From contig CAMBDS010000001.1 of NCBI GenBank assembly GCA_945865405.1, forward strand, positions 62,001 through 126,000: a DNA stretch of 64,000 nt, given 5' to 3'. The stretch is from Caldithrix abyssi DSM 13497. GTDB lineage: Bacteria; Electryoneota; AABM5-125-24; Hatepunaeales; Hatepunaeaceae. The translations under genes were made by a program, and so were the position numbers. Shown here piece after piece: positions 1-64,000 of the stretch; positions within the stretch are counted from its first letter, which is position 1, and each line of letters starts with the position of its first letter. The notes under the pieces are model-generated. The model did no database searches. It worked only from the letters and a program-made list of their open reading frames with translations, and had not been told where the DNA came from.

Positions 1-510
1 ATCGACAACCTCAATCCCATAAGTCTTCGCCGCCTCGTTCGTGGTAGCAGTAACCTTCAGCATCAACTCCTCGCGGTTCGTCGTCACAACCTCTTCGAGA
101 TCATGCTTGCCAAGCTCCACCCTAAGCTCCGAGTAGATGATGTCGTCCAGCCGCGCCTGAGCCCCGTTCTCGTCATGAACCGTGATGAAAAACTTCAGCG
201 GATCGACAATCCGCCACTTCGCGTAGTTGTCCAGCATCAGGTTCTTCTTGTCCTGCGTCAGGATCTCGGTCGGGTTCGAGTCGTAGTCGAGCAACCGCTT
301 GTCGAAGTACGTCACCTGCTGAAAAGGCCAAGGCGCCTTAATGTGCAGACCCGGCGTCGTAACGGTGATGACAGGCTTGCCGAACTGCAGGACAATCGCC
401 TGATTGACCTCATCGACCTGATAGATCGACGTCAGTAGTATCACGGCTATGATGCCGATAATAATCAGCTTCTTCGGGCTGTTTGATTTGACGTGGATGT
501 CGCCGTTCAC
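1..510 (-). CDS. hflC: HflC, membrane-associated protease modulator (partial, C-terminus outside window)
   Basis: The reading frame starts at a GTG at 510 and runs off the window after 170 codons. The N-terminus has one membrane segment (KKLIIIGIIAVILLTSIYQV) followed by a prohibitin/SPFH domain with the motifs VNQAIVLQFGKP and TPGLHIKAPWPFQQV, which are typical of HflC. In characterised bacteria HflC forms a periplasm-facing complex with HflK that modulates the FtsH protease. The GTG overlaps the TGA stop of hflK (GTGA), and a strong ribosome site (aaggagg) lies six bases upstream, so this start is well supported and the pair is translationally coupled. Confidence 0.93.
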   Translation of the reverse strand, partial: MNGDIHVKSNSPKKLIIIGIIAVILLTSIYQVDEVNQAIVLQFGKPVITVTTPGLHIKAPWPFQQVTYFDKRLLDYDSNPTEILTQDKKNLMLDNYAKWRIVDPLKFFITVHDENGAQARLDDIIYSELRVELGKHDLEEVVTTNREELMLKVTATTNEAAKTYGIEVVD

Positions 511-1493
511 TTGCCACCTCCTTGCAGGTTGAGCAGGTTCAACACCCCGCCGTTCTTGTCGCCCTTAACGATGTACTTCTTCAAGCCGGGCAGAACTTCC
601 TCCAGCGTTTCCAGCAACATCCGCTTCCGTGTCACGTCCTTCGCCTGACGGTACTGGTCGAGCACCTGAGTGAAGTTCGACGCGTCACCTTCGGCTTTTG
701 CAACACGTTCGGATGCGTAGGCTTCCGCCCCTTTGACGAGCTGCGCCGCCTTGCCGCGAACACGGGGAATCACGTCGGAGCGGTAGGCTTCTGCTTCGTT
801 GATGAGCTTCTCGCGGTCTTCACGGGCCGAGGCGACGTCCTTGAACGCATCGACGACCGCGTCGGGCGGATGAACGTCCTGAAGCTGTACGGCGACGATT
901 TTCAGCCCCGAATCGTAGCTATCTACTATCTTTTGAAGCAGTTCCATCGTCTCGACTTGAATAGCTCCTTTGCCGCTGGTGAGGATTTCGTCGATTTCGT
1001 GCTTGCCGACGACCTGCCTGAGCGCCGCTTCGATGGGGCGGGTGGTTGCTTCGATGTCGCGCACTTTGAAAAGGAACTTGACGGGGTCTATGATCTTGTA
1101 TTGTATGATCATATCGACTTTGACGATGTTCAAATTTCCGGTCAGCATTTGCGACTCTTCAGGCATATCGCGGTACTTGGACGGCGGGCCAGGATCGATG
1201 GTGCGGAAGCCGATTTCGGCGCGGCGGACGGTGGAAACGCCTACTTTATCAACACGTTCGATGGGCCACGGCAGGCGGTAATGGATGCCGGGCGAAGTGA
1301 CGCGGGCGAACGCACCAAAACGCCTGATAACGCCTTGCTGTTCGGCGTTGACGATGTAGATGCCGGTAGCCAGCCATACAGCGATAATGACGAAGAAAAC
1401 GTTCTTGGTAGCGCCGCGAAAAATTGCGCCAATATCAGGGACTTCAATCACTTCGCCGTTAGGCATCGTGACATTTCGGGTCGGTATTTTCAT
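507..1493 (-). CDS. hflK: HflK, FtsH protease modulator subunit
   Basis: A 328-residue SPFH-domain protein with one membrane segment at about residues 33-50 (VFFVIIAVWLATGIYIV), then the HflK signature EQQGVIRRFGAF and PGIHYRLPWPIERVDKV. A charged helical region (about 220-300) is rich in A, E, K and R, as in the coiled coil of the family. It should form the HflKC complex with the product of the downstream overlapping gene and regulate FtsH at the inner membrane. The gene is the first of the pair; its upstream region is repeat-filled and I saw no convincing promoter. A long open frame on the opposite strand across this gene is a codon-bias artefact. Confidence 0.95.
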   Translation of the reverse strand: MKIPTRNVTMPNGEVIEVPDIGAIFRGATKNVFFVIIAVWLATGIYIVNAEQQGVIRRFGAFARVTSPGIHYRLPWPIERVDKVGVSTVRRAEIGFRTIDPGPPSKYRDMPEESQMLTGNLNIVKVDMIIQYKIIDPVKFLFKVRDIEATTRPIEAALRQVVGKHEIDEILTSGKGAIQVETMELLQKIVDSYDSGLKIVAVQLQDVHPPDAVVDAFKDVASAREDREKLINEAEAYRSDVIPRVRGKAAQLVKGAEAYASERVAKAEGDASNFTQVLDQYRQAKDVTRKRMLLETLEEVLPGLKKYIVKGDKNGGVLNLLNLQGGGK

Positions 1494-1870
1494 TGGTTTC
1501 TTACTTCTTACTTCGTACTTCTAACTTCGTACTTCTGCCTTAATATAATACAATCGGCGTGGCAAAAGGAAAGAGTAGGAAAGTTAGAAGGTTGGGGAGG
1601 ATAGACATTGCTTCGCGGCGTTCCGCTCATGTCTGTCACTTTATGTGGGTACCCGTCCAGACGCTCAGATACATAATACTCTCGTGATCGTCACAATGCC
1701 GGAAACGCCCGTCCGGTATGGGTTAGCTCGTGACGATGAGGGTCAATAAACGCGATATTTGGTGCATCCTATCATCCTGAAGGAAGGGAAGGATGTCGTC
1801 TGCCACCTTATGGCAGCTCCATCGACTCCAGTGGTCGTAGGGGCGCAAGGCATTGCGCCTGTCATCCTCG

Positions 1871-1895
1871 CGTAGGGGCCGATTGATCGAGCCCC
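1871..1895. repeat. Intergenic copy of the palindrome that also encodes GLDKSAPTR in sorting domains
   Basis: Imperfect palindrome with arms ggggccgat and atcgagcccc. Its reverse complement matches, with about one difference, the DNA at 9168-9191 inside the sorting domain of a secreted protein. Similar copies lie at 30820-30843 and 48192-48215 in two paralogues. Confidence 0.75.
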
Positions 1896-1910
1896 GCAGT
1901 TTTCAGTACG

Positions 1911-1926
1911 ACAGACTTCAGTCTGT
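1911..1926. repeat. Palindrome acagacttcagtctgt
   Basis: Perfect 16-bp palindrome in the context gtacg-palindrome-accttat; the same unit with the same left flank recurs at 30587-30602. Confidence 0.8.
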
Positions 1927-2149
1927 TACCTTACGGTAGCACCGCCGTCTCCGGCGGTCGTAGGGTTGCCGTATCGTCACTCCAGCGAAAGCCAGCACCC
2001 ACGGTTCATCATCCCAACGAAAAGCCTGCCCCTGTGAACACAGGGGTTGGAATCCAAGTCATCCTGACCCTCACCTAGGTTGGGAGGAAGGATCTCAGTG
2101 ATAGCTTCGATTAAGCTTAAAGAACTTTATAGTATTGTCATCAATAAGG

Positions 2150-2638
2150 TTAACTTGTTGGGAGTTTCGGATACTTACGAAGCATATAGATACTACCCGC
2201 AATGGCTAAAAATACTAGACCAATCATTAGTACCTTATTAAATATATCTGATTGCAACTTCTCTGTATTAGCCTTCTCTTGCCTTGACAACTCAACAATA
2301 TTACCAATCTCTGAGATAATTCTCGCACGATTTTCCTCACTTATTTCGTGAGATTGGGCAATTTGTTCATAGGCTTTAATTGCTTCTCTCAGTGTTGTCT
2401 GATACTCCTTGTTCGCGCCGCTTAGGTATTCAAGCGATTTGCCCAGAGCCTCGAGACAGTCTTCCATAAGAAACATGGAACTATTAAGAATTTGAACGAG
2501 CTCGTCAGCATTTAATTTCTTTCGGACGAAGACTGCGTCGAAGAGTTTCTTCAAGCCATCGATTGTTAGTGTTTCTGTTACTGAAACACCGATGCTTAGT
2601 AACTTATCTTGTAATATAGCCGGTAGATCCATTGTCAT
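2150..2638 (-). CDS. Small C-terminally membrane-anchored protein of unknown function
   Basis: 162 residues, or 160 from the second ATG at 2632, which fits the ribosome site (aaagga) better. I do not recognise the family. The body is helical and charged (about residues 40-130, coiled-coil-like). A single hydrophobic segment lies near the C-terminus (about 135-153, VLMIGLVFLAIAGSIYML), so the protein is probably tail-anchored with its bulk in the cytoplasm. It lies 49 bp downstream of the STAND ATPase gene on the same strand, shares that gene's AT-rich composition and is probably co-transcribed with it. By analogy with other conflict systems it could be a membrane effector, but this is inference from context only. 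Confidence 0.7.
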   Translation of the reverse strand: MTMDLPAILQDKLLSIGVSVTETLTIDGLKKLFDAVFVRKKLNADELVQILNSSMFLMEDCLEALGKSLEYLSGANKEYQTTLREAIKAYEQIAQSHEISEENRARIISEIGNIVELSRQEKANTEKLQSDIFNKVLMIGLVFLAIAGSIYMLRKYPKLPTS

Positions 2639-2687
2639 TCCTTTATTCTTTAGAAAAATTTGCGCCTTAGTAACAAGTACTAATTGT

Positions 2688-5096
2688 TTAACCTGGAATA
2701 ATTTTCTGATATTTCAATATATCGAGTGATTCATCGCAGTGTTTTACAATTTCAGTGCAACCATTTTCAACGGCTTTTGCTCTAGTATCAAGAATTTCTT
2801 GAAAACCTTTTTCGTCATTAAAAAACATTACTTTTAATCCTCCTCTAAACAAATGTGCTTTCAAGGTGTCCGACAATTCGATATCCGGTAAAGCAATTCT
2901 CTTATTGACATCATTTAATGCACCATCATAGTTTTTTAACTCTACTCGTGCTAAAGCACGCCCTGCATATGCCACCGAAAACAGGCTGTTCTGTAAACTT
3001 TGCATTTCTAATACTTGAGTACAATCGCTCTCTGCTTCTAAATATTGCTTAAGTTGGAATTTCACCTTGCTGGTAGCGATCAATAACTCTGCTTGTACAG
3101 TTATTTCTCCATCATAATACCCGCTCATTATTCCATAATCATTAATCACCCCTTCAAGATCGTTAATTGCAATTTTAGATATAATTCGATTCTTTATCGC
3201 AGGAATTATCACGTCTTTCAGAGCGGAATTTCTTGTCGTATAGTACTCAAGATTATCACCATATTCTAAAGTACGATCAAAATCCAGAATTGCGAGTTCA
3301 TGGTTTCCGCTTTGAGCATGCGCAATCCCTCTTGACGGATAGGCAACACTACGCAATGCTAAAGCCAGTGGTGTTGAATCAAGACCGACTTCATTTAAGA
3401 CGTGATCTAAGTCTTTGATAGCGTCATCAAACCTCATTAATGCCTGATATGCATGAGCACGGGTTAAGAAATATTGCAAGAATTGAAGATTTGTAAACTC
3501 TTCCATTCGTATTCCAATGTCAATCGCATCAATCGCAACCTGATACTCTCCCACATCGCAAGAGGTCATACCATACCCCAAAATACAAAGTTGAAAGAAT
3601 GATTTCATATCTTGGTGTTTTATCGCGAGGTTTTCCCATTGAGATGGAAGTTGATGAAGCGAAGGTTCTCTTCCTTTAGCATATTCAAGAAGTTCTCTTT
3701 GCTGTGTATTTGGATAGGCAAATAGTGCTGCTGAAGCAAATATATGCGAGATGTCTCCGTCAGGGAACCTAACTAAATCGCCTAAACAATTAGCACACAT
3801 CATCGAATTCTCGTCAAGCCCGGTTACCCCCAATGCTAATTCTTTAGCTAAATCATCTGCAATTTCACGCTCATCATTCAACCATCGACCGTCTCTCCGC
3901 AATACATTTCGGATTGCTTCGTGTCGCGTCAGATGCCCAAAGGTTGGAAATTCACTTGGCCAAAGCACCCCTTTATGGATCAGGTGTTTATAAATTCCCG
4001 AATTTTGCTCCTTTTCAATAATACTACCTATGGATTTCCAGAGGCGAATACTCAAAGGCGGAAGCATTGCCAAGCGGATGACTACTCTTAGCTCCGATTC
4101 GTTAAGCTTATTTAGCAACCACTCCACTTCAGGCCATAAATTCGTGTGCGCATCTATTGCTTGCTTTAGGAGCTCATCTGCATTATTGGCTTTCAGATAT
4201 GGATTGCCCCACCTCTCAAGAACTCCTGGGAAGCCATCAATCGCCCTCAAAAGAACCTCATTAGTACAATTTCTCGTCACTGGAATCGTTCGGTGCAAAT
4301 GTTTTATTAGTTTGGTCACATTTTCACTCTCTTCAAAATGCAATCGAGGGATATTAAAAAACGATATATACCCTGGGTGCTCTTGCTCAAGGATCCGGAT
4401 ACGAGAAATATATTTCGTTATGTCTTCTGCATCTCCTTCTTTTGGAAATCTTACTCCCAAAAAGATATGGCATTGAGCCCATTCGTCAATATGATTGAGG
4501 AATGCTGTGAAAAGCGATAAATCGTGATCAAGATTTTTAGCATGATCCCATGCATCTAAAACAAGGGTGATATTCTGTTGGTTTGTCTCACGGTATATAA
4601 GATCGAGATATTCATATGCTACCTCGTAATCGAGTCGAGGTAAGTTGAATGGAGAGTTAGAATGTTGAGCACATATATCAACCGTTGCTTTGATAGCTGT
4701 CGCAATTGAAGATCCCGCAGGGACAACATCTCTCAATATTTCTCCAAGTACTGCACCGGCACTCTGTGAAATCTTCGTTTTATTGTTATTCCAGAATTGT
4801 TTAAGTTTCTCATTTGGTGATTCGCTCCTAAACCACCATTCGTACAAATTGGCAACCGTTCTCAGAAAGAGATCCTCCTGTTCAACTGTACGCTCTTTAT
4901 GACCAACTCGGAAATAGTAGTCTTCGGCTAAACGGCGACCGAGTTCGTGAAGTAACCAAGTCTTGCCCATGCGAGGGTTTCCATAGACTACTGTAATACC
5001 CTTTTTATGTGCTCGTTCAATTAAGTATTTTAAATCCGGTTCACGCCCGAAAATCAAAGATGAACGGTCAGTAAACTGACGTTTTCTTGTGTTCAT
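2688..5096 (-). CDS. STAND/AAA-type ATPase with C-terminal TPR-like repeats
   Basis: An 802-residue protein. After a short N-terminus (SSLIFGREPDLKYL, a typical lead-in of AAA_16/STAND ATPases) comes a Walker A motif GNPRMGKT at residues 39-46 and a Walker B stretch ITLVLDAWD at about 176-184. The middle part (about 300-480) looks like a winged-helix/helical STAND arm. The C-terminal part (about 510-790) has TPR-like helical pairs (FLTRAHAYQALMRFDDAIKDL, AGRALARVELKNYDGALNDV). No obvious N-terminal effector is fused. The ATG overlaps the TAA of the HNH gene (TAATG) and has no clear ribosome site, so it should be translated by coupling. Composition is more AT-rich than the flanks. STAND proteins act as signal-dependent switches; a defence role is inferred. 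Confidence 0.85.
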   Translation of the reverse strand: MNTRKRQFTDRSSLIFGREPDLKYLIERAHKKGITVVYGNPRMGKTWLLHELGRRLAEDYYFRVGHKERTVEQEDLFLRTVANLYEWWFRSESPNEKLKQFWNNNKTKISQSAGAVLGEILRDVVPAGSSIATAIKATVDICAQHSNSPFNLPRLDYEVAYEYLDLIYRETNQQNITLVLDAWDHAKNLDHDLSLFTAFLNHIDEWAQCHIFLGVRFPKEGDAEDITKYISRIRILEQEHPGYISFFNIPRLHFEESENVTKLIKHLHRTIPVTRNCTNEVLLRAIDGFPGVLERWGNPYLKANNADELLKQAIDAHTNLWPEVEWLLNKLNESELRVVIRLAMLPPLSIRLWKSIGSIIEKEQNSGIYKHLIHKGVLWPSEFPTFGHLTRHEAIRNVLRRDGRWLNDEREIADDLAKELALGVTGLDENSMMCANCLGDLVRFPDGDISHIFASAALFAYPNTQQRELLEYAKGREPSLHQLPSQWENLAIKHQDMKSFFQLCILGYGMTSCDVGEYQVAIDAIDIGIRMEEFTNLQFLQYFLTRAHAYQALMRFDDAIKDLDHVLNEVGLDSTPLALALRSVAYPSRGIAHAQSGNHELAILDFDRTLEYGDNLEYYTTRNSALKDVIIPAIKNRIISKIAINDLEGVINDYGIMSGYYDGEITVQAELLIATSKVKFQLKQYLEAESDCTQVLEMQSLQNSLFSVAYAGRALARVELKNYDGALNDVNKRIALPDIELSDTLKAHLFRGGLKVMFFNDEKGFQEILDTRAKAVENGCTEIVKHCDESLDILKYQKIIPG

Positions 5097-5896
5097 TAGT
5101 AGTGATCGTTGACAAAATATATATTCACTTTATGCCAATTTAACACTTCAACTCCCGGCCACCATCGCCCGGGCATAGTGATCTCCCGTCCCTCATACCG
5201 ACAAACCTGCTCCTGAATTCGCTCATCCCTTGACTCAAGCAGACGCTTCGACACCTTTACCCGATACTCCGGCGTGACCGTCACCAAACCGCGGTCGAAG
5301 AGCCTGTCCCACGTCGCACTCAAGCACAAGCCGTTCGTCGGGTCGGTGCGCTTCGACTCATCGACTGCCCAAGGGATGATGTGCGAGGCGACCAGAGCCT
5401 CTGGAATCCTTAAGCCAGTGATGCAACAGGTGTTGTCGTAAGAAGACAGGATCATACTCCGGAAAAATGTCTGGTGAATACGAGCTTTGACAGTGGCGAG
5501 ACGCTCGGAATCGCCAATTGGTTGAACAAAGGAATCTGGATCCCCGTTTTCACGGGGATGGAAAACTGGATCCCCGCCTGCGCGGGGAAGACGGGCGAGA
5601 ATCTCGTACGCTTCCAACGACAGTCCGTTCCAATCGGCGTGGAACTCGTCCCAGATAGCCCTGTCGCCGCGGCTGGCGTTCGATAAGCCGCCGACTCCTC
5701 GCTCTTGTAATTTAGGGTCGAACGCCGCAAAGTTGCAACACTTCATAGAGACCGAAGATGGAGATCGCCCTAATACCTCAGCCAGTCTAATGATGTCACG
5801 ATGAGTCTTATGCAGTTGTCCAAACGGCAACCGACAATAGAGATCGAAGGCGAGGATTAACTCGTCGTGAGACCAGGCTGTGCCGTGACGATTCAT
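5096..5896 (-). CDS. HNH endonuclease family protein with a repeat-encoded insertion
   Basis: 266 residues. The N-terminal half (WSHDELILAFDLYCRLPFG, VLGRSPSSVSMKCCNFAAF, GLSNASRGDRAIWDEF) matches the N-terminal region of a known HNH family seen near restriction genes. The C-terminal half holds the HNH core: CCITG near residue 157, SHIIPW near 171, and NGLCLSATWDRLFDRGL near 188-204. Residues about 102-123 (LPRAGGDPVFHPRENGDPDS) are encoded by a ggatcccc-type repeat and look like a later in-frame insertion in the linker. A ribosome site (aagga) precedes the ATG. It is the first gene of the three-gene unit and is coupled to the ATPase gene. It may cut foreign or self DNA; the target is unknown. 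Confidence 0.88.
   Translation of the reverse strand: MNRHGTAWSHDELILAFDLYCRLPFGQLHKTHRDIIRLAEVLGRSPSSVSMKCCNFAAFDPKLQERGVGGLSNASRGDRAIWDEFHADWNGLSLEAYEILARLPRAGGDPVFHPRENGDPDSFVQPIGDSERLATVKARIHQTFFRSMILSSYDNTCCITGLRIPEALVASHIIPWAVDESKRTDPTNGLCLSATWDRLFDRGLVTVTPEYRVKVSKRLLESRDERIQEQVCRYEGREITMPGRWWPGVEVLNWHKVNIYFVNDHY
5537..5593. repeat. ggatcccc double palindrome inside the HNH gene
   Basis: Two adjacent hairpins (ggatccccgttttcacgggg and tccccgcctgcgcgggga) in frame in the HNH gene. They encode a proline/glycine-rich peptide in the linker between the two conserved halves. Related ggcggggatcc sequence lies at about 30525-30540. Confidence 0.8.
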
Positions 5897-5911
5897 TCTT
5901 CCTTAAGTTGT

Positions 5912-5931
5912 GACAGACAGGAATGTCTGTC
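5912..5931. repeat. Palindrome gacagacaggaatgtctgtc
   Basis: 20-bp palindromic unit followed by ctcccc, just upstream of the HNH gene. Copies recur at 19060-19079 (inside a GT9 gene) and 38016-38035. Confidence 0.85.
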
Positions 5932-5953
5932 CTCCCCTTGAACTGAGACTCAT

Positions 5954-6048
5954 GTGATCGATTCTCACGTTTTTCCAAAAATCGATCACACTGTATCGTT
6001 ATGCCGCGCAACAAAATACGCCGCTCTGTGACTCAGTGATCGATTTTT
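5954..6048 (-). promoter_or_regulatory. Three copies of GTGATCGATTTTT in alternating orientation upstream of the HNH operon
   Basis: gtgatcgatt at 5954-5963, its inverse aaaaatcgatcac at 5977-5989, and gtgatcgattttt at 6036-6048. The middle copy can pair with either neighbour, giving two mutually exclusive hairpins in a transcript of either strand. The site lies between the end of the zinc-ribbon gene and the start of the HNH gene. It could be a terminator for the former, a leader switch for the latter, or an operator with TGATCGATCA-like half-sites. Confidence 0.5.
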
Positions 6049-6050
6049 GA

Positions 6051-6827
6051 CTATCGCGCGAACTGCTTGACCCAGCCAAAGTATGACTTGTAGAACGTGA
6101 TCGAATCATACACAATCCGCGAATTGTAGATGTAAAACCATAAACCCGACGTCGTCACAAGCTTGTAAAACAGAATGCCCGAAAGGAACGTCGCGCCAAT
6201 GAATATCGCGCCGATCCGGTTGTAATACTTCACCCTGCCGATGCGCATCTCTTCCATGTAGTACCTGATGCGCTTGTCGTTCAAGTGATCCTCCGTCAGG
6301 AACAACCCCATTATCGCCCACGCCAACCCCACCATTATCGCCACAATGATCGTCAGCGACGGCATCCACTCAAGGATGTTCGGGTAGCCGATGTGCCAGT
6401 AAACCGTCAAGCCTATCCCTACCAACACCATGAAGTTCGTGAACTTGCGGAAGTTCCGCAGGTAACTTGGCAGCTTGAAGATAAACTTGTTGCGTGCAGC
6501 GGTAGCCTCGACGTTGGCTTTGGCGATGTACTCGATAACCTGCCCGCCAAACCACGAGAAGAACAGGAAGCGCATCTGGTGTTCGCCGATCCAGTCGAGC
6601 AGACGGCCGGTGCCGAAGACTTGCTCGAAGAACGAGACGACAATCGTCGTCAACATATAGGCCAGCGACCAGAAGATGTAGCCTTTGTCTTCGGCGAAGA
6701 GGATAGTCGTGTCACGGACTTGATCCCAAGTCGGTACCTTCTTAAGCGCCTCACCACAAGCCGGGCAGGTTTTTTCGCGGAAGAAGTTGTATGCGGAAAT
6801 CGATCCTTTACAGTTCGGACAGTGCAT
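6051..6827 (-). CDS. Zinc-ribbon multi-pass membrane protein of unknown function
   Basis: From the ATG at 6827 the protein begins MHCPNCKG and continues ...KTCPACGEAL, a four-cysteine zinc ribbon within the first 30 residues. About five hydrophobic segments follow (for example IFWSLAYMLTTIVVSFF, FTNFMVLVGIGLTVYW, LTIIVAIMVGLAWAIMGLFL, IGAIFIGATFLSGILFY). The frame is open 28 codons further upstream to a TTG, but that extension carries no family-like sequence, so I prefer the internal ATG. Such zinc-ribbon-plus-membrane proteins are common and mostly uncharacterised, and I assign no function. It stands alone between the HNH operon and a divergently oriented secreted-protein gene. Confidence 0.75.
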   Translation of the reverse strand: MHCPNCKGSISAYNFFREKTCPACGEALKKVPTWDQVRDTTILFAEDKGYIFWSLAYMLTTIVVSFFEQVFGTGRLLDWIGEHQMRFLFFSWFGGQVIEYIAKANVEATAARNKFIFKLPSYLRNFRKFTNFMVLVGIGLTVYWHIGYPNILEWMPSLTIIVAIMVGLAWAIMGLFLTEDHLNDKRIRYYMEEMRIGRVKYYNRIGAIFIGATFLSGILFYKLVTTSGLWFYIYNSRIVYDSITFYKSYFGWVKQFAR

Positions 6828-7019
6828 GGCGTGGCTCTGAGGTTTCTGAAGGTGGAATTTGTGGAATTTACCCAATCGGCTGGATTCGCCGTGAATAACT
6901 ACTGTAAGCAAAATTTCCGCCTAAATCAAGGAGTTTGAGAGAAGTTTTGGTGATTCGAGTCAGTGAAGGGAGGTATGGAGCTGGCGCGGAGGTGGCGCGA
7001 AGTGCGTTAAAATTGGAAC

Positions 7020-7048
7020 TTGACTTTTGATGAGTAATGTGTTAACGT
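7020..7048 (+). promoter_or_regulatory. Possible promoter of the secreted propeller gene
   Basis: TTGACT at 7020-7025 and TAACGT at 7043-7048 with a 17-bp spacer. The -35 box is good and the -10 box poor; offered only because the distance to the gene is reasonable. Confidence 0.25.
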
Positions 7049-7145
7049 GATTCAAGTGGCTGGCGAGTTCATAACAAGTTTACAGCCCAGTTGAATCGAG
7101 GGGACTATCAATAACATCAACAAATATTGGGTGGATCAACATCCT

Positions 7146-9434
7146 ATGAGTCATAAGTTCACCGAAAGGATCATACGGATAATTTGTATGCTGATGATTG
7201 TCTGGCTCAGCGGATCGAAGGAGCTTAATGCTCAACCTGCACAGGACCTATTTGAGCTCTACGACTGGGGCGAAACTCCGGCTGATCTATTTGCCGATGT
7301 TTATCAAACAACAAATGGAGATTACCTGATTTGCGGACAGAGAGTTTACGAGCCTTGGTTACTAAGGGTAGATCGTGACGGAAATAGATTGTGGAGCTAC
7401 ACAGAGTCGGGGGCGAGACTATTTTCTGTCATCGAAGCTGATAACGGCGATGCAGTTTCAACAGGAACGATTGGTGAGGACTTTTTATACGGCGTGATCC
7501 GAGTCGATCAAGAGGGCGAATTATTATGGTCACGATCTTTTGGTGATGGAAGAGGTACCGCTATTATTGAGTTAAAAGAGGGCGACTTTATTGCCTGTGG
7601 TGGTGTGGAGGGACGCGGATATATGAACAGGTTGGACGGCGATGGCCGCCAGATTTGGGGCGTGGGAATCAATTGCCTACTCCTTCAGTCAATGCGAGAA
7701 ACTGATGGCGGAGTAGTGGCAGTTGGACATACAGCAGGTAGTCGTGGATTTGCTGTAAAAGTCGATCTGGAGGGTGATATAGTGTGGTCAAGAATTTATC
7801 CACTTAACGGAGGACGAAACCCTCAATATTTCGCGTCTGTAGTTTCGATCCCGGACGGTTTTGCGATTGGCGGTTTCTATGCAGTTGATCATCAAGGTTT
7901 TTCGATCACCAAGATCAATCCGCAAGGAGAAGTATTGAACCAGGATTTATTGAATCTCGGCGACGGTCAGTATTGGTTCGAATCGATTGATAAGATGTCC
8001 GACGGGGGATTTGTTCTTGCAGGATACACAACTGCGGGATATGATTTTCCTTATATCGTTAGAGTGGATAGGGAAAGCAACATTCTATGGTCTTATGACT
8101 GGGCAGATTCGGTTAATCAGCGCCCCAGACAACGAAACGAACACAATCAGTTGTATAGTGTAATCGTCACAAATGACAATGAAATAACGGCGTGCGGAAC
8201 CATGATGAACATGGACATCAACAAGGCTGGAGATGGTTTTCTGGTGCGGTTTGAACCGGACACTTATGGTCCCATCATTATCTACACTTCTCCTGACGAT
8301 TCAATTATTAATGCCCTTCCCGGTGATTCGATCAGGTTTGTCGTTGTTGCAAGGAGTAGAGATCGACACGAAATTGAATATCAATGGCGGATAGGGGATA
8401 CCGAGCTTGGAACAGATACGGTCGAAACCATACAATTCGATGAATTTGGCGAATTTCCCATCTCCTGCGTAGTTTCGTCTCAAAACGTCTCAGTTGAAGT
8501 TGATTGGGAAGTACATGTCACCGACCTTTTCATCTCCGTCTTCACACCGGATACCCTCAATCTCACTCTCCGGCGAGGTTCGGAAGTCGATTTTGCCATC
8601 GATGAAGTTCGCTACTCACCCGGTGGCGAACCGGAGTACAACTGGACGAAAACTGATCTCAATTCAAATCAGTCCGAAGATTTAGGCCAGAATTCTCACG
8701 CCACAATCGACTTCCCTTGGTCAGGCGATTTCACCGTCGAAGGCAAAGTATCCCGCGACGAGTCGAGTGACAACGTCATCTGGAACGTTGCAGTTCGCGG
8801 CGCGATCTGGGCCTACGTGCCGGAAGCTCTTGCGTTCGACATTGAACCCGAAAGCGTTGTACGCTTCGAGGTTGCGCCGAGCGAGCCGGAGAACGAGTCT
8901 TTAAGCATTCAGTGGCTTGTCGATGGGGAGGTTGCGGCGGAGGATACTGTTGCGCTGGAGTGGAGATTTGGACAGGTTGAAAACCTGTCGTACCAAGTCG
9001 CTGTGGTTGTGGCAGACTCGGTTGAGGCGGATACGGTGACGTGGGACGTGACGGTGCGGGACTTGGGGGTGGGGGAGCAGGAAGAGGTTGGACAGGCAGG
9101 GACGCCTGTCCTCCTGAGTGTCAGTCCGAATCCGTTCAATTCGATGCTGACGATACGGTACGCGGGAGGGCTCGATAAATCGGCCCCTACGCGACTGGCC
9201 ATCTACGACCTTTCTGGCCGCGAGATTGCTGATCTGCCTGACAGGCAGGGACGCCTGTCGTACCGGGCGGGAGGAAAAATTACCCCCCCTACCCCCCCTA
9301 CCCCCCCTGCAATAGCAGGGGGGGATCGCCGGACAGTCGTCTGGAACGCCTCCTCCGTCCCCACCGGAGTCTATCTGGTGCGGCTGGAAAATGGGGGAGA
9401 GGTTGCGACGCGGAAGGTTGTTTTGATGAGGTAG
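7146..9434 (+). CDS. Type IX-sorted secreted beta-propeller-like protein (paralogue 1)
   Basis: About 762 residues from the ATG at 7146; a GTG five codons upstream is also open. An N-terminal signal peptide (IICMLMIVWLSGSKELNAQP) is followed by repeated units of the form DGG..L.G.......V..DG...WS, consistent with a multi-bladed propeller to about residue 380. Ig-like or Y_Y_Y-like modules follow. The C-terminal sorting domain runs from SVSPNPFNSMLTIRY through IYDLSGREIADL to VPTGVYLVRLENG and KVVLMR. The protein should cross the outer membrane by the type IX system and be anchored at the surface. The last 200 codons contain at least four palindromic repeats translated in frame (8971, 9091, 9240, 9301). 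Paralogues lie at 30643, 34939, 47016 and 51557. Ligand unknown. Confidence 0.88.
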   Translation: MSHKFTERIIRIICMLMIVWLSGSKELNAQPAQDLFELYDWGETPADLFADVYQTTNGDYLICGQRVYEPWLLRVDRDGNRLWSYTESGARLFSVIEADNGDAVSTGTIGEDFLYGVIRVDQEGELLWSRSFGDGRGTAIIELKEGDFIACGGVEGRGYMNRLDGDGRQIWGVGINCLLLQSMRETDGGVVAVGHTAGSRGFAVKVDLEGDIVWSRIYPLNGGRNPQYFASVVSIPDGFAIGGFYAVDHQGFSITKINPQGEVLNQDLLNLGDGQYWFESIDKMSDGGFVLAGYTTAGYDFPYIVRVDRESNILWSYDWADSVNQRPRQRNEHNQLYSVIVTNDNEITACGTMMNMDINKAGDGFLVRFEPDTYGPIIIYTSPDDSIINALPGDSIRFVVVARSRDRHEIEYQWRIGDTELGTDTVETIQFDEFGEFPISCVVSSQNVSVEVDWEVHVTDLFISVFTPDTLNLTLRRGSEVDFAIDEVRYSPGGEPEYNWTKTDLNSNQSEDLGQNSHATIDFPWSGDFTVEGKVSRDESSDNVIWNVAVRGAIWAYVPEALAFDIEPESVVRFEVAPSEPENESLSIQWLVDGEVAAEDTVALEWRFGQVENLSYQVAVVVADSVEADTVTWDVTVRDLGVGEQEEVGQAGTPVLLSVSPNPFNSMLTIRYAGGLDKSAPTRLAIYDLSGREIADLPDRQGRLSYRAGGKITPPTPPTPPAIAGGDRRTVVWNASSVPTGVYLVRLENGGEVATRKVVLMR
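8971..8989. repeat. Palindrome gacaggttgaaaacctgtc inside a sorted-protein gene
   Basis: Arms gacaggtt/aacctgtc with a four-base loop, followed by gtacc. It encodes GQVENLSY at a position where the two closest paralogues carry a different palindrome. Confidence 0.75.
9091..9110. repeat. Palindrome gacaggcagggacgcctgtc, first copy
   Basis: Read in frame as GQAGTPV just before the SVSPNPFNS sorting-domain start. The identical 20-mer recurs at 9240-9259 in another reading frame of the same gene. Confidence 0.85.
9240..9259. repeat. Palindrome gacaggcagggacgcctgtc, second copy
   Basis: Identical to 9091-9110 but read in a different frame (DRQGRLS) within the sorting domain, between the YDLSGR strand and the VVWNASS strand. 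Confidence 0.85.
9281..9324. repeat. Poly-C triplet followed by C7-tgcaatagca-G7 palindrome in a gene
   Basis: Three tandem accccccct units lead into a hairpin of seven C and seven G around tgcaatagca. It encodes TPPTPPTPPAIAGGD inside the sorting domain. Related elements lie at 35155-35188, 48716-48750 and 49079-49102, all inside genes. Confidence 0.8.
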
Positions 9435-9478
9435 TGCTTAGTACTTAGTGCTCAGTGCTCAGTACTTAGTGCTCAGTA

Positions 9479-9528
9479 GCTGAAGCAATCTTCAGCACTC
9501 CGAACAAGAGCGGCTTGAAAAGCCGCTC
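9479..9528. repeat. Two adjacent palindromes (gctgaagc type and gagcggct type)
   Basis: gctgaagcaatcttcagc (9479-9496) and gagcggcttgaaaagccgctc (9508-9528). The same two families are adjacent again at about 30425-30477 in the opposite order, so the combination itself recurs. Confidence 0.8.
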
Positions 9529-9581
9529 TCCAAGAGATTGATGCGCGGGCAAGAAATCCAGCCCTTCAAGAGGAAATGTTA

Positions 9582-9605
9582 CTGGCAGACGAGGGCGTCT
9601 GCCAG
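9582..9605. repeat. Palindrome with core ggcagacgagggcgtctgcc
   Basis: The most frequent family in the window, usually followed by cgga. Other copies: 14915-14933, 34816-34839, 38246-38269, 49467-49490, 63328-63351 (inverted) and 63371-63394. All are intergenic. Confidence 0.9.
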
Positions 9606-9657
9606 CGGAATAAGAAGTGCGCGGGCTGAAATCCCGCGCGCCATTTAAAATCAAAAG

Positions 9658-9697
9658 CCGCCGGGACGGCGGCGAAACGTGCCAGCGAGACGCTGGC
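9658..9697. repeat. Double hairpin gccgccgggacggcggc / gccagcgagacgctggc
   Basis: Two hairpins separated by gaaacgt and followed by gttacg. A diverged copy with the same spacing is at 55181-55226, and a rearranged copy at about 48451-48500. The sequence describes itself as a composite unit. Confidence 0.8.
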
Positions 9698-10040
9698 GTT
9701 ACGACAAAAATGAAGATATCCGCCAGTGGGCGGATAGTTCATCACATCGTCGGTAGAATATTTCTAATTATACTGTCGTGTTCTCTCGCATTGGCGCTGG
9801 CGTAACTACGTGGCGCTCAGTCAGTCTTAGTCTGAACCCCCACTTCATCATGACTACCCGGAGTCGCAATGCAGCGATCCGAAGTCTCCAGCCTACCGAC
9901 CAAATCAACATTTCGTCCTCTAAAGTCCTAAAGTCTTTAGTCTGATGCCGAAGATACTGTTCGCCACATCGGACCGTCTTTGAAAATAAGATAATCAACT
10001 TCTAATCAAGCAGTTGTGACCATCGTCACGGGGAAAAACA

Positions 10041-10478
10041 CTACCCGGTCACGTTGTCAACCAAACCACCGGCAATCTTGTCGAGTGCCTCTGGAGAGTC
10101 GTAAAAACCTTCGGAAAGACGACGCTTGATCTCGCCTTGCTGAGCAAGACTCAGCGGCACAGAAGGGATCGCTTCGGGGTCACCAGCAAGCCGGGTAGCT
10201 ATCTGGTCGATAACGTCAGGTTTGTTGTAGAAGCCCTCAGCCAAGCGTTGTTTGGCCTGGGCGACCTTGTCAGCCCGAACGTCAGGGATCGCTTCAAAGA
10301 CGAGTTTTGCGCCTTCAAGCAGGGTTGACTCGACCTGTGCACTCTGGTTGAGCTCGGCACGATCGAGAACAAAGCCGGAAGATTCTGCTGATTGAGTGGC
10401 GGGGGCGACCGAAGTCCTCGAGTTTACGCCTCGATTGGGTTGGACTGCGCCGGGTTGCAAAAGCTCATTGATTTTCAT
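10041..10478 (-). CDS. flgM: FlgM-like anti-sigma-28 factor with a duplicated helical motif
   Basis: 145 residues. The N-terminal half is low-complexity and polar, as expected for the unstructured half of FlgM. The C-terminal half has the FlgM pattern IPDVRADKVAQAKQRLAEGF...VIDQIATRL (about residues 63-99). A second, similar unit follows: GEIKRRLSEGFYDSPEALDKIAGGL (about 114-140). FlgM binds and inhibits the flagellar sigma factor FliA until it is exported through the finished hook. It is the last gene of the flagellar block, downstream of fliS. Typical FlgM is about 90-100 residues with one such motif, so the extra copy is unusual. A GCCGATCA element at 10505-10512 upstream resembles part of a sigma-28 -10 box, but its -35 part is weak. 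Confidence 0.85.
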   Translation of the reverse strand: MKINELLQPGAVQPNRGVNSRTSVAPATQSAESSGFVLDRAELNQSAQVESTLLEGAKLVFEAIPDVRADKVAQAKQRLAEGFYNKPDVIDQIATRLAGDPEAIPSVPLSLAQQGEIKRRLSEGFYDSPEALDKIAGGLVDNVTG

Positions 10479-10563
10479 TGGATTTCCTCGTCGATCTTAA
10501 CAGGTGATCGGCAGGTTGTAGGTGATTATAAAACGAAACCGAAATTAATACGGACCTTCCTGA

Positions 10564-10968
10564 CTAACCGGCAAATGCAACCGAACTCTGGCTGCGGGAC
10601 TCTTTGACGATAGTGCGCCAAGCTTCACGAAGTTGTTCTAAAACGGTAATGGCATTTTCGATGTATTCACGCTTGCCGGTGACGTTGGCCAGCGTTATCT
10701 GCCGTGTGACGAAAGCGTATGCGCTGTCGAGTTGCTTGGCGATTTCTCCGCCGACATCGGGCCTAAGGGTGCGACGCAATTCACCGACGACGCCGAATGC
10801 TTTATTGAGCCACTCGCCTTTGATAGATTTGTCTGGATCGATGAGAGCCTGATCGCCAGCCTTGCAAAATCGAATGGCGGCGTCATACATCATCAAAATA
10901 AGGGTGCCTTGATCGGCTGTCTCGAACTGGACATTCATGTATGATTGGTACGGATTAGGTGCGGACAT
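10564..10968 (-). CDS. fliS: Flagellin export chaperone FliS
   Basis: 134 residues, the usual FliS size. The start NPYQSYMNVQFETADQGTLILMMYDAAIRF matches the conserved YxxxxVxTASPxxLIxMLYDgaIrF pattern, and the rest forms the expected helical bundle. FliS binds the C-terminus of flagellin in the cytoplasm, prevents its polymerisation and delivers it to the export gate. It lies between fliD and flgM, the standard late flagellar order, with 65 bp to fliD. Confidence 0.95.
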   Translation of the reverse strand: MSAPNPYQSYMNVQFETADQGTLILMMYDAAIRFCKAGDQALIDPDKSIKGEWLNKAFGVVGELRRTLRPDVGGEIAKQLDSAYAFVTRQITLANVTGKREYIENAITVLEQLREAWRTIVKESRSQSSVAFAG

Positions 10969-11033
10969 CGCTGACCTCTCACAAGATAATGATTAAATCG
11001 TAAAGTTCAAAATGGGCGGTGCAGTTCTAATGT

Positions 11034-12704
11034 TTAGATTCCCGAGAGGAAGTTGCTCTGGGTCCTTAGCTGCCCAATCAGAGTTTCCATCGCCGAGAAG
11101 CGACGGTTATATGCTTCTTCAACCGTTTTCAGCCTTACTGTCCAGGAATCGATACGATCATCGAGATTCTCTATCGAATCATTAATCCGCTCTTTGGTCA
11201 TCGGGATTCGCCCTTCATCAGGCGCGGTAAACTTGTTAATTTTCGATGTCAGAAGGGAAGCCAGTCCAGTATATATCGTCAGATTTCCGCTAATACTTGA
11301 GGGGCCATCGCCCGGATTGGACAACAACGCGAGCATTCCTTGCACATCGGATTCGGCAGCACCCCCCAGAAGGCTGTTGCCGTGCACGATGGCATTTTCG
11401 CCTCCGATGGTGTTTGTGCCGCCGGTGTCGACGTTGCCTGCGGCGTCATAGGTAATAGTGAAGGCGTACTGCCCGCCGACAGTATCGTCGGAGTGTCCGG
11501 CGACGCTGACGAAGGAGCTGGTGCTGGCTGAATCGAAGACGAAGAGCCGGGCGACAGCCACGGCATCGATATCGAGAGCTTCGTTGAATTTTTCCGTATC
11601 GACCTTGATCGTACCGCCGGTTGAAATTTCGACGCCGACTTCACCGAGACTGCGGAACCTGTCGTCATCGGTAGTGCCGGGGATGTTATTGGCGAGGATT
11701 CCGGTCAATTCGCTACGCAGGGACTTGGCAAAGGAATCGGAAGCGAGCGGTCCTGCGGTACTCGTTTCGGGATTATAAGAAGTAAGTGTGTTGATTGTGC
11801 CGACAACATCGTTGAAAGCTTTAATCAGGGCATCGACTTTCGTCTTGGCGGCGGCTTTATCAAGCGAAATTTCGATCTTTATCGGATCGGTAGCCGATAC
11901 ATCTTTCAGGTTGATCGTGACGCCGGGGATAATATCGGTCACTTCGTTTGAATCGCTTTCGATCCAGGGATTCGCCCAGCCCCATGCCGGATCGGGAAAA
12001 CCATCGACTCGAATTTCGGCGTTCTGGGCTACTTGAGTCTCGTCCCACTCTGCGGCGTCGAACTCTGTGCCAGTACCGAGATCCGTTGGGTTGGGCCCGG
12101 TGTCGATTATTGTGATAATATTATCGGCGCCTGCATCATCACCTGACAGGATGATATGGTAGGCCAATGCGCCTCCACTACCGTCGTTAAGGATGGAAGC
12201 GCCTACGCCTGGATTGTCGGGATCGTTATTGATGAGATTGACCAGATCGGTCAGGGTGGAGCCGGTTGGGATAACGAAGGTGTAGGCTTCACCTGCGTAA
12301 TCGACGGAGAATGACTTGTTGATGCCGGAGCTGTTAACGGGGGTCGTGTCGGCGTCAGCCCAGCCGGTCTTGTGAGCGACAACGTTATTGGTGGCAAGCT
12401 GGTTGACGAGAACGTCGTGAGTACCGGCAATGGCGGTAGAGTCGGCAGTGGCACTCAGGACATCGATATCGGAACTCTTGATCGACTTGACCAGGAGTTC
12501 ATCGGCGCTATCGACTGATTCGGAGGCGCTTTTCAACGCGCCTAGCTTCGACTCGATAGCTCCCCAGTTTGTCAGTTGACTCTGGAAGGTCGTCTTGCGA
12601 GCTTTGAGCGAGTCAACGGGACGGTTCTCAAGATCCATGAGAAGCTTGACCGTATCAGCCCACTGAAGCCCGGACGAAAGTCCTGTGATGTTACCTACCG
12701 GCAT
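11034..12704 (-). CDS. fliD: Flagellar hook-associated protein 2, filament cap FliD
   Basis: 556 residues. The N-terminus (ITGLSSGLQWADTVKLLMDLENRPVDSLKARKTTFQSQLTNWGAI) is the FliD_N domain. The C-terminus (GRIPMTKERINDSIENLDDRIDSWTVRLKTVEEAYNRRFSAMETLIGQLRTQSNFL) is FliD_C. FliD caps the growing filament and assists folding of exported flagellin. The variable middle is rich in G, D and T, with a possible calcium-binding or adhesin-like character that is not resolved here. It lies between fliC and fliS. Confidence 0.95.
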   Translation of the reverse strand: MPVGNITGLSSGLQWADTVKLLMDLENRPVDSLKARKTTFQSQLTNWGAIESKLGALKSASESVDSADELLVKSIKSSDIDVLSATADSTAIAGTHDVLVNQLATNNVVAHKTGWADADTTPVNSSGINKSFSVDYAGEAYTFVIPTGSTLTDLVNLINNDPDNPGVGASILNDGSGGALAYHIILSGDDAGADNIITIIDTGPNPTDLGTGTEFDAAEWDETQVAQNAEIRVDGFPDPAWGWANPWIESDSNEVTDIIPGVTINLKDVSATDPIKIEISLDKAAAKTKVDALIKAFNDVVGTINTLTSYNPETSTAGPLASDSFAKSLRSELTGILANNIPGTTDDDRFRSLGEVGVEISTGGTIKVDTEKFNEALDIDAVAVARLFVFDSASTSSFVSVAGHSDDTVGGQYAFTITYDAAGNVDTGGTNTIGGENAIVHGNSLLGGAAESDVQGMLALLSNPGDGPSSISGNLTIYTGLASLLTSKINKFTAPDEGRIPMTKERINDSIENLDDRIDSWTVRLKTVEEAYNRRFSAMETLIGQLRTQSNFLSGI

Positions 12705-12787
12705 TTTATTTTAGCCTGAGTGTTATCGAAAATTTGGTACATCGGCACAACCCGAACATTTTCCCGCTAACCTCCTAAAATAGTCGA

Positions 12788-12823
12788 CGCGGAACGGGAA
12801 GCGTTACTTGCTCCCGTTCCGCG
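12788..12823 (-). terminator. Transcription terminator hairpin after fliC
   Basis: Perfect 12-bp stem (cgcggaacggga / tcccgttccgcg) with a 12-base loop, 37 bp past the fliC stop. The trailing U-tract on the minus strand is short (tattttagg), so termination may be partial and allow some reading into fliD. Confidence 0.7.
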
Positions 12824-12859
12824 CCATTACGTCGCGAACCGCTTATGAAGCGAGTAGCG

Positions 12860-13693
12860 TTATCCTATCAACTGACCGACCATTGAGGGAACCTGATTCG
12901 CCTGTGCGAGCATCGAGACGCCTGACTGCATCAGGATTTGAGCCCTGGTGAAGTTCGACATTTCTGCAGCAACGTCTGCGTCACGGATCTGGGACTCAGA
13001 CTTGACAGCGTTTTCATGGCTGATCTGCAGATTGAGAACGGTGTTCTGCAAGCGCTCGACATAGGAACCCAACGTTGTGCGTTCGGTGTCCTTGGAGTCG
13101 ATAGCTGTATCGATAGCCGTGATAGCTGCGAGAGCGGCTGTGGTCGTGGTAATACCAGTCGTGCCGAGACCGAGTGAGGATGCGGTCATCGACCTGATGT
13201 TGACATCGTAGTAGTCTTCGCCTGAGACAGCGTAGGTACCGACGTGGAACCGAATGTCTGCCGTCGAGAAGTCACCATTGATAAGGTTGATACCGTTATA
13301 GTTGGTAACTTCAGCGATACGGGTGATTTCGCTCTTGAGAGCCTGGAATTCCGTATCGAGGATTGCGCGGTCGTCATCGGTGACGGAGCCGTTTGCGGCT
13401 TGGACTGACAGAGCGCGTAATCTCACCAATTTCTCATCGATAACGCTCATGGCACCTTCGGCTGTTGAGAGCAGATTGATGTTGTAATTGGCGTTGCGCT
13501 CTGCTTCCTGCATACTTACAATCTGACCGCGGAAGCGCTCAGATATCGCCAGGCCGGCCGGGTCCTCCCACGCGTTGTTGATACGCAACCCGGAACTTAA
13601 GCGATTGACTGCCTGATCCAATTGTCCTTGTGTCTGCCCCAGGTTTCGTTGTGCCGTGAGCGACAGGACGTTATGATTGATTCTCGTGCTCAT
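12860..13693 (-). CDS. fliC: Flagellin FliC
   Basis: 277 residues from the ATG at 13693 (MSTRINHNVLSLTAQRNL). The open frame extends five codons upstream, but the ggagg ribosome site lies directly before this ATG. The N-terminal D0/D1 helices (LDQAVNRLSSGLRINNAWEDPAGLAISERFRGQI) and the C-terminal D1/D0 helices (ESQIRDADVAAEMSNFTRAQILMQSGVSMLAQANQVPSMVGQL) are canonical. The central D2/D3 part is very short, so the filament surface is minimal and any glycans would sit on the small Thr/Ala-rich loop (GITTTTAAL). A sigma-28 type promoter lies upstream. It is the only flagellin in the window. Confidence 0.97.
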   Translation of the reverse strand: MSTRINHNVLSLTAQRNLGQTQGQLDQAVNRLSSGLRINNAWEDPAGLAISERFRGQIVSMQEAERNANYNINLLSTAEGAMSVIDEKLVRLRALSVQAANGSVTDDDRAILDTEFQALKSEITRIAEVTNYNGINLINGDFSTADIRFHVGTYAVSGEDYYDVNIRSMTASSLGLGTTGITTTTAALAAITAIDTAIDSKDTERTTLGSYVERLQNTVLNLQISHENAVKSESQIRDADVAAEMSNFTRAQILMQSGVSMLAQANQVPSMVGQLIG

Positions 13694-13735
13694 TCCTTCT
13701 TCCTCCAAGTTTCCGTAAAACCCCTTGCACCTTAC

Positions 13736-13763
13736 TTATCGTCAGGGGTTGTTAAAAACTTGA
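13736..13763 (-). promoter_or_regulatory. Sigma-28 (FliA) type promoter of fliC
   Basis: On the minus strand, TCAAGTTT, a 12-bp spacer, then GACGATAA; compare the FliA consensus TAAAGTTT-N11-GCCGATAA. Seven of eight bases match in each box. It lies about 43 bp upstream of the fliC start codon. Confidence 0.8.
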
Positions 13764-13860
13764 GCGCGGGAATGAATTCTCACGAAAAAATTCTTAAAAG
13801 CGATGGACGGAACTACGATAAAAACGTTGCTCCGTCGCGCCATCCTATTTCAAGTCATTA

Positions 13861-14241
13861 CTAAACAGACATTTCAAGTAGTCTTGCTGGCGAAGCTCTT
13901 CCCGATCGATAACCAGAAATAAGGGTTCGACCGCGTTGAAGCTCGGCGAGTAACTCCCCGATTTGCTTCTTTGTCGGCTCAAGCAAGCCCAGCAAACGCT
14001 CTTGAATCTCTTTCATCTCTTTCAACGCCGAACCGATCCTTGACATCGTATCGGAATCAACTTCCCGTTCAAAATTCACCATAAGCATCGACAATTCCCG
14101 GGACCCACGATCCAATTTTCTTCCCAAAGTCTGTGCGGTCTGATAGTCACCCCGCTCAATTTCAGCAGCATATCGTCTGGTCAATTCGAGCTGTGCAAAG
14201 ATGAACTCAACCTTCCCTGCCTCATTAGCTCCTGGCGGCAT
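13861..14241 (-). CDS. Small helical protein in the flagellar cluster, unknown (possibly a chaperone)
   Basis: 126 residues, almost entirely amphipathic helix (FAQLELTRRYAAEIERGDYQTAQTLGRKL; IGSALKEMKEIQERLLGLLEPTKKQIGELLAEL). There is no cysteine, signal peptide or membrane segment. Size, helix content and position immediately before fliC would fit a FliT- or FlgN-like export chaperone, but I do not recognise a diagnostic motif. Its start overlaps the end of the preceding unknown gene by 17 bp, so the two are coupled. Annotated as a conserved-context unknown. Confidence 0.65.
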   Translation of the reverse strand: MPPGANEAGKVEFIFAQLELTRRYAAEIERGDYQTAQTLGRKLDRGSRELSMLMVNFEREVDSDTMSRIGSALKEMKEIQERLLGLLEPTKKQIGELLAELQRGRTLISGYRSGRASPARLLEMSV

Positions 14242-14845
14242 ACGCTTCTCTCCAAAGTCTCAATATCTTCTGATGATCCTCGAACTGCGGGATCAGCTCA
14301 TATTCGATCAGATCGGCAAGCAACACCAGGTCGTCTCGCTTGTGTGCCGAGAACATGTCGTCCAAAACAGGCCCAAGCTTTTTCAAGTGCTGGCTCGACG
14401 GTTTCCCGCCAAACGCAATCTCTTCGACATTGATCCCGAGGTTTCTCACGACCATGTCGCTTGTATGGCTAAGAAGCTGTACACCGTCAAGGGTGCGCTG
14501 GTATTGGTCGAGCGCCTTTTCCTGCTCGCCCAGGCGGAAGCTTTCGGCGGTTCTGGCAAGCTCGGTCACCAGCCGTCCGCTGAAATCCTCGAGGGAGTCG
14601 ATCATCTCATTGGCAAGTCCGGGGACGTTGCCGGTTTGGACTTCAAGAAGTTCTATCGACGATCCGGCAACATCGGAGAGATGGCTCCAGTCCTTGCCGG
14701 TGATGTCATCGCCGTTGAGTCTGACTCGTGTGATTCCTACATTGACAGCAGAATCGACTTTGTTGACTGCGGCCATAATCTCTGGAAAAGTAGCTTCCCC
14801 ATGCAAGCCAAGATCGAACGACTTGCCATCTATTGTAACGTTCAT
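14225..14845 (-). CDS. Unknown protein encoded between the glycosyltransferases and fliC
   Basis: 206 residues starting MNVTIDGKSFDLG. The first 80 residues look like a small beta-rich domain (TFPEIMAAVNKV...VGITRVRLNGDDITG). The rest is helical, with a repeating pattern of acidic and leucine residues to the end (LGPVLDDMFSAHKRDDLVLLADLIEYELIPQFEDHQKIL). No signal peptide or membrane segment is seen. It is coupled by overlap to the next unknown gene. Together they occupy the slot where other flagellar loci carry fliW, csrA or flaG, but neither shows those sequences. Possible roles are flagellin export, glycosylation targeting or regulation; none is proven. Confidence 0.65.
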   Translation of the reverse strand: MNVTIDGKSFDLGLHGEATFPEIMAAVNKVDSAVNVGITRVRLNGDDITGKDWSHLSDVAGSSIELLEVQTGNVPGLANEMIDSLEDFSGRLVTELARTAESFRLGEQEKALDQYQRTLDGVQLLSHTSDMVVRNLGINVEEIAFGGKPSSQHLKKLGPVLDDMFSAHKRDDLVLLADLIEYELIPQFEDHQKILRLWREAYAARS

Positions 14846-14914
14846 TTAGTGTCCAGTGTTCTTTTGGTACTGTTAGACTTAAGACTGACAACAGATAATA
14901 GATTTATTGTGGCA

Positions 14915-14933
14915 GGCAGACGAGGGCGTCTGC
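14915..14933. repeat. ggcagacgagggcgtctgc palindrome copy
   Basis: Diverged copy of the family listed at 9582, in the 120-bp gap between a glycosyltransferase and the unknown flagellar gene. Confidence 0.8.
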
Positions 14934-14965
14934 TGCAGAAACTAAAACGGATAAAGCTCTGAGTC

Positions 14966-16180
14966 TTAAACTGCCACAGCGCTTTGATGCTTCGGCGCAA
15001 AGCGTATTTTAGCTTCGGTAATTATTGATCGGATGCGGTGCATATAGGTATGCTCCTGCAAAATCCGCCTCAATGCCTTCCTGCTGATCTGCTCACGTTG
15101 CGCCGGATGGCGAAGGTAATAATCACATTTGTCGTTCAGCTCTTCCATAGAAGAGAATATCGCAGTTTCACCGGGCTGAAATAGATCATAAAGATCGGAT
15201 TGGTCATCAGTTAATAAGAAACCACCTGCTGCCGGGGCGTCGAATACCCGCTGGTTGACAGCGGTAGGCATCTGAAAGCTGGTAAAATTAAGATTTACGG
15301 AATTCAAACCATAGACAAGCGGCAATTCGCGGTAATACTCCACTCTATTTGCAATTATCGCGCCGAGATGTTCCACTTTACGCCACTCCTCATCACCCCA
15401 TACCTTCAAAGGCTTACTGGATAGCGATTTAAGGAATTTATGGCGATATCTTCTTGTCGCCTCCAACACCACAGCAGAGGCAAAATTAAGCCTCGTTACA
15501 GTATCCCATCCGGCAGGAATTGCCTTTGTTGATGGATGGTCAAAGCGATCGATCTGGATGCTTTCGACGGCATCGTCAAGCAAGTCGTCGGTGTCGCTTC
15601 CCTGGGGTATAATCCCGCGCCACTTGGCAGAAGAGTGTTCCATCGAATCGCCGACGAAACCAATCATCCCGTTCTTTTTGGTCTGCCTGCCGATGCCCAT
15701 AAGCTCGGGATCGGTCGCCAACGGCAGCCAGTAAGGGTTCTGGAAGCCAAGCCCTGCGAGAGTCTCGATCTCTGTCCGCTCCCAGACAGGCGTCATGATC
15801 CACGGTGAGACAGCCTTAACATGGTTGAGCATGATGTAGGCGGGGCTATCGACAAACCACGAAACGGCAGGGAGAGCGACTTGCTCGAGCAAGCTTGTGA
15901 CGATACCGCCTGCGTCAAAGCCGAGATGGTTGACGGTGAAGAGCAGGTCGGGCTTTTCGAAAAGAACCGCTTCGAGGAGTTTCTGAATATAGGCTTCTTC
16001 GGGCTTGACGCTGACGGTGATGACCTTCCAGCCTTGCGCCCGAAAGGCACGGGAGACCTCGCGTTGCAGGAAGTATTGCGCTCCGAGCATGAGGACGGTA
16101 CCCGATTCGCCTGTTAGACGGGGAATGCGAGCCTTGGCAAGAAGAGAGGCGGAGAGGTTGAGCTGTGCTTCAGGCGGCAT
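14966..16180 (-). CDS. CgeB-like glycosyltransferase in the flagellar cluster
   Basis: About 404 residues from the ATG at 16180 (MPPEAQLNLSASLLAKA). The C-terminal half has the CgeB/Glyco_trans_1_2 pattern VNQRVFDAPAAGGFLLTDDQSDLYDLFQPGETAIFSSMEEL, followed by HPAQREQISRKALRRILQEHTYMHRI. The upstream ATG at 16195 lies inside the repeat-altered end of the previous gene. At the preferred start the codon overlaps that gene's TGA, so they are coupled. It probably transfers a nucleotide-sugar-derived residue to flagellin or to another glycan. The 608-residue protein at 19436 is a longer relative. Confidence 0.8.
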   Translation of the reverse strand: MPPEAQLNLSASLLAKARIPRLTGESGTVLMLGAQYFLQREVSRAFRAQGWKVITVSVKPEEAYIQKLLEAVLFEKPDLLFTVNHLGFDAGGIVTSLLEQVALPAVSWFVDSPAYIMLNHVKAVSPWIMTPVWERTEIETLAGLGFQNPYWLPLATDPELMGIGRQTKKNGMIGFVGDSMEHSSAKWRGIIPQGSDTDDLLDDAVESIQIDRFDHPSTKAIPAGWDTVTRLNFASAVVLEATRRYRHKFLKSLSSKPLKVWGDEEWRKVEHLGAIIANRVEYYRELPLVYGLNSVNLNFTSFQMPTAVNQRVFDAPAAGGFLLTDDQSDLYDLFQPGETAIFSSMEELNDKCDYYLRHPAQREQISRKALRRILQEHTYMHRIRSIITEAKIRFAPKHQSAVAV

Positions 16181-17867
16181 TGACGACCTCAACATCCTGG
16201 TGGACCCGCCCAGCGAAGCTGTGCGGGCTACACGCCTTTAATTTATTAGAACGCAACTCTAATTTTTCGATCAACGACCGGCACCAACCCCCAAGATTCT
16301 GAAACAAAATCGCTGTTTTCGCGGCATGATCGGTAAGCGTCACCGAGCGGATATCGGCCTTTGCGGAGGTGAACTGCGTCAGGAACGGCATGGTCGAAGG
16401 TATCGCATAAGCGATCTGTGCCAGCCCCCGGTCGATGTTCTGAATAGCGTCGGCAAGTTGTTTCATCGTCTCGATACGGGCAGGGTCCTCGGCAAGCTTC
16501 ACCAATTCTTCGCAGCTTCTGGCGCCGATACCGGCAATCTCTTCGACTTTGACGAAACCCACTATTATAGAGGGGAGCTTCGCCGCAACTTCAGCGGAAA
16601 TTTCAAGCCCGCTTCCACTATGATGATAGGTTTTCACTACAGGTATTGATTGCAGTAGCGCTTCCTTCCAGACCTCTTTCATCGCGTCGTAGAGAAGATC
16701 GTCGGCGGAGGCTGCTCTCTTTAATAGAGGAACAAGTTCCAATAGACCGTCTTGATCGAATGACGTTCGGTAGATATTGACATCACTAAGATTGTCGTAG
16801 TCATTCAGCAGAGGCTCTCTTCCGTTTAGTGCCGCTTCCGCGACACGGGCAATAACCGAAGGCAAAATACTCCTGCCGCAAGAGAAGTGCGTGCAGTGCA
16901 TCCTGGGTAGGCACGGATGGCAGCCAATGGTGCTCTCGATGACGTAATGGCCTTCACCATAGAGAGCTGTTTCGCTGGCGAGAGCACTGCCGAGCGAGAT
17001 ATCGACCACTGTTGTCCCGACAGCTGCGGCGATGTGCATCGGGCCTGTGTCGTTGGAAAGAAGCAGATCGCAGCGCGAGATCAGTGCCGATAGCGTCGCC
17101 ACGTCGGTCTTTCCGCATAGGTCAAGCGAACCGGGCAAGAGCGTTGCCAGCTTCGCGCCGGTCACGGCTTCGCTTTTGGCTCCGAAGATCAACACCTTTA
17201 TCTGATGAGTAGCTTGAAGCTGTTGAATAGTCGCGGCAAACGACTCAACAGGCAAAGTTTTTTCGAGCGTTGAGGCTCCGGGGACGATGCCGATGAGCTT
17301 GCACTCCTTCGCGAACTCTTCGCCCAGTATCTCGTCCGCCTTGGCTTGCGCAGAAGCTGGAACTTTCAATTTGACCGGAAAGGCACGGTTCACACCCGCC
17401 ATCATCCGGTGTATATCGACGAGATTGAAGCGGTTCGACTCACGGCACGACTGACTGGTGAGGTAATACCGCCCCCAATCGCTGGTGTTCAACTGCTTGC
17501 CATGACTGTCACAAGAAAGGCCCACGGTCGCTTTTCCGGCCACTATTCCAGTCAGTACTGCGCTGTAAGCACTATGAGTTGCGTTGACAACGAGGTCGAA
17601 AGAGGCGTCACGCAGAGGCGACAAGGTTTTCGCAAGGAACTTGTACGAGTCGATGAAGTCAACGCCTTTCAGCAATAGCGGATTGACAGCCTCTAACAGG
17701 GAGAGCGGAACGAGGTGATCGACTCCGGCGAGCATTGTGGCAATCCCCTCAAAGCCGTCCGAGTAGAGCAGGCTCACTTCATAACCTTGCGCCTGAAGCG
17801 ATTGCATCAGTGGCGTCGATTGGATCAGGTCTCCCATGCGGGTCGTATTGATGACAAGGGCTTTCAT
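16170..17867 (-). CDS. GT9-family glycosyltransferase (heptosyltransferase-like) with C-terminal extension
   Basis: 565 residues; ordinary GT9 enzymes have about 350. The N-terminus MKALVINTTRMGDLIQSTPLMQSL and SNDTGPMHIAAAVGTT (about 271-286) are GT9 motifs. A four-cysteine motif at residues 316, 319, 325 and 330 (CHPCLPRMHCTHFSC) suggests metal binding or disulphides. Residues from about 350 on are an extra, mostly helical region. The last residues (ACSPHSFAGRVHQDVEVVNAA) are encoded partly by the cccgcc/gcgggct palindrome at 16205-16233, which seems to have replaced the original C-terminus. It overlaps the following gene and has a four-base ATGA overlap with the preceding one. Confidence 0.83.
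   Translation of the reverse strand: MKALVINTTRMGDLIQSTPLMQSLQAQGYEVSLLYSDGFEGIATMLAGVDHLVPLSLLEAVNPLLLKGVDFIDSYKFLAKTLSPLRDASFDLVVNATHSAYSAVLTGIVAGKATVGLSCDSHGKQLNTSDWGRYYLTSQSCRESNRFNLVDIHRMMAGVNRAFPVKLKVPASAQAKADEILGEEFAKECKLIGIVPGASTLEKTLPVESFAATIQQLQATHQIKVLIFGAKSEAVTGAKLATLLPGSLDLCGKTDVATLSALISRCDLLLSNDTGPMHIAAAVGTTVVDISLGSALASETALYGEGHYVIESTIGCHPCLPRMHCTHFSCGRSILPSVIARVAEAALNGREPLLNDYDNLSDVNIYRTSFDQDGLLELVPLLKRAASADDLLYDAMKEVWKEALLQSIPVVKTYHHSGSGLEISAEVAAKLPSIIVGFVKVEEIAGIGARSCEELVKLAEDPARIETMKQLADAIQNIDRGLAQIAYAIPSTMPFLTQFTSAKADIRSVTLTDHAAKTAILFQNLGGWCRSLIEKLELRSNKLKACSPHSFAGRVHQDVEVVNAA
16205..16233. repeat. Palindrome cccgcccagcgaagctgtgc at a gene end
   Basis: Copy of the family cccgcccagcaaagctgtgcgggctacac, here within the last codons of the GT9 gene. 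Other copies lie at 29461-29490, 55746-55775 and 61856-61886 (inside a GT2 gene). Confidence 0.85.
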
Positions 17868-19417
17868 CTGGTTGCGGCCCTAAGCGGGAGAATGCCGATA
17901 CTTTGGCGAGGCGGGTAGAGCCTGGCGCGACGATAGAGGTTTTCCAGCGAAAGTTTGATTTTCCCGGCGATAAGCTTGGGACCTTCGGGAAGATCTTCCA
18001 ATTCAAGCTGAAAGAGATGCGCAAGCAACCCCGATTCATCGGGTTGGTTGGCGGCTAATTCAATATCTTTCAGGTTCAGTTTCAGCAGCTCTCGCGCCTT
18101 TTCGATCTGGTTACCGCCGATTAAGGCAAGCTCAAAGCGACGGGCGGCGGAGAGTGCAGCTCCGGTTAGTTCCGCCAGATCGCGAGTCGAGTGGTTGAAG
18201 TTCTCGCTCTCATGATCTGACGGGAATTGACCGAACTCCTTCAGCCAGAACTTACGCAAAGTCTGACGGCGGGATGGTTGGGTCGAGACGGTCGCACCCA
18301 TCAAATCGAGGCAGCCGTCTTCGTCAAATTCGACAATCCGAGATTGGAAGGAGTCGCTTAATTGCGGTGTAACCTTTCTGCCGCTCAATAACTGGACGAC
18401 ATCAGCAGCGACTACTACAGGTGGGATGTCGCTGTGGCAGGAGACATGGCCGCAACGGTTGTTCTCTGCGCACGGATAGCAGGCGCGACGCGACTCGAAG
18501 ATGACCGAGCCAGTGCGGTAAGGAGCAGTATCGTCAGCCCTTGCCATGCCGAGATAGATGCCGACCGTTGGAACATTCAAAGCCGCGGCGAGGTGAATCG
18601 TGCCTGTGTCACCACTAAGGACGAGGGAACTGCGGGCAATAACCTCGGCAAGCTCCTGAAGATTCGTTTTGCCGACGAAGTTCTGAACTGTGCTGCCATA
18701 AACTCGCTCAAACTCTGTCGCCAGAGCCAATTCGTCCTTACTACCGACAAGAGCAATTTGAAGGCCGGGCAGAGCCTCGGCAACGATTCGGGCAGTTGCG
18801 GCAAAATTAGCTGGCTCCCACATTCGCAAAGGACTGTTGGCGCCAAGCTGGATCGTAAGGAGCGGGTAATCAGACTTGGACGCTGGTGAAGTGGCTTTAA
18901 GCCAACTTTTGCCTCTATTCGGCGACCCTAATCCGGCAAGCTTTAGATGCAGATCGACAAGGTGAAAAGCACCAAGTTCGCGTCTGCAGAGTAACGCCCG
19001 GAATAGCCTGCTCCAGTTTCCAGCCGAATAGGTTCCCTTGCGGCCTCCGGTCATCCCACGACAGACAGAAATGTCTGTCCTCCTCGGCAAGGATTTAACC
19101 GCCAAGCCTGTCAGATAAGCGCTTTCGGCGGTGTGGGTGATGTTGGAGACTTTATCGAAGTTGTTTGCTTGCAAAGCTTGGGCGAGGGCGGAAACTCGCT
19201 GGTAGGCGTGGGTAACGTCGTTCTGGTTCAGTTCCTTAGAGAAAGCCGTCCGGTCAAAGGTATGCACCCATGTCACGCCGTCGATCATCCCGGCCGCTGA
19301 TTCCAAAGACGAATCGACAAGCAGATGCACTTCATCGCCAACTGCAGCCGAGACAAGCGGCGCGGTCTGCATTAGGTCGCCAAAGCGTGCCAACTGGATG
19401 ATGAGGTGGCGGGGCAT
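17864..19417 (-). CDS. GT9-family glycosyltransferase with a repeat-encoded insertion
   Basis: 517 residues. N-terminus MPRHLIIQLARFGDLMQTAPLVSA and the motif SGDTGTIHLAAALNVPTVGIY are GT9-type. A four-cysteine motif CYPCAENNRCGHVSC parallels the one in the neighbouring paralogue, and a helical C-terminal extension of about 170 residues follows. Residues about 112-120 (RRTDISVCR) are encoded by the gacagac palindrome at 19060-19079 and interrupt the N-terminal Rossmann-like domain in a loop. ATGA overlap with the downstream gene. Likely acts on the flagellin glycan or on lipopolysaccharide; cluster context favours the former. Confidence 0.83.
   Translation of the reverse strand: MPRHLIIQLARFGDLMQTAPLVSAAVGDEVHLLVDSSLESAAGMIDGVTWVHTFDRTAFSKELNQNDVTHAYQRVSALAQALQANNFDKVSNITHTAESAYLTGLAVKSLPRRTDISVCRGMTGGRKGTYSAGNWSRLFRALLCRRELGAFHLVDLHLKLAGLGSPNRGKSWLKATSPASKSDYPLLTIQLGANSPLRMWEPANFAATARIVAEALPGLQIALVGSKDELALATEFERVYGSTVQNFVGKTNLQELAEVIARSSLVLSGDTGTIHLAAALNVPTVGIYLGMARADDTAPYRTGSVIFESRRACYPCAENNRCGHVSCHSDIPPVVVAADVVQLLSGRKVTPQLSDSFQSRIVEFDEDGCLDLMGATVSTQPSRRQTLRKFWLKEFGQFPSDHESENFNHSTRDLAELTGAALSAARRFELALIGGNQIEKARELLKLNLKDIELAANQPDESGLLAHLFQLELEDLPEGPKLIAGKIKLSLENLYRRARLYPPRQSIGILPLRAATR
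19060..19079. repeat. Palindrome gacagacagaaatgtctgtc inside a GT9 gene
   Basis: Same family as 5912-5931 and 38016-38035, one base different. Read in frame as RTDISVC. The two other copies are intergenic. Confidence 0.85.
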
Positions 19418-19435
19418 TTTATGTACGCCTCCGGC

Positions 19436-21262
19436 TCACGCCAGATCTTTCTCCGCCATCCAGCGACGAAACTCGAACATCAGCAGGAAGATCAGCTCGG
19501 CTTTGTTCAAGTCGCCGTCGCGCTTGCGGATGCGATCGATTATCTGGTCGAGGGTAACGACACCAGCCGCTTGCATCTCTTCCAGTAACGAAAGCAATTC
19601 CGGATCGCCGTCAGCTTCGCGCTTCAGGTTGTCGATGTGGTTCGGGTGTCTGGCCGAGGCAGGTTTCTGCTCGAACGCAAAGATGTAGTTCAGTGCTTCG
19701 CTCATCCGCAGGTCGTAGGTGTGGTCTTTCAGCACCCGACGGTAGCCTGCTTCGGCGATGCGGTGGCGCTCATCGGGACGGGAAAGGTAGTGCTCGATCA
19801 TCGGCGCAATGTCGCGAGCCGTGTCGAAAACAGCTACTTCTCCATCGCGATTGAAAAGCGATGAGAGGTCACTGCGGCGGTCGGTAAGCTGGAAGCCCTT
19901 CGCCGCGGCAATCTCGAATGTGCGCGGATTGACGTAGTCACCGTCGGGGTTGACGCCGTCGTGAAATTGCGACGAGTGGAGGTTGAGGTTGATCCTGGAG
20001 GCGTTGAAAATCTTCACCATATCGGCGCTGGAAATTCTTGCCCCGTCGCGCTGAAGGTGCTTGCGGAGCAACCCCGGATCGTCCCAGTCGTTCCCCCAAA
20101 GCTTGAAGTCATAGCCGGTCAGCCCGGAGAAGACCTGCCTCCGGTTGCGGAAGCCTGCCCCGACGTGCGAGACGTCGCTGCCATACTCGGTAATTTCAGC
20201 GGGAGTCAATTCGAGCGGGCGGTGAACCGTTGGATCGGCAGCAAGGTCGAGTTTTTTAGCATGCGCGACCCCCATACGGGCGAGAGCTTTGTGAAAGCCT
20301 GAGTCTTGAATGGTGAAAAAGTAGTCAAAACGAGTCGCGCAATCCTTCCAGTATTCGCGGTACTGCCACTCTTCGACGAACCAGAAAGCGGTCGGGATCT
20401 TGTTTTTTCGTAGCTCCGTCGCCACTTGTGCGCTCATCGGCGACTGGGCAAGAAGCCAGACGAGATCGACGGAGGCATCAAGCGCCTTGGCGGTGATAGT
20501 CTCGGACATCAGCGTCGCCAACAGATCGCCCAGCATCCCCCTATGACGACGGTCGCGGGAGACGGTCTCTATCTGTCGTCGTGCCTCATCATAAATCGAG
20601 TTGTCGAGTGTTTCCACGCGGTGGCCAAGCCTTCGGAATGCGCTGGCGCAATAGTTTGCTATCGGAAGCGAACCACCATACATCGGCGTCACGACAAGGA
20701 TGCCGATCTTGCTGGTCATGCTTGATGATTGGGCTTTTGCCAGAGCCTCAAGCTCGGCGTAAAAGTTCGGGAAGCGCTTGACGGATGGGGCGTGGGCGAC
20801 AAAGGTTACCTTCGACCAGCCTCCTGCACTCTCGGCAAACTTGCGCAATGCGCTGATGGCACGATCAACCTTACCCTCAACGACAATGAGTGCTTCGCCG
20901 AGGCTTGCAAGATTACCGTGTTGAGTAGCGGCGGGAAGGATATCGGGATCGGCTTCGACAATTGCCAAAGCGGAGCCGAGTCGCTTGCGAAGGCTTTCGG
21001 CAAAATAACCGATGCCGAGACCGAGCAAGACCACCGCATTACCATCAGGGATCGGCTCGACCGCTTTTTCAGCCAGTTTTTCCGCTTCCGAGACCGGATC
21101 GTAGCTGCTGTGAAGCTGAATATCGGCAACGGCAAGCGTCGACGCGCCCTTGCGGGATGGCGAAACGACGACATGAGCCGGGATCGGCTTCTCTGCCAAC
21201 TCAATCAGGGTTGGGTTGGTCGCCTTAAGCCAGCTTAAATTATCTTGAAAGCTCTTTTCCAT
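19436..21262 (-). CDS. CgeB-like glycosyltransferase with an additional N-terminal domain
   Basis: 608 residues. Residues 1 to about 190 form a Rossmann-like domain (VVLLGLGIGYFAESLRKRLGSALAIVEADPDIL), as found before flagellin-modifying or Maf-like transferases. From residue 190 a second part begins with GILVVTPMYGGSLPIANYCASAFRRLGH and ends with the CgeB signature (YVNPRTFEIAAAKGFQLTDRRSDLSSLFNRDGEVAVF...RHRIAEAGYRRVLKDHTYDLRM). This two-domain organisation is familiar from proteins near flagellin genes. It sits between two GT9 genes with very short spacers, so all five transferases look like one operon. Confidence 0.8.
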   Translation of the reverse strand: MEKSFQDNLSWLKATNPTLIELAEKPIPAHVVVSPSRKGASTLAVADIQLHSSYDPVSEAEKLAEKAVEPIPDGNAVVLLGLGIGYFAESLRKRLGSALAIVEADPDILPAATQHGNLASLGEALIVVEGKVDRAISALRKFAESAGGWSKVTFVAHAPSVKRFPNFYAELEALAKAQSSSMTSKIGILVVTPMYGGSLPIANYCASAFRRLGHRVETLDNSIYDEARRQIETVSRDRRHRGMLGDLLATLMSETITAKALDASVDLVWLLAQSPMSAQVATELRKNKIPTAFWFVEEWQYREYWKDCATRFDYFFTIQDSGFHKALARMGVAHAKKLDLAADPTVHRPLELTPAEITEYGSDVSHVGAGFRNRRQVFSGLTGYDFKLWGNDWDDPGLLRKHLQRDGARISSADMVKIFNASRINLNLHSSQFHDGVNPDGDYVNPRTFEIAAAKGFQLTDRRSDLSSLFNRDGEVAVFDTARDIAPMIEHYLSRPDERHRIAEAGYRRVLKDHTYDLRMSEALNYIFAFEQKPASARHPNHIDNLKREADGDPELLSLLEEMQAAGVVTLDQIIDRIRKRDGDLNKAELIFLLMFEFRRWMAEKDLA

Positions 21263-21268
21263 GTTCTT

Positions 21269-22411
21269 TCAGTTACTTGGAGTCAGGCTGAAGTAAGCTT
21301 CAGCACGCCGAACCATTACCTTTTGCTCGACCGGACTCCAGAACAATCCCTTTTTACCGATAGCCGATTTTCTTATTCGCCAGTCGGTTTCTTCGGGGAA
21401 GCTCATGTTGGCAAGGATCGCATTCGCCACACCTGCTACGAATGTTGGATCAGGAGCCGGGTATTGTGCTGGATTTCGCGCCATCTCATCTTCGCTGCAG
21501 GGGTAATCGTCGCGGTCGGGAATAATGACGCAGTGACTTTGCCCGTACGGGCCTGTCTGACGGTGGTACATCGAGCCGAAATAGATCCCAAGGCATTTTG
21601 TGCCGGTCATCGCCGCAACATGCAACGGGCCTGTGTCTGTGCCGATAACGAGACAACTCTCTGCCAGCACCTCAGTCAATCCCCCCGGATCGGTTGTGCC
21701 ACAGAGATTGGTGATTTTATCTGCGCTCCGCTGAGAGTTACTGATGATTTCTTCGGCTTTGGCGAATTCAGAATTAGAACCGATGAGGATGATCGGGATC
21801 TGATCTGAGATTCGGTCGATAACCTCTGTCCAGAATTTCGGCTTACAAGCTCTGACCCCCAACCCAGCCCCAACGATGATCGCTAACGGCCTCTTTGCGC
21901 GTTCGGTTAGTTCGCCCTGAGATGGTAAAACAGGCAAGGCACCCCGATGGTCGCAATACCCGCCCCATATCTCGCTCAAGTGTCTACCGTTCGCTCTGCC
22001 TTTGTCTGACGAATGCTGAAAAAGCTCTGCGAAGACGGCGTCGGAGGCCCTTCCGTTCGTCACATCGCACCAACGCGCTCCGAGATGTTTTTTTGCGGGG
22101 ATAGCTTCTGCGATAGCCGCTATCGCCGGGTGAAAATTGAGGTTGATAACGTAGTCGGATCTCGACGCCGTGAGGAGATCGACTGCCCCCCTGATTTCCC
22201 TTGCGTTAGCGACCCTTCTCAACTTCACGGAGTCTATTCCAATCACATTCTCTTCACCAACCATCAGCCTTGCCAGTGAAGCGAGGCTCTCTTCGACCAC
22301 CAGTCGGACGGTTTTACCTGCCATCTGCAACCTCGATACCAGCAGCCAGGTCTGGGCAAGGTCCCCGAGGCGCGCCAACTGTACGAGGGTGATAATCTCT
22401 TTTGCCATCAC
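21269..22411 (-). CDS. GT9-family glycosyltransferase
   Basis: 380 residues, normal GT9 length, starting MMAKEIITLVQLARLGDLAQTWLLVSRL. It contains VIGTDTGPLHVAAMTGTKCLGIY, the GT9 donor-site motif. Unlike its two larger neighbours it lacks the long C-terminal extension and keeps only part of the cysteine motif (DDYPCSEDEMARNPAQ). The extreme C-terminus (RRAEAYFSLTPSN) is encoded across the gctgaagtaagcttcagc palindrome at 21289-21306. Seven bases separate it from the CgeB-like gene. It begins the transferase series directly downstream of flgL, with one small palindrome (22445-22462) in the 73-bp gap. Confidence 0.85.
   Translation of the reverse strand: MMAKEIITLVQLARLGDLAQTWLLVSRLQMAGKTVRLVVEESLASLARLMVGEENVIGIDSVKLRRVANAREIRGAVDLLTASRSDYVINLNFHPAIAAIAEAIPAKKHLGARWCDVTNGRASDAVFAELFQHSSDKGRANGRHLSEIWGGYCDHRGALPVLPSQGELTERAKRPLAIIVGAGLGVRACKPKFWTEVIDRISDQIPIILIGSNSEFAKAEEIISNSQRSADKITNLCGTTDPGGLTEVLAESCLVIGTDTGPLHVAAMTGTKCLGIYFGSMYHRQTGPYGQSHCVIIPDRDDYPCSEDEMARNPAQYPAPDPTFVAGVANAILANMSFPEETDWRIRKSAIGKKGLFWSPVEQKVMVRRAEAYFSLTPSN
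21289..21306. repeat. Palindrome gctgaagtaagcttcagc at the end of a GT9 gene
   Basis: gctgaagc family, translated in the last codons. Family members: 9479, 22445-22462, 30460-30477, 30562-30579 and, diverged, 55807-55824 (gcgtaagcaagcttacgc). Confidence 0.8.
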
Positions 22412-22444
22412 GCCGCTTCGGATTGCGCAAGCTTGTTTGCGCGG

Positions 22445-22462
22445 GCTGAAGCAAGTTTCAGC
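22445..22462. repeat. Palindrome gctgaagcaagtttcagc between flgL and the GT9 gene
   Basis: Intergenic copy of the gctgaagc family with flanks gcgg...actcc, as in the other copies. Confidence 0.8.
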
Positions 22463-22484
22463 ACTCCTTCAAACAACCCCGCCA

Positions 22485-23390
22485 TTAGATAAAGTTCAGC
22501 AAGCTCTTCTGCATGATCCGCGCAGAGACTTGCAGCGACATCTGGTAGTAGGCTTCTTCCTGATTGTAGCGACTGATCGATTCGACGATATCGGCGTCGG
22601 CAAGTTCGGAGAGGAGTTTGCTCGATTCCAGTTGCGCCGTTTCAAGCCGCTCCGTCGTGTTCATCACAGCGGCGATTCGGGTTCCGATCAGTGCAGTAGC
22701 AGCTTCGAGATTGTCGAGCGCATCATCAAGGGTACCTACTGCGGCGGTAACACTTTCCTTATCACCACCAGTGATTGAATTCCGCAGGGACAGCACAAGA
22801 TCGAACATATTCTGTTCGTCGCCGAAATTGAAAATGTCGTTAGCGGCAATTCCTGCCTTAAGCCGTTCACCATCGCCGAGAATAACTTCGTTGGGCTGGC
22901 GGGATGAAACAGCAGAAGCTTCTATGGAAAGAGTTTTGCCGTTCTCATCAAGAGTCGCTATGTAGGGCGTTTCGTTGCCGCCAAAAACGAATCGCCGGCC
23001 GGTTTTCTGGTTGGCGATGCGGAGAAGTTCGTTCAGCTCCTGATCGACTTGATTCGCAATTGCCTGACGGTCGCTCTCGGAAAGCGACTCGTTGGAGACT
23101 CTCAGCGAAAGTGAGCGGACGCGGGACAACAGGTCGTTTGCCTGTTGGGTGACAGACTCGGCTGTCTGCAATTCGTGCCGGGCAGATTGTGCATTGCGCA
23201 AGTATTGCTCGCCGCGACCAACCTGACTTTTCACGCCAAGTATCTCACCGCCGCGACGGGGATCATCAGAGATCTGATCGATAGCTTTACCAGTCGAGAC
23301 TTCGCGCTGGGCTTCGGCAAGTTTGCGGAAGCGGTCAAGAGCCGCATCGACAGATTGGTTGGCAAGGCCGTTTTGGGTCACCCGAAACAT
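22485..23390 (-). CDS. flgL: Flagellar hook-associated protein 3 FlgL
   Basis: 301 residues. The N-terminal flagellin-like domain (MFRVTQNGLANQSVDAALDRFRKLAEAQREVSTGKAIDQISDDP) and the C-terminal helix (LADADIVESISRYNQEEAYYQMSLQVSARIMQKSLLNFI) are typical. FlgL forms the second hook-filament junction layer between FlgK and flagellin. It follows flgK by eight bases on the same strand and is the last structural gene before the glycosyltransferases. Confidence 0.95.
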   Translation of the reverse strand: MFRVTQNGLANQSVDAALDRFRKLAEAQREVSTGKAIDQISDDPRRGGEILGVKSQVGRGEQYLRNAQSARHELQTAESVTQQANDLLSRVRSLSLRVSNESLSESDRQAIANQVDQELNELLRIANQKTGRRFVFGGNETPYIATLDENGKTLSIEASAVSSRQPNEVILGDGERLKAGIAANDIFNFGDEQNMFDLVLSLRNSITGGDKESVTAAVGTLDDALDNLEAATALIGTRIAAVMNTTERLETAQLESSKLLSELADADIVESISRYNQEEAYYQMSLQVSARIMQKSLLNFI

Positions 23391-23398
23391 TGGATCAC

Positions 23399-24754
23399 CT
23401 ATCCTATGGTAAGAATTGTGTCGAGCATCTGACTGAGCGTCTGGGTCAATTTTGCCGCGGCATTGTACGCGTTTTCCTGACGCAGGAGGTTGGACATCTC
23501 TTCGTCGATGGAGACCCCGCTTGCCGACTCGCGGTATGACTGCATCTGTTTCAGCGAGCTGGTTGCGGCTTCGCTCATCATTTCATTTTCACGAATACTT
23601 GCGCCAAGTTCTGTCACCGCAGCCTGGAACGCATCACCGACAGTCTCACCGTCTATGATCCCTTTGTTCTGTAATTCGGCTATTGCAAGCGCGATCTGAT
23701 TGTCGCCGGAACCGGGGGTAAGCTCAGCCGCGATCTTGCCCGTGTCTTCCATTATCAGCGTCGAAACACCGAAATTCCCCATGCCGGTAATGTTCTCTTT
23801 GAAGAAGGAGAGGGCTGTCGCGCCACTGGCATCGACGCCGGTCGCGTGAATCTGGTTGACCTCAAGCGCAACACTTACGGCAATCCTGTCGAGGCTGTCG
23901 CGCAGGTCCACCATATCGTTTTCCACTACCGAAAAAAGCCCTGCAATCTCGCCGGTGGCAAACTTCGGCACCGAGCCACCAGTAGTAAGCGGCTGAACAA
24001 CCGGCTTACCGCGACCATCAAAATCATAAGTTAATGTCCGGGATTGCCTACCCTCGACAATCGAGACGCCATTGATCCGCAGTGATACCGTCCCCTCGAC
24101 GGTTAGCTTATATTCGGCACCGCTCAGCATTGCGAGTTCATCGATGACTGCAGTACGACCGTCGTCGATCTCACCGGGGGAGCCTTTGCCGACCATCTCG
24201 CCGTTCATTCGCGCAAGTTGCGCAGTCAATTCATTGACCCGGTCGATCTTGGAGGCAATCAGTCCGCCAACTGCATTTTCGTGATTGGAAAGGTTGGCGT
24301 TGAGTGCCTGGAAGCGATTCGTAAGACCGACAGCCGCTTCAAGTACGGCAGATCTTGCCCCTCTTGAAGTCGGGTCGGCGGCAAGATCATGCCAGGAGTT
24401 CCAGAACCTGTCAAGTGACGTGGTCAACCCCGTGTCACCCAGACTGCCGACCATCCCTTCGACCATCGAGAGTTGTCGATTCGATTCGTCGTAGCGCCCC
24501 GAGTCCCCCATCGCCCGCCGGATCTGTGTTTCGACAAACGGATCGCGGATCGAGTTGATATTCTTGATCATGACGCCGCTGCCATACGTCCCTTCGGGGG
24601 TGGTCAGCGTCGGTCCCGGCGTAACGTTGGCTCTCCTGCGGGCGTAGCCGGGAGTGTTGACATTGGCTATGTTCTCGCCAGTCACTCCGAGTGCCGCCTG
24701 TTGGGTCAGCAGCGCCCGACGCGCCATTTCGAGAGTGCCATTGATTCCGGGCAT
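23399..24754 (-). CDS. flgK: Flagellar hook-associated protein 1 FlgK
   Basis: 451 residues. The N-terminal motif GTLEMARRALLTQQAALGVTGENIANVNTPGYARRR is the flagellar basal-body rod signature. The C-terminus (GVSIDEEMSNLLRQENAYNAAAKLTQTLSQMLDTILTI) is the FlgK/hook C-terminal domain. FlgK is the first hook-filament junction protein. One base separates it from flgN, which encodes its probable chaperone, and flgL follows. Confidence 0.96.
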   Translation of the reverse strand: MPGINGTLEMARRALLTQQAALGVTGENIANVNTPGYARRRANVTPGPTLTTPEGTYGSGVMIKNINSIRDPFVETQIRRAMGDSGRYDESNRQLSMVEGMVGSLGDTGLTTSLDRFWNSWHDLAADPTSRGARSAVLEAAVGLTNRFQALNANLSNHENAVGGLIASKIDRVNELTAQLARMNGEMVGKGSPGEIDDGRTAVIDELAMLSGAEYKLTVEGTVSLRINGVSIVEGRQSRTLTYDFDGRGKPVVQPLTTGGSVPKFATGEIAGLFSVVENDMVDLRDSLDRIAVSVALEVNQIHATGVDASGATALSFFKENITGMGNFGVSTLIMEDTGKIAAELTPGSGDNQIALAIAELQNKGIIDGETVGDAFQAAVTELGASIRENEMMSEAATSSLKQMQSYRESASGVSIDEEMSNLLRQENAYNAAAKLTQTLSQMLDTILTIG

Positions 24755-24755
24755 C

Positions 24756-25253
24756 TTAGAACGCCTTGTCGATCAGGAGACGGCTCGGGCCACGTTGTTG
24801 GCGACTACCATTGGGAAGGTACGTCTCGGTCGCGTCTGTCTCATCGATGAACATGTCGATATTGCGCTGGATGAACGAGAGCGAACGCTGTATCAAGTAC
24901 TGGTTGACCTTGTTGGCTTTCTTGATCCGTTCGATCAGCCCGGCAAGCGTCTTCTTCAACGTGCGAAGCTCTTCGGAAGATTCACCGAGATTCAGCTCGA
25001 TCAGGCGCGTAATCGTCAGGTCGGCGTCCGTTCCGGCTAAGCTGGCAATCGAACTGACCACTTCGATGCGTCCTGATTCGAGCGCGCGGATACGCCGGAT
25101 CAGGTTTTCCTGGTTCAACACAGTCTCGTCGAATTCGTCGAATTTGTTAGCGACGATGCACTCTTTCTGCATCGTGAGGCAATCGAGGAACTGCCCCAGC
25201 ACCTCTTCTTCTTCGCGAATGAGGCCCACTAACTGCCCTATCAAGTCATTCAT
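24756..25253 (-). CDS. flgN: FlgN-like chaperone for hook-associated proteins
   Basis: 165 residues, all-helical: MNDLIGQLVGLIREEEEVLGQFLDCLTMQKECIVANKFDEFDETVLNQENLIRRIRALE matches the FlgN family pattern. FlgN holds FlgK and FlgL in an export-competent state in the cytoplasm. It overlaps the flgJ stop codon by one base (TAATG) and is directly followed by flgK, the expected neighbour. Confidence 0.85.
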   Translation of the reverse strand: MNDLIGQLVGLIREEEEVLGQFLDCLTMQKECIVANKFDEFDETVLNQENLIRRIRALESGRIEVVSSIASLAGTDADLTITRLIELNLGESSEELRTLKKTLAGLIERIKKANKVNQYLIQRSLSFIQRNIDMFIDETDATETYLPNGSRQQRGPSRLLIDKAF

Positions 25254-26071
25254 TATTTCTCCTTGTCACCAGTTTGCGGCACGGCAGTCGGCTTCGAGGC
25301 AGACTGTGACATTTGCTGCATTACTTTACGGACGTATGAAACGGTTTCGGGGTAAGGTGGTATGCCGCCATAACGATCGACCGCCCCGGGTCCGGCATTA
25401 TATGCGGCAAGGGCAAGCTGTTGGTTACCTTTATAACGGTCGAGAAGTTTACGCAAATAAGCCGATCCACCCTGAATATTGTCGGTCGGATCGAGCGAGT
25501 TCGTCACGCCGAGATCCGCGGCGGTGCCGTCCATCAACTGCATCAACCCTTTCGCGCCTTTGGGCGAAACGGCTCGCGGATTGCCAGCCGATTCAGCGTG
25601 GATAACGGCTCTGATAAGGTTCGGGTCGAGGTTAAATGTTCGCGCTGTGTCAGCGACGATTTCATCGATGTCGGTGGAAAGACGTGGAGCCTTGCGCTCT
25701 ATGGTCTTAACTTCCGGTTTGCCGGTAAAATGCCGAAGCCCTTGTATGGCTGGCACTTCCGAAGACTCGTCTAAATCTGCTTCTTTCATGTATTTGCTTG
25801 TCAACTGCTTGGCAATTCCGAGCGGGCTGCCCATCGAAAGTTTCATCGCAAGCTGCCAGTCGAACATATCCTGAAACGGGTTGTCTGTTCCAAGCCCCAA
25901 TCCGTCCTGCTTTTCCTCATCTGACAGGATCGAGTTGGAAGACCGCATCGTCTTCAGCATCTGCGCGAGGAACATCGATTCGAACTCGGCAGCGGCTTTC
26001 TTGATCTTCTCTGATTCCAACTTCGGATCGGGCGTCGGATTCAGCTGGGTATTTGCGAGTTTGATTTCCAC
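25253..26071 (-). CDS. flgJ: FlgJ-type rod-binding protein fused to an SLT lytic transglycosylase
   Basis: 272 residues. Residues about 20-105 are the rod-binding domain (KIKKAAAEFESMFLAQMLKTMRSS...FQDMFDWQLAMKLS). Residues about 133-255 are a soluble lytic transglycosylase domain with the catalytic glutamate at about 160 (AVIHAESAGNPRAVSPKGAKGLMQLM) and the AYNAGPGAV motif. In Gammaproteobacteria FlgJ carries a glucosaminidase domain instead. The protein should open the peptidoglycan for rod assembly. It lies between flgI and flgN. Confidence 0.92.
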   Translation of the reverse strand: MEIKLANTQLNPTPDPKLESEKIKKAAAEFESMFLAQMLKTMRSSNSILSDEEKQDGLGLGTDNPFQDMFDWQLAMKLSMGSPLGIAKQLTSKYMKEADLDESSEVPAIQGLRHFTGKPEVKTIERKAPRLSTDIDEIVADTARTFNLDPNLIRAVIHAESAGNPRAVSPKGAKGLMQLMDGTAADLGVTNSLDPTDNIQGGSAYLRKLLDRYKGNQQLALAAYNAGPGAVDRYGGIPPYPETVSYVRKVMQQMSQSASKPTAVPQTGDKEK

Positions 26072-26080
26072 GAAACTTTC

Positions 26081-27322
26081 TTAGATAATCACCAGTTCGG
26101 CCTGCAGAGCGCCGGACTGCTTCAAAGCTTGAAAAATCGCAATGATGTCGCGCGGGGAGACTCCGAGCCGGTTCATCGCCGCCGCTACATCACCCACTGA
26201 AGTCGTCCCCGGAATGACAATCACCCCGGTTCCACGCTGTTCGATAGTCACCTCCGGCACCTGTTCAGAGCGTGTTTCGCCCCTTGAGAACGGTTGCGGC
26301 TGACTCACTTGTGGAGTTGACTTGATCGTGATAGATAGCGATCCGTGCGAAACGGCGACGGTCTTTAGGCTGACGTTTTCGCCAATCACAATCGTGCCGG
26401 TACGTTCGTTGATGACGACCCTCGCCGCGACATCCGGCTCGAACGAAATCGTCTCCAACTCAGCGATAAAAGGGATGATCGACTGCATCAGGGCGAACGT
26501 ATCAGGGACAGTAATCTCTATGGAAATAGCATCGATAGCCTTGGCAACTCCCAGCCCGAAATGGTCGTTGATTGCGTCAGTAAGGCGGTTGGCGGTTGTA
26601 AAATCACCCTGTCTGAGGGTGTAGGTAAGCTTGTTGCCTGCGCCAATTGCCGCGGCGTAATCTGCGCCGAGTATAGCTCCCTCAGGAACCCGACCAACTG
26701 CCGCATAATTCTGTCTGACCGAGACATTCCCTGCCTCAATGTTGAATCCACCGATGGAGATCGGGCCTGCCGCAACCCCCCACGTATTCCCGTAAATGTC
26801 GTTAAGTGTCGTCTGCAACAGCATCCCTCCCTGTAGCGATTTGGCATCACCCAATGAGGCGACAACCACATCGACCCGCCCGTTCACACGGGTGAAGGGC
26901 GGCACATCGGCGGTCACAATCACAGCAGCAACATTTGCCGATTTAATCCGCTCGCCATCGACTGTTATGCCGAAATGCTCAAGCATATTCGCCAACGATT
27001 GATTGGTGTAAAGGCTCTTCGGTGAATCGCCCGTCCCCTCCAGACCGACCACCAGCCCGTAGCCCATCAGCCGCATCTCGCCAGCCCCGGCAAGCCTGCC
27101 AACATCTTTGATGCGAACCGCCGCCGAAGCAGCGCTGACCAGTAACAGCGTCAACAACAGGTAGAGGATGTATGCGCCGACATTACCGGTGAAATGGTAT
27201 TGCTCCTCCAGATGTCTTTCGCGTGAGCTTAATGTCAAGCGTGAGAAAGTACCGCGATAGGCTACTTCGTTTGAATCACTTCTCGAATAGAAGAGGTTGA
27301 TCGGGAATGAAAACATTTTCAT
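26081..27322 (-). CDS. flgI: Flagellar P-ring protein FlgI
   Basis: 413 residues. After an unusually long N-terminus the signal peptide is at about residues 48-67 (AYILYLLLTLLLVSAASA), followed by VRIKDVGRLAGAGEMRLMGYGLVVGLEGTGDS, the FlgI signature; the end GTGVIVIPGTTSVGDVAAAMNRLGVSPRDIIAIFQALKQSGALQAELVII is canonical. FlgI builds the periplasmic P ring. The aaggag ribosome site upstream of the first ATG supports the long form, as I find no in-frame start codon close to the signal peptide. Confidence 0.95.
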   Translation of the reverse strand: MKMFSFPINLFYSRSDSNEVAYRGTFSRLTLSSRERHLEEQYHFTGNVGAYILYLLLTLLLVSAASAAVRIKDVGRLAGAGEMRLMGYGLVVGLEGTGDSPKSLYTNQSLANMLEHFGITVDGERIKSANVAAVIVTADVPPFTRVNGRVDVVVASLGDAKSLQGGMLLQTTLNDIYGNTWGVAAGPISIGGFNIEAGNVSVRQNYAAVGRVPEGAILGADYAAAIGAGNKLTYTLRQGDFTTANRLTDAINDHFGLGVAKAIDAISIEITVPDTFALMQSIIPFIAELETISFEPDVAARVVINERTGTIVIGENVSLKTVAVSHGSLSITIKSTPQVSQPQPFSRGETRSEQVPEVTIEQRGTGVIVIPGTTSVGDVAAAMNRLGVSPRDIIAIFQALKQSGALQAELVII

Positions 27323-27338
27323 AATCTATTCAATCTCC

Positions 27339-27950
27339 TTAAAATAGCCAGTTTATGGCACGGGTCAGAAAGCCCGGCTTCTGCGCGGCATCGACGACCC
27401 CGTTACCTTTGTAACTGATCGCTGCGTCAGAGATTAAATAGGAAAAGATCGAATTGTCGGCGGCGATGTCGTTGCGGCGAACGATCCCGGTAAGTATCGT
27501 CGTCTGCTCTTCGCCGTTGATAATTACCTTGCGCTGTCCCTCGAGACGGACGTTTTCCCCCGGAAGTATCTCGACGATCCGCGCCGAGAGCTTCCCCTTC
27601 AGCGAACCTTGTCGTGTCGTTCCACCGCCACCCTTGCTGTCGTTGGCAAACCCTGTTTTCAAGCCGAACGAAGGAATTAAATCGGCAGCACCCGTTCCGG
27701 CACTGCTGCCTTCGAACAGCTGCTCAACGCCCGTGTTGGTCGATGACTCATTGGTGCCTTGCGAATATTCCATCAGCAGGATCGTCACGATATCGCCGAC
27801 GTCGATTCCTCGCCGGTCAGTGTACATCGATTTAGGGATGAGATTGGTCGCCACTTGCGCCATTGAAAGTGAATTCAACGCGAGAACTGTCACCAAAGTC
27901 AGCAGTCTAAATTTATTGATTTGTAATAACTTCATTGTATTATTCCACAC
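27339..27950 (-). CDS. flgH: Flagellar L-ring protein FlgH
   Basis: 203 residues from a GTG at 27950, or 198 from the ATG at 27935 (MKLLQINKFRLLTLVTVLALNSLSMAQ), which looks more like a signal peptide start. Motifs SMYTDRRGIDVGDIVTILLMEYSQGTNES, LKGKLSARIVEILPGENVRLEGQRKVIINGEEQTTILTGIVRRNDI are FlgH. FlgH forms the outer-membrane L ring and so shows that this cell has an outer membrane. No lipobox cysteine is visible after the signal peptide, unlike proteobacterial FlgH. It overlaps flgA by 11 bp from the GTG. Confidence 0.93.
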   Translation of the reverse strand: MWNNTMKLLQINKFRLLTLVTVLALNSLSMAQVATNLIPKSMYTDRRGIDVGDIVTILLMEYSQGTNESSTNTGVEQLFEGSSAGTGAADLIPSFGLKTGFANDSKGGGGTTRQGSLKGKLSARIVEILPGENVRLEGQRKVIINGEEQTTILTGIVRRNDIAADNSIFSYLISDAAISYKGNGVVDAAQKPGFLTRAINWLF

Positions 27951-28614
27951 ACACTAAATTCTCGCTCTCAACGCGGCCCTTTACCTTGAAGCCGCTGACG
28001 AGGTTGAGTACTCTGATGTTTTCGCCAATCCTGCCATCTTCGAGGGCTTGACCCTCGGCGACAGCTTCGATGCGTCCAAGTCTGAAAATGATTTTCAGTG
28101 GCTGCCCGACAACCACAACCGGTATCGGCGCAATCCTTCTCTCTGAAAAGACCGACCCGCCCGGAATGCGAACCTTTGCCCAAACGTCCTTCAGTTCTTC
28201 CTGTGAAGGGATATGCGTAGCCCCAAACGACTGGGTCGCCACCTCACGCATCTCATAAAGCTCTCGCGTCAATACCGTGCGTGGCTGAATGTCAGCCTTG
28301 GCAACCGGCACGCGCTCAATCGGCTTGACGGTCAGCGTCACCGGCAGATCGCGGAATCGTCCGTTTTCCTTAACCTTCACCCAGCAGACTCGTGAACCTC
28401 TGGGCGGCTCGGATCGCTTCTCTTCACCATGAATAGCAACAACTTCCACTCCCGGCTTGATCTCCGGCAACCTTCGAATATCGAGTTCGTAGCTCACAAC
28501 TCGCCCGGCAAGCACCGTCGCGTAGTAGCTCTCGACCCTTGCCGATAAATCGGACGAAGGAGCTTGCGCAGATACTGCGATTGCTGCAAACAGGAGTATT
28601 GCTGGCATGGTCAT
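27940..28614 (-). CDS. flgA: Flagellar P-ring assembly chaperone FlgA
   Basis: 224 residues with a signal peptide (MTMPAILLFAAIAVSAQAPS), a SAF-like domain (VPVAKADIQPRTVLTRELYEMREVATQSFG) and a C-terminal FlgA stretch (GQPLKIIFRLGRIEAVAEGQALEDGRIGENIRVLNL). FlgA is a periplasmic chaperone that helps FlgI polymerise around the rod. It lies nine bases after flgG and before flgH and flgI, so the ring genes are co-expressed. Confidence 0.92.
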   Translation of the reverse strand: MTMPAILLFAAIAVSAQAPSSDLSARVESYYATVLAGRVVSYELDIRRLPEIKPGVEVVAIHGEEKRSEPPRGSRVCWVKVKENGRFRDLPVTLTVKPIERVPVAKADIQPRTVLTRELYEMREVATQSFGATHIPSQEELKDVWAKVRIPGGSVFSERRIAPIPVVVVGQPLKIIFRLGRIEAVAEGQALEDGRIGENIRVLNLVSGFKVKGRVESENLVCVE

Positions 28615-28623
28615 GGTGCTAAA

Positions 28624-29412
28624 CTACCTCTTGAGGTTGTTGGCAATCGAGAGCATTTCCTCAGCCGTGCGGATCGCTTTCGAAGCGACTTCATACGCAC
28701 GCTGGGCGACAATCATCGCCACCATCTCTTCGACGATCTGGACGTTGGAGCTTTCGAGGAAGCCTTGCGATACCTGCCCCATCCCTTCTGTGCCGGGTGA
28801 ACCGACAATCGGCGGGCCGGACGCAACCGTCTCTTTCATCAAGTTCTGCCCGAGGCTTGAGAGTCCTGCCGGGTTGATGAACCGCGCAAGCTCGATCTGG
28901 CCGATGGTTTGGGGATCAGTTTCGCCGATAAGCACCACAGAAACAGTTCCGTCGCGGGCGATCATCACCTGGGTCGTATCGGGTGGCACGGTCAAAGCCG
29001 GTTCGAGGGGGTAGCCGTCGGACGTCACAATCGCACCGTCGCGAGACATCTTCAGCGAACCGTCACGAGTGAAAAGTATCGTCCCGTCCGGCTTGGCAAC
29101 CTGAAAGAAGCCTTCACCGTCGATAGAGACGTCAAGCGGATTGCCAGAAGGGAGGATATTGCCCTGCTCAAAGCTCCTCTGGATGGCGATAGGTCTTACG
29201 CCGTGACCAATCTGAAGCTCAGTCGGCAGAATTGTCCCTTGTTCGGCGGTGTTACCGTTCCCCTTCAACGTCTGATAGACGAGGTCCTGGAATTCCATCT
29301 TGGCGCGCTTGAACCCGGTCGTATTAACGTTCGAGAGGTTGTTGGCGATGGTGTCGATGTAAAGTTGCTGTGCGTACATACCTGATGCCGCAGAGCGTAA
29401 GGCGCGAATCAT
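28624..29412 (-). CDS. flgG: Flagellar distal rod protein FlgG
   Basis: 262 residues, the usual FlgG size. Start MIRALRSAASGMYAQQLYIDTIANNLSNVNTTGFKRAK and end GFLESSNVQIVEEMVAMIVAQRAYEVASKAIRTAEEMLSIANNL match FlgG. The protein forms the distal rod. Between it and flgF lies a short gap with a palindrome of the cccgcccagc family. Confidence 0.96.
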   Translation of the reverse strand: MIRALRSAASGMYAQQLYIDTIANNLSNVNTTGFKRAKMEFQDLVYQTLKGNGNTAEQGTILPTELQIGHGVRPIAIQRSFEQGNILPSGNPLDVSIDGEGFFQVAKPDGTILFTRDGSLKMSRDGAIVTSDGYPLEPALTVPPDTTQVMIARDGTVSVVLIGETDPQTIGQIELARFINPAGLSSLGQNLMKETVASGPPIVGSPGTEGMGQVSQGFLESSNVQIVEEMVAMIVAQRAYEVASKAIRTAEEMLSIANNLKR

Positions 29413-29460
29413 TCAAGTTCCTTTTCTTGGAGGGGGGACTTTAGTCCGCCCTTTAAGTCC

Positions 29461-29490
29461 GTGTAGCCCGGCCAGCTTTGCTGGGCGGGT
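29461..29490. repeat. Palindrome of the cccgcccagc family between flgF and flgG
   Basis: gtgtagcccggccagctttg followed by ctgggcgggt; inverted copy of the family listed at 16205. Confidence 0.85.
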
Positions 29491-29498
29491 TAAAATTC

Positions 29499-30227
29499 TT
29501 ACTTCGGCAGTTCGTTCACTGCCAGTTTCAACGAGTCGTCCTGCGTCTGGATAGCCTTCTGACACGACTCATAGTTTCGATTAAGCTCAATCATCTGAAG
29601 CATTTCCGAGATCGGATCGACATTGGAGTCTTCGAGAAAGCCTTGCTTCACCTCGAACTTTTCTGGTGCGCTACCTTCCTGACCTTCTTGTGGCACGAAG
29701 TAACCGTAGCCGTTGCGTTTCAAGACGTAAGGCTTCTCAAAATCGACTACTTTAATCGTTCCCGAGATTTTCCCATCGACGATCAGTTCGCCGGTTGGCC
29801 TTATCGTAACATCCTTGCCAATCACTTTGATCGGGCCTTCTTCGCCCATCACCCTGTAACCGCGATTATTGACCAACTCACCCTCGCCGCTAATTGCAAA
29901 GCTACCGTTGCGGGTATAGCTGATCGTTTCATCGGTTTCGATAGCAATGAAGCCATCACCATCGATAGCGATGTCGAGTGGGTTGCGAGTTTCTGAGAAT
30001 GCACCCTGTTCGAAATCGGTCGTAAGGCTGAATTGATCTTCGTTCAATTGCATTGGCTGACCGAATCCACCGCCTTGTAGCAGCGAGCTGTTCAGCGCGG
30101 TGCGGAAAAAGCGTTTGTCGGCTTTGAAGCCTGTCGTGTTCACGTTAGCCAGGTTATTTCCGACAGTTTCCTGTTGGTTCATGCGCGGAAGCATGCCTGC
30201 GGCGGCGTGATATATTCCTTTGATCAT
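29499..30227 (-). CDS. flgF: Flagellar proximal rod protein FlgF
   Basis: 242 residues from the ATG at 30227 (MIKGIYHAAAGMLPRMNQQETVGNNLANVNTTGFKADK). The open frame continues nine codons upstream without family sequence. The C-terminus (GFLEDSNVDPISEMLQMIELNRNYESCQKAIQTQDDSL) is the rod/hook C-terminal domain. It is shorter than FlgG and precedes it, so FlgF is the best name. It is the first gene of the flagellar operon and has a sigma-54 type site 34-49 bp upstream. Confidence 0.9.
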   Translation of the reverse strand: MIKGIYHAAAGMLPRMNQQETVGNNLANVNTTGFKADKRFFRTALNSSLLQGGGFGQPMQLNEDQFSLTTDFEQGAFSETRNPLDIAIDGDGFIAIETDETISYTRNGSFAISGEGELVNNRGYRVMGEEGPIKVIGKDVTIRPTGELIVDGKISGTIKVVDFEKPYVLKRNGYGYFVPQEGQEGSAPEKFEVKQGFLEDSNVDPISEMLQMIELNRNYESCQKAIQTQDDSLKLAVNELPK

Positions 30228-30260
30228 GCAAAAATCCTTTGTGTGGCTGGACAATGACTA

Positions 30261-30276
30261 AGCAACCGTTGTGCCA
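30261..30276 (-). promoter_or_regulatory. Sigma-54 type promoter upstream of flgF
   Basis: On the minus strand TGGCAC-AACGG-TTGCT, an exact match to the -24/-12 consensus TGGCAC-N5-TTGCW. It is correctly placed to drive the flgF-flgG-flgA-flgHI-flgJ-flgN-flgKL operon. Confidence 0.75.
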
Positions 30277-30372
30277 GACGAGACAATATCAGGAATTATA
30301 GTTATTTATGGATTGATCGTGGTCAGGTAGGGGGCAATATTTGCCGATATTGGGGGTGATGTGGATGGAATC

Positions 30373-30408
30373 AAAAACGCCATTCCGATTAATCGGAATG
30401 GCGTTTTT
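30373..30408. terminator. Perfect bidirectional rho-independent terminator
   Basis: 36-bp perfect palindrome: five A, acgccattccgatt, its inverse, then five T. It lies downstream of the secreted-protein gene ending at 30643 and upstream of the flagellar operon on the same strand, insulating the two. Confidence 0.9.
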
Positions 30409-30424
30409 GTTTATTGTCCTTTTG

Positions 30425-30477
30425 GAGAGCGGCTTTACAAGCCGCTCTTTCCTTGGAGTGCTGAAGCTTGCTTCAGC
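30425..30477. repeat. Adjacent gagcggct and gctgaagc palindromes
   Basis: gagagcggctttacaagccg (about 30425-30447) followed by gctgaagcttgcttcagc (30460-30477), the same two families as at 9479-9528. Confidence 0.8.
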
Positions 30478-30561
30478 ATTTTGTACTGTCACACGCCCTC
30501 GCGCCAAAGGCGCGTCATCCTCGCGAAGGCGGGGATCCAGTCCTGCTTAACATCTCGGAGT

Positions 30562-30602
30562 GCTGAAGCATGCTTCAGCCAGTACGACAGACTTCAGTCT
30601 GT
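30562..30602. repeat. gctgaagc and acagacttcagtctgt palindromes
   Basis: gctgaagcatgcttcagc (30562-30579) then acagacttcagtctgt (30587-30602), the latter identical to 1911-1926. Confidence 0.8.
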
Positions 30603-30642
30603 CACCTTATTCTGTCGCAGGGTGTCCGCACCCTGCGACGAT

Positions 30643-32889
30643 TCACCTCATCAAAACAACCTTCTTCGTCGCAAACGTTCCCCCGTTTTCCAATCGCACC
30701 AGATAGACTCCGGCGGAGAGGGAAGGTGCGTCCCAGACAACCTTCTGTTCCCCAGCTTTCATTCTCTCGTTCAATAATTCTCTTACTTCCCTTCCCTTAA
30801 TGTCATACACTGCCAGTCGCGTATGGGCCGATTTATCGAGCCCAAAGCTAATCGTGATGCTCGAGTTAAACGGATTCGGCGATACGCTCAATGACTCAAA
30901 GGCGTAGGGCGGAACTCCGATTCCGCCGTCCTTTCCCACCCCCAAGTCCCGCACCATAACCTCCCACGACACTGTATCCGCCTCGACGGAATCAGCCACA
31001 ACAACCTGCACTAAGTAGTGCCGATTTAAATCCGCCCTACTGAAGCTCCACTCCAACGCAACTGTGTCCTCCGCCGCAACCTCCCCATCGACCAGCCACT
31101 GAATCGACAGCGACTCGTTCTCAGGCTCGGAGGGAACAAGCTCAAAGTGAACGCGGCTGTCGGGTTCAACGTCGAAGGTCAAAGCCTCCGGTACGAACGC
31201 CCAGACAACACCGCGTACAGCAACGTTCCACGTCACCTGATCCGACGACTCGCCGCGATAAGCCTTCCCCTCAACGGTGTAATCCCCCGACCAGGGGAAA
31301 TCGTAGGTAGCGTGGTCAGCCATTTCCACTACCTCGACAGCTCCATTGGCGAGATTGGTTTTCGTCCAGAGAAAATCGGGATCGAAGCCTTCATTGAAAC
31401 GGATTGTATCGAGAACGAAATAAACAGAAGTGCCGCGTCGGAGGACGAGGTTAAGGGTGTCTGGAGTGAAGGCGAATATATGAAGGTATCTCACCCGCGT
31501 TTGCCAGCCTATCAGCACAGCACCGTCCTCGTTGGAAACAAGGCATGCAACTACGTAATCTCCTGGGATAGCATCCCACATTAAGACAACAGTGGTATCT
31601 CCGAGCCTTTCACCTACAACATTATGCATTGTATCATCAGGAAGGCTGTCGCTGTATGTATGCCAATCGTAGTCGAGTTCCCGGCCATATCGATCCCTGG
31701 CTCGAACTGTAAATTGAGTCGTATCTGCTCGCATCACATATTGTATTGAATCAATCGGATCGCGATAGAAAATTTCCGGAAAAAGCGGATCGGGAGCAAT
31801 CCTAACCAAAACCGCGTCGTCATACTGATCGGGAAAATCATTATTCCAAAGTCTTCCGGCGGCAACGATGACGTTATTAGGCAAAGCTATGCACGAGTAA
31901 AAGGTGTTCCAGATGTGAGCCGCTCCCTGATCGACAAGCTCATGGAAATCCTTCGACCAAAGGAAGCGACCGTGATGACTGGTCCTGATCAAAATGGGGT
32001 AACTTCTGCCGCCGCTTGAACGGCTTCCAGCAAGTGCGTAACCACCATCTTCAGTACGTGTAATGCAATTGATTCCGGTGACATTCAGATTGTTTATGAA
32101 TCGGGTATCAGTCAGTTCGCCGTCGGCACTGATAAAATAGATCCCCGGCGTTCCCCCGTCACTTGCCCCGATGGAAAAACCTCCGTCCCCGTCGGAAATG
32201 ATGGAAGAAAACCAGGTACTCGCGGCATTTTGGGGTTCAATTAAATGAGACCAAACGACATTGCCATCAAAGTCTGCCTTCAACACCCAGCCTATAGTGT
32301 TCCTATCAACAGTTTGTACTCCACAAGTGACGATCCCGCCATCGGTCTCTCGCATCGAGTGGAATTCCCACCCGTCGTCGTATTCCTGCCCCCAGACAAC
32401 TTCGCCTTCGTCATTTATTCTGAGCAGATAAGCATGCCGGACATTGTTGATTCTTGACCATCCGCAAAGGATAAAGTCACCGTCTTTCAACTCAATGACT
32501 CCATACGCACGCCCGGGGACGTAATCATTTTGCCAGATAAGATTGCCTTGACTATCTACCCGGGTAGCGCCAAATGTCATATTCGTGCCAAATGTCGCCA
32601 CGATTGCGTCGCCATTTTCAGCTTCAATCACTGATTCGAAGACACGACCTTGAGGCGCATAAGTCCATAATTCTCTTCCGTTCGGAGCGAGTCTCATCAG
32701 AAACGGTTGACCTGCATTTGTGAAACCACCACAGGCATAAAAATCGCCATCTGCGGTATGATAAATGTCCTTAAAGGCATCCATTTCAGTGAAGCCACCA
32801 TCGAAATACCGAATTAAATCGACATCGGGTTCACTATTTGCGGTGGAGAAGAGGGCAATGCAGCTGAGGAATATTATGAGGTGCTTCAT
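30643..32889 (-). CDS. Type IX-sorted secreted beta-propeller-like protein (paralogue 2)
   Basis: 748 residues. Signal peptide MKHLIIFLSCIALFSTANSEPDV, then repeated DGDF..CG......LRI...GE..W blades to about residue 380, Ig-like modules, and the sorting domain SVSPNPFNSSITISFGLDKSAHTRLAVYDIKGREVRELL...LSAGVYLVRLENGGTFATKKVVLMR. It is a close full-length paralogue of the protein at 7146 and of that at 34939. The same segment that carries a palindrome in paralogue 1 here holds an agtagggcggatttaaatcg palindrome (about 31013-31042). Probably displayed on the cell surface; no enzymatic motif is evident. Confidence 0.87.
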   Translation of the reverse strand: MKHLIIFLSCIALFSTANSEPDVDLIRYFDGGFTEMDAFKDIYHTADGDFYACGGFTNAGQPFLMRLAPNGRELWTYAPQGRVFESVIEAENGDAIVATFGTNMTFGATRVDSQGNLIWQNDYVPGRAYGVIELKDGDFILCGWSRINNVRHAYLLRINDEGEVVWGQEYDDGWEFHSMRETDGGIVTCGVQTVDRNTIGWVLKADFDGNVVWSHLIEPQNAASTWFSSIISDGDGGFSIGASDGGTPGIYFISADGELTDTRFINNLNVTGINCITRTEDGGYALAGSRSSGGRSYPILIRTSHHGRFLWSKDFHELVDQGAAHIWNTFYSCIALPNNVIVAAGRLWNNDFPDQYDDAVLVRIAPDPLFPEIFYRDPIDSIQYVMRADTTQFTVRARDRYGRELDYDWHTYSDSLPDDTMHNVVGERLGDTTVVLMWDAIPGDYVVACLVSNEDGAVLIGWQTRVRYLHIFAFTPDTLNLVLRRGTSVYFVLDTIRFNEGFDPDFLWTKTNLANGAVEVVEMADHATYDFPWSGDYTVEGKAYRGESSDQVTWNVAVRGVVWAFVPEALTFDVEPDSRVHFELVPSEPENESLSIQWLVDGEVAAEDTVALEWSFSRADLNRHYLVQVVVADSVEADTVSWEVMVRDLGVGKDGGIGVPPYAFESLSVSPNPFNSSITISFGLDKSAHTRLAVYDIKGREVRELLNERMKAGEQKVVWDAPSLSAGVYLVRLENGGTFATKKVVLMR
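31013..31042. repeat. Palindrome gccgatttaaatccgcc inside paralogue 2
   Basis: Near-perfect palindrome around gatttaaatc, encoding SRADLNRHYL. A sister element is at 35372-35400 in paralogue 3. Confidence 0.7.
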
Positions 32890-33066
32890 AACGTCTCTTG
32901 AAGTTGAGTTGAAAGTTGGTAGTTGTAAGAAACAAATTGAAGGGAGATTAGTGAGCGAAATTTAGGTAGAATATTTAGACATTGATTCAATATACAAAGA
33001 GTTGCGCGGAATCCCAAATCGTTGTTAAGCCACAGGGTGCGAACACCGATAGTACTTTCCACCCCC

Positions 33067-34746
33067 TCACATCCCGGCATACTGATCGGGTAAGTCGTTT
33101 TCCAGCAACATCGTATCGCCAGGCTTGAGGTAGCCTTTCAGCCGCTCCAAGCCCTCCGTCAACGTCGCCACAACCCAGATGTTTTCTGCTGGAAATCCTG
33201 CACTGAGAAGCCCCTCGCGGATTGGCTCGACGCGCTTGACGCCTACCAGCACCGCGAGGTCGCAAGACGACGCGGCTTGAACGCCAAAGGTCCTATTAGC
33301 AGATACTTCCATCTCGCCTAACTCGATCATTCCCGGCGTCACAAGCACGCGCCTGCCTCCGGTAGCCATCGCCAAAACCTCCAAAGCCCCCGCAGCGCCT
33401 ACTGGATTGGAGTTGAAGGCGTCGTCGATGACGGTTATGCCGCCTTCTCCCGTGCGTGGTTCAAGGCGGTGACGGATGTGGGGCAACGTGGAGAGCACGC
33501 GCGCGATACCATCTTTGGATACCCCATTCCTCTCCCCCATTGCCGCCGCGGCGAGAGCGTTGGCGATTGCCGCTCTGCCCAGTAACGCCAGATGGACAGG
33601 CGTTTTCGTCCCGTCGGTAAAATTAATGTCGAATGTGGAGCCGGTGGGGGTGATCTGGATGTTAGAGGCGGATATCCATTTTGGATATTTTTCTTCTGAT
33701 TTCTGGATATTTTGTCCGGAATTATTGTCGGAAATTGAGAAATAGATAACCTCCCCCTGCCTCGCTTCGCCAATCTCTCTGCAGAGTGGATCGTCGCCAT
33801 TCAGAACCGCGACTCCGTCCGGCGGGAGCGCCCGGATAAGCTCGCCTTTGGCGCGTTGGATAGCCTTTTGCGAGCCGAACCGCTCAAGGTGCTGCACGCC
33901 AATCGTCGTAATGATCCCGTGCATCGGGTGCGTCATGTCGCAAAGCTTCTGGATCGACCCCTCGCGGTAAGCCCCCATCTCCACGACAAACACCTCGTGG
34001 TATGGTCGTAATCCCTCCCGTATCGCCCTCGTCACCCCCATCAGCGTGTTGTAACTTCCCGGCGGACGAAAGACATTGTAGCGGTCGGCAAGCATCGCCG
34101 CGAGGATCTCCTTGGTGCCGGTCTTGCCGTATGAACCGGTAATCCCGATGATCAGCGGGCGAACTTCGCCGAGAATCCTCTTTGCATCGGCAATATATCG
34201 CCGTTGGGCGAGCATTTCCTGCGGCCAAAGCAAACCGACTGCGAGCGTCAGCCAAACACCTGCCAGCACAGTCGAAAGGTACATCGAGCCAATCATCGCC
34301 ATTCCGAATAGCTCCGAAGGGAAGAGCAAGCCGATGGCCTTCAGACCAATAAAACTGAAGACTATCCCGAAAATGAAGATGCGCCTGGCTCGAGGCGTGA
34401 TGACAAGCTTCTTTTTGGCCGATTTCTCCTGCTTGAGAAGCCGCCAACCTTCGTAGCCGGAACCGAGCGCCCAGACAAGCGCGGCGATAGACTCGATTTT
34501 CCAGCCGCAATTACAGTCCCTCAACGTAAGTAGTGCGAACGGCAGGCTGAAGGCTCCGGCGCGCAAAACGACGGACTGCCAACGCTTGGAAGCGAACGCG
34601 AAGAGGCGCGAGGGCGAGTAGTCCTCCAGTTGCAACCAGTGGAGGTGCTGGCGGAGCATCATCACCATCAGGAACAGCCAGCCTGCGCCGGCCAGCGAGA
34701 TCGCGGCGATGGTCCAGAGGGGAATTTGGGATAGGAGTTCTTGCAT
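33067..34746 (-). CDS. murF: MurF-like Mur ligase with an N-terminal membrane domain
   Basis: 559 residues. Residues 1 to about 185 hold several hydrophobic segments (TIAAISLAGAGWLFLMVMML, IFIFGIVFSFIGLKAIGLLF, TVLAGVWLTLAVGLLW). The Mur ligase core follows: the P-loop IGITGSYGKTGTKEIL, then NTLMGVTRAIREGLRPYHEVFVVEMGAYREGSI, NGDDPLCREI and the end motif RRVLVTPGMIELGE. It most resembles UDP-N-acetylmuramoyl-tripeptide:D-Ala-D-Ala ligase (MurF), the last cytoplasmic peptidoglycan step. It stands alone, not in a division/cell-wall cluster, so it may be a second Mur ligase with another substrate. The symbol is tentative. Confidence 0.75.
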   Translation of the reverse strand: MQELLSQIPLWTIAAISLAGAGWLFLMVMMLRQHLHWLQLEDYSPSRLFAFASKRWQSVVLRAGAFSLPFALLTLRDCNCGWKIESIAALVWALGSGYEGWRLLKQEKSAKKKLVITPRARRIFIFGIVFSFIGLKAIGLLFPSELFGMAMIGSMYLSTVLAGVWLTLAVGLLWPQEMLAQRRYIADAKRILGEVRPLIIGITGSYGKTGTKEILAAMLADRYNVFRPPGSYNTLMGVTRAIREGLRPYHEVFVVEMGAYREGSIQKLCDMTHPMHGIITTIGVQHLERFGSQKAIQRAKGELIRALPPDGVAVLNGDDPLCREIGEARQGEVIYFSISDNNSGQNIQKSEEKYPKWISASNIQITPTGSTFDINFTDGTKTPVHLALLGRAAIANALAAAAMGERNGVSKDGIARVLSTLPHIRHRLEPRTGEGGITVIDDAFNSNPVGAAGALEVLAMATGGRRVLVTPGMIELGEMEVSANRTFGVQAASSCDLAVLVGVKRVEPIREGLLSAGFPAENIWVVATLTEGLERLKGYLKPGDTMLLENDLPDQYAGM

Positions 34747-34815
34747 CCAGACAAGTTAGCGATTTATGGCAGGAAGGTCAAGAGAAGAGGAGATAGAAAA
34801 ACGTAGGAGGAAGTG

Positions 34816-34839
34816 CTGGCAGACGAGGGCGTCTGCCAG
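34816..34839. repeat. ggcagacgagggcgtctgcc palindrome copy
   Basis: Exact copy of the family listed at 9582, between the Mur ligase and the next secreted protein. Confidence 0.9.
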
Positions 34840-34850
34840 CGGAATTATTG

Positions 34851-34903
34851 TTCGGTCAGGTCTTGAAGACCTGACCGAACAGACCGCAGGTCTTCAAGAC
34901 CTG
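34851..34903. repeat. ttcggtcaggtcttgaagac palindrome, doubled
   Basis: Two inverted-repeat units with arms caggtcttgaagacctg and caggtcttcaagacctg joined by accgaacagaccg. Another short-palindrome family of the window. Confidence 0.85.
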
Positions 34904-34938
34904 ACCGAACAGGCCGGTAGGATGAGCAGCCGTCCACC

Positions 34939-37305
34939 CTAACGCATCAGGACGACTTTTTGAGTGGAGACGTCAGAGCCGGATTGGAGGCGGACGAGAT
35001 AGACTCCTGCGGGGACGGAGGAGGCGTTCCAGATGGCGGAGTGCCCGGTAGCCCCGCCCTCTGCGGCGGGATGTTTCCCGTGACCGGCGGAGACGCCGGT
35101 GCTACCAAGAAGATCAGCGACAAGGCGGCCGGAAAGGTCGTAGATGCGTAAGGAGACCCCTCCTACCCCCCCTGCAATAGCATGGGGGGATTCCGAAAAC
35201 CGTATCGTCAGCGTCGAATTGAATGGATTTGGCGAGACACTGAGAATGGCTGCCGACCGCGGGGGGTCGGCAGAAGGGTCGTTTTGCGGGACGGCAAGGT
35301 CGCGGACGGTGACTGACCAAGTGACCGTATCCGCTTCAACCGAGTCAGCGACAATGGCCGAGACTATGCTCTGGTAGGGCGGATTTAAATCTGCCCCACT
35401 GAAATTCCATTCAAAGGCAGTAGTGTCCTCCGCCGCCAGCTCCCCATCGACAAGCCACTGAATGGTGAGGGATTCGTTCTCCGGTTCGGAAGGGACAATC
35501 TGGAAGTGGACAACGCTGTCGGGTTCAACGTCGAAAGTAAGAACTTCTGGAATATAGGCTTGGATAATACCACCGACAGAAACATTCCAGACGACAGCAT
35601 CCGAAGATTCGAAGCGGTAAGCCCTCCCCTCTACTGTATAGCTTCCAGATCGAAGGAATGGAACTGTTACGCTCGAGTTCTCACCGAGTTCCGCAGTTTG
35701 ACCGTTGTTAAGGTTTGTCACAGTCCAAAGGAAACCCGGCTCAATCTCGCCAAGATACCTTACCGTGTCGATGGAAAAGAGGAGTGAGTCTCCGCGAGGA
35801 ACAGAAAGGTTAAGAGTGTCCGGAGAAAAGGCAGATATGCATAGGTCGGTAACTGTGACGTGCCAGCGAATGGAAATTCTTAAGTCTTCCGCATCAACAA
35901 CGCATTGAACTTCAGTCTGACCAAATTCGGGGAAGTCGAGTTGAACTCCTGTTGAATCAGTTTCGATTCGCTCGCCGTCTTGACTCCAGTTAAACTCAAG
36001 TTGGCGTTCATCGAAATTATGAACTACTACTCCAAAATTAACTGTATCCTGTCTCAAGACACTAAAGACAGTGTCTTGAGGAAAATAATTAATGAATCCT
36101 ATCCCGGGCGGCTCCGGTTCCGACTTTACAATCAATCCGTTTTTTTGTTCGCCACCCCGCTCAACATAGACCCATCCAACCGCAAGGATTGAGTTATGGT
36201 GATCCTCTATGACCGATGAAAATCCATGCCTCGCCTGAGCACCCTGCCCGAAACCATCCTCCTCGCGGAATTCAATCAATTGTTGCCAGCGCACAGTACC
36301 GTCGGGCCTGACACGCATCGCGGCGGGACGATAGCGATCCCCGGATGGTTGTTGACCGACCAACACAAATCCACCATCGCTTACCCTCGTTAACCCGTTG
36401 CAATATTCGACAAAATTATCCTCTCGGAAATGGTAACGTTGATGCCACAACTCTTCACCTTGAGCGTCTATGCGAAGCAGACCGAAATCGATTGAACTAT
36501 CGACCTGCCTTCCACCGACTATTCCGGCAAGCGCAAAACCACCATCTCCAGAAGAGGCTAAACTACGGCAACTTCCATAAATGTCGATTGGATAATACTC
36601 TGACCAGATCTGTTCGCCTTCATTCTCAAGGGAGGCTTTTAGAGCCCAGAACGAAGTTCGCTGACTATTTTCGTCCCAACCTTGACCGGCAACCACCACA
36701 TCGCCGTCGGTCTCTCGAATGCCCCAAAACTCGTTGAGATAAGACTCACCGCCGCGGACAAAGCCGTAGGAACTTTCCCATATTTGGTCACCGTTTCCTT
36801 CGATACAAACCAGCCTGGCGCGTGTACCTTGACTTGTTCTTCCAGCAAGAAGAAAATTGCCATTTTTCAACTCAATCAGTGCGTTGCAGGTAAGGCTTCC
36901 ATAACTCCTCATCCAAATCAATTCTCCATCGGAACTGATTCGAAGGGCAGTAAACTGATTGCTTGACCTTCCACCAACCACAAAATCACCATTATCGGCT
37001 TCGATGATGCTGTATGCAGCATCAAAAACATTTTGTTCGCCAAATCTTCGTGACCAAATTACCTCGCCTTGCGCGGAGAGAGAGACAACCCATATATCAG
37101 CATTTGCGTCGTTGGCAACGTGTAATCCCAGTGATCCACAAAGCGCGTAACTTCCGTTGCCACAGGCGTAAATATCGCTGAAGCCTTCGTAATCGCCTTC
37201 GTCAATTGTCCGCATCCAGGCGACATTGGGTTGAGCAATAGCCGCACTTAGAGGCGAGAGGAGTGTAATTACAAGGAATAAGAATGACTTGATGGCGGCT
37301 TTCAA
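34939..37305 (-). CDS. Type IX-sorted secreted beta-propeller-like protein (paralogue 3)
   Basis: 788 residues. Signal peptide at the N-terminus (FLFLVITLLSPLSAAIAQP), propeller-like repeats (YSIIEADNGDFVVGGRSS, DGGFALAGIVGG, DGGFVLVGQQPSG), Ig-like modules, and the sorting domain SVSPNPFNSTLTIRF...LRIYDLSGRLVADLL...VPAGVYLVRLQSG...KVVLMR. The last 170 residues contain at least four repeat-derived segments: PSADPPRSAA, SPHAIAGGVGGVS, the long SAGHGKHPAAEGGAT stretch and SGADLNPPYQS. The protein is therefore longer than its paralogues. It is likely surface-anchored; no catalytic motif is seen. Confidence 0.87.
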   Translation of the reverse strand: MKAAIKSFLFLVITLLSPLSAAIAQPNVAWMRTIDEGDYEGFSDIYACGNGSYALCGSLGLHVANDANADIWVVSLSAQGEVIWSRRFGEQNVFDAAYSIIEADNGDFVVGGRSSNQFTALRISSDGELIWMRSYGSLTCNALIELKNGNFLLAGRTSQGTRARLVCIEGNGDQIWESSYGFVRGGESYLNEFWGIRETDGDVVVAGQGWDENSQRTSFWALKASLENEGEQIWSEYYPIDIYGSCRSLASSGDGGFALAGIVGGRQVDSSIDFGLLRIDAQGEELWHQRYHFREDNFVEYCNGLTRVSDGGFVLVGQQPSGDRYRPAAMRVRPDGTVRWQQLIEFREEDGFGQGAQARHGFSSVIEDHHNSILAVGWVYVERGGEQKNGLIVKSEPEPPGIGFINYFPQDTVFSVLRQDTVNFGVVVHNFDERQLEFNWSQDGERIETDSTGVQLDFPEFGQTEVQCVVDAEDLRISIRWHVTVTDLCISAFSPDTLNLSVPRGDSLLFSIDTVRYLGEIEPGFLWTVTNLNNGQTAELGENSSVTVPFLRSGSYTVEGRAYRFESSDAVVWNVSVGGIIQAYIPEVLTFDVEPDSVVHFQIVPSEPENESLTIQWLVDGELAAEDTTAFEWNFSGADLNPPYQSIVSAIVADSVEADTVTWSVTVRDLAVPQNDPSADPPRSAAILSVSPNPFNSTLTIRFSESPHAIAGGVGGVSLRIYDLSGRLVADLLGSTGVSAGHGKHPAAEGGATGHSAIWNASSVPAGVYLVRLQSGSDVSTQKVVLMR
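35049..35108. repeat. Complex palindrome inside paralogue 3 (ggtagccccgcc ... ggtgctacc)
   Basis: Outer arms ggtagc/gctacc with two inner hairpins (ccgccctctgcggcggg and accggcggagacgccggt). It encodes about 20 residues between the YDLSGR and IWNASS strands of the sorting domain. The second hairpin recurs in intergenic DNA at about 1937-1961. Confidence 0.8.
35155..35188. repeat. Poly-C / poly-G palindrome inside paralogue 3
   Basis: Same family as 9281-9324; the hairpin is ccccccctgcaatagcatgg and following Gs. Encodes SPHAIAGGVGGVS in the sorting domain. Confidence 0.8.
35250..35273. repeat. Palindrome ctgccgaccgcggggggtcg inside paralogue 3
   Basis: Encodes SADPPRSA immediately before SVSPNPFNS. 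An intergenic relative is at 55691-55714. Confidence 0.8.
35372..35400. repeat. Palindrome gtagggcggatttaaatctg inside paralogue 3
   Basis: Encodes SGADLNPPYQ at the alignment position where paralogue 1 has the gacaggtt palindrome. Confidence 0.7.
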
Positions 37306-37348
37306 CGATTGTTCCGAATCGATAAATTTGTTTTAAGGCAAAACTGGT

Positions 37349-37381
37349 GACTCGGCTGTGACGTGATTGCACAGCCGAGTC
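37349..37381 (-). terminator. Terminator hairpin after the small anchored protein
   Basis: Perfect 12-bp stem (gactcggctgtg / cacagccgagtc) with a nine-base loop, 11 bp beyond the stop of the gene at 37392. The following minus-strand sequence holds a short T-run (gttttgcc), so termination is plausible. Confidence 0.65.
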
Positions 37382-37391
37382 GCTATCAAAT

Positions 37392-37790
37392 CTATTCTGC
37401 TTCTGACCAAACCACCCATTCGAAAGTTGAAGGATCAAGAGCAGCAAAAATTTGAGTGTCTCCGTTTGGATTGTCGCCGTGGTAAGGCAGAAGAACTCGA
37501 ATCCTCCACCTCATATTTAGAGAAGCAAAAGTATGCTTGTACTCCCCGAGGAGGAAATCGTCTTCTTCGCCATCAACCCAGTCTGACCAAATATCTTGAT
37601 CTGTCTCCTGCGAGAACTGTACCGTCGCCCCCAAAACTGGTGGATTATTTTCCAAGTTGCTAACAAGAAAAACATAGCGAATAGCGACCGCTTGCGCTTC
37701 CTTCGGCGGAGGATAAACCAAAACACCAACCAAAACTGCAACAACCGCAACCAACCCTACCAATGTTCTGAAACGTAATTTGCGTGACAT
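37392..37790 (-). CDS. Small anchored or secreted protein of unknown function
   Basis: 132 residues with a ggaggt ribosome site directly before the ATG. Residues about 9-28 form one hydrophobic segment (LVGLVAVVAVLVGVLVYPPP), either an anchor or a signal peptide cut near AQA. The remainder is acidic and tryptophan-rich (DIWSDWVDGEEDD) with beta-like alternation. I do not recognise the family. It has its own terminator and is monocistronic. Confidence 0.7.
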   Translation of the reverse strand: MSRKLRFRTLVGLVAVVAVLVGVLVYPPPKEAQAVAIRYVFLVSNLENNPPVLGATVQFSQETDQDIWSDWVDGEEDDFLLGEYKHTFASLNMRWRIRVLLPYHGDNPNGDTQIFAALDPSTFEWVVWSEAE

Positions 37791-38015
37791 ACCAACCTCC
37801 CATCAGGATAGACGTTCATGAATAATATCGCCGATCATTCCCGTTGGGAGACTGTCGGCTAAAACGAGCCGACAATAATATGTGCAAAAAAAAAAAAGAC
37901 TTAGCAAGTGCAATAGAATAATATTTGGAACGGTAGAGGAAAATTGAGATGGAATCATGGATTGACTGCGCAAGCTTGTCCCGTTCCGGTCCGGCTTGCG
38001 CCGGAGTGATGAGGT

Positions 38016-38035
38016 GACAGACAGGAATGTCTGTC
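38016..38035. repeat. Palindrome gacagacaggaatgtctgtc
   Basis: Identical to 5912-5931 including the ctccccg tail. Confidence 0.85.
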
Positions 38036-38245
38036 CTCCCCGATCGGAAAGGCGAACAACATGCGGATGGCACAAAAAACAACTTGGTTCCAAATGTCAC
38101 AAACTCTTGCTGAATTGTTGGTATCAGTCAGAAGGGAGTTGAATTTGGGGTTGTAGTTAATTAAATTGAAGCACAGATAAATCGGTGGAAGTGCGGACTG
38201 ACTGAAACGGCGCGAAGCAATGTCCGACCTCCAAGAGGAATGATA

Positions 38246-38269
38246 CTGTCAGACGAGGGCGTCTGCCAG
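38246..38269. repeat. ggcagacg-family palindrome copy
   Basis: One base different in the left arm (gtcagacgagggcgtctgcc); followed by cggaaat as in other copies. Confidence 0.85.
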
Positions 38270-38370
38270 CGGAAATAGCACCGATAAGTCGATGCAAGGA
38301 CGGACTGATCCGTTGGCTGACGGACACCCTCCAAGACCTAAATTCATCCGAACTCGAACGGAAAATCTTA

Positions 38371-41079
38371 ATGAGCAGTAAATTCGTCTATAGCTTTGGC
38401 GGCGAAAAAGCCGAAGGCCGCGCCGATATGAAGAACCTCCTTGGCGGCAAAGGTGCTAACCTCGCTGAGATGACCAACATCGGCTTGCCCGTGCCGCCCG
38501 GGTTCTCAATCACAACTGAAGTCTGCACTTATCATATGGATAGGCACGCCTACCCTGACGGGCTTCAACACGAGGTCAACTCCGCGCTGAGCCGTGTGGA
38601 AGATATTATTAAGGCTAAATTTGGAGACCCCGAGAACCCGTTGCTCGTTTCGGTGAGGTCTGGTGCTCGCGCCTCGATGCCAGGGATGATGGACACAATC
38701 CTGAACCTTGGGCTGAACGATACGACCGTCAAAGGCTTGATCGCCCGCACCAACAACCCGCGCTTCGCCTACGACTCATACCGGCGGTTCGTGCAGATGT
38801 ACGGCGACGTGGTGCTTGGCGTTCAAGCTGCTCACGACAAAGAGGCTGATCCGTTCGAAGCGGCTATCGAGGAGCTGAAGCATCACAGGGGCGTCATTCA
38901 CGATGTTGATTTGACGGCAGATGACCTGAAGGAGTTGGTCAAGCTGTTCAAAGCAATCGTTGCCAAAAAGAGCCCGATCCCGTTCCCGGAAGACCCGTTC
39001 GACCAGCTTTGGGGGGCGATTGGGGCTGTTTTCAACTCGTGGATGAATGACCGGGCGATTGCTTACCGCAGACTGAACTCGATCCCGGAATCGTGGGGGA
39101 CGGCGGTCAATGTGCAGGCAATGGTGTTCGGCAACATGGGCGACAATTGTGCAACGGGGGTGGCGTTCACCCGCAATCCGGCGAGTGGTGAAAAGCACTT
39201 CTACGGCGAATACCTGACGAATGCTCAGGGCGAAGACGTGGTTGCCGGAATTCGGACGCCGAAGCCTATCTCAGAACTGAAAGTCGATCAACCACATGCG
39301 TATGCGGACCTGGAGAAAACCTACAGGACGCTCGAAAAACACTTCCGCGACATGCAGGATCTCGAGTTCACCATTCAGGACGGGAAACTTTGGATGCTGC
39401 AAACTCGCAATGGCAAGCGGACGGGGATCGCGGCGTTCAGGATTGCGGTCGAGATGGTCGATGAAGGGATGATTTCGCCTCAAGAGGCGCTGATGCGGGT
39501 CGAGCCGGAAATGCTGAACCAGTTGCTTCGACCGATCTTCGACAGTGTTGAGAAGAATAAAGCGATCAAAGAGGGTAAACTGCTGGCGAAGGGCTTGAAC
39601 GCCGGGCCAGGGGCCGCCTCCGGGGTAATCGCTTTCAATGCGAAAAAAGCGGTCGAGTGCCGTTCGCACGGGATTGACTCGCTGTTGGTGAGGATCGAGA
39701 CCTCGCCAGAAGACATTCAGGGGATGAACGCCGCTGTCGGAATATTGACGGCTCGCGGGGGGATGACTTCGCATGCGGCGCTGGTGGCAAGGCAGATGGG
39801 GAAGGTCTGCGTGGCTGGCTGTGGAGGGCTCGACATCGACTACCATGCTGGCACTCTGAAGGTGAGCGGCAAGACTTTTCATGAAGGGGATTTCCTCTCC
39901 ATTGATGGTTCTACGGGGGAGGTTCTGGAGGGGAATATCAAGACGTTGCCTTCTGAAATCATTCAGGTATTGATCGACAAGACGATCGACCCAGCTAAAT
40001 CTGAGATGTATAGAATTTACGCGAAGCTGATGCAATGGGCCGACTCATCGCGGCGGTTGAAGATCCGCACCAATGCCGATCAGCCCGACCAGTGCCAGAC
40101 GGCGCGGGCTTTTGGAGCGGAAGGTATCGGGCTTTGCCGCACCGAGCATATGTTCTTTGGCGGGGAGCGGATTACTGCTGTGCGGGAGATGATCCTTGCC
40201 GATGACGTTGAGGGGAGAAAGAAAGCCCTTGCCAAGCTGTTGCCGATGCAGAGGGAAGATTTCCTCGGGATATTCAGAGTGATGGACGGGCTGCCGACCA
40301 ACATCAGGACGCTCGACCCGCCGCTACACGAATTCCTGCCTCATACGGAGAACGAGATCAAGCACGTCGCCCGCGAAATGGGTAAGGAGATCGATGCGGT
40401 CAAGCTGAAAATCGCGTCACTCCACGAGGAGAACCCGATGCTGGGGCATCGTGGATGCCGGTTGGGGATCGTCTATCCTGAAATCACCGAAATGCAGGCG
40501 CAGGCGATCTTCGAGGCGGCGGTTATCGCTACGAAGGAGGGAATCGCCGTTCATCCTGAGATCATGATCCCGTTGGTCGGGTTCAGGAAGGAGCTTGAAC
40601 TGCAAGCGGCTGTTGTCAGGCGGATCGCTACTGAGGTTTTCGCGCGGGAGAAGGTGAAGATCGACTACCTTGTTGGGACGATGATTGAGCTACCTCGAGC
40701 GGCGATAACGGCTGACCAGATTGCCGAGGTGGCGGAGTACTTCAGCTTCGGCACGAACGACCTGACGCAGACGACAATGGGGATTTCACGGGACGACTCG
40801 AAGGGGTTTATCCCTTACTACGTCGAAAACAACATCATGGAGTTCGAGCCGTTTCAGGTGATCGATCAGGAGGGGGTGGGGGTGTTGATGGAGTGGGCTG
40901 TTCAGCGAGGCAGGGCGACGAGGCCTTCGCTGAAGGTTGGCATCTGCGGCGAGCATGGCGGCGAACCGAAGTCGGTGATGTTCTGCCACAGGCTGGGGCT
41001 TGACTATGTGAGCTGTTCACCCTTCCGGATACCGATTGCGCGGCTGGCGGCGGCTCAGGCGGTGTTGACGGCGAAGTAG
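38371..41079 (+). CDS. ppdK: Pyruvate, phosphate dikinase
   Basis: 902 residues, the usual length. The N-terminal nucleotide-binding domain begins [45 protein letters not shown]. The central phosphohistidine domain has [22 protein letters not shown], with the catalytic histidine near residue 470. The C-terminal PEP/pyruvate barrel carries [31 protein letters not shown]-like sequence ([20 protein letters not shown]) and [13 protein letters not shown]. It interconverts pyruvate, ATP and phosphate with PEP, AMP and diphosphate in the cytoplasm, working in glycolysis with diphosphate or in gluconeogenesis. It is monocistronic, followed by a perfect 28-bp palindrome. Confidence 0.98.
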
Positions 41080-41093
41080 GGGGGGAGGCTAAG

Positions 41094-41121
41094 GTAGGGG
41101 CGTATTGCAATACGCCCCTAC
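41094..41121. repeat. Perfect 28-bp palindrome gtaggggcgtattgcaatac...
   Basis: Perfect inverted repeat downstream of ppdK. The A-run follows rather than a T-run, so it is a poor terminator for ppdK. A relative with arms gtaggggcgc/gcgcc lies near 1840-1862. Confidence 0.8.
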
Positions 41122-41150
41122 GAAAAAAAAGATATCGGTCAAAATTTTCC

Positions 41151-41381
41151 ATGACTACATTACACCAGTACAGAGATTACGTTTTCTCGATTGAATTCAC
41201 CGGAGAAATTCCTGAGTGGTCGGTCGATTTTCCTGACTTCCCGGGGATTATCACCGCTGGATCGACTCTGTCGGAAGCGTTCGATCACGCTTGCGAGGCG
41301 CTCGATTTACATCTTGAGAGCATTCAGAAGCTGAATCAAATTTTACCTGCACCAACTCATAAATTGGCAATGATCGCTTAG
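41151..41381 (+). CDS. HicB-like protein, orphan
   Basis: 76 residues: YVFSIEFTGEIPEWSVDFPDFPGIITAGSTLSEAFDHACEALDLHLESI is the partial RNase H-like fold of HicB antitoxins. Normal HicB proteins also have a C-terminal DNA-binding domain, and they pair with a small HicA toxin; neither is seen here. Such single-domain HicB proteins occur widely without a partner. It is followed by a hairpin (41408-41434) and no further gene on this strand for almost 200 bp. Confidence 0.7.
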   Translation: MTTLHQYRDYVFSIEFTGEIPEWSVDFPDFPGIITAGSTLSEAFDHACEALDLHLESIQKLNQILPAPTHKLAMIA

Positions 41382-41407
41382 CATGAGATACTTCGCGCAT
41401 GGTAAAG

Positions 41408-41434
41408 ACAGGCAGGCGGCTATCGTCTGCCTGT
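41408..41434 (+). terminator. Probable terminator after the HicB-like gene
   Basis: Arms acaggcag / ctgcctgt with an 11-base loop, then gtgcgtttt. The stem is also related to the acaggcag repeats. Confidence 0.5.
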
Positions 41435-41576
41435 GTGCGTTTTGCATCCGCAGAACTACTTGACGCGAAGGGATTTGGGGGGTATACTGTAGAGGACCGT
41501 TCTTAGGGTTTCATGCCAACTTGCATGTTATATTGGACTTATCACAATCTCTGTTACTGATATAAAGGCTACTATT

Positions 41577-43033
41577 ATGATCCCAATTATTAACTCACTA
41601 CTCGTTACTTTTCTATTTGCGATCGTTGCATACTGTCAAGACTTTCCTGCAAGGTTGGATTGGCAACTCGAAATAGAAGGAGACGTTACTTCTTTGGGTT
41701 CCGCGTGGTCAGATGAAGGAAGAGCTTGTGTACTCGTCGGAACTCAGAGTCAGGTTCATCTCATTCGAGACGGTCAAATAATCTGGAGCAGTCCTGAAAT
41801 AGAAGGAATATGGGCTTTATCCAGGATTTTGGCAGGAGATGTGGAGATGATTGTGGCGGCTACCGCCGAGGGAAATCACTCCATCCTTCACTCATTTAGC
41901 GGTGAAGGCTTTGAGCAGCATAACACAGGAGAATTTGGATCTGTTTGGGATGACGTCAACGGTGGAACAGGCGAAAGAGGCTTCAATAATGAAGCGAGTT
42001 GGATTTGCCAAGTACCTGAAGCCGAAGGAAATCCAGATAATTCGATTCTTATCTGGTGTTCTGCTGGAGGTGAGTCTTGGTGGGAGTCGGGATATGGTTC
42101 GTCTTCGAGTGGTGAGTTATTCCTATTTTCAGTTGCAGACATGGCGGTAACCGGTCAGGGGGCGGTTCCATCACCAGTCGCACCCGTAAGCTTCGACTTA
42201 ACAGGAGATGGCATTGCAGATCCCGTGCTGTTTGGAAACAAATACTCTTCTGGCCAATATAGAAATGATGATTTTCATCATTATTGGAATTGCGGTGCCT
42301 ATATTTGGCGACCTGATAGTGTAATGAATGTATCATTGGCTAACGACTTGGGTGACGGTGTCCCGGTTGGTATTGCAGGAGCAACATTAAGACAGGGTAA
42401 TCTGAGCACTGATTTTGTTGTTTCGATTCAAGACTCAGATGGCGTGGGGTTGGCACTTTATTCAACACCTGATTTTAGAAAAATCGGTTGGCGGGAAACC
42501 GGCATTGGCTATAGGCTGCCAAGCGTTATTACACAAGAAAATGGTGAGCAATATCTGCTTGCAATGACAATAGACTCACAGGCGCGTATCTTTCATTTAC
42601 CTGACTTTAGACTCGTTTATAGTTCTCAACTCGCTCACGAGCCGGTGAAGGGTGCTCACCTCGCGGATTTTAATAATGATGGCTCATCAGAGTTGTTCAT
42701 CCTGGCTGGAGACACTCTCAGTTTCTACTCGATTGGAGAGCTCGGCGTCACCTCAAACGATCTGCCACACTACCCTTCGTCACAAACACTATCCCCCTTC
42801 CCCAACCCCTTCAACTCCTTCGTCACGATCAATTACACCCTTCCCGTCCCGACCATCGCCAAAGTTTCCGTCGAAGACATCGCCGGGCGGAGAGTAGCAA
42901 TGCTCATGGAGGGCGGGATTATGGCAGAGGCAAGCTGATCTGGGACGCGGCGGGAATTTCGGCTGGCTCCTACTTCGTCCACCTCGAAGCGGGCGGGCTG
43001 GTCAGGACGGAGCGGGTGATACTGGTGAAGTGA
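41577..43033 (+). CDS. Secreted FG-GAP-like protein with a frameshifted type IX sorting domain
   Basis: The frame from the ATG at 41577 gives 453 residues to a stop at 42938: signal peptide (NSLLVTFLFAIVAYCQDFP), FG-GAP-like pieces (DLTGDGIADPVLFGN, HLADFNNDGSSELFILAGD), then the first part of a sorting domain (LSPFPNPFNSFVTINYTLPVPTIAKVSVEDIAGRRVAML). The remainder is in another frame from about 42929: GKLIWDAAGISAGSYFVHLEAGGLVRTERVILVK to 43033. Adding one G near 42930 (gagggc instead of gaggc) restores one continuous protein. The lesion may be a real mutation that frees the protein from surface anchoring, or an assembly error. Confidence 0.75.
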
Positions 43034-43085
43034 TTGAACCTTTCCCCGACCTTATGCGTATAATGACGAAAGCCTTTGACCTAAT

Positions 43086-44321
43086 ATGAGCCTTCCCATG
43101 CGACACTGGAAACTGATCACGATGTTCGCCGCTATTTCCTTGATGTCTCAAGGATGTATCCCCGAACCAATCATCCATTACGATCCTTTCTCGATCCGGG
43201 TCGTCGATAACGCCGGCACGCCTCTGGATAGCGTCAGCGTCTATGCCTTCGGGTCACGCGAGATCGATTGGGGGATCAGGTCTTACGAACGATACCAGAC
43301 CAACCAGTACGGCCGGGTGGAGCTGGATGGCTATGGTAACGGTAAAAGAGGCTCTATCCGGCTGGCGAATTACCTCCCCGTCGACACCACGATGATCCCC
43401 GACGCCGTCTATACCCTGACGCCCGCCCCCTATGTCGCCACAACTATCGCCGCCCTTGAAGGTGACAACTACCGCTTTACCAAGGATGGCATCGTCTCGA
43501 TGACGAGCCGCGGCTATTACCGATACTATCCGATGACCGGGTCTGGCGTCTCCGCGCCAGCCTCAATGCAACTCCAGACATCGGCAAGTACCTACAGCAG
43601 TTGGTTAACGGGCGACGAATTGTGGCTCCGCAATAGCACAAAATCCCTCTTTCGTTACGACCTGACCGACCCGATGAACCCGTCATTCATCGGTGAATAT
43701 CGTTTTTTGCCATTCAGCGACAGATACGACCTGCGGCTGACTTTTGGTGACGGCTTCATCCTCGTCGGTGGGCTGCATCGGGACGTTATTGCTGTCGTGG
43801 AAATCGTTGGTGACTCCTTACTTGAACGCTCAACCTTCCCCTCCTCAGGCTACGACAGGATAATGCTCCGAGGTCGTCGGCTGTTGATGCTGGACGAGAA
43901 CGGGATTTCGGGCTACGACATCAGCGACCTGCGGAATCCGGTACTGGTCACTTCGGACATTTCTGGCGAGAATGGCGGGGCGATTTTCGGGGACTCATTG
44001 ATGATGTTGAGGGTGGATGGATGGTCTGACCGCGATAGCAGCGAATATCAGATCTACGACGTGCGTGACCCGACATCGCCTGTGGCGACCGAGCGGGTGA
44101 TGGTGCCGGGGTGGATGCACTATATTGCTGATGCTCGCCACGGTTACGCCGAGTTTGACCGGCGGTTTAGCGTTGTGAACGAGGCCGAAACAATCTATGT
44201 TATCCGACCAGCAGGATCGCTGACTTTCGGGATTGCCGGTTATTCGCCAAATTATACCTCTGCGGCGAGAGGCAACCTTGCGATTGTGTCGGACGTGTTG
44301 TACAGGTGGGACGCACGGTGA
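43086..44321 (+). CDS. LVIVD-like repeat lipoprotein (paralogue A)
   Basis: 411 residues. The signal sequence ends in a lipobox (SLMSQGC, cysteine near residue 24). Next comes a carboxypeptidase-regulatory-like Ig fold (FSIRVVDNAGTPLDSVSVYAFG), then a propeller with LVIVD-like units (YDLTDPMNPSFIGEY, YDISDLRNPVLVTS, YDVRDPTSPVATERVMVPG). Probably attached to the periplasmic side or the surface by its lipid. It ends GTGA with the start of its own paralogue, so the two are translated together. Function unknown. Confidence 0.78.
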   Translation: MSLPMRHWKLITMFAAISLMSQGCIPEPIIHYDPFSIRVVDNAGTPLDSVSVYAFGSREIDWGIRSYERYQTNQYGRVELDGYGNGKRGSIRLANYLPVDTTMIPDAVYTLTPAPYVATTIAALEGDNYRFTKDGIVSMTSRGYYRYYPMTGSGVSAPASMQLQTSASTYSSWLTGDELWLRNSTKSLFRYDLTDPMNPSFIGEYRFLPFSDRYDLRLTFGDGFILVGGLHRDVIAVVEIVGDSLLERSTFPSSGYDRIMLRGRRLLMLDENGISGYDISDLRNPVLVTSDISGENGGAIFGDSLMMLRVDGWSDRDSSEYQIYDVRDPTSPVATERVMVPGWMHYIADARHGYAEFDRRFSVVNEAETIYVIRPAGSLTFGIAGYSPNYTSAARGNLAIVSDVLYRWDAR

Positions 44322-45556
44322 TTAAAGGAGTTACCACAATCAGAATTTTATTCGCCGTCCTCTGGGTCTGCCTCGCTCTATCAGGGTGTGAGTACGCAAC
44401 CAAAGGTGAGCCAGAATCTCCCTTTACATTTACCATCCGAGTCATCGACGCCGCAGGAAATCCGCTTGAAAAGGTCAGAGTTCAGTCACTGGTTGAAATC
44501 GAGGACACAGAGGGCAACATGGCCGCGTGGCGGGAGGTTCTCACAGACCAGGATGGACGGGTGAACCTGAATAATTTCGGCATTGGCAAAACCGGCACAA
44601 TCCTGCAAACCAATTATTTTCCCCTCTATCCTACACTGCAACCCGATTCCTCTTATGTTTTGGCAGAAACACCCTACACTTCGACGAGGCTCGCCGAACT
44701 TGAAGGAGGCAACTATCATTTCTACCTTGATGGGATTATCTCCATAACAAGCAACGGATTTTACCGGTTTTATCGACTTTCACCATCGGGAGTCACTTCA
44801 CCAACTCAAATGCAATTGCTGATTGAGAGCGAGATTGTCGAGGTTGAGGTGACTGGCAACATACTATCGGTGAAGTGTAAAGATCAAATGACTCATTATT
44901 ATAGCCTTACTGATCCAGATATGCCCGCAATCTTGTTTATTAGAAGCTGGCAGAATCGTCTGGAAGTTCTCGCTTCCAATGATGATCTTCTGGTTGCTAT
45001 CGAATTTGAAAATAACAAGCAATTCACTAAAATCTTTGAGCTATCCTCCGACACCTTGATCTACCGTTCGACAATTCCGAACTTTTACAAACCGCACGTA
45101 TTCTTGCGAAATCAATTATTGCTGATGTTTTACAGCGACGGCTTAATGGTCTATGACATCAGCGACTTATCTCACCCGGTCCTCGCCAGCAGAGGTCCAT
45201 CGATCAATCTGGACTCGGCTTTCTTCATTGAATCAACCATGATAAGACGCATTAGTGAGGAAAGTGCATTAAACGGAACACTATACGAAACGTTCGATCT
45301 AACTGACCCACGACATCCCGTACCTACTGGAAACTTTAGAGTTCCGGGCAGATTATGGCGCATGGCTGACCTTGAGCACGGCTTTTACACCACTTCATCC
45401 ACAAGCAACAACTATGGCTTCGGGTCGTTCCACATGACTCGACAAACTCAAACCGACACCTTTCAAATGTCGGGTTTCGCACTTTACAGCGTCGAATTCG
45501 TTCAAGGTGCCTTCGCAATCGCCAGCAACACCCTTTACAGGTGGGATGTCAGATGA
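44318..45556 (+). CDS. LVIVD-like repeat lipoprotein (paralogue B)
   Basis: About 412 residues from the GTG at 44318, which overlaps the previous stop (GTGA); a GTG four codons upstream is also open. Lipobox LALSGC after a hydrophobic stretch (IRILFAVLWVCLALSGC), an Ig-like domain (FTIRVIDAAGNPLEKVRVQSL) and propeller units (YDISDLSHPVLASRG, FDLTDPRHPVPTGNFRVPG) parallel paralogue A over the whole length. The tandem arose by duplication and the copies have diverged strongly. Role unknown. Confidence 0.78.
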   Translation: MIKGVTTIRILFAVLWVCLALSGCEYATKGEPESPFTFTIRVIDAAGNPLEKVRVQSLVEIEDTEGNMAAWREVLTDQDGRVNLNNFGIGKTGTILQTNYFPLYPTLQPDSSYVLAETPYTSTRLAELEGGNYHFYLDGIISITSNGFYRFYRLSPSGVTSPTQMQLLIESEIVEVEVTGNILSVKCKDQMTHYYSLTDPDMPAILFIRSWQNRLEVLASNDDLLVAIEFENNKQFTKIFELSSDTLIYRSTIPNFYKPHVFLRNQLLLMFYSDGLMVYDISDLSHPVLASRGPSINLDSAFFIESTMIRRISEESALNGTLYETFDLTDPRHPVPTGNFRVPGRLWRMADLEHGFYTTSSTSNNYGFGSFHMTRQTQTDTFQMSGFALYSVEFVQGAFAIASNTLYRWDVR

Positions 45557-45760
45557 TGAGTGTTGGCTTTTTAGTGAGAGACGTTTATATTAGTTGCCGT
45601 CATACGTCTCGTGTGACGGAAGGAAGTTAGGGCGGACGGTCCCGAACTGTCGGGACGCTCTCCAAGTTCATTCTACTTTCCTTTTCCCGTTCCACTCCGT
45701 ATATTATCCTAAGTCTCTCCCAAATCATCAATCAGAAATCAGCAATCAGAAATCAATAAC

Positions 45761-46504
45761 ATGTACCTACAAGACCGTGTCGCACTCATCACCGGCGCCG
45801 CTCGCGGCATCGGAGCCTCCATCGCCCGCCGCTTCGCCAAAGAAGGCGCTATCGTCATCGCCTGTGACTTGAAAGAGGAGTGGGCAGAGGGCATCGTCGA
45901 AGAGATCCGCGCCTCCGGAGGTCGCGCCGAAGCCGCCGGAGGCGACGTCGCCGACAAAGCCGCTGTCGAAGCCCTTATCGACGGAATCGTGAAGAAACAC
46001 GACCGCCTCGACATATTGATTAACAACGCTGGTATCACCAAAGACAACCTCGCCTTGCGTATGTCGGAGGACGAGTGGGACGCTGTCATCCGCGTCAACC
46101 TGCGTGGGACATGGATACCGTCGCAAGCCGCCATCCGCCCGATGCGCAAGCGTAAATGGGGGCGAATCGTCAACACCAGTTCGGTCGCGTCGCTGGGCAA
46201 TGCCGGGCAGGCGAATTATTCGACGACCAAAGCTGGCGTGATCGGTCTCACCCGGACGCTGGCGCTGGAGCTTGCCAAGTCGGGCATCACGGTCAACTGC
46301 GTCGCGCCGGGAGCGATCCTGACGGCGATGTTAGAGGCTTTGCCGGACGAAACCCGCGCCAAGTTCGTCGAGAAGATCCCGATGGGCAGGCTCGGCGACC
46401 CTGACGACATCGCCAAGGCACACCTCTTTTTCTGCAGCGAGCTTGCCGACTACGTGACGGGGCAGGTGCTGTTCGTCGATGGCGGAATCAGCGTCGGGAT
46501 GTGA
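45761..46504 (+). CDS. fabG: 3-oxoacyl-ACP reductase FabG
   Basis: 247 residues, a short-chain dehydrogenase. The cofactor motif is ALITGAARGIGASIARRFA (TGxxxGIG near residue 12-18). NNAG is present in DILINNAGITKDN, the catalytic serine in VNTSSVASLGNAGQANYSTTKAGVIGLT with the YxxxK tyrosine and lysine, and the end VTGQVLFVDGGISVGM is FabG-like. It reduces 3-oxoacyl-ACP with NADPH in fatty acid elongation. It stands alone, without other fab genes or acpP, so a role in another pathway is possible. Confidence 0.9.
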   Translation: MYLQDRVALITGAARGIGASIARRFAKEGAIVIACDLKEEWAEGIVEEIRASGGRAEAAGGDVADKAAVEALIDGIVKKHDRLDILINNAGITKDNLALRMSEDEWDAVIRVNLRGTWIPSQAAIRPMRKRKWGRIVNTSSVASLGNAGQANYSTTKAGVIGLTRTLALELAKSGITVNCVAPGAILTAMLEALPDETRAKFVEKIPMGRLGDPDDIAKAHLFFCSELADYVTGQVLFVDGGISVGM

Positions 46505-46512
46505 GGAATACT

Positions 46513-46683
46513 TAACCACGAAGGCACGAAGAGAAGTAGATGAGGAATACTAACCACGAAGGCGCGAAGAGACGAAACACACTCATCATTCCATCGAAAG
46601 ATGGAATCCAATTGAAGCACAACCTTTGTAACAAACTGGATTCCAACTTACGTTGGAATGATGATTCTTCGTGCCTTCGTGTT
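46513..46683. repeat. Composite inverted-repeat element after fabG
   Basis: Outer arms aaccacgaaggcacgaag (46513-46530, repeated with one change at 46551-46568) and cttcgtgccttcgtgtt (46667-46683). Inner arms catcattcca (46583-46592) and tggaatgatg (46654-46663). The nested arms could fold the whole 170-bp stretch into one structure. No gene is contained. Confidence 0.7.
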
Positions 46684-46694
46684 AAATTCTATCT

Positions 46695-46976
46695 ATGCAA
46701 AAACGCGACCTGAACCCCTACACGAAGTTGCTCTTCGAGTCCCGCTTCGATTTCCTGCCGCGAGGCAGGGTGCACATCGATGAGATCTACGCGGCGGTCA
46801 AGGCTCGCTACCCAGAGTGGTGCGACGACGCTTACCTTTGCGCTTATCACTGCATCAATGGCCCCAACCGCCCCGAGTGGCGGCACAAGGTCGAGCAGAC
46901 GCTGCAGCGGCTTAAGACAACTGCACCGGATAAGGTGGCGAAACACCCTGACCGAGGTTGTTGGGAGCTGAAGTGA
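46695..46976 (+). CDS. Small protein, possible winged-helix domain, unknown
   Basis: 93 residues: MQKRDLNPYTKLLFESRFDFLPRG...VHIDEIYAAVKARYPEWCDDAYLC...PEWRHKVEQTLQRLKTTAPDKVAKHPDRGCWEL. The order helix-helix-beta hairpin with a final RGCWEL strand resembles winged-helix modules of restriction-associated proteins. No partner gene is next to it. It has three cysteines, but not in an obvious zinc pattern. The coding call rests on amino-acid composition and a clean ATG; I found no strong ribosome site. Confidence 0.6.
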   Translation: MQKRDLNPYTKLLFESRFDFLPRGRVHIDEIYAAVKARYPEWCDDAYLCAYHCINGPNRPEWRHKVEQTLQRLKTTAPDKVAKHPDRGCWELK

Positions 46977-47015
46977 TTCCACAAAGTACACAGAGATATG
47001 AGAAGGAGTATTGAA

Positions 47016-48401
47016 ATGAAGGCGAAAGCTACCGGCTTGGTGTTGGCGTTGGTGTTTGCGGCGGGAGTGGCGTGGGGGCAGCCGGAGGTGGAATGGGAGA
47101 GGACGTATTCCTTTGATGCAGGTGCATTCTTCTATGGGGAGCAAATGCTTCAAACTGCTGATGGCGGATTCTTTCTAAATGGAAGAAAGGAAGAAGGTCT
47201 ATGGATTATGCGAACCGATGAAGTGGGCGATTCCCTTTGGACACATGAGCGGGATTCTATGATTTGTACTAATATGGTTCACGCCGAAGACGATTTTGTA
47301 TTAGCGGGCTTTACTGAGTTTGGGCTCAACTCGGACGTTAAATTATGGAAAATAAATGAGCATGGGGGCGTCATCTGGTCGAATGTTTATCCCACCGACC
47401 TTCAAGAACGATGGCCTTATGTGTCGAATACAGAGGATGGTGGTTTTGTCATACTGGCAAATTATTATACAGGTCCTCCCAAAAGTTGGCTTATCCGTAC
47501 TGACTCTAATGGAGATACTCTATGGTCTAAATTGTATGAACGTTCTTACAGTGATGTTATCGAAACATCAAGTGGAGGGTTTGCGTTGATCAGTGGATTA
47601 TGGTTGATGTTAACTGATCGCCACGGAAACGAGGTCGCTTCGAAAGAATTCCAAAGTGACGACATACATCAGAGTCATAAAACCCTAATCGAGACACTTG
47701 ACGGCGGTTTTGCAATTGCTGGCAATTGTTTTTCAATGGAGGATTACGAAGACAATGATTTCTACATTTTACGAACAGACTCTGCCGGAGATTCGCTCTG
47801 GTATCGACGATTTGGCGATAACCACGATGAGCGACCTTATTCGATTATCGAATGTGAGGACGGTGGCTTTACTCTTGGTGGTTATACCGATTACGGTTTT
47901 GGGAAATTCTGGCTATTGCGATTAGATGCAAATGGCGAAGAACTTTGGTCAATGATGTACCCTGATAATGATACATCGAGTTTTATGACCACATTAATTC
48001 GATCCGAAGATAATAGCTATTTCGTTTTTGGGCATTATTATATCGACGTTGAGACCTATAATCCGTTCATAATCAAAACCACCCCCGACCCCGTTTCCGT
48101 CCGCGATCCACGTTCAACCTTAAACCCTTTAACCTTCAACCTTTACCCTGCCTACCCCAACCCGTTCAACTCGTCAGTCACGATTCCGTTTGGGCTCGAT
48201 AAGTCGACCCCTACGCGGCTGGCGATCTTTGATCCGTTGGGGAGAAGGGTGGCGGATTTGACGGGTCGATTCGGAGATCGACCCTACGCGGGCAATCACT
48301 CCGTCGTCTGGAACGCGAATGGAATGCCTGCGGGGCAGTATATCATCAGGCTTGAGGCGGGCAACCAGCAGTTGTCGCAGAGGCTGTCACTTGTGAAGTA
48401 A
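47016..48401 (+). CDS. Type IX-sorted secreted propeller-like protein (paralogue 4)
   Basis: About 461 residues from the ATG at 47016, which has an aaggag site at the right distance; the ATG at 46998 is too early. Signal peptide MKAKATGLVLALVFAAGVAWGQP. Repeats of the type LQTADGGFFLNGR, DGGFAIAGNCFS and DGGFTLGGYTDYG form the propeller. The C-terminal sorting domain begins AYPNPFNSSVTIPFGLDKSTPTRLAIFDPLGRRVADL and ends MPAGQYIIRLEAGNQQLSQRLSLVK. A gggtcgattcggagatcgac palindrome (48263-48284) sits in the sorting domain and encodes GRFGDRPY. It is shorter than paralogues 1-3, lacking the Ig-like modules. Confidence 0.87.
   Translation: MKAKATGLVLALVFAAGVAWGQPEVEWERTYSFDAGAFFYGEQMLQTADGGFFLNGRKEEGLWIMRTDEVGDSLWTHERDSMICTNMVHAEDDFVLAGFTEFGLNSDVKLWKINEHGGVIWSNVYPTDLQERWPYVSNTEDGGFVILANYYTGPPKSWLIRTDSNGDTLWSKLYERSYSDVIETSSGGFALISGLWLMLTDRHGNEVASKEFQSDDIHQSHKTLIETLDGGFAIAGNCFSMEDYEDNDFYILRTDSAGDSLWYRRFGDNHDERPYSIIECEDGGFTLGGYTDYGFGKFWLLRLDANGEELWSMMYPDNDTSSFMTTLIRSEDNSYFVFGHYYIDVETYNPFIIKTTPDPVSVRDPRSTLNPLTFNLYPAYPNPFNSSVTIPFGLDKSTPTRLAIFDPLGRRVADLTGRFGDRPYAGNHSVVWNANGMPAGQYIIRLEAGNQQLSQRLSLVK
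48192..48215. repeat. GLDKSTPTR-encoding palindrome-like repeat in paralogue 4
   Basis: gggctcgataagtcgacccc plus tacg; related to the intergenic copy at 1871-1895 and to 9168-9191 and 30820-30843. Confidence 0.65.
48263..48284. repeat. Palindrome gggtcgattcggagatcgac inside paralogue 4
   Basis: Arms gggtcgat/atcgaccc, in frame in the sorting domain, followed by ctacgcgg as in the other tcg-type repeats. Confidence 0.75.
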
Positions 48402-48494
48402 CGCCGGCTTCCAGCCGGCAAGTTCCGCAGGCGACCCCGCCTGCTCCAAAGCGCCAGCGAGACGCAGGCGAAAAATGCCGCCGGGACGGCGGCG

Positions 48495-49427
48495 TTACAG
48501 CGCTTTCGCCTCGTCCCAAAATTTGTCCATGACTTCCAATGACGCCTCGCCGAGAGAAAGACCTTCCTCCGCGAGGCGTTGCTCGATGTGCTTGAAGCGG
48601 CGGATGAACTTCTCGACTGTGCCGATCAGGGCAACCTCCGGATCGACATGAAGATAGCGAGCGACGTTGACGACCGCGAAGAGAAGATCGCCAAGCTCGT
48701 CCTCAATGGGTGAGACACCCCCCCCTGCCCCCCCCGCAAGCGGTGGGGGAAAAGCAATCGCCTCTTTCAGCTCCGCTAACTCCTCATCCACCTTCAGCAT
48801 CGCCCCATCCACATTAGGCCACTGAAACCCAACCTTTGCCGCCTTGTTTTGCACCTTGCGAGCACGCATCAAAGCTGGCATGGAACGTGGAACTTTGTCA
48901 AGGTCGAGCGTGTGAGCTCCTTCGCCTTTCTTTGCCGAGTGCCACGAGGCGAGGGCTTCGGTCTCGTCAGCCGCCTTGTCGTCGCCGAAGACATGTGGAT
49001 GGCGGCGGATAAGCTTTTCGGAGAGTTCGCGGGCGCAGTCGCCGAGAGTGAACCCAAGTGGATTTGCAACCCCCCCTACCCCCCCTTCAATAGAAGGGGG
49101 GGATTGCGGCGGTTCAATAAAAGGTGGGGATTGCGGAGATTCGGCGGCTATTTGGGCGTGAAAGATGACTTGCAGAAGAAGGTCACCAAGCTCTTCACGC
49201 ATCGCCGGGATGTCGCCGTCGCGGACGGCGTGGAGATACTCGTAGGACTCCTCCAGCAGGTTAGGGAGGAGCGACTCGTGGGTCTGGACGCGATCCCAAG
49301 GGCAGCCGTCGGGCATACGGAGACGCGCCATGACTTTGATAAGTGTTCCGAGGTGCTCAAGCTCGCCTGCGGGGAGTTCGACACCTTTGACGGCTTCTTC
49401 GGGAGAGGGGGGATTGTATGGGGACAT
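48495..49427 (-). CDS. mazG: Nucleoside triphosphate pyrophosphohydrolase MazG with repeat-encoded insertions
   Basis: 310 residues, about 45 longer than usual. The first MazG domain (LIKVMARLRMPDGCPWDRVQTHESLLPNLLEESYEYLHAV, EELGDLLLQVIFHAQIA) and the second (VDEELAELKEAIAFP, EDELGDLLFAVVNVARYLHVDPEVAL) have the ExxE/EEx2D-type metal-binding helices. It hydrolyses NTPs to NMP and diphosphate, a housecleaning function. Residues about 110-140 (SPQSPPFIEPPQSPPSIEGGVGGV) and a PPPLAGGAGGGV stretch inside the second domain come from poly-C/poly-G palindromes (49069-49131 and 48716-48750). The second interrupts an otherwise conserved EEL...EDELGD region, so activity should be checked. Confidence 0.9.
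   Translation of the reverse strand: MSPYNPPSPEEAVKGVELPAGELEHLGTLIKVMARLRMPDGCPWDRVQTHESLLPNLLEESYEYLHAVRDGDIPAMREELGDLLLQVIFHAQIAAESPQSPPFIEPPQSPPSIEGGVGGVANPLGFTLGDCARELSEKLIRRHPHVFGDDKAADETEALASWHSAKKGEGAHTLDLDKVPRSMPALMRARKVQNKAAKVGFQWPNVDGAMLKVDEELAELKEAIAFPPPLAGGAGGGVSPIEDELGDLLFAVVNVARYLHVDPEVALIGTVEKFIRRFKHIEQRLAEEGLSLGEASLEVMDKFWDEAKAL
48716..48750. repeat. Poly-C/poly-G palindrome inside mazG, second domain
   Basis: Two poly-C tracts, then ccccccgcaagcggtggggg; encodes PPPLAGGAGGGV. Confidence 0.8.
49069..49131. repeat. Poly-C/poly-G palindrome pair inside mazG, linker
   Basis: Seven C, ttcaatagaa, seven G at 49079-49102, followed by a decayed second unit ggttcaataaaaggtgggga. 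Encodes SPPFIEPPQSPPSIEGGVGGV. Confidence 0.85.
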
Positions 49428-49466
49428 AGGGGGGAGTTTGGAGTTTAGAATTTGGATTTTGGAGTG

Positions 49467-49490
49467 CTGGCAGACGAGGGCGTCTGCCAG
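49467..49490. repeat. ggcagacg-family palindrome copy
   Basis: Exact copy between mazG and the LPP20-like lipoprotein gene. Confidence 0.9.
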
Positions 49491-49501
49491 CGGAAATTTG
49501 G

Positions 49502-50992
49502 TTACTTCTCGAAGAGACGGTCCCAGGTGATAGGCTCGCTGTTGATTTCGACCTCGATAGCGTTGCCAGCGTCATCCTTGCCGATCAGACGGATCTGCGC
49601 AGCGATAGATTTCATGCCGTGTTCGTGAGCGGCTTTCAGGTCGTTGATGAGCGAGGCGACCGGTTCGTTGTAAGGAAGCGTCACGTCGCGGGTGGAGTAG
49701 TGCGAGATGAAGATCGAGTTATTCAAAGGGTATGTGCCGCTTCGCCAGTCGTTTACAGGCTTGGCTGAAAAGTAGTCGGGCATGTACCAGCAATCGATGC
49801 GAACGGCGTACTTGTCGAACGTGACATCGCGGCCGTTGTGTTCGGTGAGGCTCATCGAAACGTCAAGCTTGCGAACGCGGCGGTAGAAGAGGTTGACCCG
49901 CCGGTTATCGACATCGGAGATGAAGATTGAGCCGGAGGTGATGCGTGCTTTTTTTGCTTGCGTCGAAAACTGTTCGACGCGGGTGAGCGAGTTGATCGCC
50001 TGTTCGATGGCGGCTTTCGTGGCGGGCATCGAAGAGTGGTGGATAGAACCAATACGGGTCAGCAGGTCAGTCATGTCGAGCGAGGCGCTGATCTTGTTAT
50101 CTTCCTGCTGGGATTGCATCTGGAAAACTTCGCAGCGGGCAAGACCTCCGGCGTCGGTGATGTCTGACTCTTTGATGTTGCCCCAGCCTTGCGTCAAGCC
50201 GAATCGGAGCTTGAGGCCGGAGGCGGGTTTGTCGTTAAAACTGGCTTCGTAGATCAGGTAGTGACGCTCGGGGCGGACCTCGGAGTAGGTCTGGTCAACA
50301 TTAAGGCGAAGCGAACGAATCGCGGTTATGAGCTGGTCGCTAACTGATTGGAGGGTTGAGTTGCGCTGGTAAAAAAGGGTCGAAGCGATCTGTATGGCCG
50401 AGGCAAGTTCACCAAAGGCATCCATCGGCTTGACAGAGCCTTCTGCTGAGAGGATTTTATAGGCGCGTTTGAGGCTTGATTCTATTTGGGCGAGGCGGAG
50501 GTCGTTTTCGGCTTGGGTTTGGGCGCGGAGGGTGTCGATAAAGGCGACGGGAATTTCGGCGGCGAGGTAGTAGCGGTAGAAATCGTTGAAGGTTTTTTTG
50601 TCGGTCTGGGCGCGGCAGTGTTCCCAGTAAGAGTTTGTGATGCGGTGGCCTATGTCGCTGAGGAAGGCCGCCGAGAGGGCGTCGAGCTGGTAACTGGTGC
50701 GTTCTTCGTAGCCGCGTTTGTCCTCGAATTTGATGACTTCGCCGGTTGAGACGAGTTCGACGCCGATTTCCTGGGTGATTTTGCGCATAAGGTCTTCGAG
50801 GGCGGCGCGGTTGGCGGCTTCCATGGTGGGGGCTTCACCGATGCCGAGGAAGGTTCCACCTCCGTAGCGGGAGATCCATGCCGGCTGGGCGAGGGACGAC
50901 TTCTCGACGACTGAGACGACGTACATCTGACGGCGCGGGGCACAGGCGACGAGGAGGAGGAGAAGAAGGATAAAAGGTAGGTGAGCCTTCAT
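49502..50992 (-). CDS. LPP20-like outer-membrane lipoprotein
   Basis: 496 residues. Signal sequence with lipobox (FILLLLLLVACAP, lipidated cysteine near residue 17). The region YGGGTFLGIGEAPTMEAANRAALEDLMRKITQEIGVELVS matches the LPP20 fold (short repeat with GxG and an A-rich helix) found in LPP20, FlgT and related lipoproteins. The remainder (about 200-496) is unrecognised and mixed alpha/beta. It probably resides in the outer membrane. The relation to the FlgT family might hint at a flagellar link, but the gene is far from the flagellar block. Confidence 0.8.
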   Translation of the reverse strand: MKAHLPFILLLLLLVACAPRRQMYVVSVVEKSSLAQPAWISRYGGGTFLGIGEAPTMEAANRAALEDLMRKITQEIGVELVSTGEVIKFEDKRGYEERTSYQLDALSAAFLSDIGHRITNSYWEHCRAQTDKKTFNDFYRYYLAAEIPVAFIDTLRAQTQAENDLRLAQIESSLKRAYKILSAEGSVKPMDAFGELASAIQIASTLFYQRNSTLQSVSDQLITAIRSLRLNVDQTYSEVRPERHYLIYEASFNDKPASGLKLRFGLTQGWGNIKESDITDAGGLARCEVFQMQSQQEDNKISASLDMTDLLTRIGSIHHSSMPATKAAIEQAINSLTRVEQFSTQAKKARITSGSIFISDVDNRRVNLFYRRVRKLDVSMSLTEHNGRDVTFDKYAVRIDCWYMPDYFSAKPVNDWRSGTYPLNNSIFISHYSTRDVTLPYNEPVASLINDLKAAHEHGMKSIAAQIRLIGKDDAGNAIEVEINSEPITWDRLFEK

Positions 50993-51032
50993 CAGTCCGA
51001 GTCAGAATTCATAGTGTATGTGAATTACCGAT

Positions 51033-51332
51033 CTATCGACTCAAATGAATTGAGAGGTCACGAGTCTGATTAATTACAGTGATGATTTGAATTTCAAGCT
51101 CAAATAGTCTAAAGATTAACCGGTAGTTACCGATGAGAAGTTCCCGAAGATTTACCTCGCCTACTTCCGGAACAATTCGAGCTCGCATTGGCAAAGTAGA
51201 AAGACTTCGCGAGGCGGCAAACATCCTCCTGACATAAATAGCGGCATAAAATCGGGAATCTCTCGCGATATAAGCGGCAATTTCGTCAAGATCTTTAAGC
51301 GCACCCGGCGTCCACCTTACACGACGAGCCAT
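51033..51332 (-). CDS. ParE/RelE-family toxin
   Basis: 99 residues: VRWTPGALKDLDEIAAYIARDSRFYAAIYVRRMFAASRSLSTLPMRARIVPEVGEVNLRELLIGNYRLIFRLFELEIQIITVINQTRDL is a textbook ParE-like toxin sequence. ParE acts on DNA gyrase; RelE-like relatives cut mRNA. The start overlaps the end of the upstream antitoxin gene by 16 bp, the usual order. Unusually, gyrB itself lies 1.8 kb away on the same strand. Confidence 0.85.
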   Translation of the reverse strand: MARRVRWTPGALKDLDEIAAYIARDSRFYAAIYVRRMFAASRSLSTLPMRARIVPEVGEVNLRELLIGNYRLIFRLFELEIQIITVINQTRDLSIHLSR

Positions 51333-51505
51333 TTCTCCATCGCCAATTCAGCTTCTTCCTGTTCGATGAGGAGGCCTTGATCTGCTTCTTCCAGACCACG
51401 CTCGATTTTCGTCATGACGTAGAGGCGATACATTATATCGTCAAATGTTGCATTATCAGGAAGATCCCTTGCGATTTCAAGTAGAGCAGACTTGGGAGTA
51501 TTCAT
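51317..51505 (-). CDS. Antitoxin of the ParE-type pair
   Basis: 62 residues: LLEIARDLPDNATFDDIMYRLYVMTKIERGLEEADQGLLIEQEEAELAMEKWL. The acidic C-terminal half resembles toxin-wrapping antitoxins, and the N-terminus a small DNA-binding fold. It precedes the toxin gene with overlap, so the pair is one operon that should be autoregulated; operator sites were not identified. Confidence 0.75.
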   Translation of the reverse strand: MNTPKSALLEIARDLPDNATFDDIMYRLYVMTKIERGLEEADQGLLIEQEEAELAMEKWLVV

Positions 51506-51556
51506 TTTCTGTTTCTCAAATTAACAGTAGGTATAGCGACCAATCTGACGCCAGAT

Positions 51557-53017
51557 TCACTTGACCAGCGTGATGGACTGGGTAGCTGATAGAATGCCAG
51601 ACTCCAATCTAAGAAAATAGAGACCGGCGGGGCAACCGTTGGCATTCCAAATGATGGAGTGCGAGCCAGTTGGTTGAAATTCGTTGACGAGGGTCTCAAC
51701 ATGTGAGCCGGAAACGTCAAAGAGGCGCAAGGTCATCGGTCCGGCGGAGGGAATCTCGTAGTTTATGGAAAGGGTTGAGTTGAAGGGATTCGGGTAAGGA
51801 GCGCTGAATGCAAATTGCGACGGAAACGCGGGATCGAGAAGCCTTGTGACGTTTACTTGCCCGGTGGTGTCTGGTTCAGTCTTGACCATGAAAGCCCCCC
51901 CACTACGTGTGCCTGCAAAGGCATAGCTCCCGTCACCTAACAGAAGAAGAACAATGCAATCCAAAATACCTCGGCTAAGACGATCATAACGCGCTTCCCA
52001 GCGTACATCTCCATCTGAAGTAATCCGCATGAGTCTCGCGGTTGGGCGGTCAGAGCTATTACCAAGTAGTACAATATCTCCATCAGGCAAAACGACCAAA
52101 TCATGAAAGCGCTCAGTGTTTATCGAATCACCGAATTGACGGCTCCAAAGCTCTTCACCCTCTGAATTGACGCGAATTACCAACATATCATTCGATGTTC
52201 CTTCGGTCGGATAGGTCCAACCCGCCATGACATATCCCCCATCTGGAAGTTGTCCCACAGCGGAAGCGACATCGGGTGTGTTTTCTCCGCCATAGGCTCC
52301 CGACCACTCTTCATCGCCGGTTGAATCGGTCTTCACCAAATAAAACTGTATTCCTCCGCCGTAAGAGGCTGTTTGTCCAGCCATAATAAATCCACTGTCA
52401 GAGGATCGAAGCATGTCTTTAAAGTAATCATGTCCTTGGCCGCCATAAAATCGATGGAAGCGTTCCTCCCCAACCGAATCAACATTCAATAAATAGCCAT
52501 CTGCACCCCCATGTTCGGACAATTCGTATGTGTTGCCGGCGGCGAATACCCCACCGTTGGGGTCTAATATCGATGTTAACAATGTCGCTCTACGACCTCC
52601 AAACGGTATCCGCCAAAGCGAATCACCATCCATATTTAGGCTTGCAACAAATCCGGATCCACTCGCCGCAGTAGCTCCGGAACCGACCAGATAAATCGCG
52701 CCTGAATTAAGGCAGACCGACGCAACTTCGGAATACCATCCACCAGTGTCAACCATCACATTCTCCCAAAGCTCTCGACCAAGCGAATTCACTGCTTTCG
52801 CGTTAAAATCGGCGTAGCGATGATTATTATTTTCATAAACGGAGCCACCCAAAATGTAATTCCCCTCATTAGTGATTTGAAGGTCGTACAATCCGTACAT
52901 TCCGTACCCCCTCGTCCATAACGTATCTGGCTGGGCTATCCCCTCCCCCACCAAAAACAATGCGCAGAGGAGTGTGCTCATCTGCGCGAAAGTCGATTTA
53001 TTGGTGGGAAGGATCAT
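51557..53017 (-). CDS. Type IX-sorted secreted propeller-like protein (paralogue 5)
   Basis: About 486 residues from the ATG at 53017; the open frame extends 19 codons upstream without useful sequence. Signal peptide MSTLLCALFLVGEGIAQP in the region after residue 12. Propeller-type repeats (DLQITNEGNYILGGSVYEN, SSDSGFIMAGQTASYGGG, LPDGGYVMAGWTYP, LPDGDIVLLGNSSDR) lead to a sorting domain (FAFSAPYPNPFNSTLSINYEIPSAGPMTLRLFDVSGSHVETLV...CPAGLYFLRLESGILSATQSITLVK). This domain is of the NYEIP/SITLVK type and carries no palindrome, in contrast to paralogues 1-4. The size is like paralogue 4. Confidence 0.86.
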   Translation of the reverse strand: MILPTNKSTFAQMSTLLCALFLVGEGIAQPDTLWTRGYGMYGLYDLQITNEGNYILGGSVYENNNHRYADFNAKAVNSLGRELWENVMVDTGGWYSEVASVCLNSGAIYLVGSGATAASGSGFVASLNMDGDSLWRIPFGGRRATLLTSILDPNGGVFAAGNTYELSEHGGADGYLLNVDSVGEERFHRFYGGQGHDYFKDMLRSSDSGFIMAGQTASYGGGIQFYLVKTDSTGDEEWSGAYGGENTPDVASAVGQLPDGGYVMAGWTYPTEGTSNDMLVIRVNSEGEELWSRQFGDSINTERFHDLVVLPDGDIVLLGNSSDRPTARLMRITSDGDVRWEARYDRLSRGILDCIVLLLLGDGSYAFAGTRSGGAFMVKTEPDTTGQVNVTRLLDPAFPSQFAFSAPYPNPFNSTLSINYEIPSAGPMTLRLFDVSGSHVETLVNEFQPTGSHSIIWNANGCPAGLYFLRLESGILSATQSITLVK

Positions 53018-53083
53018 GGGGGAGCCTATTTGATACTTAACCGTCACAGGAGACCTATGACGGCACACGGTCACACTCGATTA

Positions 53084-55105
<2,022 letters not shown>

Positions 55106-55180
55106 TCAAGGTTTAATAGTTGAAAGTTGAAGGGTTAAGGGAGTTAGAGTTAACATTGGAGTCTAACTTGTTTACCTGAT

Positions 55181-55226
55181 GCCGTCGAGACGACGGCGAA
55201 ACGTGCCAACGAGACGCTGGCGTTAC
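55181..55226. repeat. Diverged double hairpin gccgtcgagacgacggc / gccaacgagacgctggc
   Basis: Same architecture and spacing as 9658-9697, with compensatory arm changes in the first hairpin (ccg to ctc), which indicates that pairing is maintained. Confidence 0.8.
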
Positions 55227-55264
55227 GAAATCAGGAAGACAGCTGCGGATCCAATCAGGTTAAT

Positions 55265-55672
55265 TTAGCAAAACTTAAGCTTCTTTACAAGGGAATGGCC
55301 GATTGTGCGGTTCAGTTTCGCTAAGATGTCGGGCGCCATATAGGAGAGTTCCTGCCGCCAGGAAGGGTTGACGACCTCGACAGTCAGGACGCCGAACTTG
55401 ATCGAGCGGGCGCGAGTGACGGCGGCGATCTTCTCGCCGACAATTTCGGGCCAGATTTCGACGACACGTTGATCGGCGAGACGTTCGCCGACGCCAAGAT
55501 AGTCGATAAGGCGGCGTAGAGTGCCCCCCAGAAGCTGTTCGTTCTCGAGGCGGGGTGTTTCATCCTCCCATTTGAGAAACCCCTCCAAGCGCTTCCTGGA
55601 GGGGTTCTTTTTAGGCTTTTGAGGTGGCTTCGAGACAGCGGGGGGAGCTTCGAATAGTTTGTGGGCGTTCAT
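55265..55672 (-). CDS. DciA-like (DUF721) protein
   Basis: 135 residues. After a basic, proline-rich N-terminus comes the DUF721 core: LGGTLRRLIDYLGVGERLADQRVVEIWPEIVGEKIAAVTRARSIKFGVLTVEVVNPSWRQELSYMAPDILAKLNRTIG. The family includes DciA, the ancestral loader of the DnaB replicative helicase. In many genomes this gene lies between dnaN/recF and gyrB, exactly as here. It should act at replication initiation with DnaA and DnaB. Confidence 0.85.
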   Translation of the reverse strand: MNAHKLFEAPPAVSKPPQKPKKNPSRKRLEGFLKWEDETPRLENEQLLGGTLRRLIDYLGVGERLADQRVVEIWPEIVGEKIAAVTRARSIKFGVLTVEVVNPSWRQELSYMAPDILAKLNRTIGHSLVKKLKFC

Positions 55673-55690
55673 GTTGGACTGTAAAGATTA

Positions 55691-55714
55691 CTGCCGACCA
55701 CGGCGGGTCGGCAG
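55691..55714. repeat. Palindrome ctgccgaccacggcgggtcg
   Basis: Intergenic relative of the element at 35250-35273, which is translated in a secreted protein. Confidence 0.8.
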
Positions 55715-55745
55715 TGGAAGTGGAAAGTGAAAAGTGAAAAGGGGA

Positions 55746-55775
55746 ACCCGCCCAGCAAAGCTGTGCGGGCTACAC
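55746..55775. repeat. cccgcccagc-family palindrome
   Basis: Copy of the family listed at 16205 with the usual ctacac tail. Confidence 0.85.
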
Positions 55776-55806
55776 GTACTTTTTTTAGTCTATCTCAGCT
55801 GGATTG

Positions 55807-55824
55807 GCGTAAGCAAGCTTACGC
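55807..55824. repeat. Palindrome gcgtaagcaagcttacgc
   Basis: Resembles the gctgaagc family with altered but compensated arms, flanked by actcc. It ends 8 bp beyond the dnaN stop. Confidence 0.7.
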
Positions 55825-55831
55825 ACTCCAA

Positions 55832-56950
55832 TTATCTGAGGCGGATTGGCATCAAAAGCATCAGGAAGTCTTCCTTGTCGGCTTGGGAAGAGGGGCGGAT
55901 AATCCCGGCGTCGTTGGAGTTGCCAAGCTCGAAGAGGGCGTCCTCCGTGTCAACCTGTCGCAACGTGTCCATCAGATAGCCGGCGTTGTAGGCGATCTCA
56001 AGCGAGTCACCCGCGTACTCGACGTTGAATTGCTCGCGGCCGCGACCACCATATTCGGGATCCTCAGCTTCGACGGTCGCTTTGCCGTGCTCAAGGGTGA
56101 ACTTGATCTGCTTGGAAATGTGGCTGGAGAAAATGCTGACGCGGCGGATACTCGACATGAAGTCGGACATCTTGATGCGCAGGTGGTTGGGGTTTGCCTG
56201 AGGAATGACGCTCTCATACTTCGGATAATGGCCATCAATCAAGCGGGTGATAAGGCGCTGCTTGCTGGTGCTGAACGAAGCGCGGGTGTCAGCAAGGGTT
56301 ATCTCGACATCGTCGTCGTCGTCGAGATTTCGTTGCAGAATTGTGAGCGCTTTCATCGGGATAATGTCGTCACGAGCTTCACCGCTGAAGGCAACGTCCT
56401 GCCGGGATACTCGAGAAAGTCTATGGCCATCTGTAGCAACAACACGGATTTCACTGCCACGCAGCTGGAAAAGAATACCAGTCAAGACGGGACGCATTTC
56501 GTCTTTAGAGACTGCGAAGAGAGTCTTGCCAATCATCCGCTTAAATATCTCAGCAGAGATATGAAAGGAGGTCTTCGAGTCGATGACAGGAAGTTCAGGA
56601 AAGTCGATTGGGTCTTCACCGGGAAGGTTATAGACACCAATGCCTTCGCCGCGGAGGGTAACTTTGAATGGATCCACTACTTCGATTTCGAGAGGAATAT
56701 CGGGAAGTTCACGAATAAGATCCTGAAACCGCTTTGCCTGAATCAGAACTCCGCCATCACCTTCGGATTCGAGAAGCTCAACGGTTGCGCTGATGGTTAC
56801 TTCCAGATCGGTGGAAGTCATAATCAGGTTACGACCGTCAAGTTTCAGATGAAAGTTTGAAAGAGCAGGCATTGGGGCGCGGGCTGAAACGGCTCCGATG
56901 ATTTTCTGGATGCTTCTTAGCATCGTTGATTGGGCAAAAGTGAACTTCAT
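55832..56950 (-). CDS. dnaN: DNA polymerase III sliding clamp (beta subunit)
   Basis: 372 residues, standard clamp length with three repeats. N-terminus MKFTFAQSTMLRSIQKIIGAVSARAPMPALSNFHLKLDGRNLIMTSTDLEVTI; LTGILFQLRGSEIRVVATDGHRLS in domain 2; C-terminus PSSQADKEDFLMLLMPIRL, the usual LMPMRL ending. The dimer encircles DNA and tethers polymerase III. It lies after oriC and dnaA on the same strand. recF, which often follows, is absent. Confidence 0.98.
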   Translation of the reverse strand: MKFTFAQSTMLRSIQKIIGAVSARAPMPALSNFHLKLDGRNLIMTSTDLEVTISATVELLESEGDGGVLIQAKRFQDLIRELPDIPLEIEVVDPFKVTLRGEGIGVYNLPGEDPIDFPELPVIDSKTSFHISAEIFKRMIGKTLFAVSKDEMRPVLTGILFQLRGSEIRVVATDGHRLSRVSRQDVAFSGEARDDIIPMKALTILQRNLDDDDDVEITLADTRASFSTSKQRLITRLIDGHYPKYESVIPQANPNHLRIKMSDFMSSIRRVSIFSSHISKQIKFTLEHGKATVEAEDPEYGGRGREQFNVEYAGDSLEIAYNAGYLMDTLRQVDTEDALFELGNSNDAGIIRPSSQADKEDFLMLLMPIRLR

Positions 56951-57323
56951 ATTGATTGTCCGTAATTCTAAATGGAACTTAGTAGTTAATCTAAATTCGT
57001 TGTTACTGTAGTGAGGTGATTATGTCGATAACCCTGAATGATACAAATAAATTTGTAATTTTCAAAGGGGAGAACTAACAACTTATCGTCAATAAGAAGT
57101 CGGTGGTTGAGTGTTGAAGACGATGACGAAGCAGACGGACAAACAGGGCACTAAATGTTAGTGACGAAGATGAAAACGAGAAACGGGTAGTTATCGACTT
57201 GAAGCAGGAGGTTATCGACGAAGGCAATGTGATTAGGTTGATAACTTTTGGAGCGATCTGAATCGATAAGATGTAAGAGCGGCTTTTAGGCCGCTCTCCA
57301 AGGGACGTTAATACAATATAAAA
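56951..57323. other. Putative replication origin (oriC) between dnaA and dnaN
   Basis: A 373-bp gap with several DnaA-box-like 9-mers (consensus TTATCCACA): TTATCGACA (minus, 57023-57031), ttatcgtca (57083-57091), ttatcgact (57191-57199), ttatcgacg (57212-57220) and TTATCAACC (minus, 57236-57244). The pair at 57191 and 57212 is spaced 21 bp, two helical turns. An AT-rich stretch (57037-57066) could be the unwinding element. The boxes share TTATCGAC rather than TTATCCAC, so the local box may differ from E. coli's. Confidence 0.75.
57277..57299 (-). terminator. gagcggct palindrome behind dnaA, possible terminator
   Basis: gagcggcttttaggccgctc plus tcc, 25 bp past the dnaA stop codon. It belongs to the gagcggct repeat family (9508, 30425). 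It may serve as terminator of dnaA, but the T-run is weak. Confidence 0.55.
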
Positions 57324-58754
57324 TTAGATCGAAGCGAGTTCAAGTTTTCGGTGAAGTCGTTCGACGATGTCGGCAAAAGCTTTTTCTATTTTGATTCGTT
57401 CATTGACCGTTTCACGAGCATGAATGACCGTTGCGTGGTCTCTGCCACCAAAATGGAGGCCGATAGCCTTCAGTGTTAACCGGGTGAATTCGGTGCAAAG
57501 GAACATCGCTATCTGGCGAGCTTCGGCGATTTCCTTCTTGCGGGTCTTGGAACGGATCAGATCGTTAGGAAAGCCGTATTCTTCGGCAACGAGGGCTTGG
57601 ATTCGCTCGACAGAGATGATGCGGTCGGCTTTGCTGATGAGGTTCTTGATAACCTCTTTGGCGAGGCTGATGGAGATAGTTTTACCCATCAACGAAGCCT
57701 GAGCGAGCATGTGGATCAGCGCACCTTGGAGGGTGCGAATGTTGTCGGTGATGTGGAGCGCTAAAAACTGGGCGACATCGTCGTCGAGTTCGATCTTTTC
57801 TTCTTCAGCGCGTCGCCTTAGGATTGCGAGCCGGGTTTCGTACTCAGGGATTGTCATTTCACTGACGAGACCCCACTGAAGGCGGCTCACGAGACGGGAG
57901 TCGAAACCTTCGAGATCTCTGGGCGGTCTATCGGACGAGAAGACAAGCTGTTTTCCGGCGTGGTGGAGATAGTTGAAAGTGTGGAAAAACTCTTCCTGGG
58001 TTTTTTCTTTGGTCATGAAGAACTGGACGTCGTCCAGTAAAAGTACATCGACACTGCGGTAGAGACGGTTGAAGGCGTCGAGCTTGCCGCCTTGGATCGA
58101 TTTGATGAACTCGGCGGTGAATTGCTCGCTGGTGACGTAGATGACCCGACGCGCGCTTTTTCGTGCCAGAATGGTATTGCCAATGGCTTGAATTAGGTGG
58201 GTTTTACCCAGCCCTGATCCGCCGTAGATCATCAAAGGGTTGAAGGGGGTTTTGCCGGGAGCATCCGCTACTGCCAAAGCCGCGGCGCGAGCGAAGCGGT
58301 TGCAGTCGCCTTCGACGAAGTTGGAGAAGAGATAGCGCTCATTCAGGCGTGACTCGAACGACTCGTTCGGACCGCTAACCTTGATGGAGGGCTTCTGTTG
58401 CGGTTCAACCGGTTGGAGAACTGGCAACGAAATCGGGGGGGTATCGACCGGCGCTCTGCCGTTTACTTTGCCGTTATGTGAGACGACAAACTTGTGACAG
58501 ATTGCGTGTCCCAGAGCATCGGCAGTCGCTACGCGAAGGTGGTGTGCATAATGGCTCTCGATCCAATCGCAATAGAACTGCGAGGGGACCTGAAGGGTGA
58601 GCGTTTCACCGTCGTAACTTAGTGGTTCGAGTGGACGAAACCAAGTGAGGTAGCTCTGTCGCGGGAGTTCGGCCTGGAGTCTTTCAGAGACTAAATCCCA
58701 TACCGTCCAGTGATCGTTACCGGGTCGGGTAACCGGTTCTGGCATTAAATGCAA
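57324..58754 (-). CDS. dnaA: Chromosomal replication initiator DnaA
   Basis: 476 residues. Domain I (WTVWDLVSERLQAELPRQSYLTWFRPL), a proline-rich domain II, the AAA+ domain III with Walker A YGGSGLGKT at about 177-185 and Walker B VDVLLLDDVQFF near 240, and domain IV with the DNA-binding signature GGRDHATVIHARETVNE. It binds the boxes in the adjacent oriC to open the origin. Two starts are possible (MHL and MPEP three codons later). An excellent promoter lies 48-76 bp upstream. The first gene of the dnaA-oriC-dnaN-DUF721-gyrB block. Confidence 0.98.
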   Translation of the reverse strand: MHLMPEPVTRPGNDHWTVWDLVSERLQAELPRQSYLTWFRPLEPLSYDGETLTLQVPSQFYCDWIESHYAHHLRVATADALGHAICHKFVVSHNGKVNGRAPVDTPPISLPVLQPVEPQQKPSIKVSGPNESFESRLNERYLFSNFVEGDCNRFARAAALAVADAPGKTPFNPLMIYGGSGLGKTHLIQAIGNTILARKSARRVIYVTSEQFTAEFIKSIQGGKLDAFNRLYRSVDVLLLDDVQFFMTKEKTQEEFFHTFNYLHHAGKQLVFSSDRPPRDLEGFDSRLVSRLQWGLVSEMTIPEYETRLAILRRRAEEEKIELDDDVAQFLALHITDNIRTLQGALIHMLAQASLMGKTISISLAKEVIKNLISKADRIISVERIQALVAEEYGFPNDLIRSKTRKKEIAEARQIAMFLCTEFTRLTLKAIGLHFGGRDHATVIHARETVNERIKIEKAFADIVERLHRKLELASI

Positions 58755-58801
58755 CCTTTTATTTTTAAGTGATTTAGGGAGTTCGTTCGGGAGGGTGAAG
58801 C

Positions 58802-58830
58802 AATATAGAACAGACAGACACCAATGTCAA
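58802..58830 (-). promoter_or_regulatory. Sigma-70 type promoter of dnaA
   Basis: On the minus strand a perfect TTGACA (58825-58830), 17-bp spacer, then TATATT (58802-58807). The best vegetative promoter seen in the window. Confidence 0.8.
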
Positions 58831-58968
58831 GTCTTTCCTTGTGACGGACCGATGAATCTCGGCTCATGATGACTCGGTTCTGATTGTGTGATGACAAAAT
58901 ACAGGAATTATTAACAAATCTACTTGAAGTTTTGAGGGCAAAAAGTGCTCTCTCGTAAGTCTATAGAA

Positions 58969-60534
58969 TTAGGTTACGGAAGAGTTTTGGGTGCTTGTTA
59001 AGATTCCGATAGCTCGAAAATGGGAGCCGCTCTTTGTCTCTGTTATCAGTTCGGCTCGAATGTATCTGCCGTTTGACGGGAATATTGCTTGACCGCTGGA
59101 AGATGAGAGTTGGGTTGATGACAAGCCGTGCGCGATTGCAGTTTCTTTGCCGTCGATAGCTGCGAAAATGTTAAGAGATTGAACAGCGCCGAATTCAGTG
59201 GTAGTTTTCCAACGAACAGCTCCGATTCCCGCTTCAATTGACAATTCTATTGCAGGACCGTCAGAGATTACTACCGGAGCGTGTTTCAGTGCCTCAAGAA
59301 TGCCTACTACCTCGCGGGAATCGGTTTTGACGAGGGTGCGGAACTTGCCGAAGAGGTTGCGGTTGTGCTCCCAGAGGCTGACCATCGGCAAACGAACCTG
59401 ACGAAAGCAGTTGAAGTTGCCGTGGGCGTCGTTACCGGCGAAGATAGGAGTTAATCTTCCTTCGTTCAGCTTCTCTTGCCAAAGTTTGTAACCGCGCGCG
59501 AAATCGACGCTCCAGCTACCGTTGGCGATCTGCCAGCCGTCGAGGCGAGGGTGGGCCAGGTCTTCCGGTGACCAGATGCCTCTGCCGACCAGCAGCCACT
59601 CCAGCGGCGGAGTCGGGACGAGAGGGTGTGCGGCGACTGCGAAGGAACCTTCCGAGATGCGAGTCAATGCTTCCTTTATCGACAACTCGCTTCGTGTGCG
59701 AAACCACTTTTCAGCCCCATCACCACTTCCGTGAAGAAACTCCTCATTTCCCAGGATAATCAGATGAACGTTGCGACCTTTGGAGTTGCGGACGGTGACT
59801 TCTTCACCGGGTAATAGAGTGACCGATGCGCCTTTCGATAAGTGTTCGGCTTCTTCGTGGAGCAGTCGCCATTTGAGCAAGTCGGGGTCTTGCCTGAGGT
59901 AGTCGTTGGGAAGGTCATCCAGATTATAGGAGTGATCGGTGAGGGCTGCCCAGCCGAGTCCGATGGATTCGGAAGTGCGCTGGATAGCTTCTAATGGTGC
60001 GCCAAACTCAACGTAATCGGGGCCGTAGGAGGTATGGCAGTGAAGCTCGCCAGCCTGCCAGCCGGGGAAGAGGGGCAGGGGGTCATCGGCGCGGTAAACC
60101 TGCATCGGGGCGTGGCTGAGGCCCACGTGATTGTCGTTGTGGACAATTCTCTGTCTGCCGCGATTTTTAAAGCTGAGCGCGCAATCGACCAGGACCAACC
60201 CCGGCGGGAGGGTGCTGATGTCGAGGTTGTAGATTCCGTACCAGAATACGCAGTCCATAGGGCGGTTAATCGCAAAGCGAGCAGAAACTTTGCCGCCATC
60301 CGGTGAGACTCCCGTGAGGATGACCTCTTCCAAATCGATGGGGAAGAGATGAGCGTCTTTAATCATCAACGTAACAGGCAACGGCAAGCCCGGCTGGACG
60401 CGGTGCGGGGCGTCGAAGATGATCTCCGGCTCGCGGCGGTAGTAGCGGCTGAAAGGGATCAGTGGGAAACGGTAGTGAGTCTCGGCGTAGAGACCGAACA
60501 ACGGGAGGGTTGTTGGCAAGAGCAGGTCGGTCAT
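58969..60534 (-). CDS. PHP-domain metallohydrolase, CehA/McbA-like
   Basis: 521 residues. After an N-terminal beta domain (about 1-140) comes a PHP domain: GELHCHTSYG (metal-binding His pair near residue 165), ALTDHSYN, LLPGEEVTVRNSKGRNVHLIILG, AAHPLVP and FAGNDAHGN. PHP enzymes hydrolyse phosphoester bonds; CehA/McbA-like members act on various small molecules. It is the last gene of a four-gene operon, with ATGA overlap to the deacetylase gene, so it may act on a cell-surface glycolipid precursor. Substrate unknown. Confidence 0.82.
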   Translation of the reverse strand: MTDLLLPTTLPLFGLYAETHYRFPLIPFSRYYRREPEIIFDAPHRVQPGLPLPVTLMIKDAHLFPIDLEEVILTGVSPDGGKVSARFAINRPMDCVFWYGIYNLDISTLPPGLVLVDCALSFKNRGRQRIVHNDNHVGLSHAPMQVYRADDPLPLFPGWQAGELHCHTSYGPDYVEFGAPLEAIQRTSESIGLGWAALTDHSYNLDDLPNDYLRQDPDLLKWRLLHEEAEHLSKGASVTLLPGEEVTVRNSKGRNVHLIILGNEEFLHGSGDGAEKWFRTRSELSIKEALTRISEGSFAVAAHPLVPTPPLEWLLVGRGIWSPEDLAHPRLDGWQIANGSWSVDFARGYKLWQEKLNEGRLTPIFAGNDAHGNFNCFRQVRLPMVSLWEHNRNLFGKFRTLVKTDSREVVGILEALKHAPVVISDGPAIELSIEAGIGAVRWKTTTEFGAVQSLNIFAAIDGKETAIAHGLSSTQLSSSSGQAIFPSNGRYIRAELITETKSGSHFRAIGILTSTQNSSVT

Positions 60535-61172
60535 TGCCTGCCTCCTAGTAAAGTTGCAAACGCAAACCCCTTGGTGCGAATCCCGCTGACGATCATCGGT
60601 AGTGCTTTGAGAGTGGCTTCAGCGCCTTTGCCGGAGTCGTGCAGAAGAATGATGTCGCCGTCCGCAACATGATCGACGATGCGCGAAGCGGTGGTCGATG
60701 GTGAGGGAGCTTGCCAGTCATTGGCGCTTAATGACCAGAGTACGGTTGTCAACCCCAATTCCCGCGCCACTTTACAGCCCTTTCGCCAAATTCTGCCGTA
60801 GGGTGGACGAAAATGAGTCGGGCGGATGCCAGAGGTAGCCTCAATCGCGTTCAGCGAGGAGGTGATTTCCAAACGCAACCTGTTGCAGTTGGCTCTAAGG
60901 AGCGAGGTGTGATTGAAGCTGTGCGAACCGATGGTGTGACCGGAATCGACGATCTGACGGACGAGCGCGCTGTTGGCAGAGACTTTGGAGCCTGTCAGGA
61001 AAAACGTTGCAGGGCAATTCAGGTCTGAAAGAGCTTTCAGAAACTGCGGAGTCATCATCTGATCGGGGCCGTCATCGAAGGTGAGATAGACGCCACCGGC
61101 AGGACCTTTGGCAATAACTCCTTGAAACATCCGGGCGACCAAGCGGGTCGGCAGGTCGTGGAGGAGGCTCAT
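60531..61172 (-). CDS. Polysaccharide deacetylase
   Basis: About 213 residues from the ATG at 61172, overlapping the GT2 stop (ATGA). NodB homology domain: YLTFDDGPDQ (catalytic Asp and metal Asp), HTIGSHSFNHTSL (metal His pair), RPPYGRIWRKG and DIILLHDSGKG. It removes N- or O-acetyl groups from a polysaccharide or lipid-linked sugar. No signal peptide was seen, so it probably acts in the cytoplasm on the product of the GT2 next door, or is secreted by an unusual route. Confidence 0.88.
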   Translation of the reverse strand: MSLLHDLPTRLVARMFQGVIAKGPAGGVYLTFDDGPDQMMTPQFLKALSDLNCPATFFLTGSKVSANSALVRQIVDSGHTIGSHSFNHTSLLRANCNRLRLEITSSLNAIEATSGIRPTHFRPPYGRIWRKGCKVARELGLTTVLWSLSANDWQAPSPSTTASRIVDHVADGDIILLHDSGKGAEATLKALPMIVSGIRTKGFAFATLLGGRQ

Positions 61173-62359
61173 GTTGTAGCCTTGGTCTTGTAGGTTGTCC
61201 CTTTCCAATCGAAACTTCCGAAAGCACCCAAAATGGCGAGAGCTACAATGACTGGCGGGTGGAGCAACTCTGCCAGAAAAAATTCTCCCAAACGGATTTG
61301 ATCGCCGTAGAGCGGACGCGAGGCAATGAGTAGGAAAAGGTCAACGAGAAATTTGACGGAAAAGGCTCCTGTTGCCGCACTGAAGAGTCCCCATGAGCAG
61401 GAAAAGAATGGCGTTAGAGCGAGCGCGAGGTAGAAGAGGAAAATTCCGGTCAGGACGGCCTTTTGTCCAGCCGGATAGTGGAGCGTCTTCGAGCCCCATC
61501 GTGCACGTTGATGCCAAAGCTCGGAAAGGTTTGCGGGCGGACGTGTCTGCACAACTGAGGCAACGCCCATAGCGGCTACGACCGGGATGCCGTGCGCGAC
61601 GAAACGGCGCATCAAAAGCTCGTCGTCACCGGAGATGAATTGCTCAAGACCGTCCCAACCACCGACACGGTCGAAGGCTTCACGAGTGAAGGCGAGGCTG
61701 GCTCCACAGCAGTTGTAGGGCGTTCCAGCAGCAACGAGACCTGCCGAAAGGACGCCTTGAGCGGCGAAGTCGAGTGCTTGCAGGCGTTGCCAGAGAGGAG
61801 CGTCGTTTGGCACGATAAAGCGAGCCTGGCCAATTGACATGCCGGGGTTATCTTCACCCCGCCCAGCAAAGCTGGTCGGGCTACCCGCGAGTAATGAGGC
61901 GGTCAGTTGTTCCGCCCAGCCGGGATCGTGCAGGCAGTCGGCGTCGGTAAGAAGAATAACTTCGCCCGAACTATTCGCAATGCCGAGGGCAAGGGCAGCT
62001 TTTTTGGGGCTGACGTTGGGTGGGACGGAAGTCTGCCTGATGAGTCTAAGTTGGGGATAATTTGCAACAAATTCAGCCGCGATTTCTGCCGTCCGGTCAG
62101 TCGAGCGATCATCGACAACGACGATTTGGAGTGATTGTTGACTCTTGGCAAATCGTTGAGCAAGCAGGCTTTCAAGAGTTTTGCCAATCCACTCCTCTTC
62201 GTTGCGAGCGGCGATGACGATGCTGATAGTTTGAGAGACTGCCACCGACGGGGCGGTGGACATCCTGCGTAATTTCTGTATCCCCCCTAACGCCTTCAGA
62301 ACAAATAGGGCATAAACTATCCCGCCCGCCGAGAGGGTCATCAACCAGACGGCACTCAC
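61169..62359 (-). CDS. GT2-family membrane glycosyltransferase with a repeat-encoded insertion
   Basis: 396 residues. An N-terminal membrane helix (LMTLSAGGIVYALFVL), then the GT-A core IVIAARNEEEWIGKTLESLLAQRF, VVVDDRSTDRTAEIA, ILLTDADCLHDPGWAEQL with the DxD motif, and C-terminal membrane helices (GIFLFYLALALTPFFSCSWGLFSA). The peptide SPTSFAGRGEDNPG (about residues 154-168) is encoded by a cccgcccagc-family palindrome at 61856-61886, just after the DxD strand. It begins ATGA inside the end of the flippase-like gene. Probably transfers a sugar to a lipid carrier. Confidence 0.87.
   Translation of the reverse strand: MSAVWLMTLSAGGIVYALFVLKALGGIQKLRRMSTAPSVAVSQTISIVIAARNEEEWIGKTLESLLAQRFAKSQQSLQIVVVDDRSTDRTAEIAAEFVANYPQLRLIRQTSVPPNVSPKKAALALGIANSSGEVILLTDADCLHDPGWAEQLTASLLAGSPTSFAGRGEDNPGMSIGQARFIVPNDAPLWQRLQALDFAAQGVLSAGLVAAGTPYNCCGASLAFTREAFDRVGGWDGLEQFISGDDELLMRRFVAHGIPVVAAMGVASVVQTRPPANLSELWHQRARWGSKTLHYPAGQKAVLTGIFLFYLALALTPFFSCSWGLFSAATGAFSVKFLVDLFLLIASRPLYGDQIRLGEFFLAELLHPPVIVALAILGAFGSFDWKGTTYKTKATT
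61856..61886. repeat. cccgcccagc-family palindrome inside the GT2 gene
   Basis: accccgcccagcaaagctgg plus tcgggctaccc; encodes GSPTSFAGRGE in frame. Compare SPHSFAGR encoded by the same family at 16205-16233. Confidence 0.85.
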
Positions 62360-63306
62360 GATTCGGGTCTTTTCATGTCGCCGAGAGGCAATCTGCCGAC
62401 GAAAAAGAGTCCGACCAGCGCCGGAGTGACGACATTGATGGCAAAAAGGAGGATTGAGGCGTTGAAGGCAGCCTCAGAGGTGATGCCGAACTGCCCGAAG
62501 AACTTGACCGAGACAAGCTGGTCAAGACCGAGATCGCCTATGGCGATGGGTATAGCCGATTTGGTGAAGAGGATGGCGGAAGCTCCGCGGATGGAGCTTA
62601 AAAAATCGAGTTTTCCGAGGGCGTTTATCAGCAGGAAGTATTGGACGAGAAAAACAGAATAGTGCGCGAGGGTGAATAGCAAGGTACGGCGAGCCTGAGG
62701 TTTGCCAAAACGGTCGAGCCCGCCCATCAATTGAGCGACGCGCTGACCCTTTGGCAACATGATCTGAGCAGCGTAGATGAGACTACGGACCGGACGGGGA
62801 TCGAGAGCCAGATAGAGTAAAAACCCGTTGATGACGACCAACAATCCAAGCAAAGCATAAAGGACATATCCGGTTGCAAAATTCAGCGCCCACGGCAAGG
62901 TGCAGAGGGCTGGCAAGCCGACCGCTGTCGTCAAGCCGAGGTTGTAAAACTTGTCGATGACGGTCAGCCCGATCAGCCTAAGCGGCTCGGCGTTACGAAT
63001 CAGGAGCGAACGACCATATTCGCCGATTCGACCAGGAGTTACGATCCCGAACGTGTAGCCGCCCAACAGCGACCCCCACGTCTCGCCAAGGGTAGCATTG
63101 GGGTGCGAGAGCTTGACGAGGTATGCCCATTTGCGCTCCTGAATAAAGATATTGAGCGGCATAAGAAGTGCGGCGAATAGAACGAGGTCGTATTTGGCGA
63201 CAAGGAGCGCGTCCCAGATCGGGCGGGGCCTGATGGTGACGACGATCAAGCCCAGCAGGGCGACTGCGACGAGGAGTTTCAGCCAGAAGAGAAATCGGCG
63301 GGTCAT
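62356..63306 (-). CDS. Flippase-like membrane protein (LPG synthase TM / UPF0104 family)
   Basis: 316 residues with about eight hydrophobic segments (FWLKLLVAVALLGLIVVTI, LVLFAALLMPLNIFI, YVLYALLGLLVVINGFLLYLAL, ASILLFAINVVTPALVGLFFVG). The loop WGSLLGGYTFGIVTPGRIGEYGRSLLI is the signature GxxxxxxxPgRaGE region of the lysylphosphatidylglycerol-synthase membrane domain family. Stand-alone members are proposed lipid flippases. As first gene of the operon with GT2 and deacetylase, it likely moves a glycolipid across the inner membrane. Confidence 0.85.
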   Translation of the reverse strand: MTRRFLFWLKLLVAVALLGLIVVTIRPRPIWDALLVAKYDLVLFAALLMPLNIFIQERKWAYLVKLSHPNATLGETWGSLLGGYTFGIVTPGRIGEYGRSLLIRNAEPLRLIGLTVIDKFYNLGLTTAVGLPALCTLPWALNFATGYVLYALLGLLVVINGFLLYLALDPRPVRSLIYAAQIMLPKGQRVAQLMGGLDRFGKPQARRTLLFTLAHYSVFLVQYFLLINALGKLDFLSSIRGASAILFTKSAIPIAIGDLGLDQLVSVKFFGQFGITSEAAFNASILLFAINVVTPALVGLFFVGRLPLGDMKRPES

Positions 63307-63327
63307 AGCGAGCCAAAAAGGGCTGCA

Positions 63328-63394
63328 GGCAAACGCCCTCGTCTGCCTGCCGGAAGCTGAGTTGGGTTGACTGGCAGACGAGGGCGTCTGCCAG
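63328..63394. repeat. Two ggcagacg palindromes in opposite orientation
   Basis: A diverged inverted copy (63328-63351, ggcaaacgccctcgtctgcc-like) and an exact copy (63371-63394), the only tandem of this family in the window. Confidence 0.85.
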
Positions 63395-63412
63395 CGGAGA
63401 AGCGAGCGATAA

Positions 63413-64000
63413 TCACTTCACCGCCACCCAGATCTGCTCGGCGCGAGCTTTGAAAGGACTACGGTCGAAGTCGCCATAGAGGGTTTCGACCCGAAAGCCG
63501 CATAGCTCGAGCAGATGGTACATCTCCCAACGGAAGATATAGCGAACGCGCAGTTTGACGGTGGTGCTCTTCAGGATGTTGCCTTGGAAATCTTGCTCGA
63601 CGTAATTACGGACTTCTTCGATAGTCTGTTCGGTCAGGTCGTAATCCCACGTTGACCACTCCTTGACGGGGTTGCCGGTCGAGGGGTGCCGGAATTGGTT
63701 CATCAGGATCTGGTTCGACCTCATCCGCTCGTTATGATCGAGGATCTCGCGGAGATCGGGATCGAAAAAATTGATGATAAGCTTAGCGCCGTCATTCATG
63801 TGGCGATGGATGTTGCGCAGAGCTTGCTTCTGTTCTTCGACCGTCATCAGGCAGATGAAGACACGGAACGGGATTAACACCAGATCGAAGGTCCGCCCAA
63901 GGTCGAAGTCGCACATGTCGCCTTGGGCGAGGGTAATCCGGTCTGCGACTACCGAAGGCATTTCAGCGACTTTAGCCCTCGCAATTTCCAACATATCGGG
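63413..64000 (-). CDS. SAM-dependent methyltransferase (partial, N-terminus outside window)
   Basis: The reading frame enters from beyond the window end; 195 residues are visible. SPDMLEIARAK is the end of the motif II region, ITLAQGDMCDFDLGRTFDLVLIPFRVFICLM contains the acidic adenine-binding site and motif IV, and DGAKLIINFFDPDLREI follows. It is a class I methyltransferase fold; substrate unknown. A 106-bp, repeat-filled gap separates it from the flippase-like gene, so it may or may not belong to that operon. Confidence 0.82.
   Translation of the reverse strand, partial: PDMLEIARAKVAEMPSVVADRITLAQGDMCDFDLGRTFDLVLIPFRVFICLMTVEEQKQALRNIHRHMNDGAKLIINFFDPDLREILDHNERMRSNQILMNQFRHPSTGNPVKEWSTWDYDLTEQTIEEVRNYVEQDFQGNILKSTTVKLRVRYIFRWEMYHLLELCGFRVETLYGDFDRSPFKARAEQIWVAVK

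Follow-up and report, generated by a model that had tools for sequence, protein, structure and literature searches.

The 20-nt palindrome that stands twice in a gene of the 64,000-nucleotide stretch analysed here (the window) is a REP element, with a 7-bp stem and GGAG or GTAC at its foot, and several hairpin families occupy the flexible loops of secretion tails. Our overall reading, to which we give a probability of about 0.85, is that RAYT-associated REPs settled in tolerant loops of T9SS tails and then spread among the paralogous tails. The window corresponds to C1:62001-126000 of a 2.76-Mb genome in 43 contigs.

Two in-frame copies in a T9SS-cargo gene

The gene and the elements within it lie at the following window positions.

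7131-9434, plus strand: T9SS-cargo gene, 767 aa, secreted, with a PKD-like region and a C-terminal T9SS type A sorting domain (ORF, TIGR04183)
8971-8993, minus strand: possible REP-like hairpin, GACAGGTTGAAAACCTGTC with GTAC, in frame (GQVENLSY); sole exact-type copy among the sampled loci
9091-9114, minus strand: REP copy 1, hairpin 9091-9110 with foot GGAG (ctcc at 9111-9114), in the linker immediately preceding the sorting domain; GQAGTPV-LL
9126-9431, plus strand: coding part of the sorting domain, PNPF to stop, 102 aa against the usual 78 (tail alignment, model)
9168-9190, minus strand: REP of another family, GGGCTCGATAAATCGGCCC, foot GTAG (ctac), coding GLDKSAPT in loop A; shared with intergenic DNA
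9240-9263, minus strand: REP copy 2, hairpin 9240-9259 with foot GTAC (9260-9263), in loop B; DRQGRLS-Y
9282-9325, plus strand: inverted repeat, C-run / CCCCCCCTGC-AATA-GCAGGGGGGG (TPPTPPTPPAIAGGD), in-frame loop B sequence; 35156 and 49069 hold related copies

A preliminary description had reported an identical 20-bp palindrome twice in this gene, read in two frames that both stay open, and the sequence agrees. GACAGGCAGGGACGCCTGTC is found exactly at 9091-9110 and 9240-9259, with no other window site within 3 mismatches (chance expectation 0.01), and both copies lie inside the open frame of the 767-aa ORF, copy 1 being read as GQAGTPV (codon phase 1) and copy 2 as DRQGRLS (phase 0). The term palindrome needs qualification: the sequence does form a hairpin, but the symmetry is imperfect, with 7 Watson-Crick pairs and one G-T. 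As DNA, it folds into an 8-bp hairpin with a 4-nt loop, the folding energies being -7.6 kcal/mol (z = -2.6) for one copy and -9.6 kcal/mol (z = -4.3) for the other, as expected for the short palindrome (20-40 nt) of a REP. On the strand opposite the gene, the 20-nt hairpin is preceded by a conserved foot tetranucleotide, GGAG (9087-9114, minus) or GTAC (9236-9263, minus); the canonical GTAG is not that of this family.

Sequence identity between the two copies ends at the edge of the element, where the plus strand reads CTCC at 9111 and GTAC at 9260, and the flanks are unrelated, indicating that neither arose from the other by local copying of element and flanks together. Both placements are found again in paralogues (site 1 at C24:24798, site 2 at C1:314449 and others), so some copies were inherited via duplication or gene conversion rather than inserted in the window gene. 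Copy 1 lengthens or replaces the linker, the exact empty form of which is unreadable.

The host protein scores 30.4 bits against TIGR04183 (cut-off 23), which places its C-terminus among T9SS type A sorting domains, while its matches to PF18962 / PF18911 are weak. At least 12 long paralogues with 41-56% identity are present in the genome. The closest match to the protein has 36% identity and no close one-to-one orthologue was found; we therefore infer the empty site of this gene from its paralogues. The window tail was modelled with AlphaFold (mean pLDDT 76, core >90); the model contains seven strands, and its structural neighbours include the T9SS cargo domains 8glk and 8qb1, with modest scores. 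Of the three REP-coded stretches, one precedes strand 1 of this model, one separates strands 29-35 and 44-49, and one lies in the 59-90 loop, which is poorly defined and where copy 2 forms residues 61-67 between strands 55-58 and 91-96. Runs of CTTAGTGCTCAGT occur 3' of the gene (window 9430-9480).

A dispersed REP family and its RAYT neighbourhood

Allowing at most 2 mismatches, GACAGGCAGGGACGCCTGTC has 28 copies dispersed through the genome, 8 of them exact, against none for the reversed-pattern control. When every sampled copy was translated, nine proved to be in frame within a T9SS tail or the linker that leads into it. Another T9SS gene (C15) has one further upstream, and one is in the gene of an FG-GAP/UnbV protein (C1:38913), a 963-aa protein for which no PDB relative was found. 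The family is found mostly between genes, the remaining copies being intergenic or in short or 5' ORFs of doubtful status. Nine of 28 copies within about 45 kb of tails corresponds to P = 5e-10 under random placement, although several are paralogous and not independent. The proposal that a nucleic-acid element, not a duplicated peptide, underlies the repeat is upheld by intergenic copies with unrelated flanks, by copies adjacent to a RAYT gene, and by the occurrence of all three codon phases within genes.

In the family-level relative G005, 92 copies were found within 1 mismatch, almost all in short or no ORFs, and many are paired, facing opposite ways 43 nt apart, which is the usual REP pairing. 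One G005 locus (C55; L154:3286-3380) holds three copies close together near the 3' end of a 645-aa ORF. Among perfect hairpins with a 7-bp stem and 6-nt centre in the sampled genome, the foot is GTAG in 26, GTAC in 24 and GGAG in 20, while five other tetranucleotides gave 4, 0, 2, 0 and 2 in the same hairpin class. A 7-bp-stem collection was set aside as a proof of covariation, since it had been selected for pairing. A separate intergenic palindrome family, TGGCAGACGAGGGCGTCTGCCAG, has six window copies (9578, 14909, 34812, 38242, 49463 and 63367), and a similar hairpin flanks the C30 RAYT.

The spread of REPs of this sort is attributed to RAYT (TnpA_REP), an HUH tyrosine transposase that acts on single strands. 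The genome contains six Y1_Tnp genes. Close variants of the element (CAGTAC-GACAGGCATTCCTGCCTGTC; CAGTAC-GACAGGCATTCYTGCCTGTC) stand on either side of one of them, the RAYT gene on contig C13. The flanking hairpins have the loop ATTCCT rather than the GTCCCT of the window copies; the pairing of this RAYT with the element is thus one by family, not by identity. The C13 RAYT is a Y1 HUH transposase, being above the PF01797 cut-off and carrying the SNHVHL motif. It falls just below the cut-off of NF047646, the REP-associated tyrosine transposase (E 1e-21, 77.3 bits against 80), while a sister RAYT gene at C1:216883 reaches 95.2 bits. The only PDB match of the C13 enzyme is E. coli TnpA_REP (4er8, E 2e-5). 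Judged from this sequence context, the C13 RAYT is probably the cognate enzyme of the window REPs. Other RAYTs in the genome and in family-level relatives adjoin their own hairpin types. In vitro, other RAYTs handle single-stranded hairpins and use the foot tetranucleotide in recognition and cleavage (PMC8266576).

RAYT genes (L158-L173) occur in all eight of the eight family-level relatives, several with tagged palindromes of their own such as GTAG-CACACGCCTCCGTGCGTGTG and GTAG-ATGCGACACTCTTGTCGCAT. Within the open frame of the RAYT at C1:216142-217206 (L030:9142-10206), its own hairpin, GCCACCATCTTGGTGGC, recurs several times in tandem and in frame, read as RNATILVA, so that this transposase gene apparently harbours its own element.

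Tagged hairpins in the loops of T9SS tails

The hot-spot statistics cover one complete contig (C1, 351 kb) and sampled stretches of one genome of the species, with a greedy ORF caller, hand-set hairpin criteria and tails that are paralogous. To avoid dependence on one family, we counted any non-redundant hairpin on C1 tagged with GTAG, GGAG or GTAC. Such hairpins occur at 20.2 per 10 kb in T9SS tails (last 390 bp) versus 20.8 in intergenic DNA, 3.0 in the bodies of T9SS genes (tails versus bodies, P 6e-10), and, in other genes, 3.6 in the final 390 bp and 3.0 elsewhere, being about 7-fold rarer in T9SS gene bodies and other coding DNA than in the tails. With the tag reversed, the tails gave 7 raw hits versus 29. 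As neither this control nor the ends of other genes showed a comparable excess, it depends on the tag and is a property of the tails, not of gene ends in general.

Across 102 extracted tails, tagged hairpins lie in the linker (10), loop A (8) and loop B (16), that is, 34 in 10.1 kb, and the β-strand regions of the same tails hold 1 in 13.3 kb. The C1 tails contain 19 distinct hairpin sequences, some of them likely due to chance, and because the tails are paralogous the hits are not independent. Raw repeated k-mer density was dropped as evidence, being inflated by tail paralogy alone; in its place we used k-mers that also occur in intergenic DNA, and counts of tagged hairpins for which reversed tags, gene bodies and 3' ends served as controls.

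GLDKSAPT, common in loop A of this genome's tails, is the translation of GGGCTCGATAAATCGGCCCCTAC, an element that is also intergenic with unrelated flanks (window 1872 and C1:204753). Loop A measures 23-25 aa with the REP-coded peptide versus 23 aa; given this near-constant length, the REPs there look like replacements and are not explained by simple insertion. In loop B, the stems GACAGGC, GGTCGAT, GTCGGGC, GACGGGC, GGGCGTA and ACCGGCG are unrelated yet self-pairing. Paralogues combine loop A and loop B types in different ways, LDKSAPT and PGFGEAG each being found both with DRQGRLSY and without it, indicating that gene conversion or recurrent insertion also acted.

Other repeats are translated in these tails as well. 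The C-run inverted repeat CCCCCCCTGCAATAGCAGGGGGGG (9282-9325, 35156, 49069) is common to tail loops (HAIAGGVGG / TPPAIAGGD, both strands) and intergenic sites; it has no clear tetranucleotide tag and is not clearly a REP. Simple or tandem repeats of intergenic type, CTCCAAACTCCAAACTCC and TTCATCCTTCATCC, are translated in frame in T9SS loops and linkers (L042, L111-L119) as SKLQTPNSK and HPSSLIL.

It had also been proposed that relatives lacking the inserted stretches would support insertion, and the tails of relatives mostly do lack them: in paralogues and in two family-level relatives, the tails have the base length of 78 residues without the loop-B stretch. From PNPF to stop, tails measure 78 aa in both comparison genomes, G005 and G007. 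Tails longer than 84 aa number 29 of 102 here, 2 of 46 in G007 and 1 of 48 in G005, with top-scoring tails over-represented in the relatives, and a strict tagged hairpin is present in 20 of 102, 0 of 46 and 2 of 48, respectively; one of the two in G005 is again in the entry linker. The 46 hairpin-free tails of G007 indicate that the hot spot is lineage-specific. A cleaner case outside the tails is the following gene.

C1:23753-25378 (L029:3753-5378), minus strand: glutamyl-tRNA synthetase (GltX) with an in-frame REP, GTAC + GACAGACATTCCTGTCTGTC (alignment)

Its element, GACAGACATTCCTGTCTGTC, is a sister variant of the window REP and codes for TDRNVCRT in the anticodon-binding domain; each of these REP-coded residues is absent from 97-100% of 80 aligned relatives. 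No relative was seen to have the same peptide encoded by different DNA, the observation that would have spoken against insertion.

Origin of the tail elements and comparison with known systems

In the reading we prefer, a RAYT would spread REPs as single-stranded hairpins, mostly between genes, and protein tolerance would filter the insertions that fall into coding DNA. The loops and entry linker of the T9SS tails, which number about 150 per genome, would then be the largest tolerant coding target, where frame-keeping copies survive and are read as arbitrary loop peptides, later spreading across paralogous tails by duplication or gene conversion. Mobilisation may lie with the C13 RAYT, and the tolerance would reflect purifying selection rather than benefit.

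Two simpler accounts of the repeat have little left to recommend them. Ordinary coding DNA does hold about 3 tagged hairpins per 10 kb, equal to the reversed-tag control, as chance or GC-rich composition might give; the 2 exact copies in the window against 0.01 expected, and 28 against 0 in the genome, already refute chance as the source of this family, and we regard it as the least credible account of all. Repetition of a short protein motif instead of DNA is scarcely more credible, being refuted by the shift of frame: the two copies lie in different frames and give different peptides, and further copies are intergenic.

Two further accounts deserve more weight, though both are unlikely. The element might have been acquired once and then have spread purely as coding DNA, by paralogue duplication and gene conversion without continuing transposition. 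At least six loop-B copies have flanks and position in common, the site-1 flanks are the same in the window gene and in C24, and reassortment of the loop-A and loop-B types has produced many combinations, all of which fits such a history. However, the element stands at three tail sites, in both orientations and all phases, and also in the FG-GAP protein, as a variant in GltX, and at many intergenic sites with unrelated flanks; gene conversion clearly contributes to the spread but cannot account for the origin. Slightly less probable still is that the tail hairpins are useful, as mRNA structure near the 3' end or as DNA sites, with pairing kept while the stem sequence drifts. The same loop-B position does carry unrelated pairing stems in different paralogues (GACAGGC, GGTCGAT, GTCGGGC, GACGGGC) with a CTAC or GTAC foot. 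Yet strict tagged hairpins are missing from about 80% of the 102 tails, from G007 and from most of G005, other genes have no excess in their last 390 bp, and the same stem families are intergenic, as expected from repeated insertion of different families.

More tentatively, T9SS tail loops might be a standing landing ground for several REP families, whose shared hairpins make the tails recombine, so that the REP/RAYT system would drive mosaic diversification of the roughly 150 tails; we consider this broader picture possible but rather doubtful.

REPs are called extragenic, and those in frame are regarded as rare accidents. Here, several REP families repeatedly entering the same loops of one repeated domain amount to a natural insertion experiment: the tail REPs reveal which of the T9SS signal's loops can take an insertion, and they offer many in-frame junctions for reading REP target choice. 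They also explain odd, low-complexity-looking loop peptides of T9SS cargo as the translation of mobile DNA, a point of relevance to annotation and to domain models in which the tails score poorly.

Our search of the open-access literature found no report linking REP or RAYT to T9SS tails. In-frame intragenic REPs as such are already known; their concentration in secretion-tail loops appears to be new. The host domain of the REPs resembles the T9SS type A domain (TIGR04183 / PF18962) in the seven strands of its model and in its structural hits to cargo domains, but departs from the usual 78 aa between PNPF and stop in the 29 of 102 tails that exceed 84 aa. Rickettsia palindromic elements are likewise palindromic repeats that lie in frame in protein genes and are translated (PMC10969869, PMC3733652). 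They measure about 100-150 bp and have a conserved peptide, whereas the element described here has 20-24 bp and, as it is read in any frame, no conserved peptide; an identity with them was thus rejected, the 20-bp repeat giving a peptide that differs by frame. Closer are the GTAG-tagged REPs and REPtrons, which have in common with it a 20-nt hairpin after a fixed tetranucleotide, dispersal, pairing (here in a relative) and a RAYT flanked on both sides (PMC3733652, PMC8266576, PMC2817692). Different from these, the foot here is GGAG or GTAC, with GTAG only in this genome's other families, and about one third of the copies are in frame within T9SS-tail coding DNA. Intragenic REPs of several species also lie in frame in many kinds of ORFs, including tRNA synthetases, and flexible linkers and loops were suggested to be tolerant (PMC3733652, BMC Genomics 2013); there the hosts are unrelated proteins with DNA repair genes prominent, whereas here the T9SS sorting tail takes most of the elements, in fixed loops and from several REP families.
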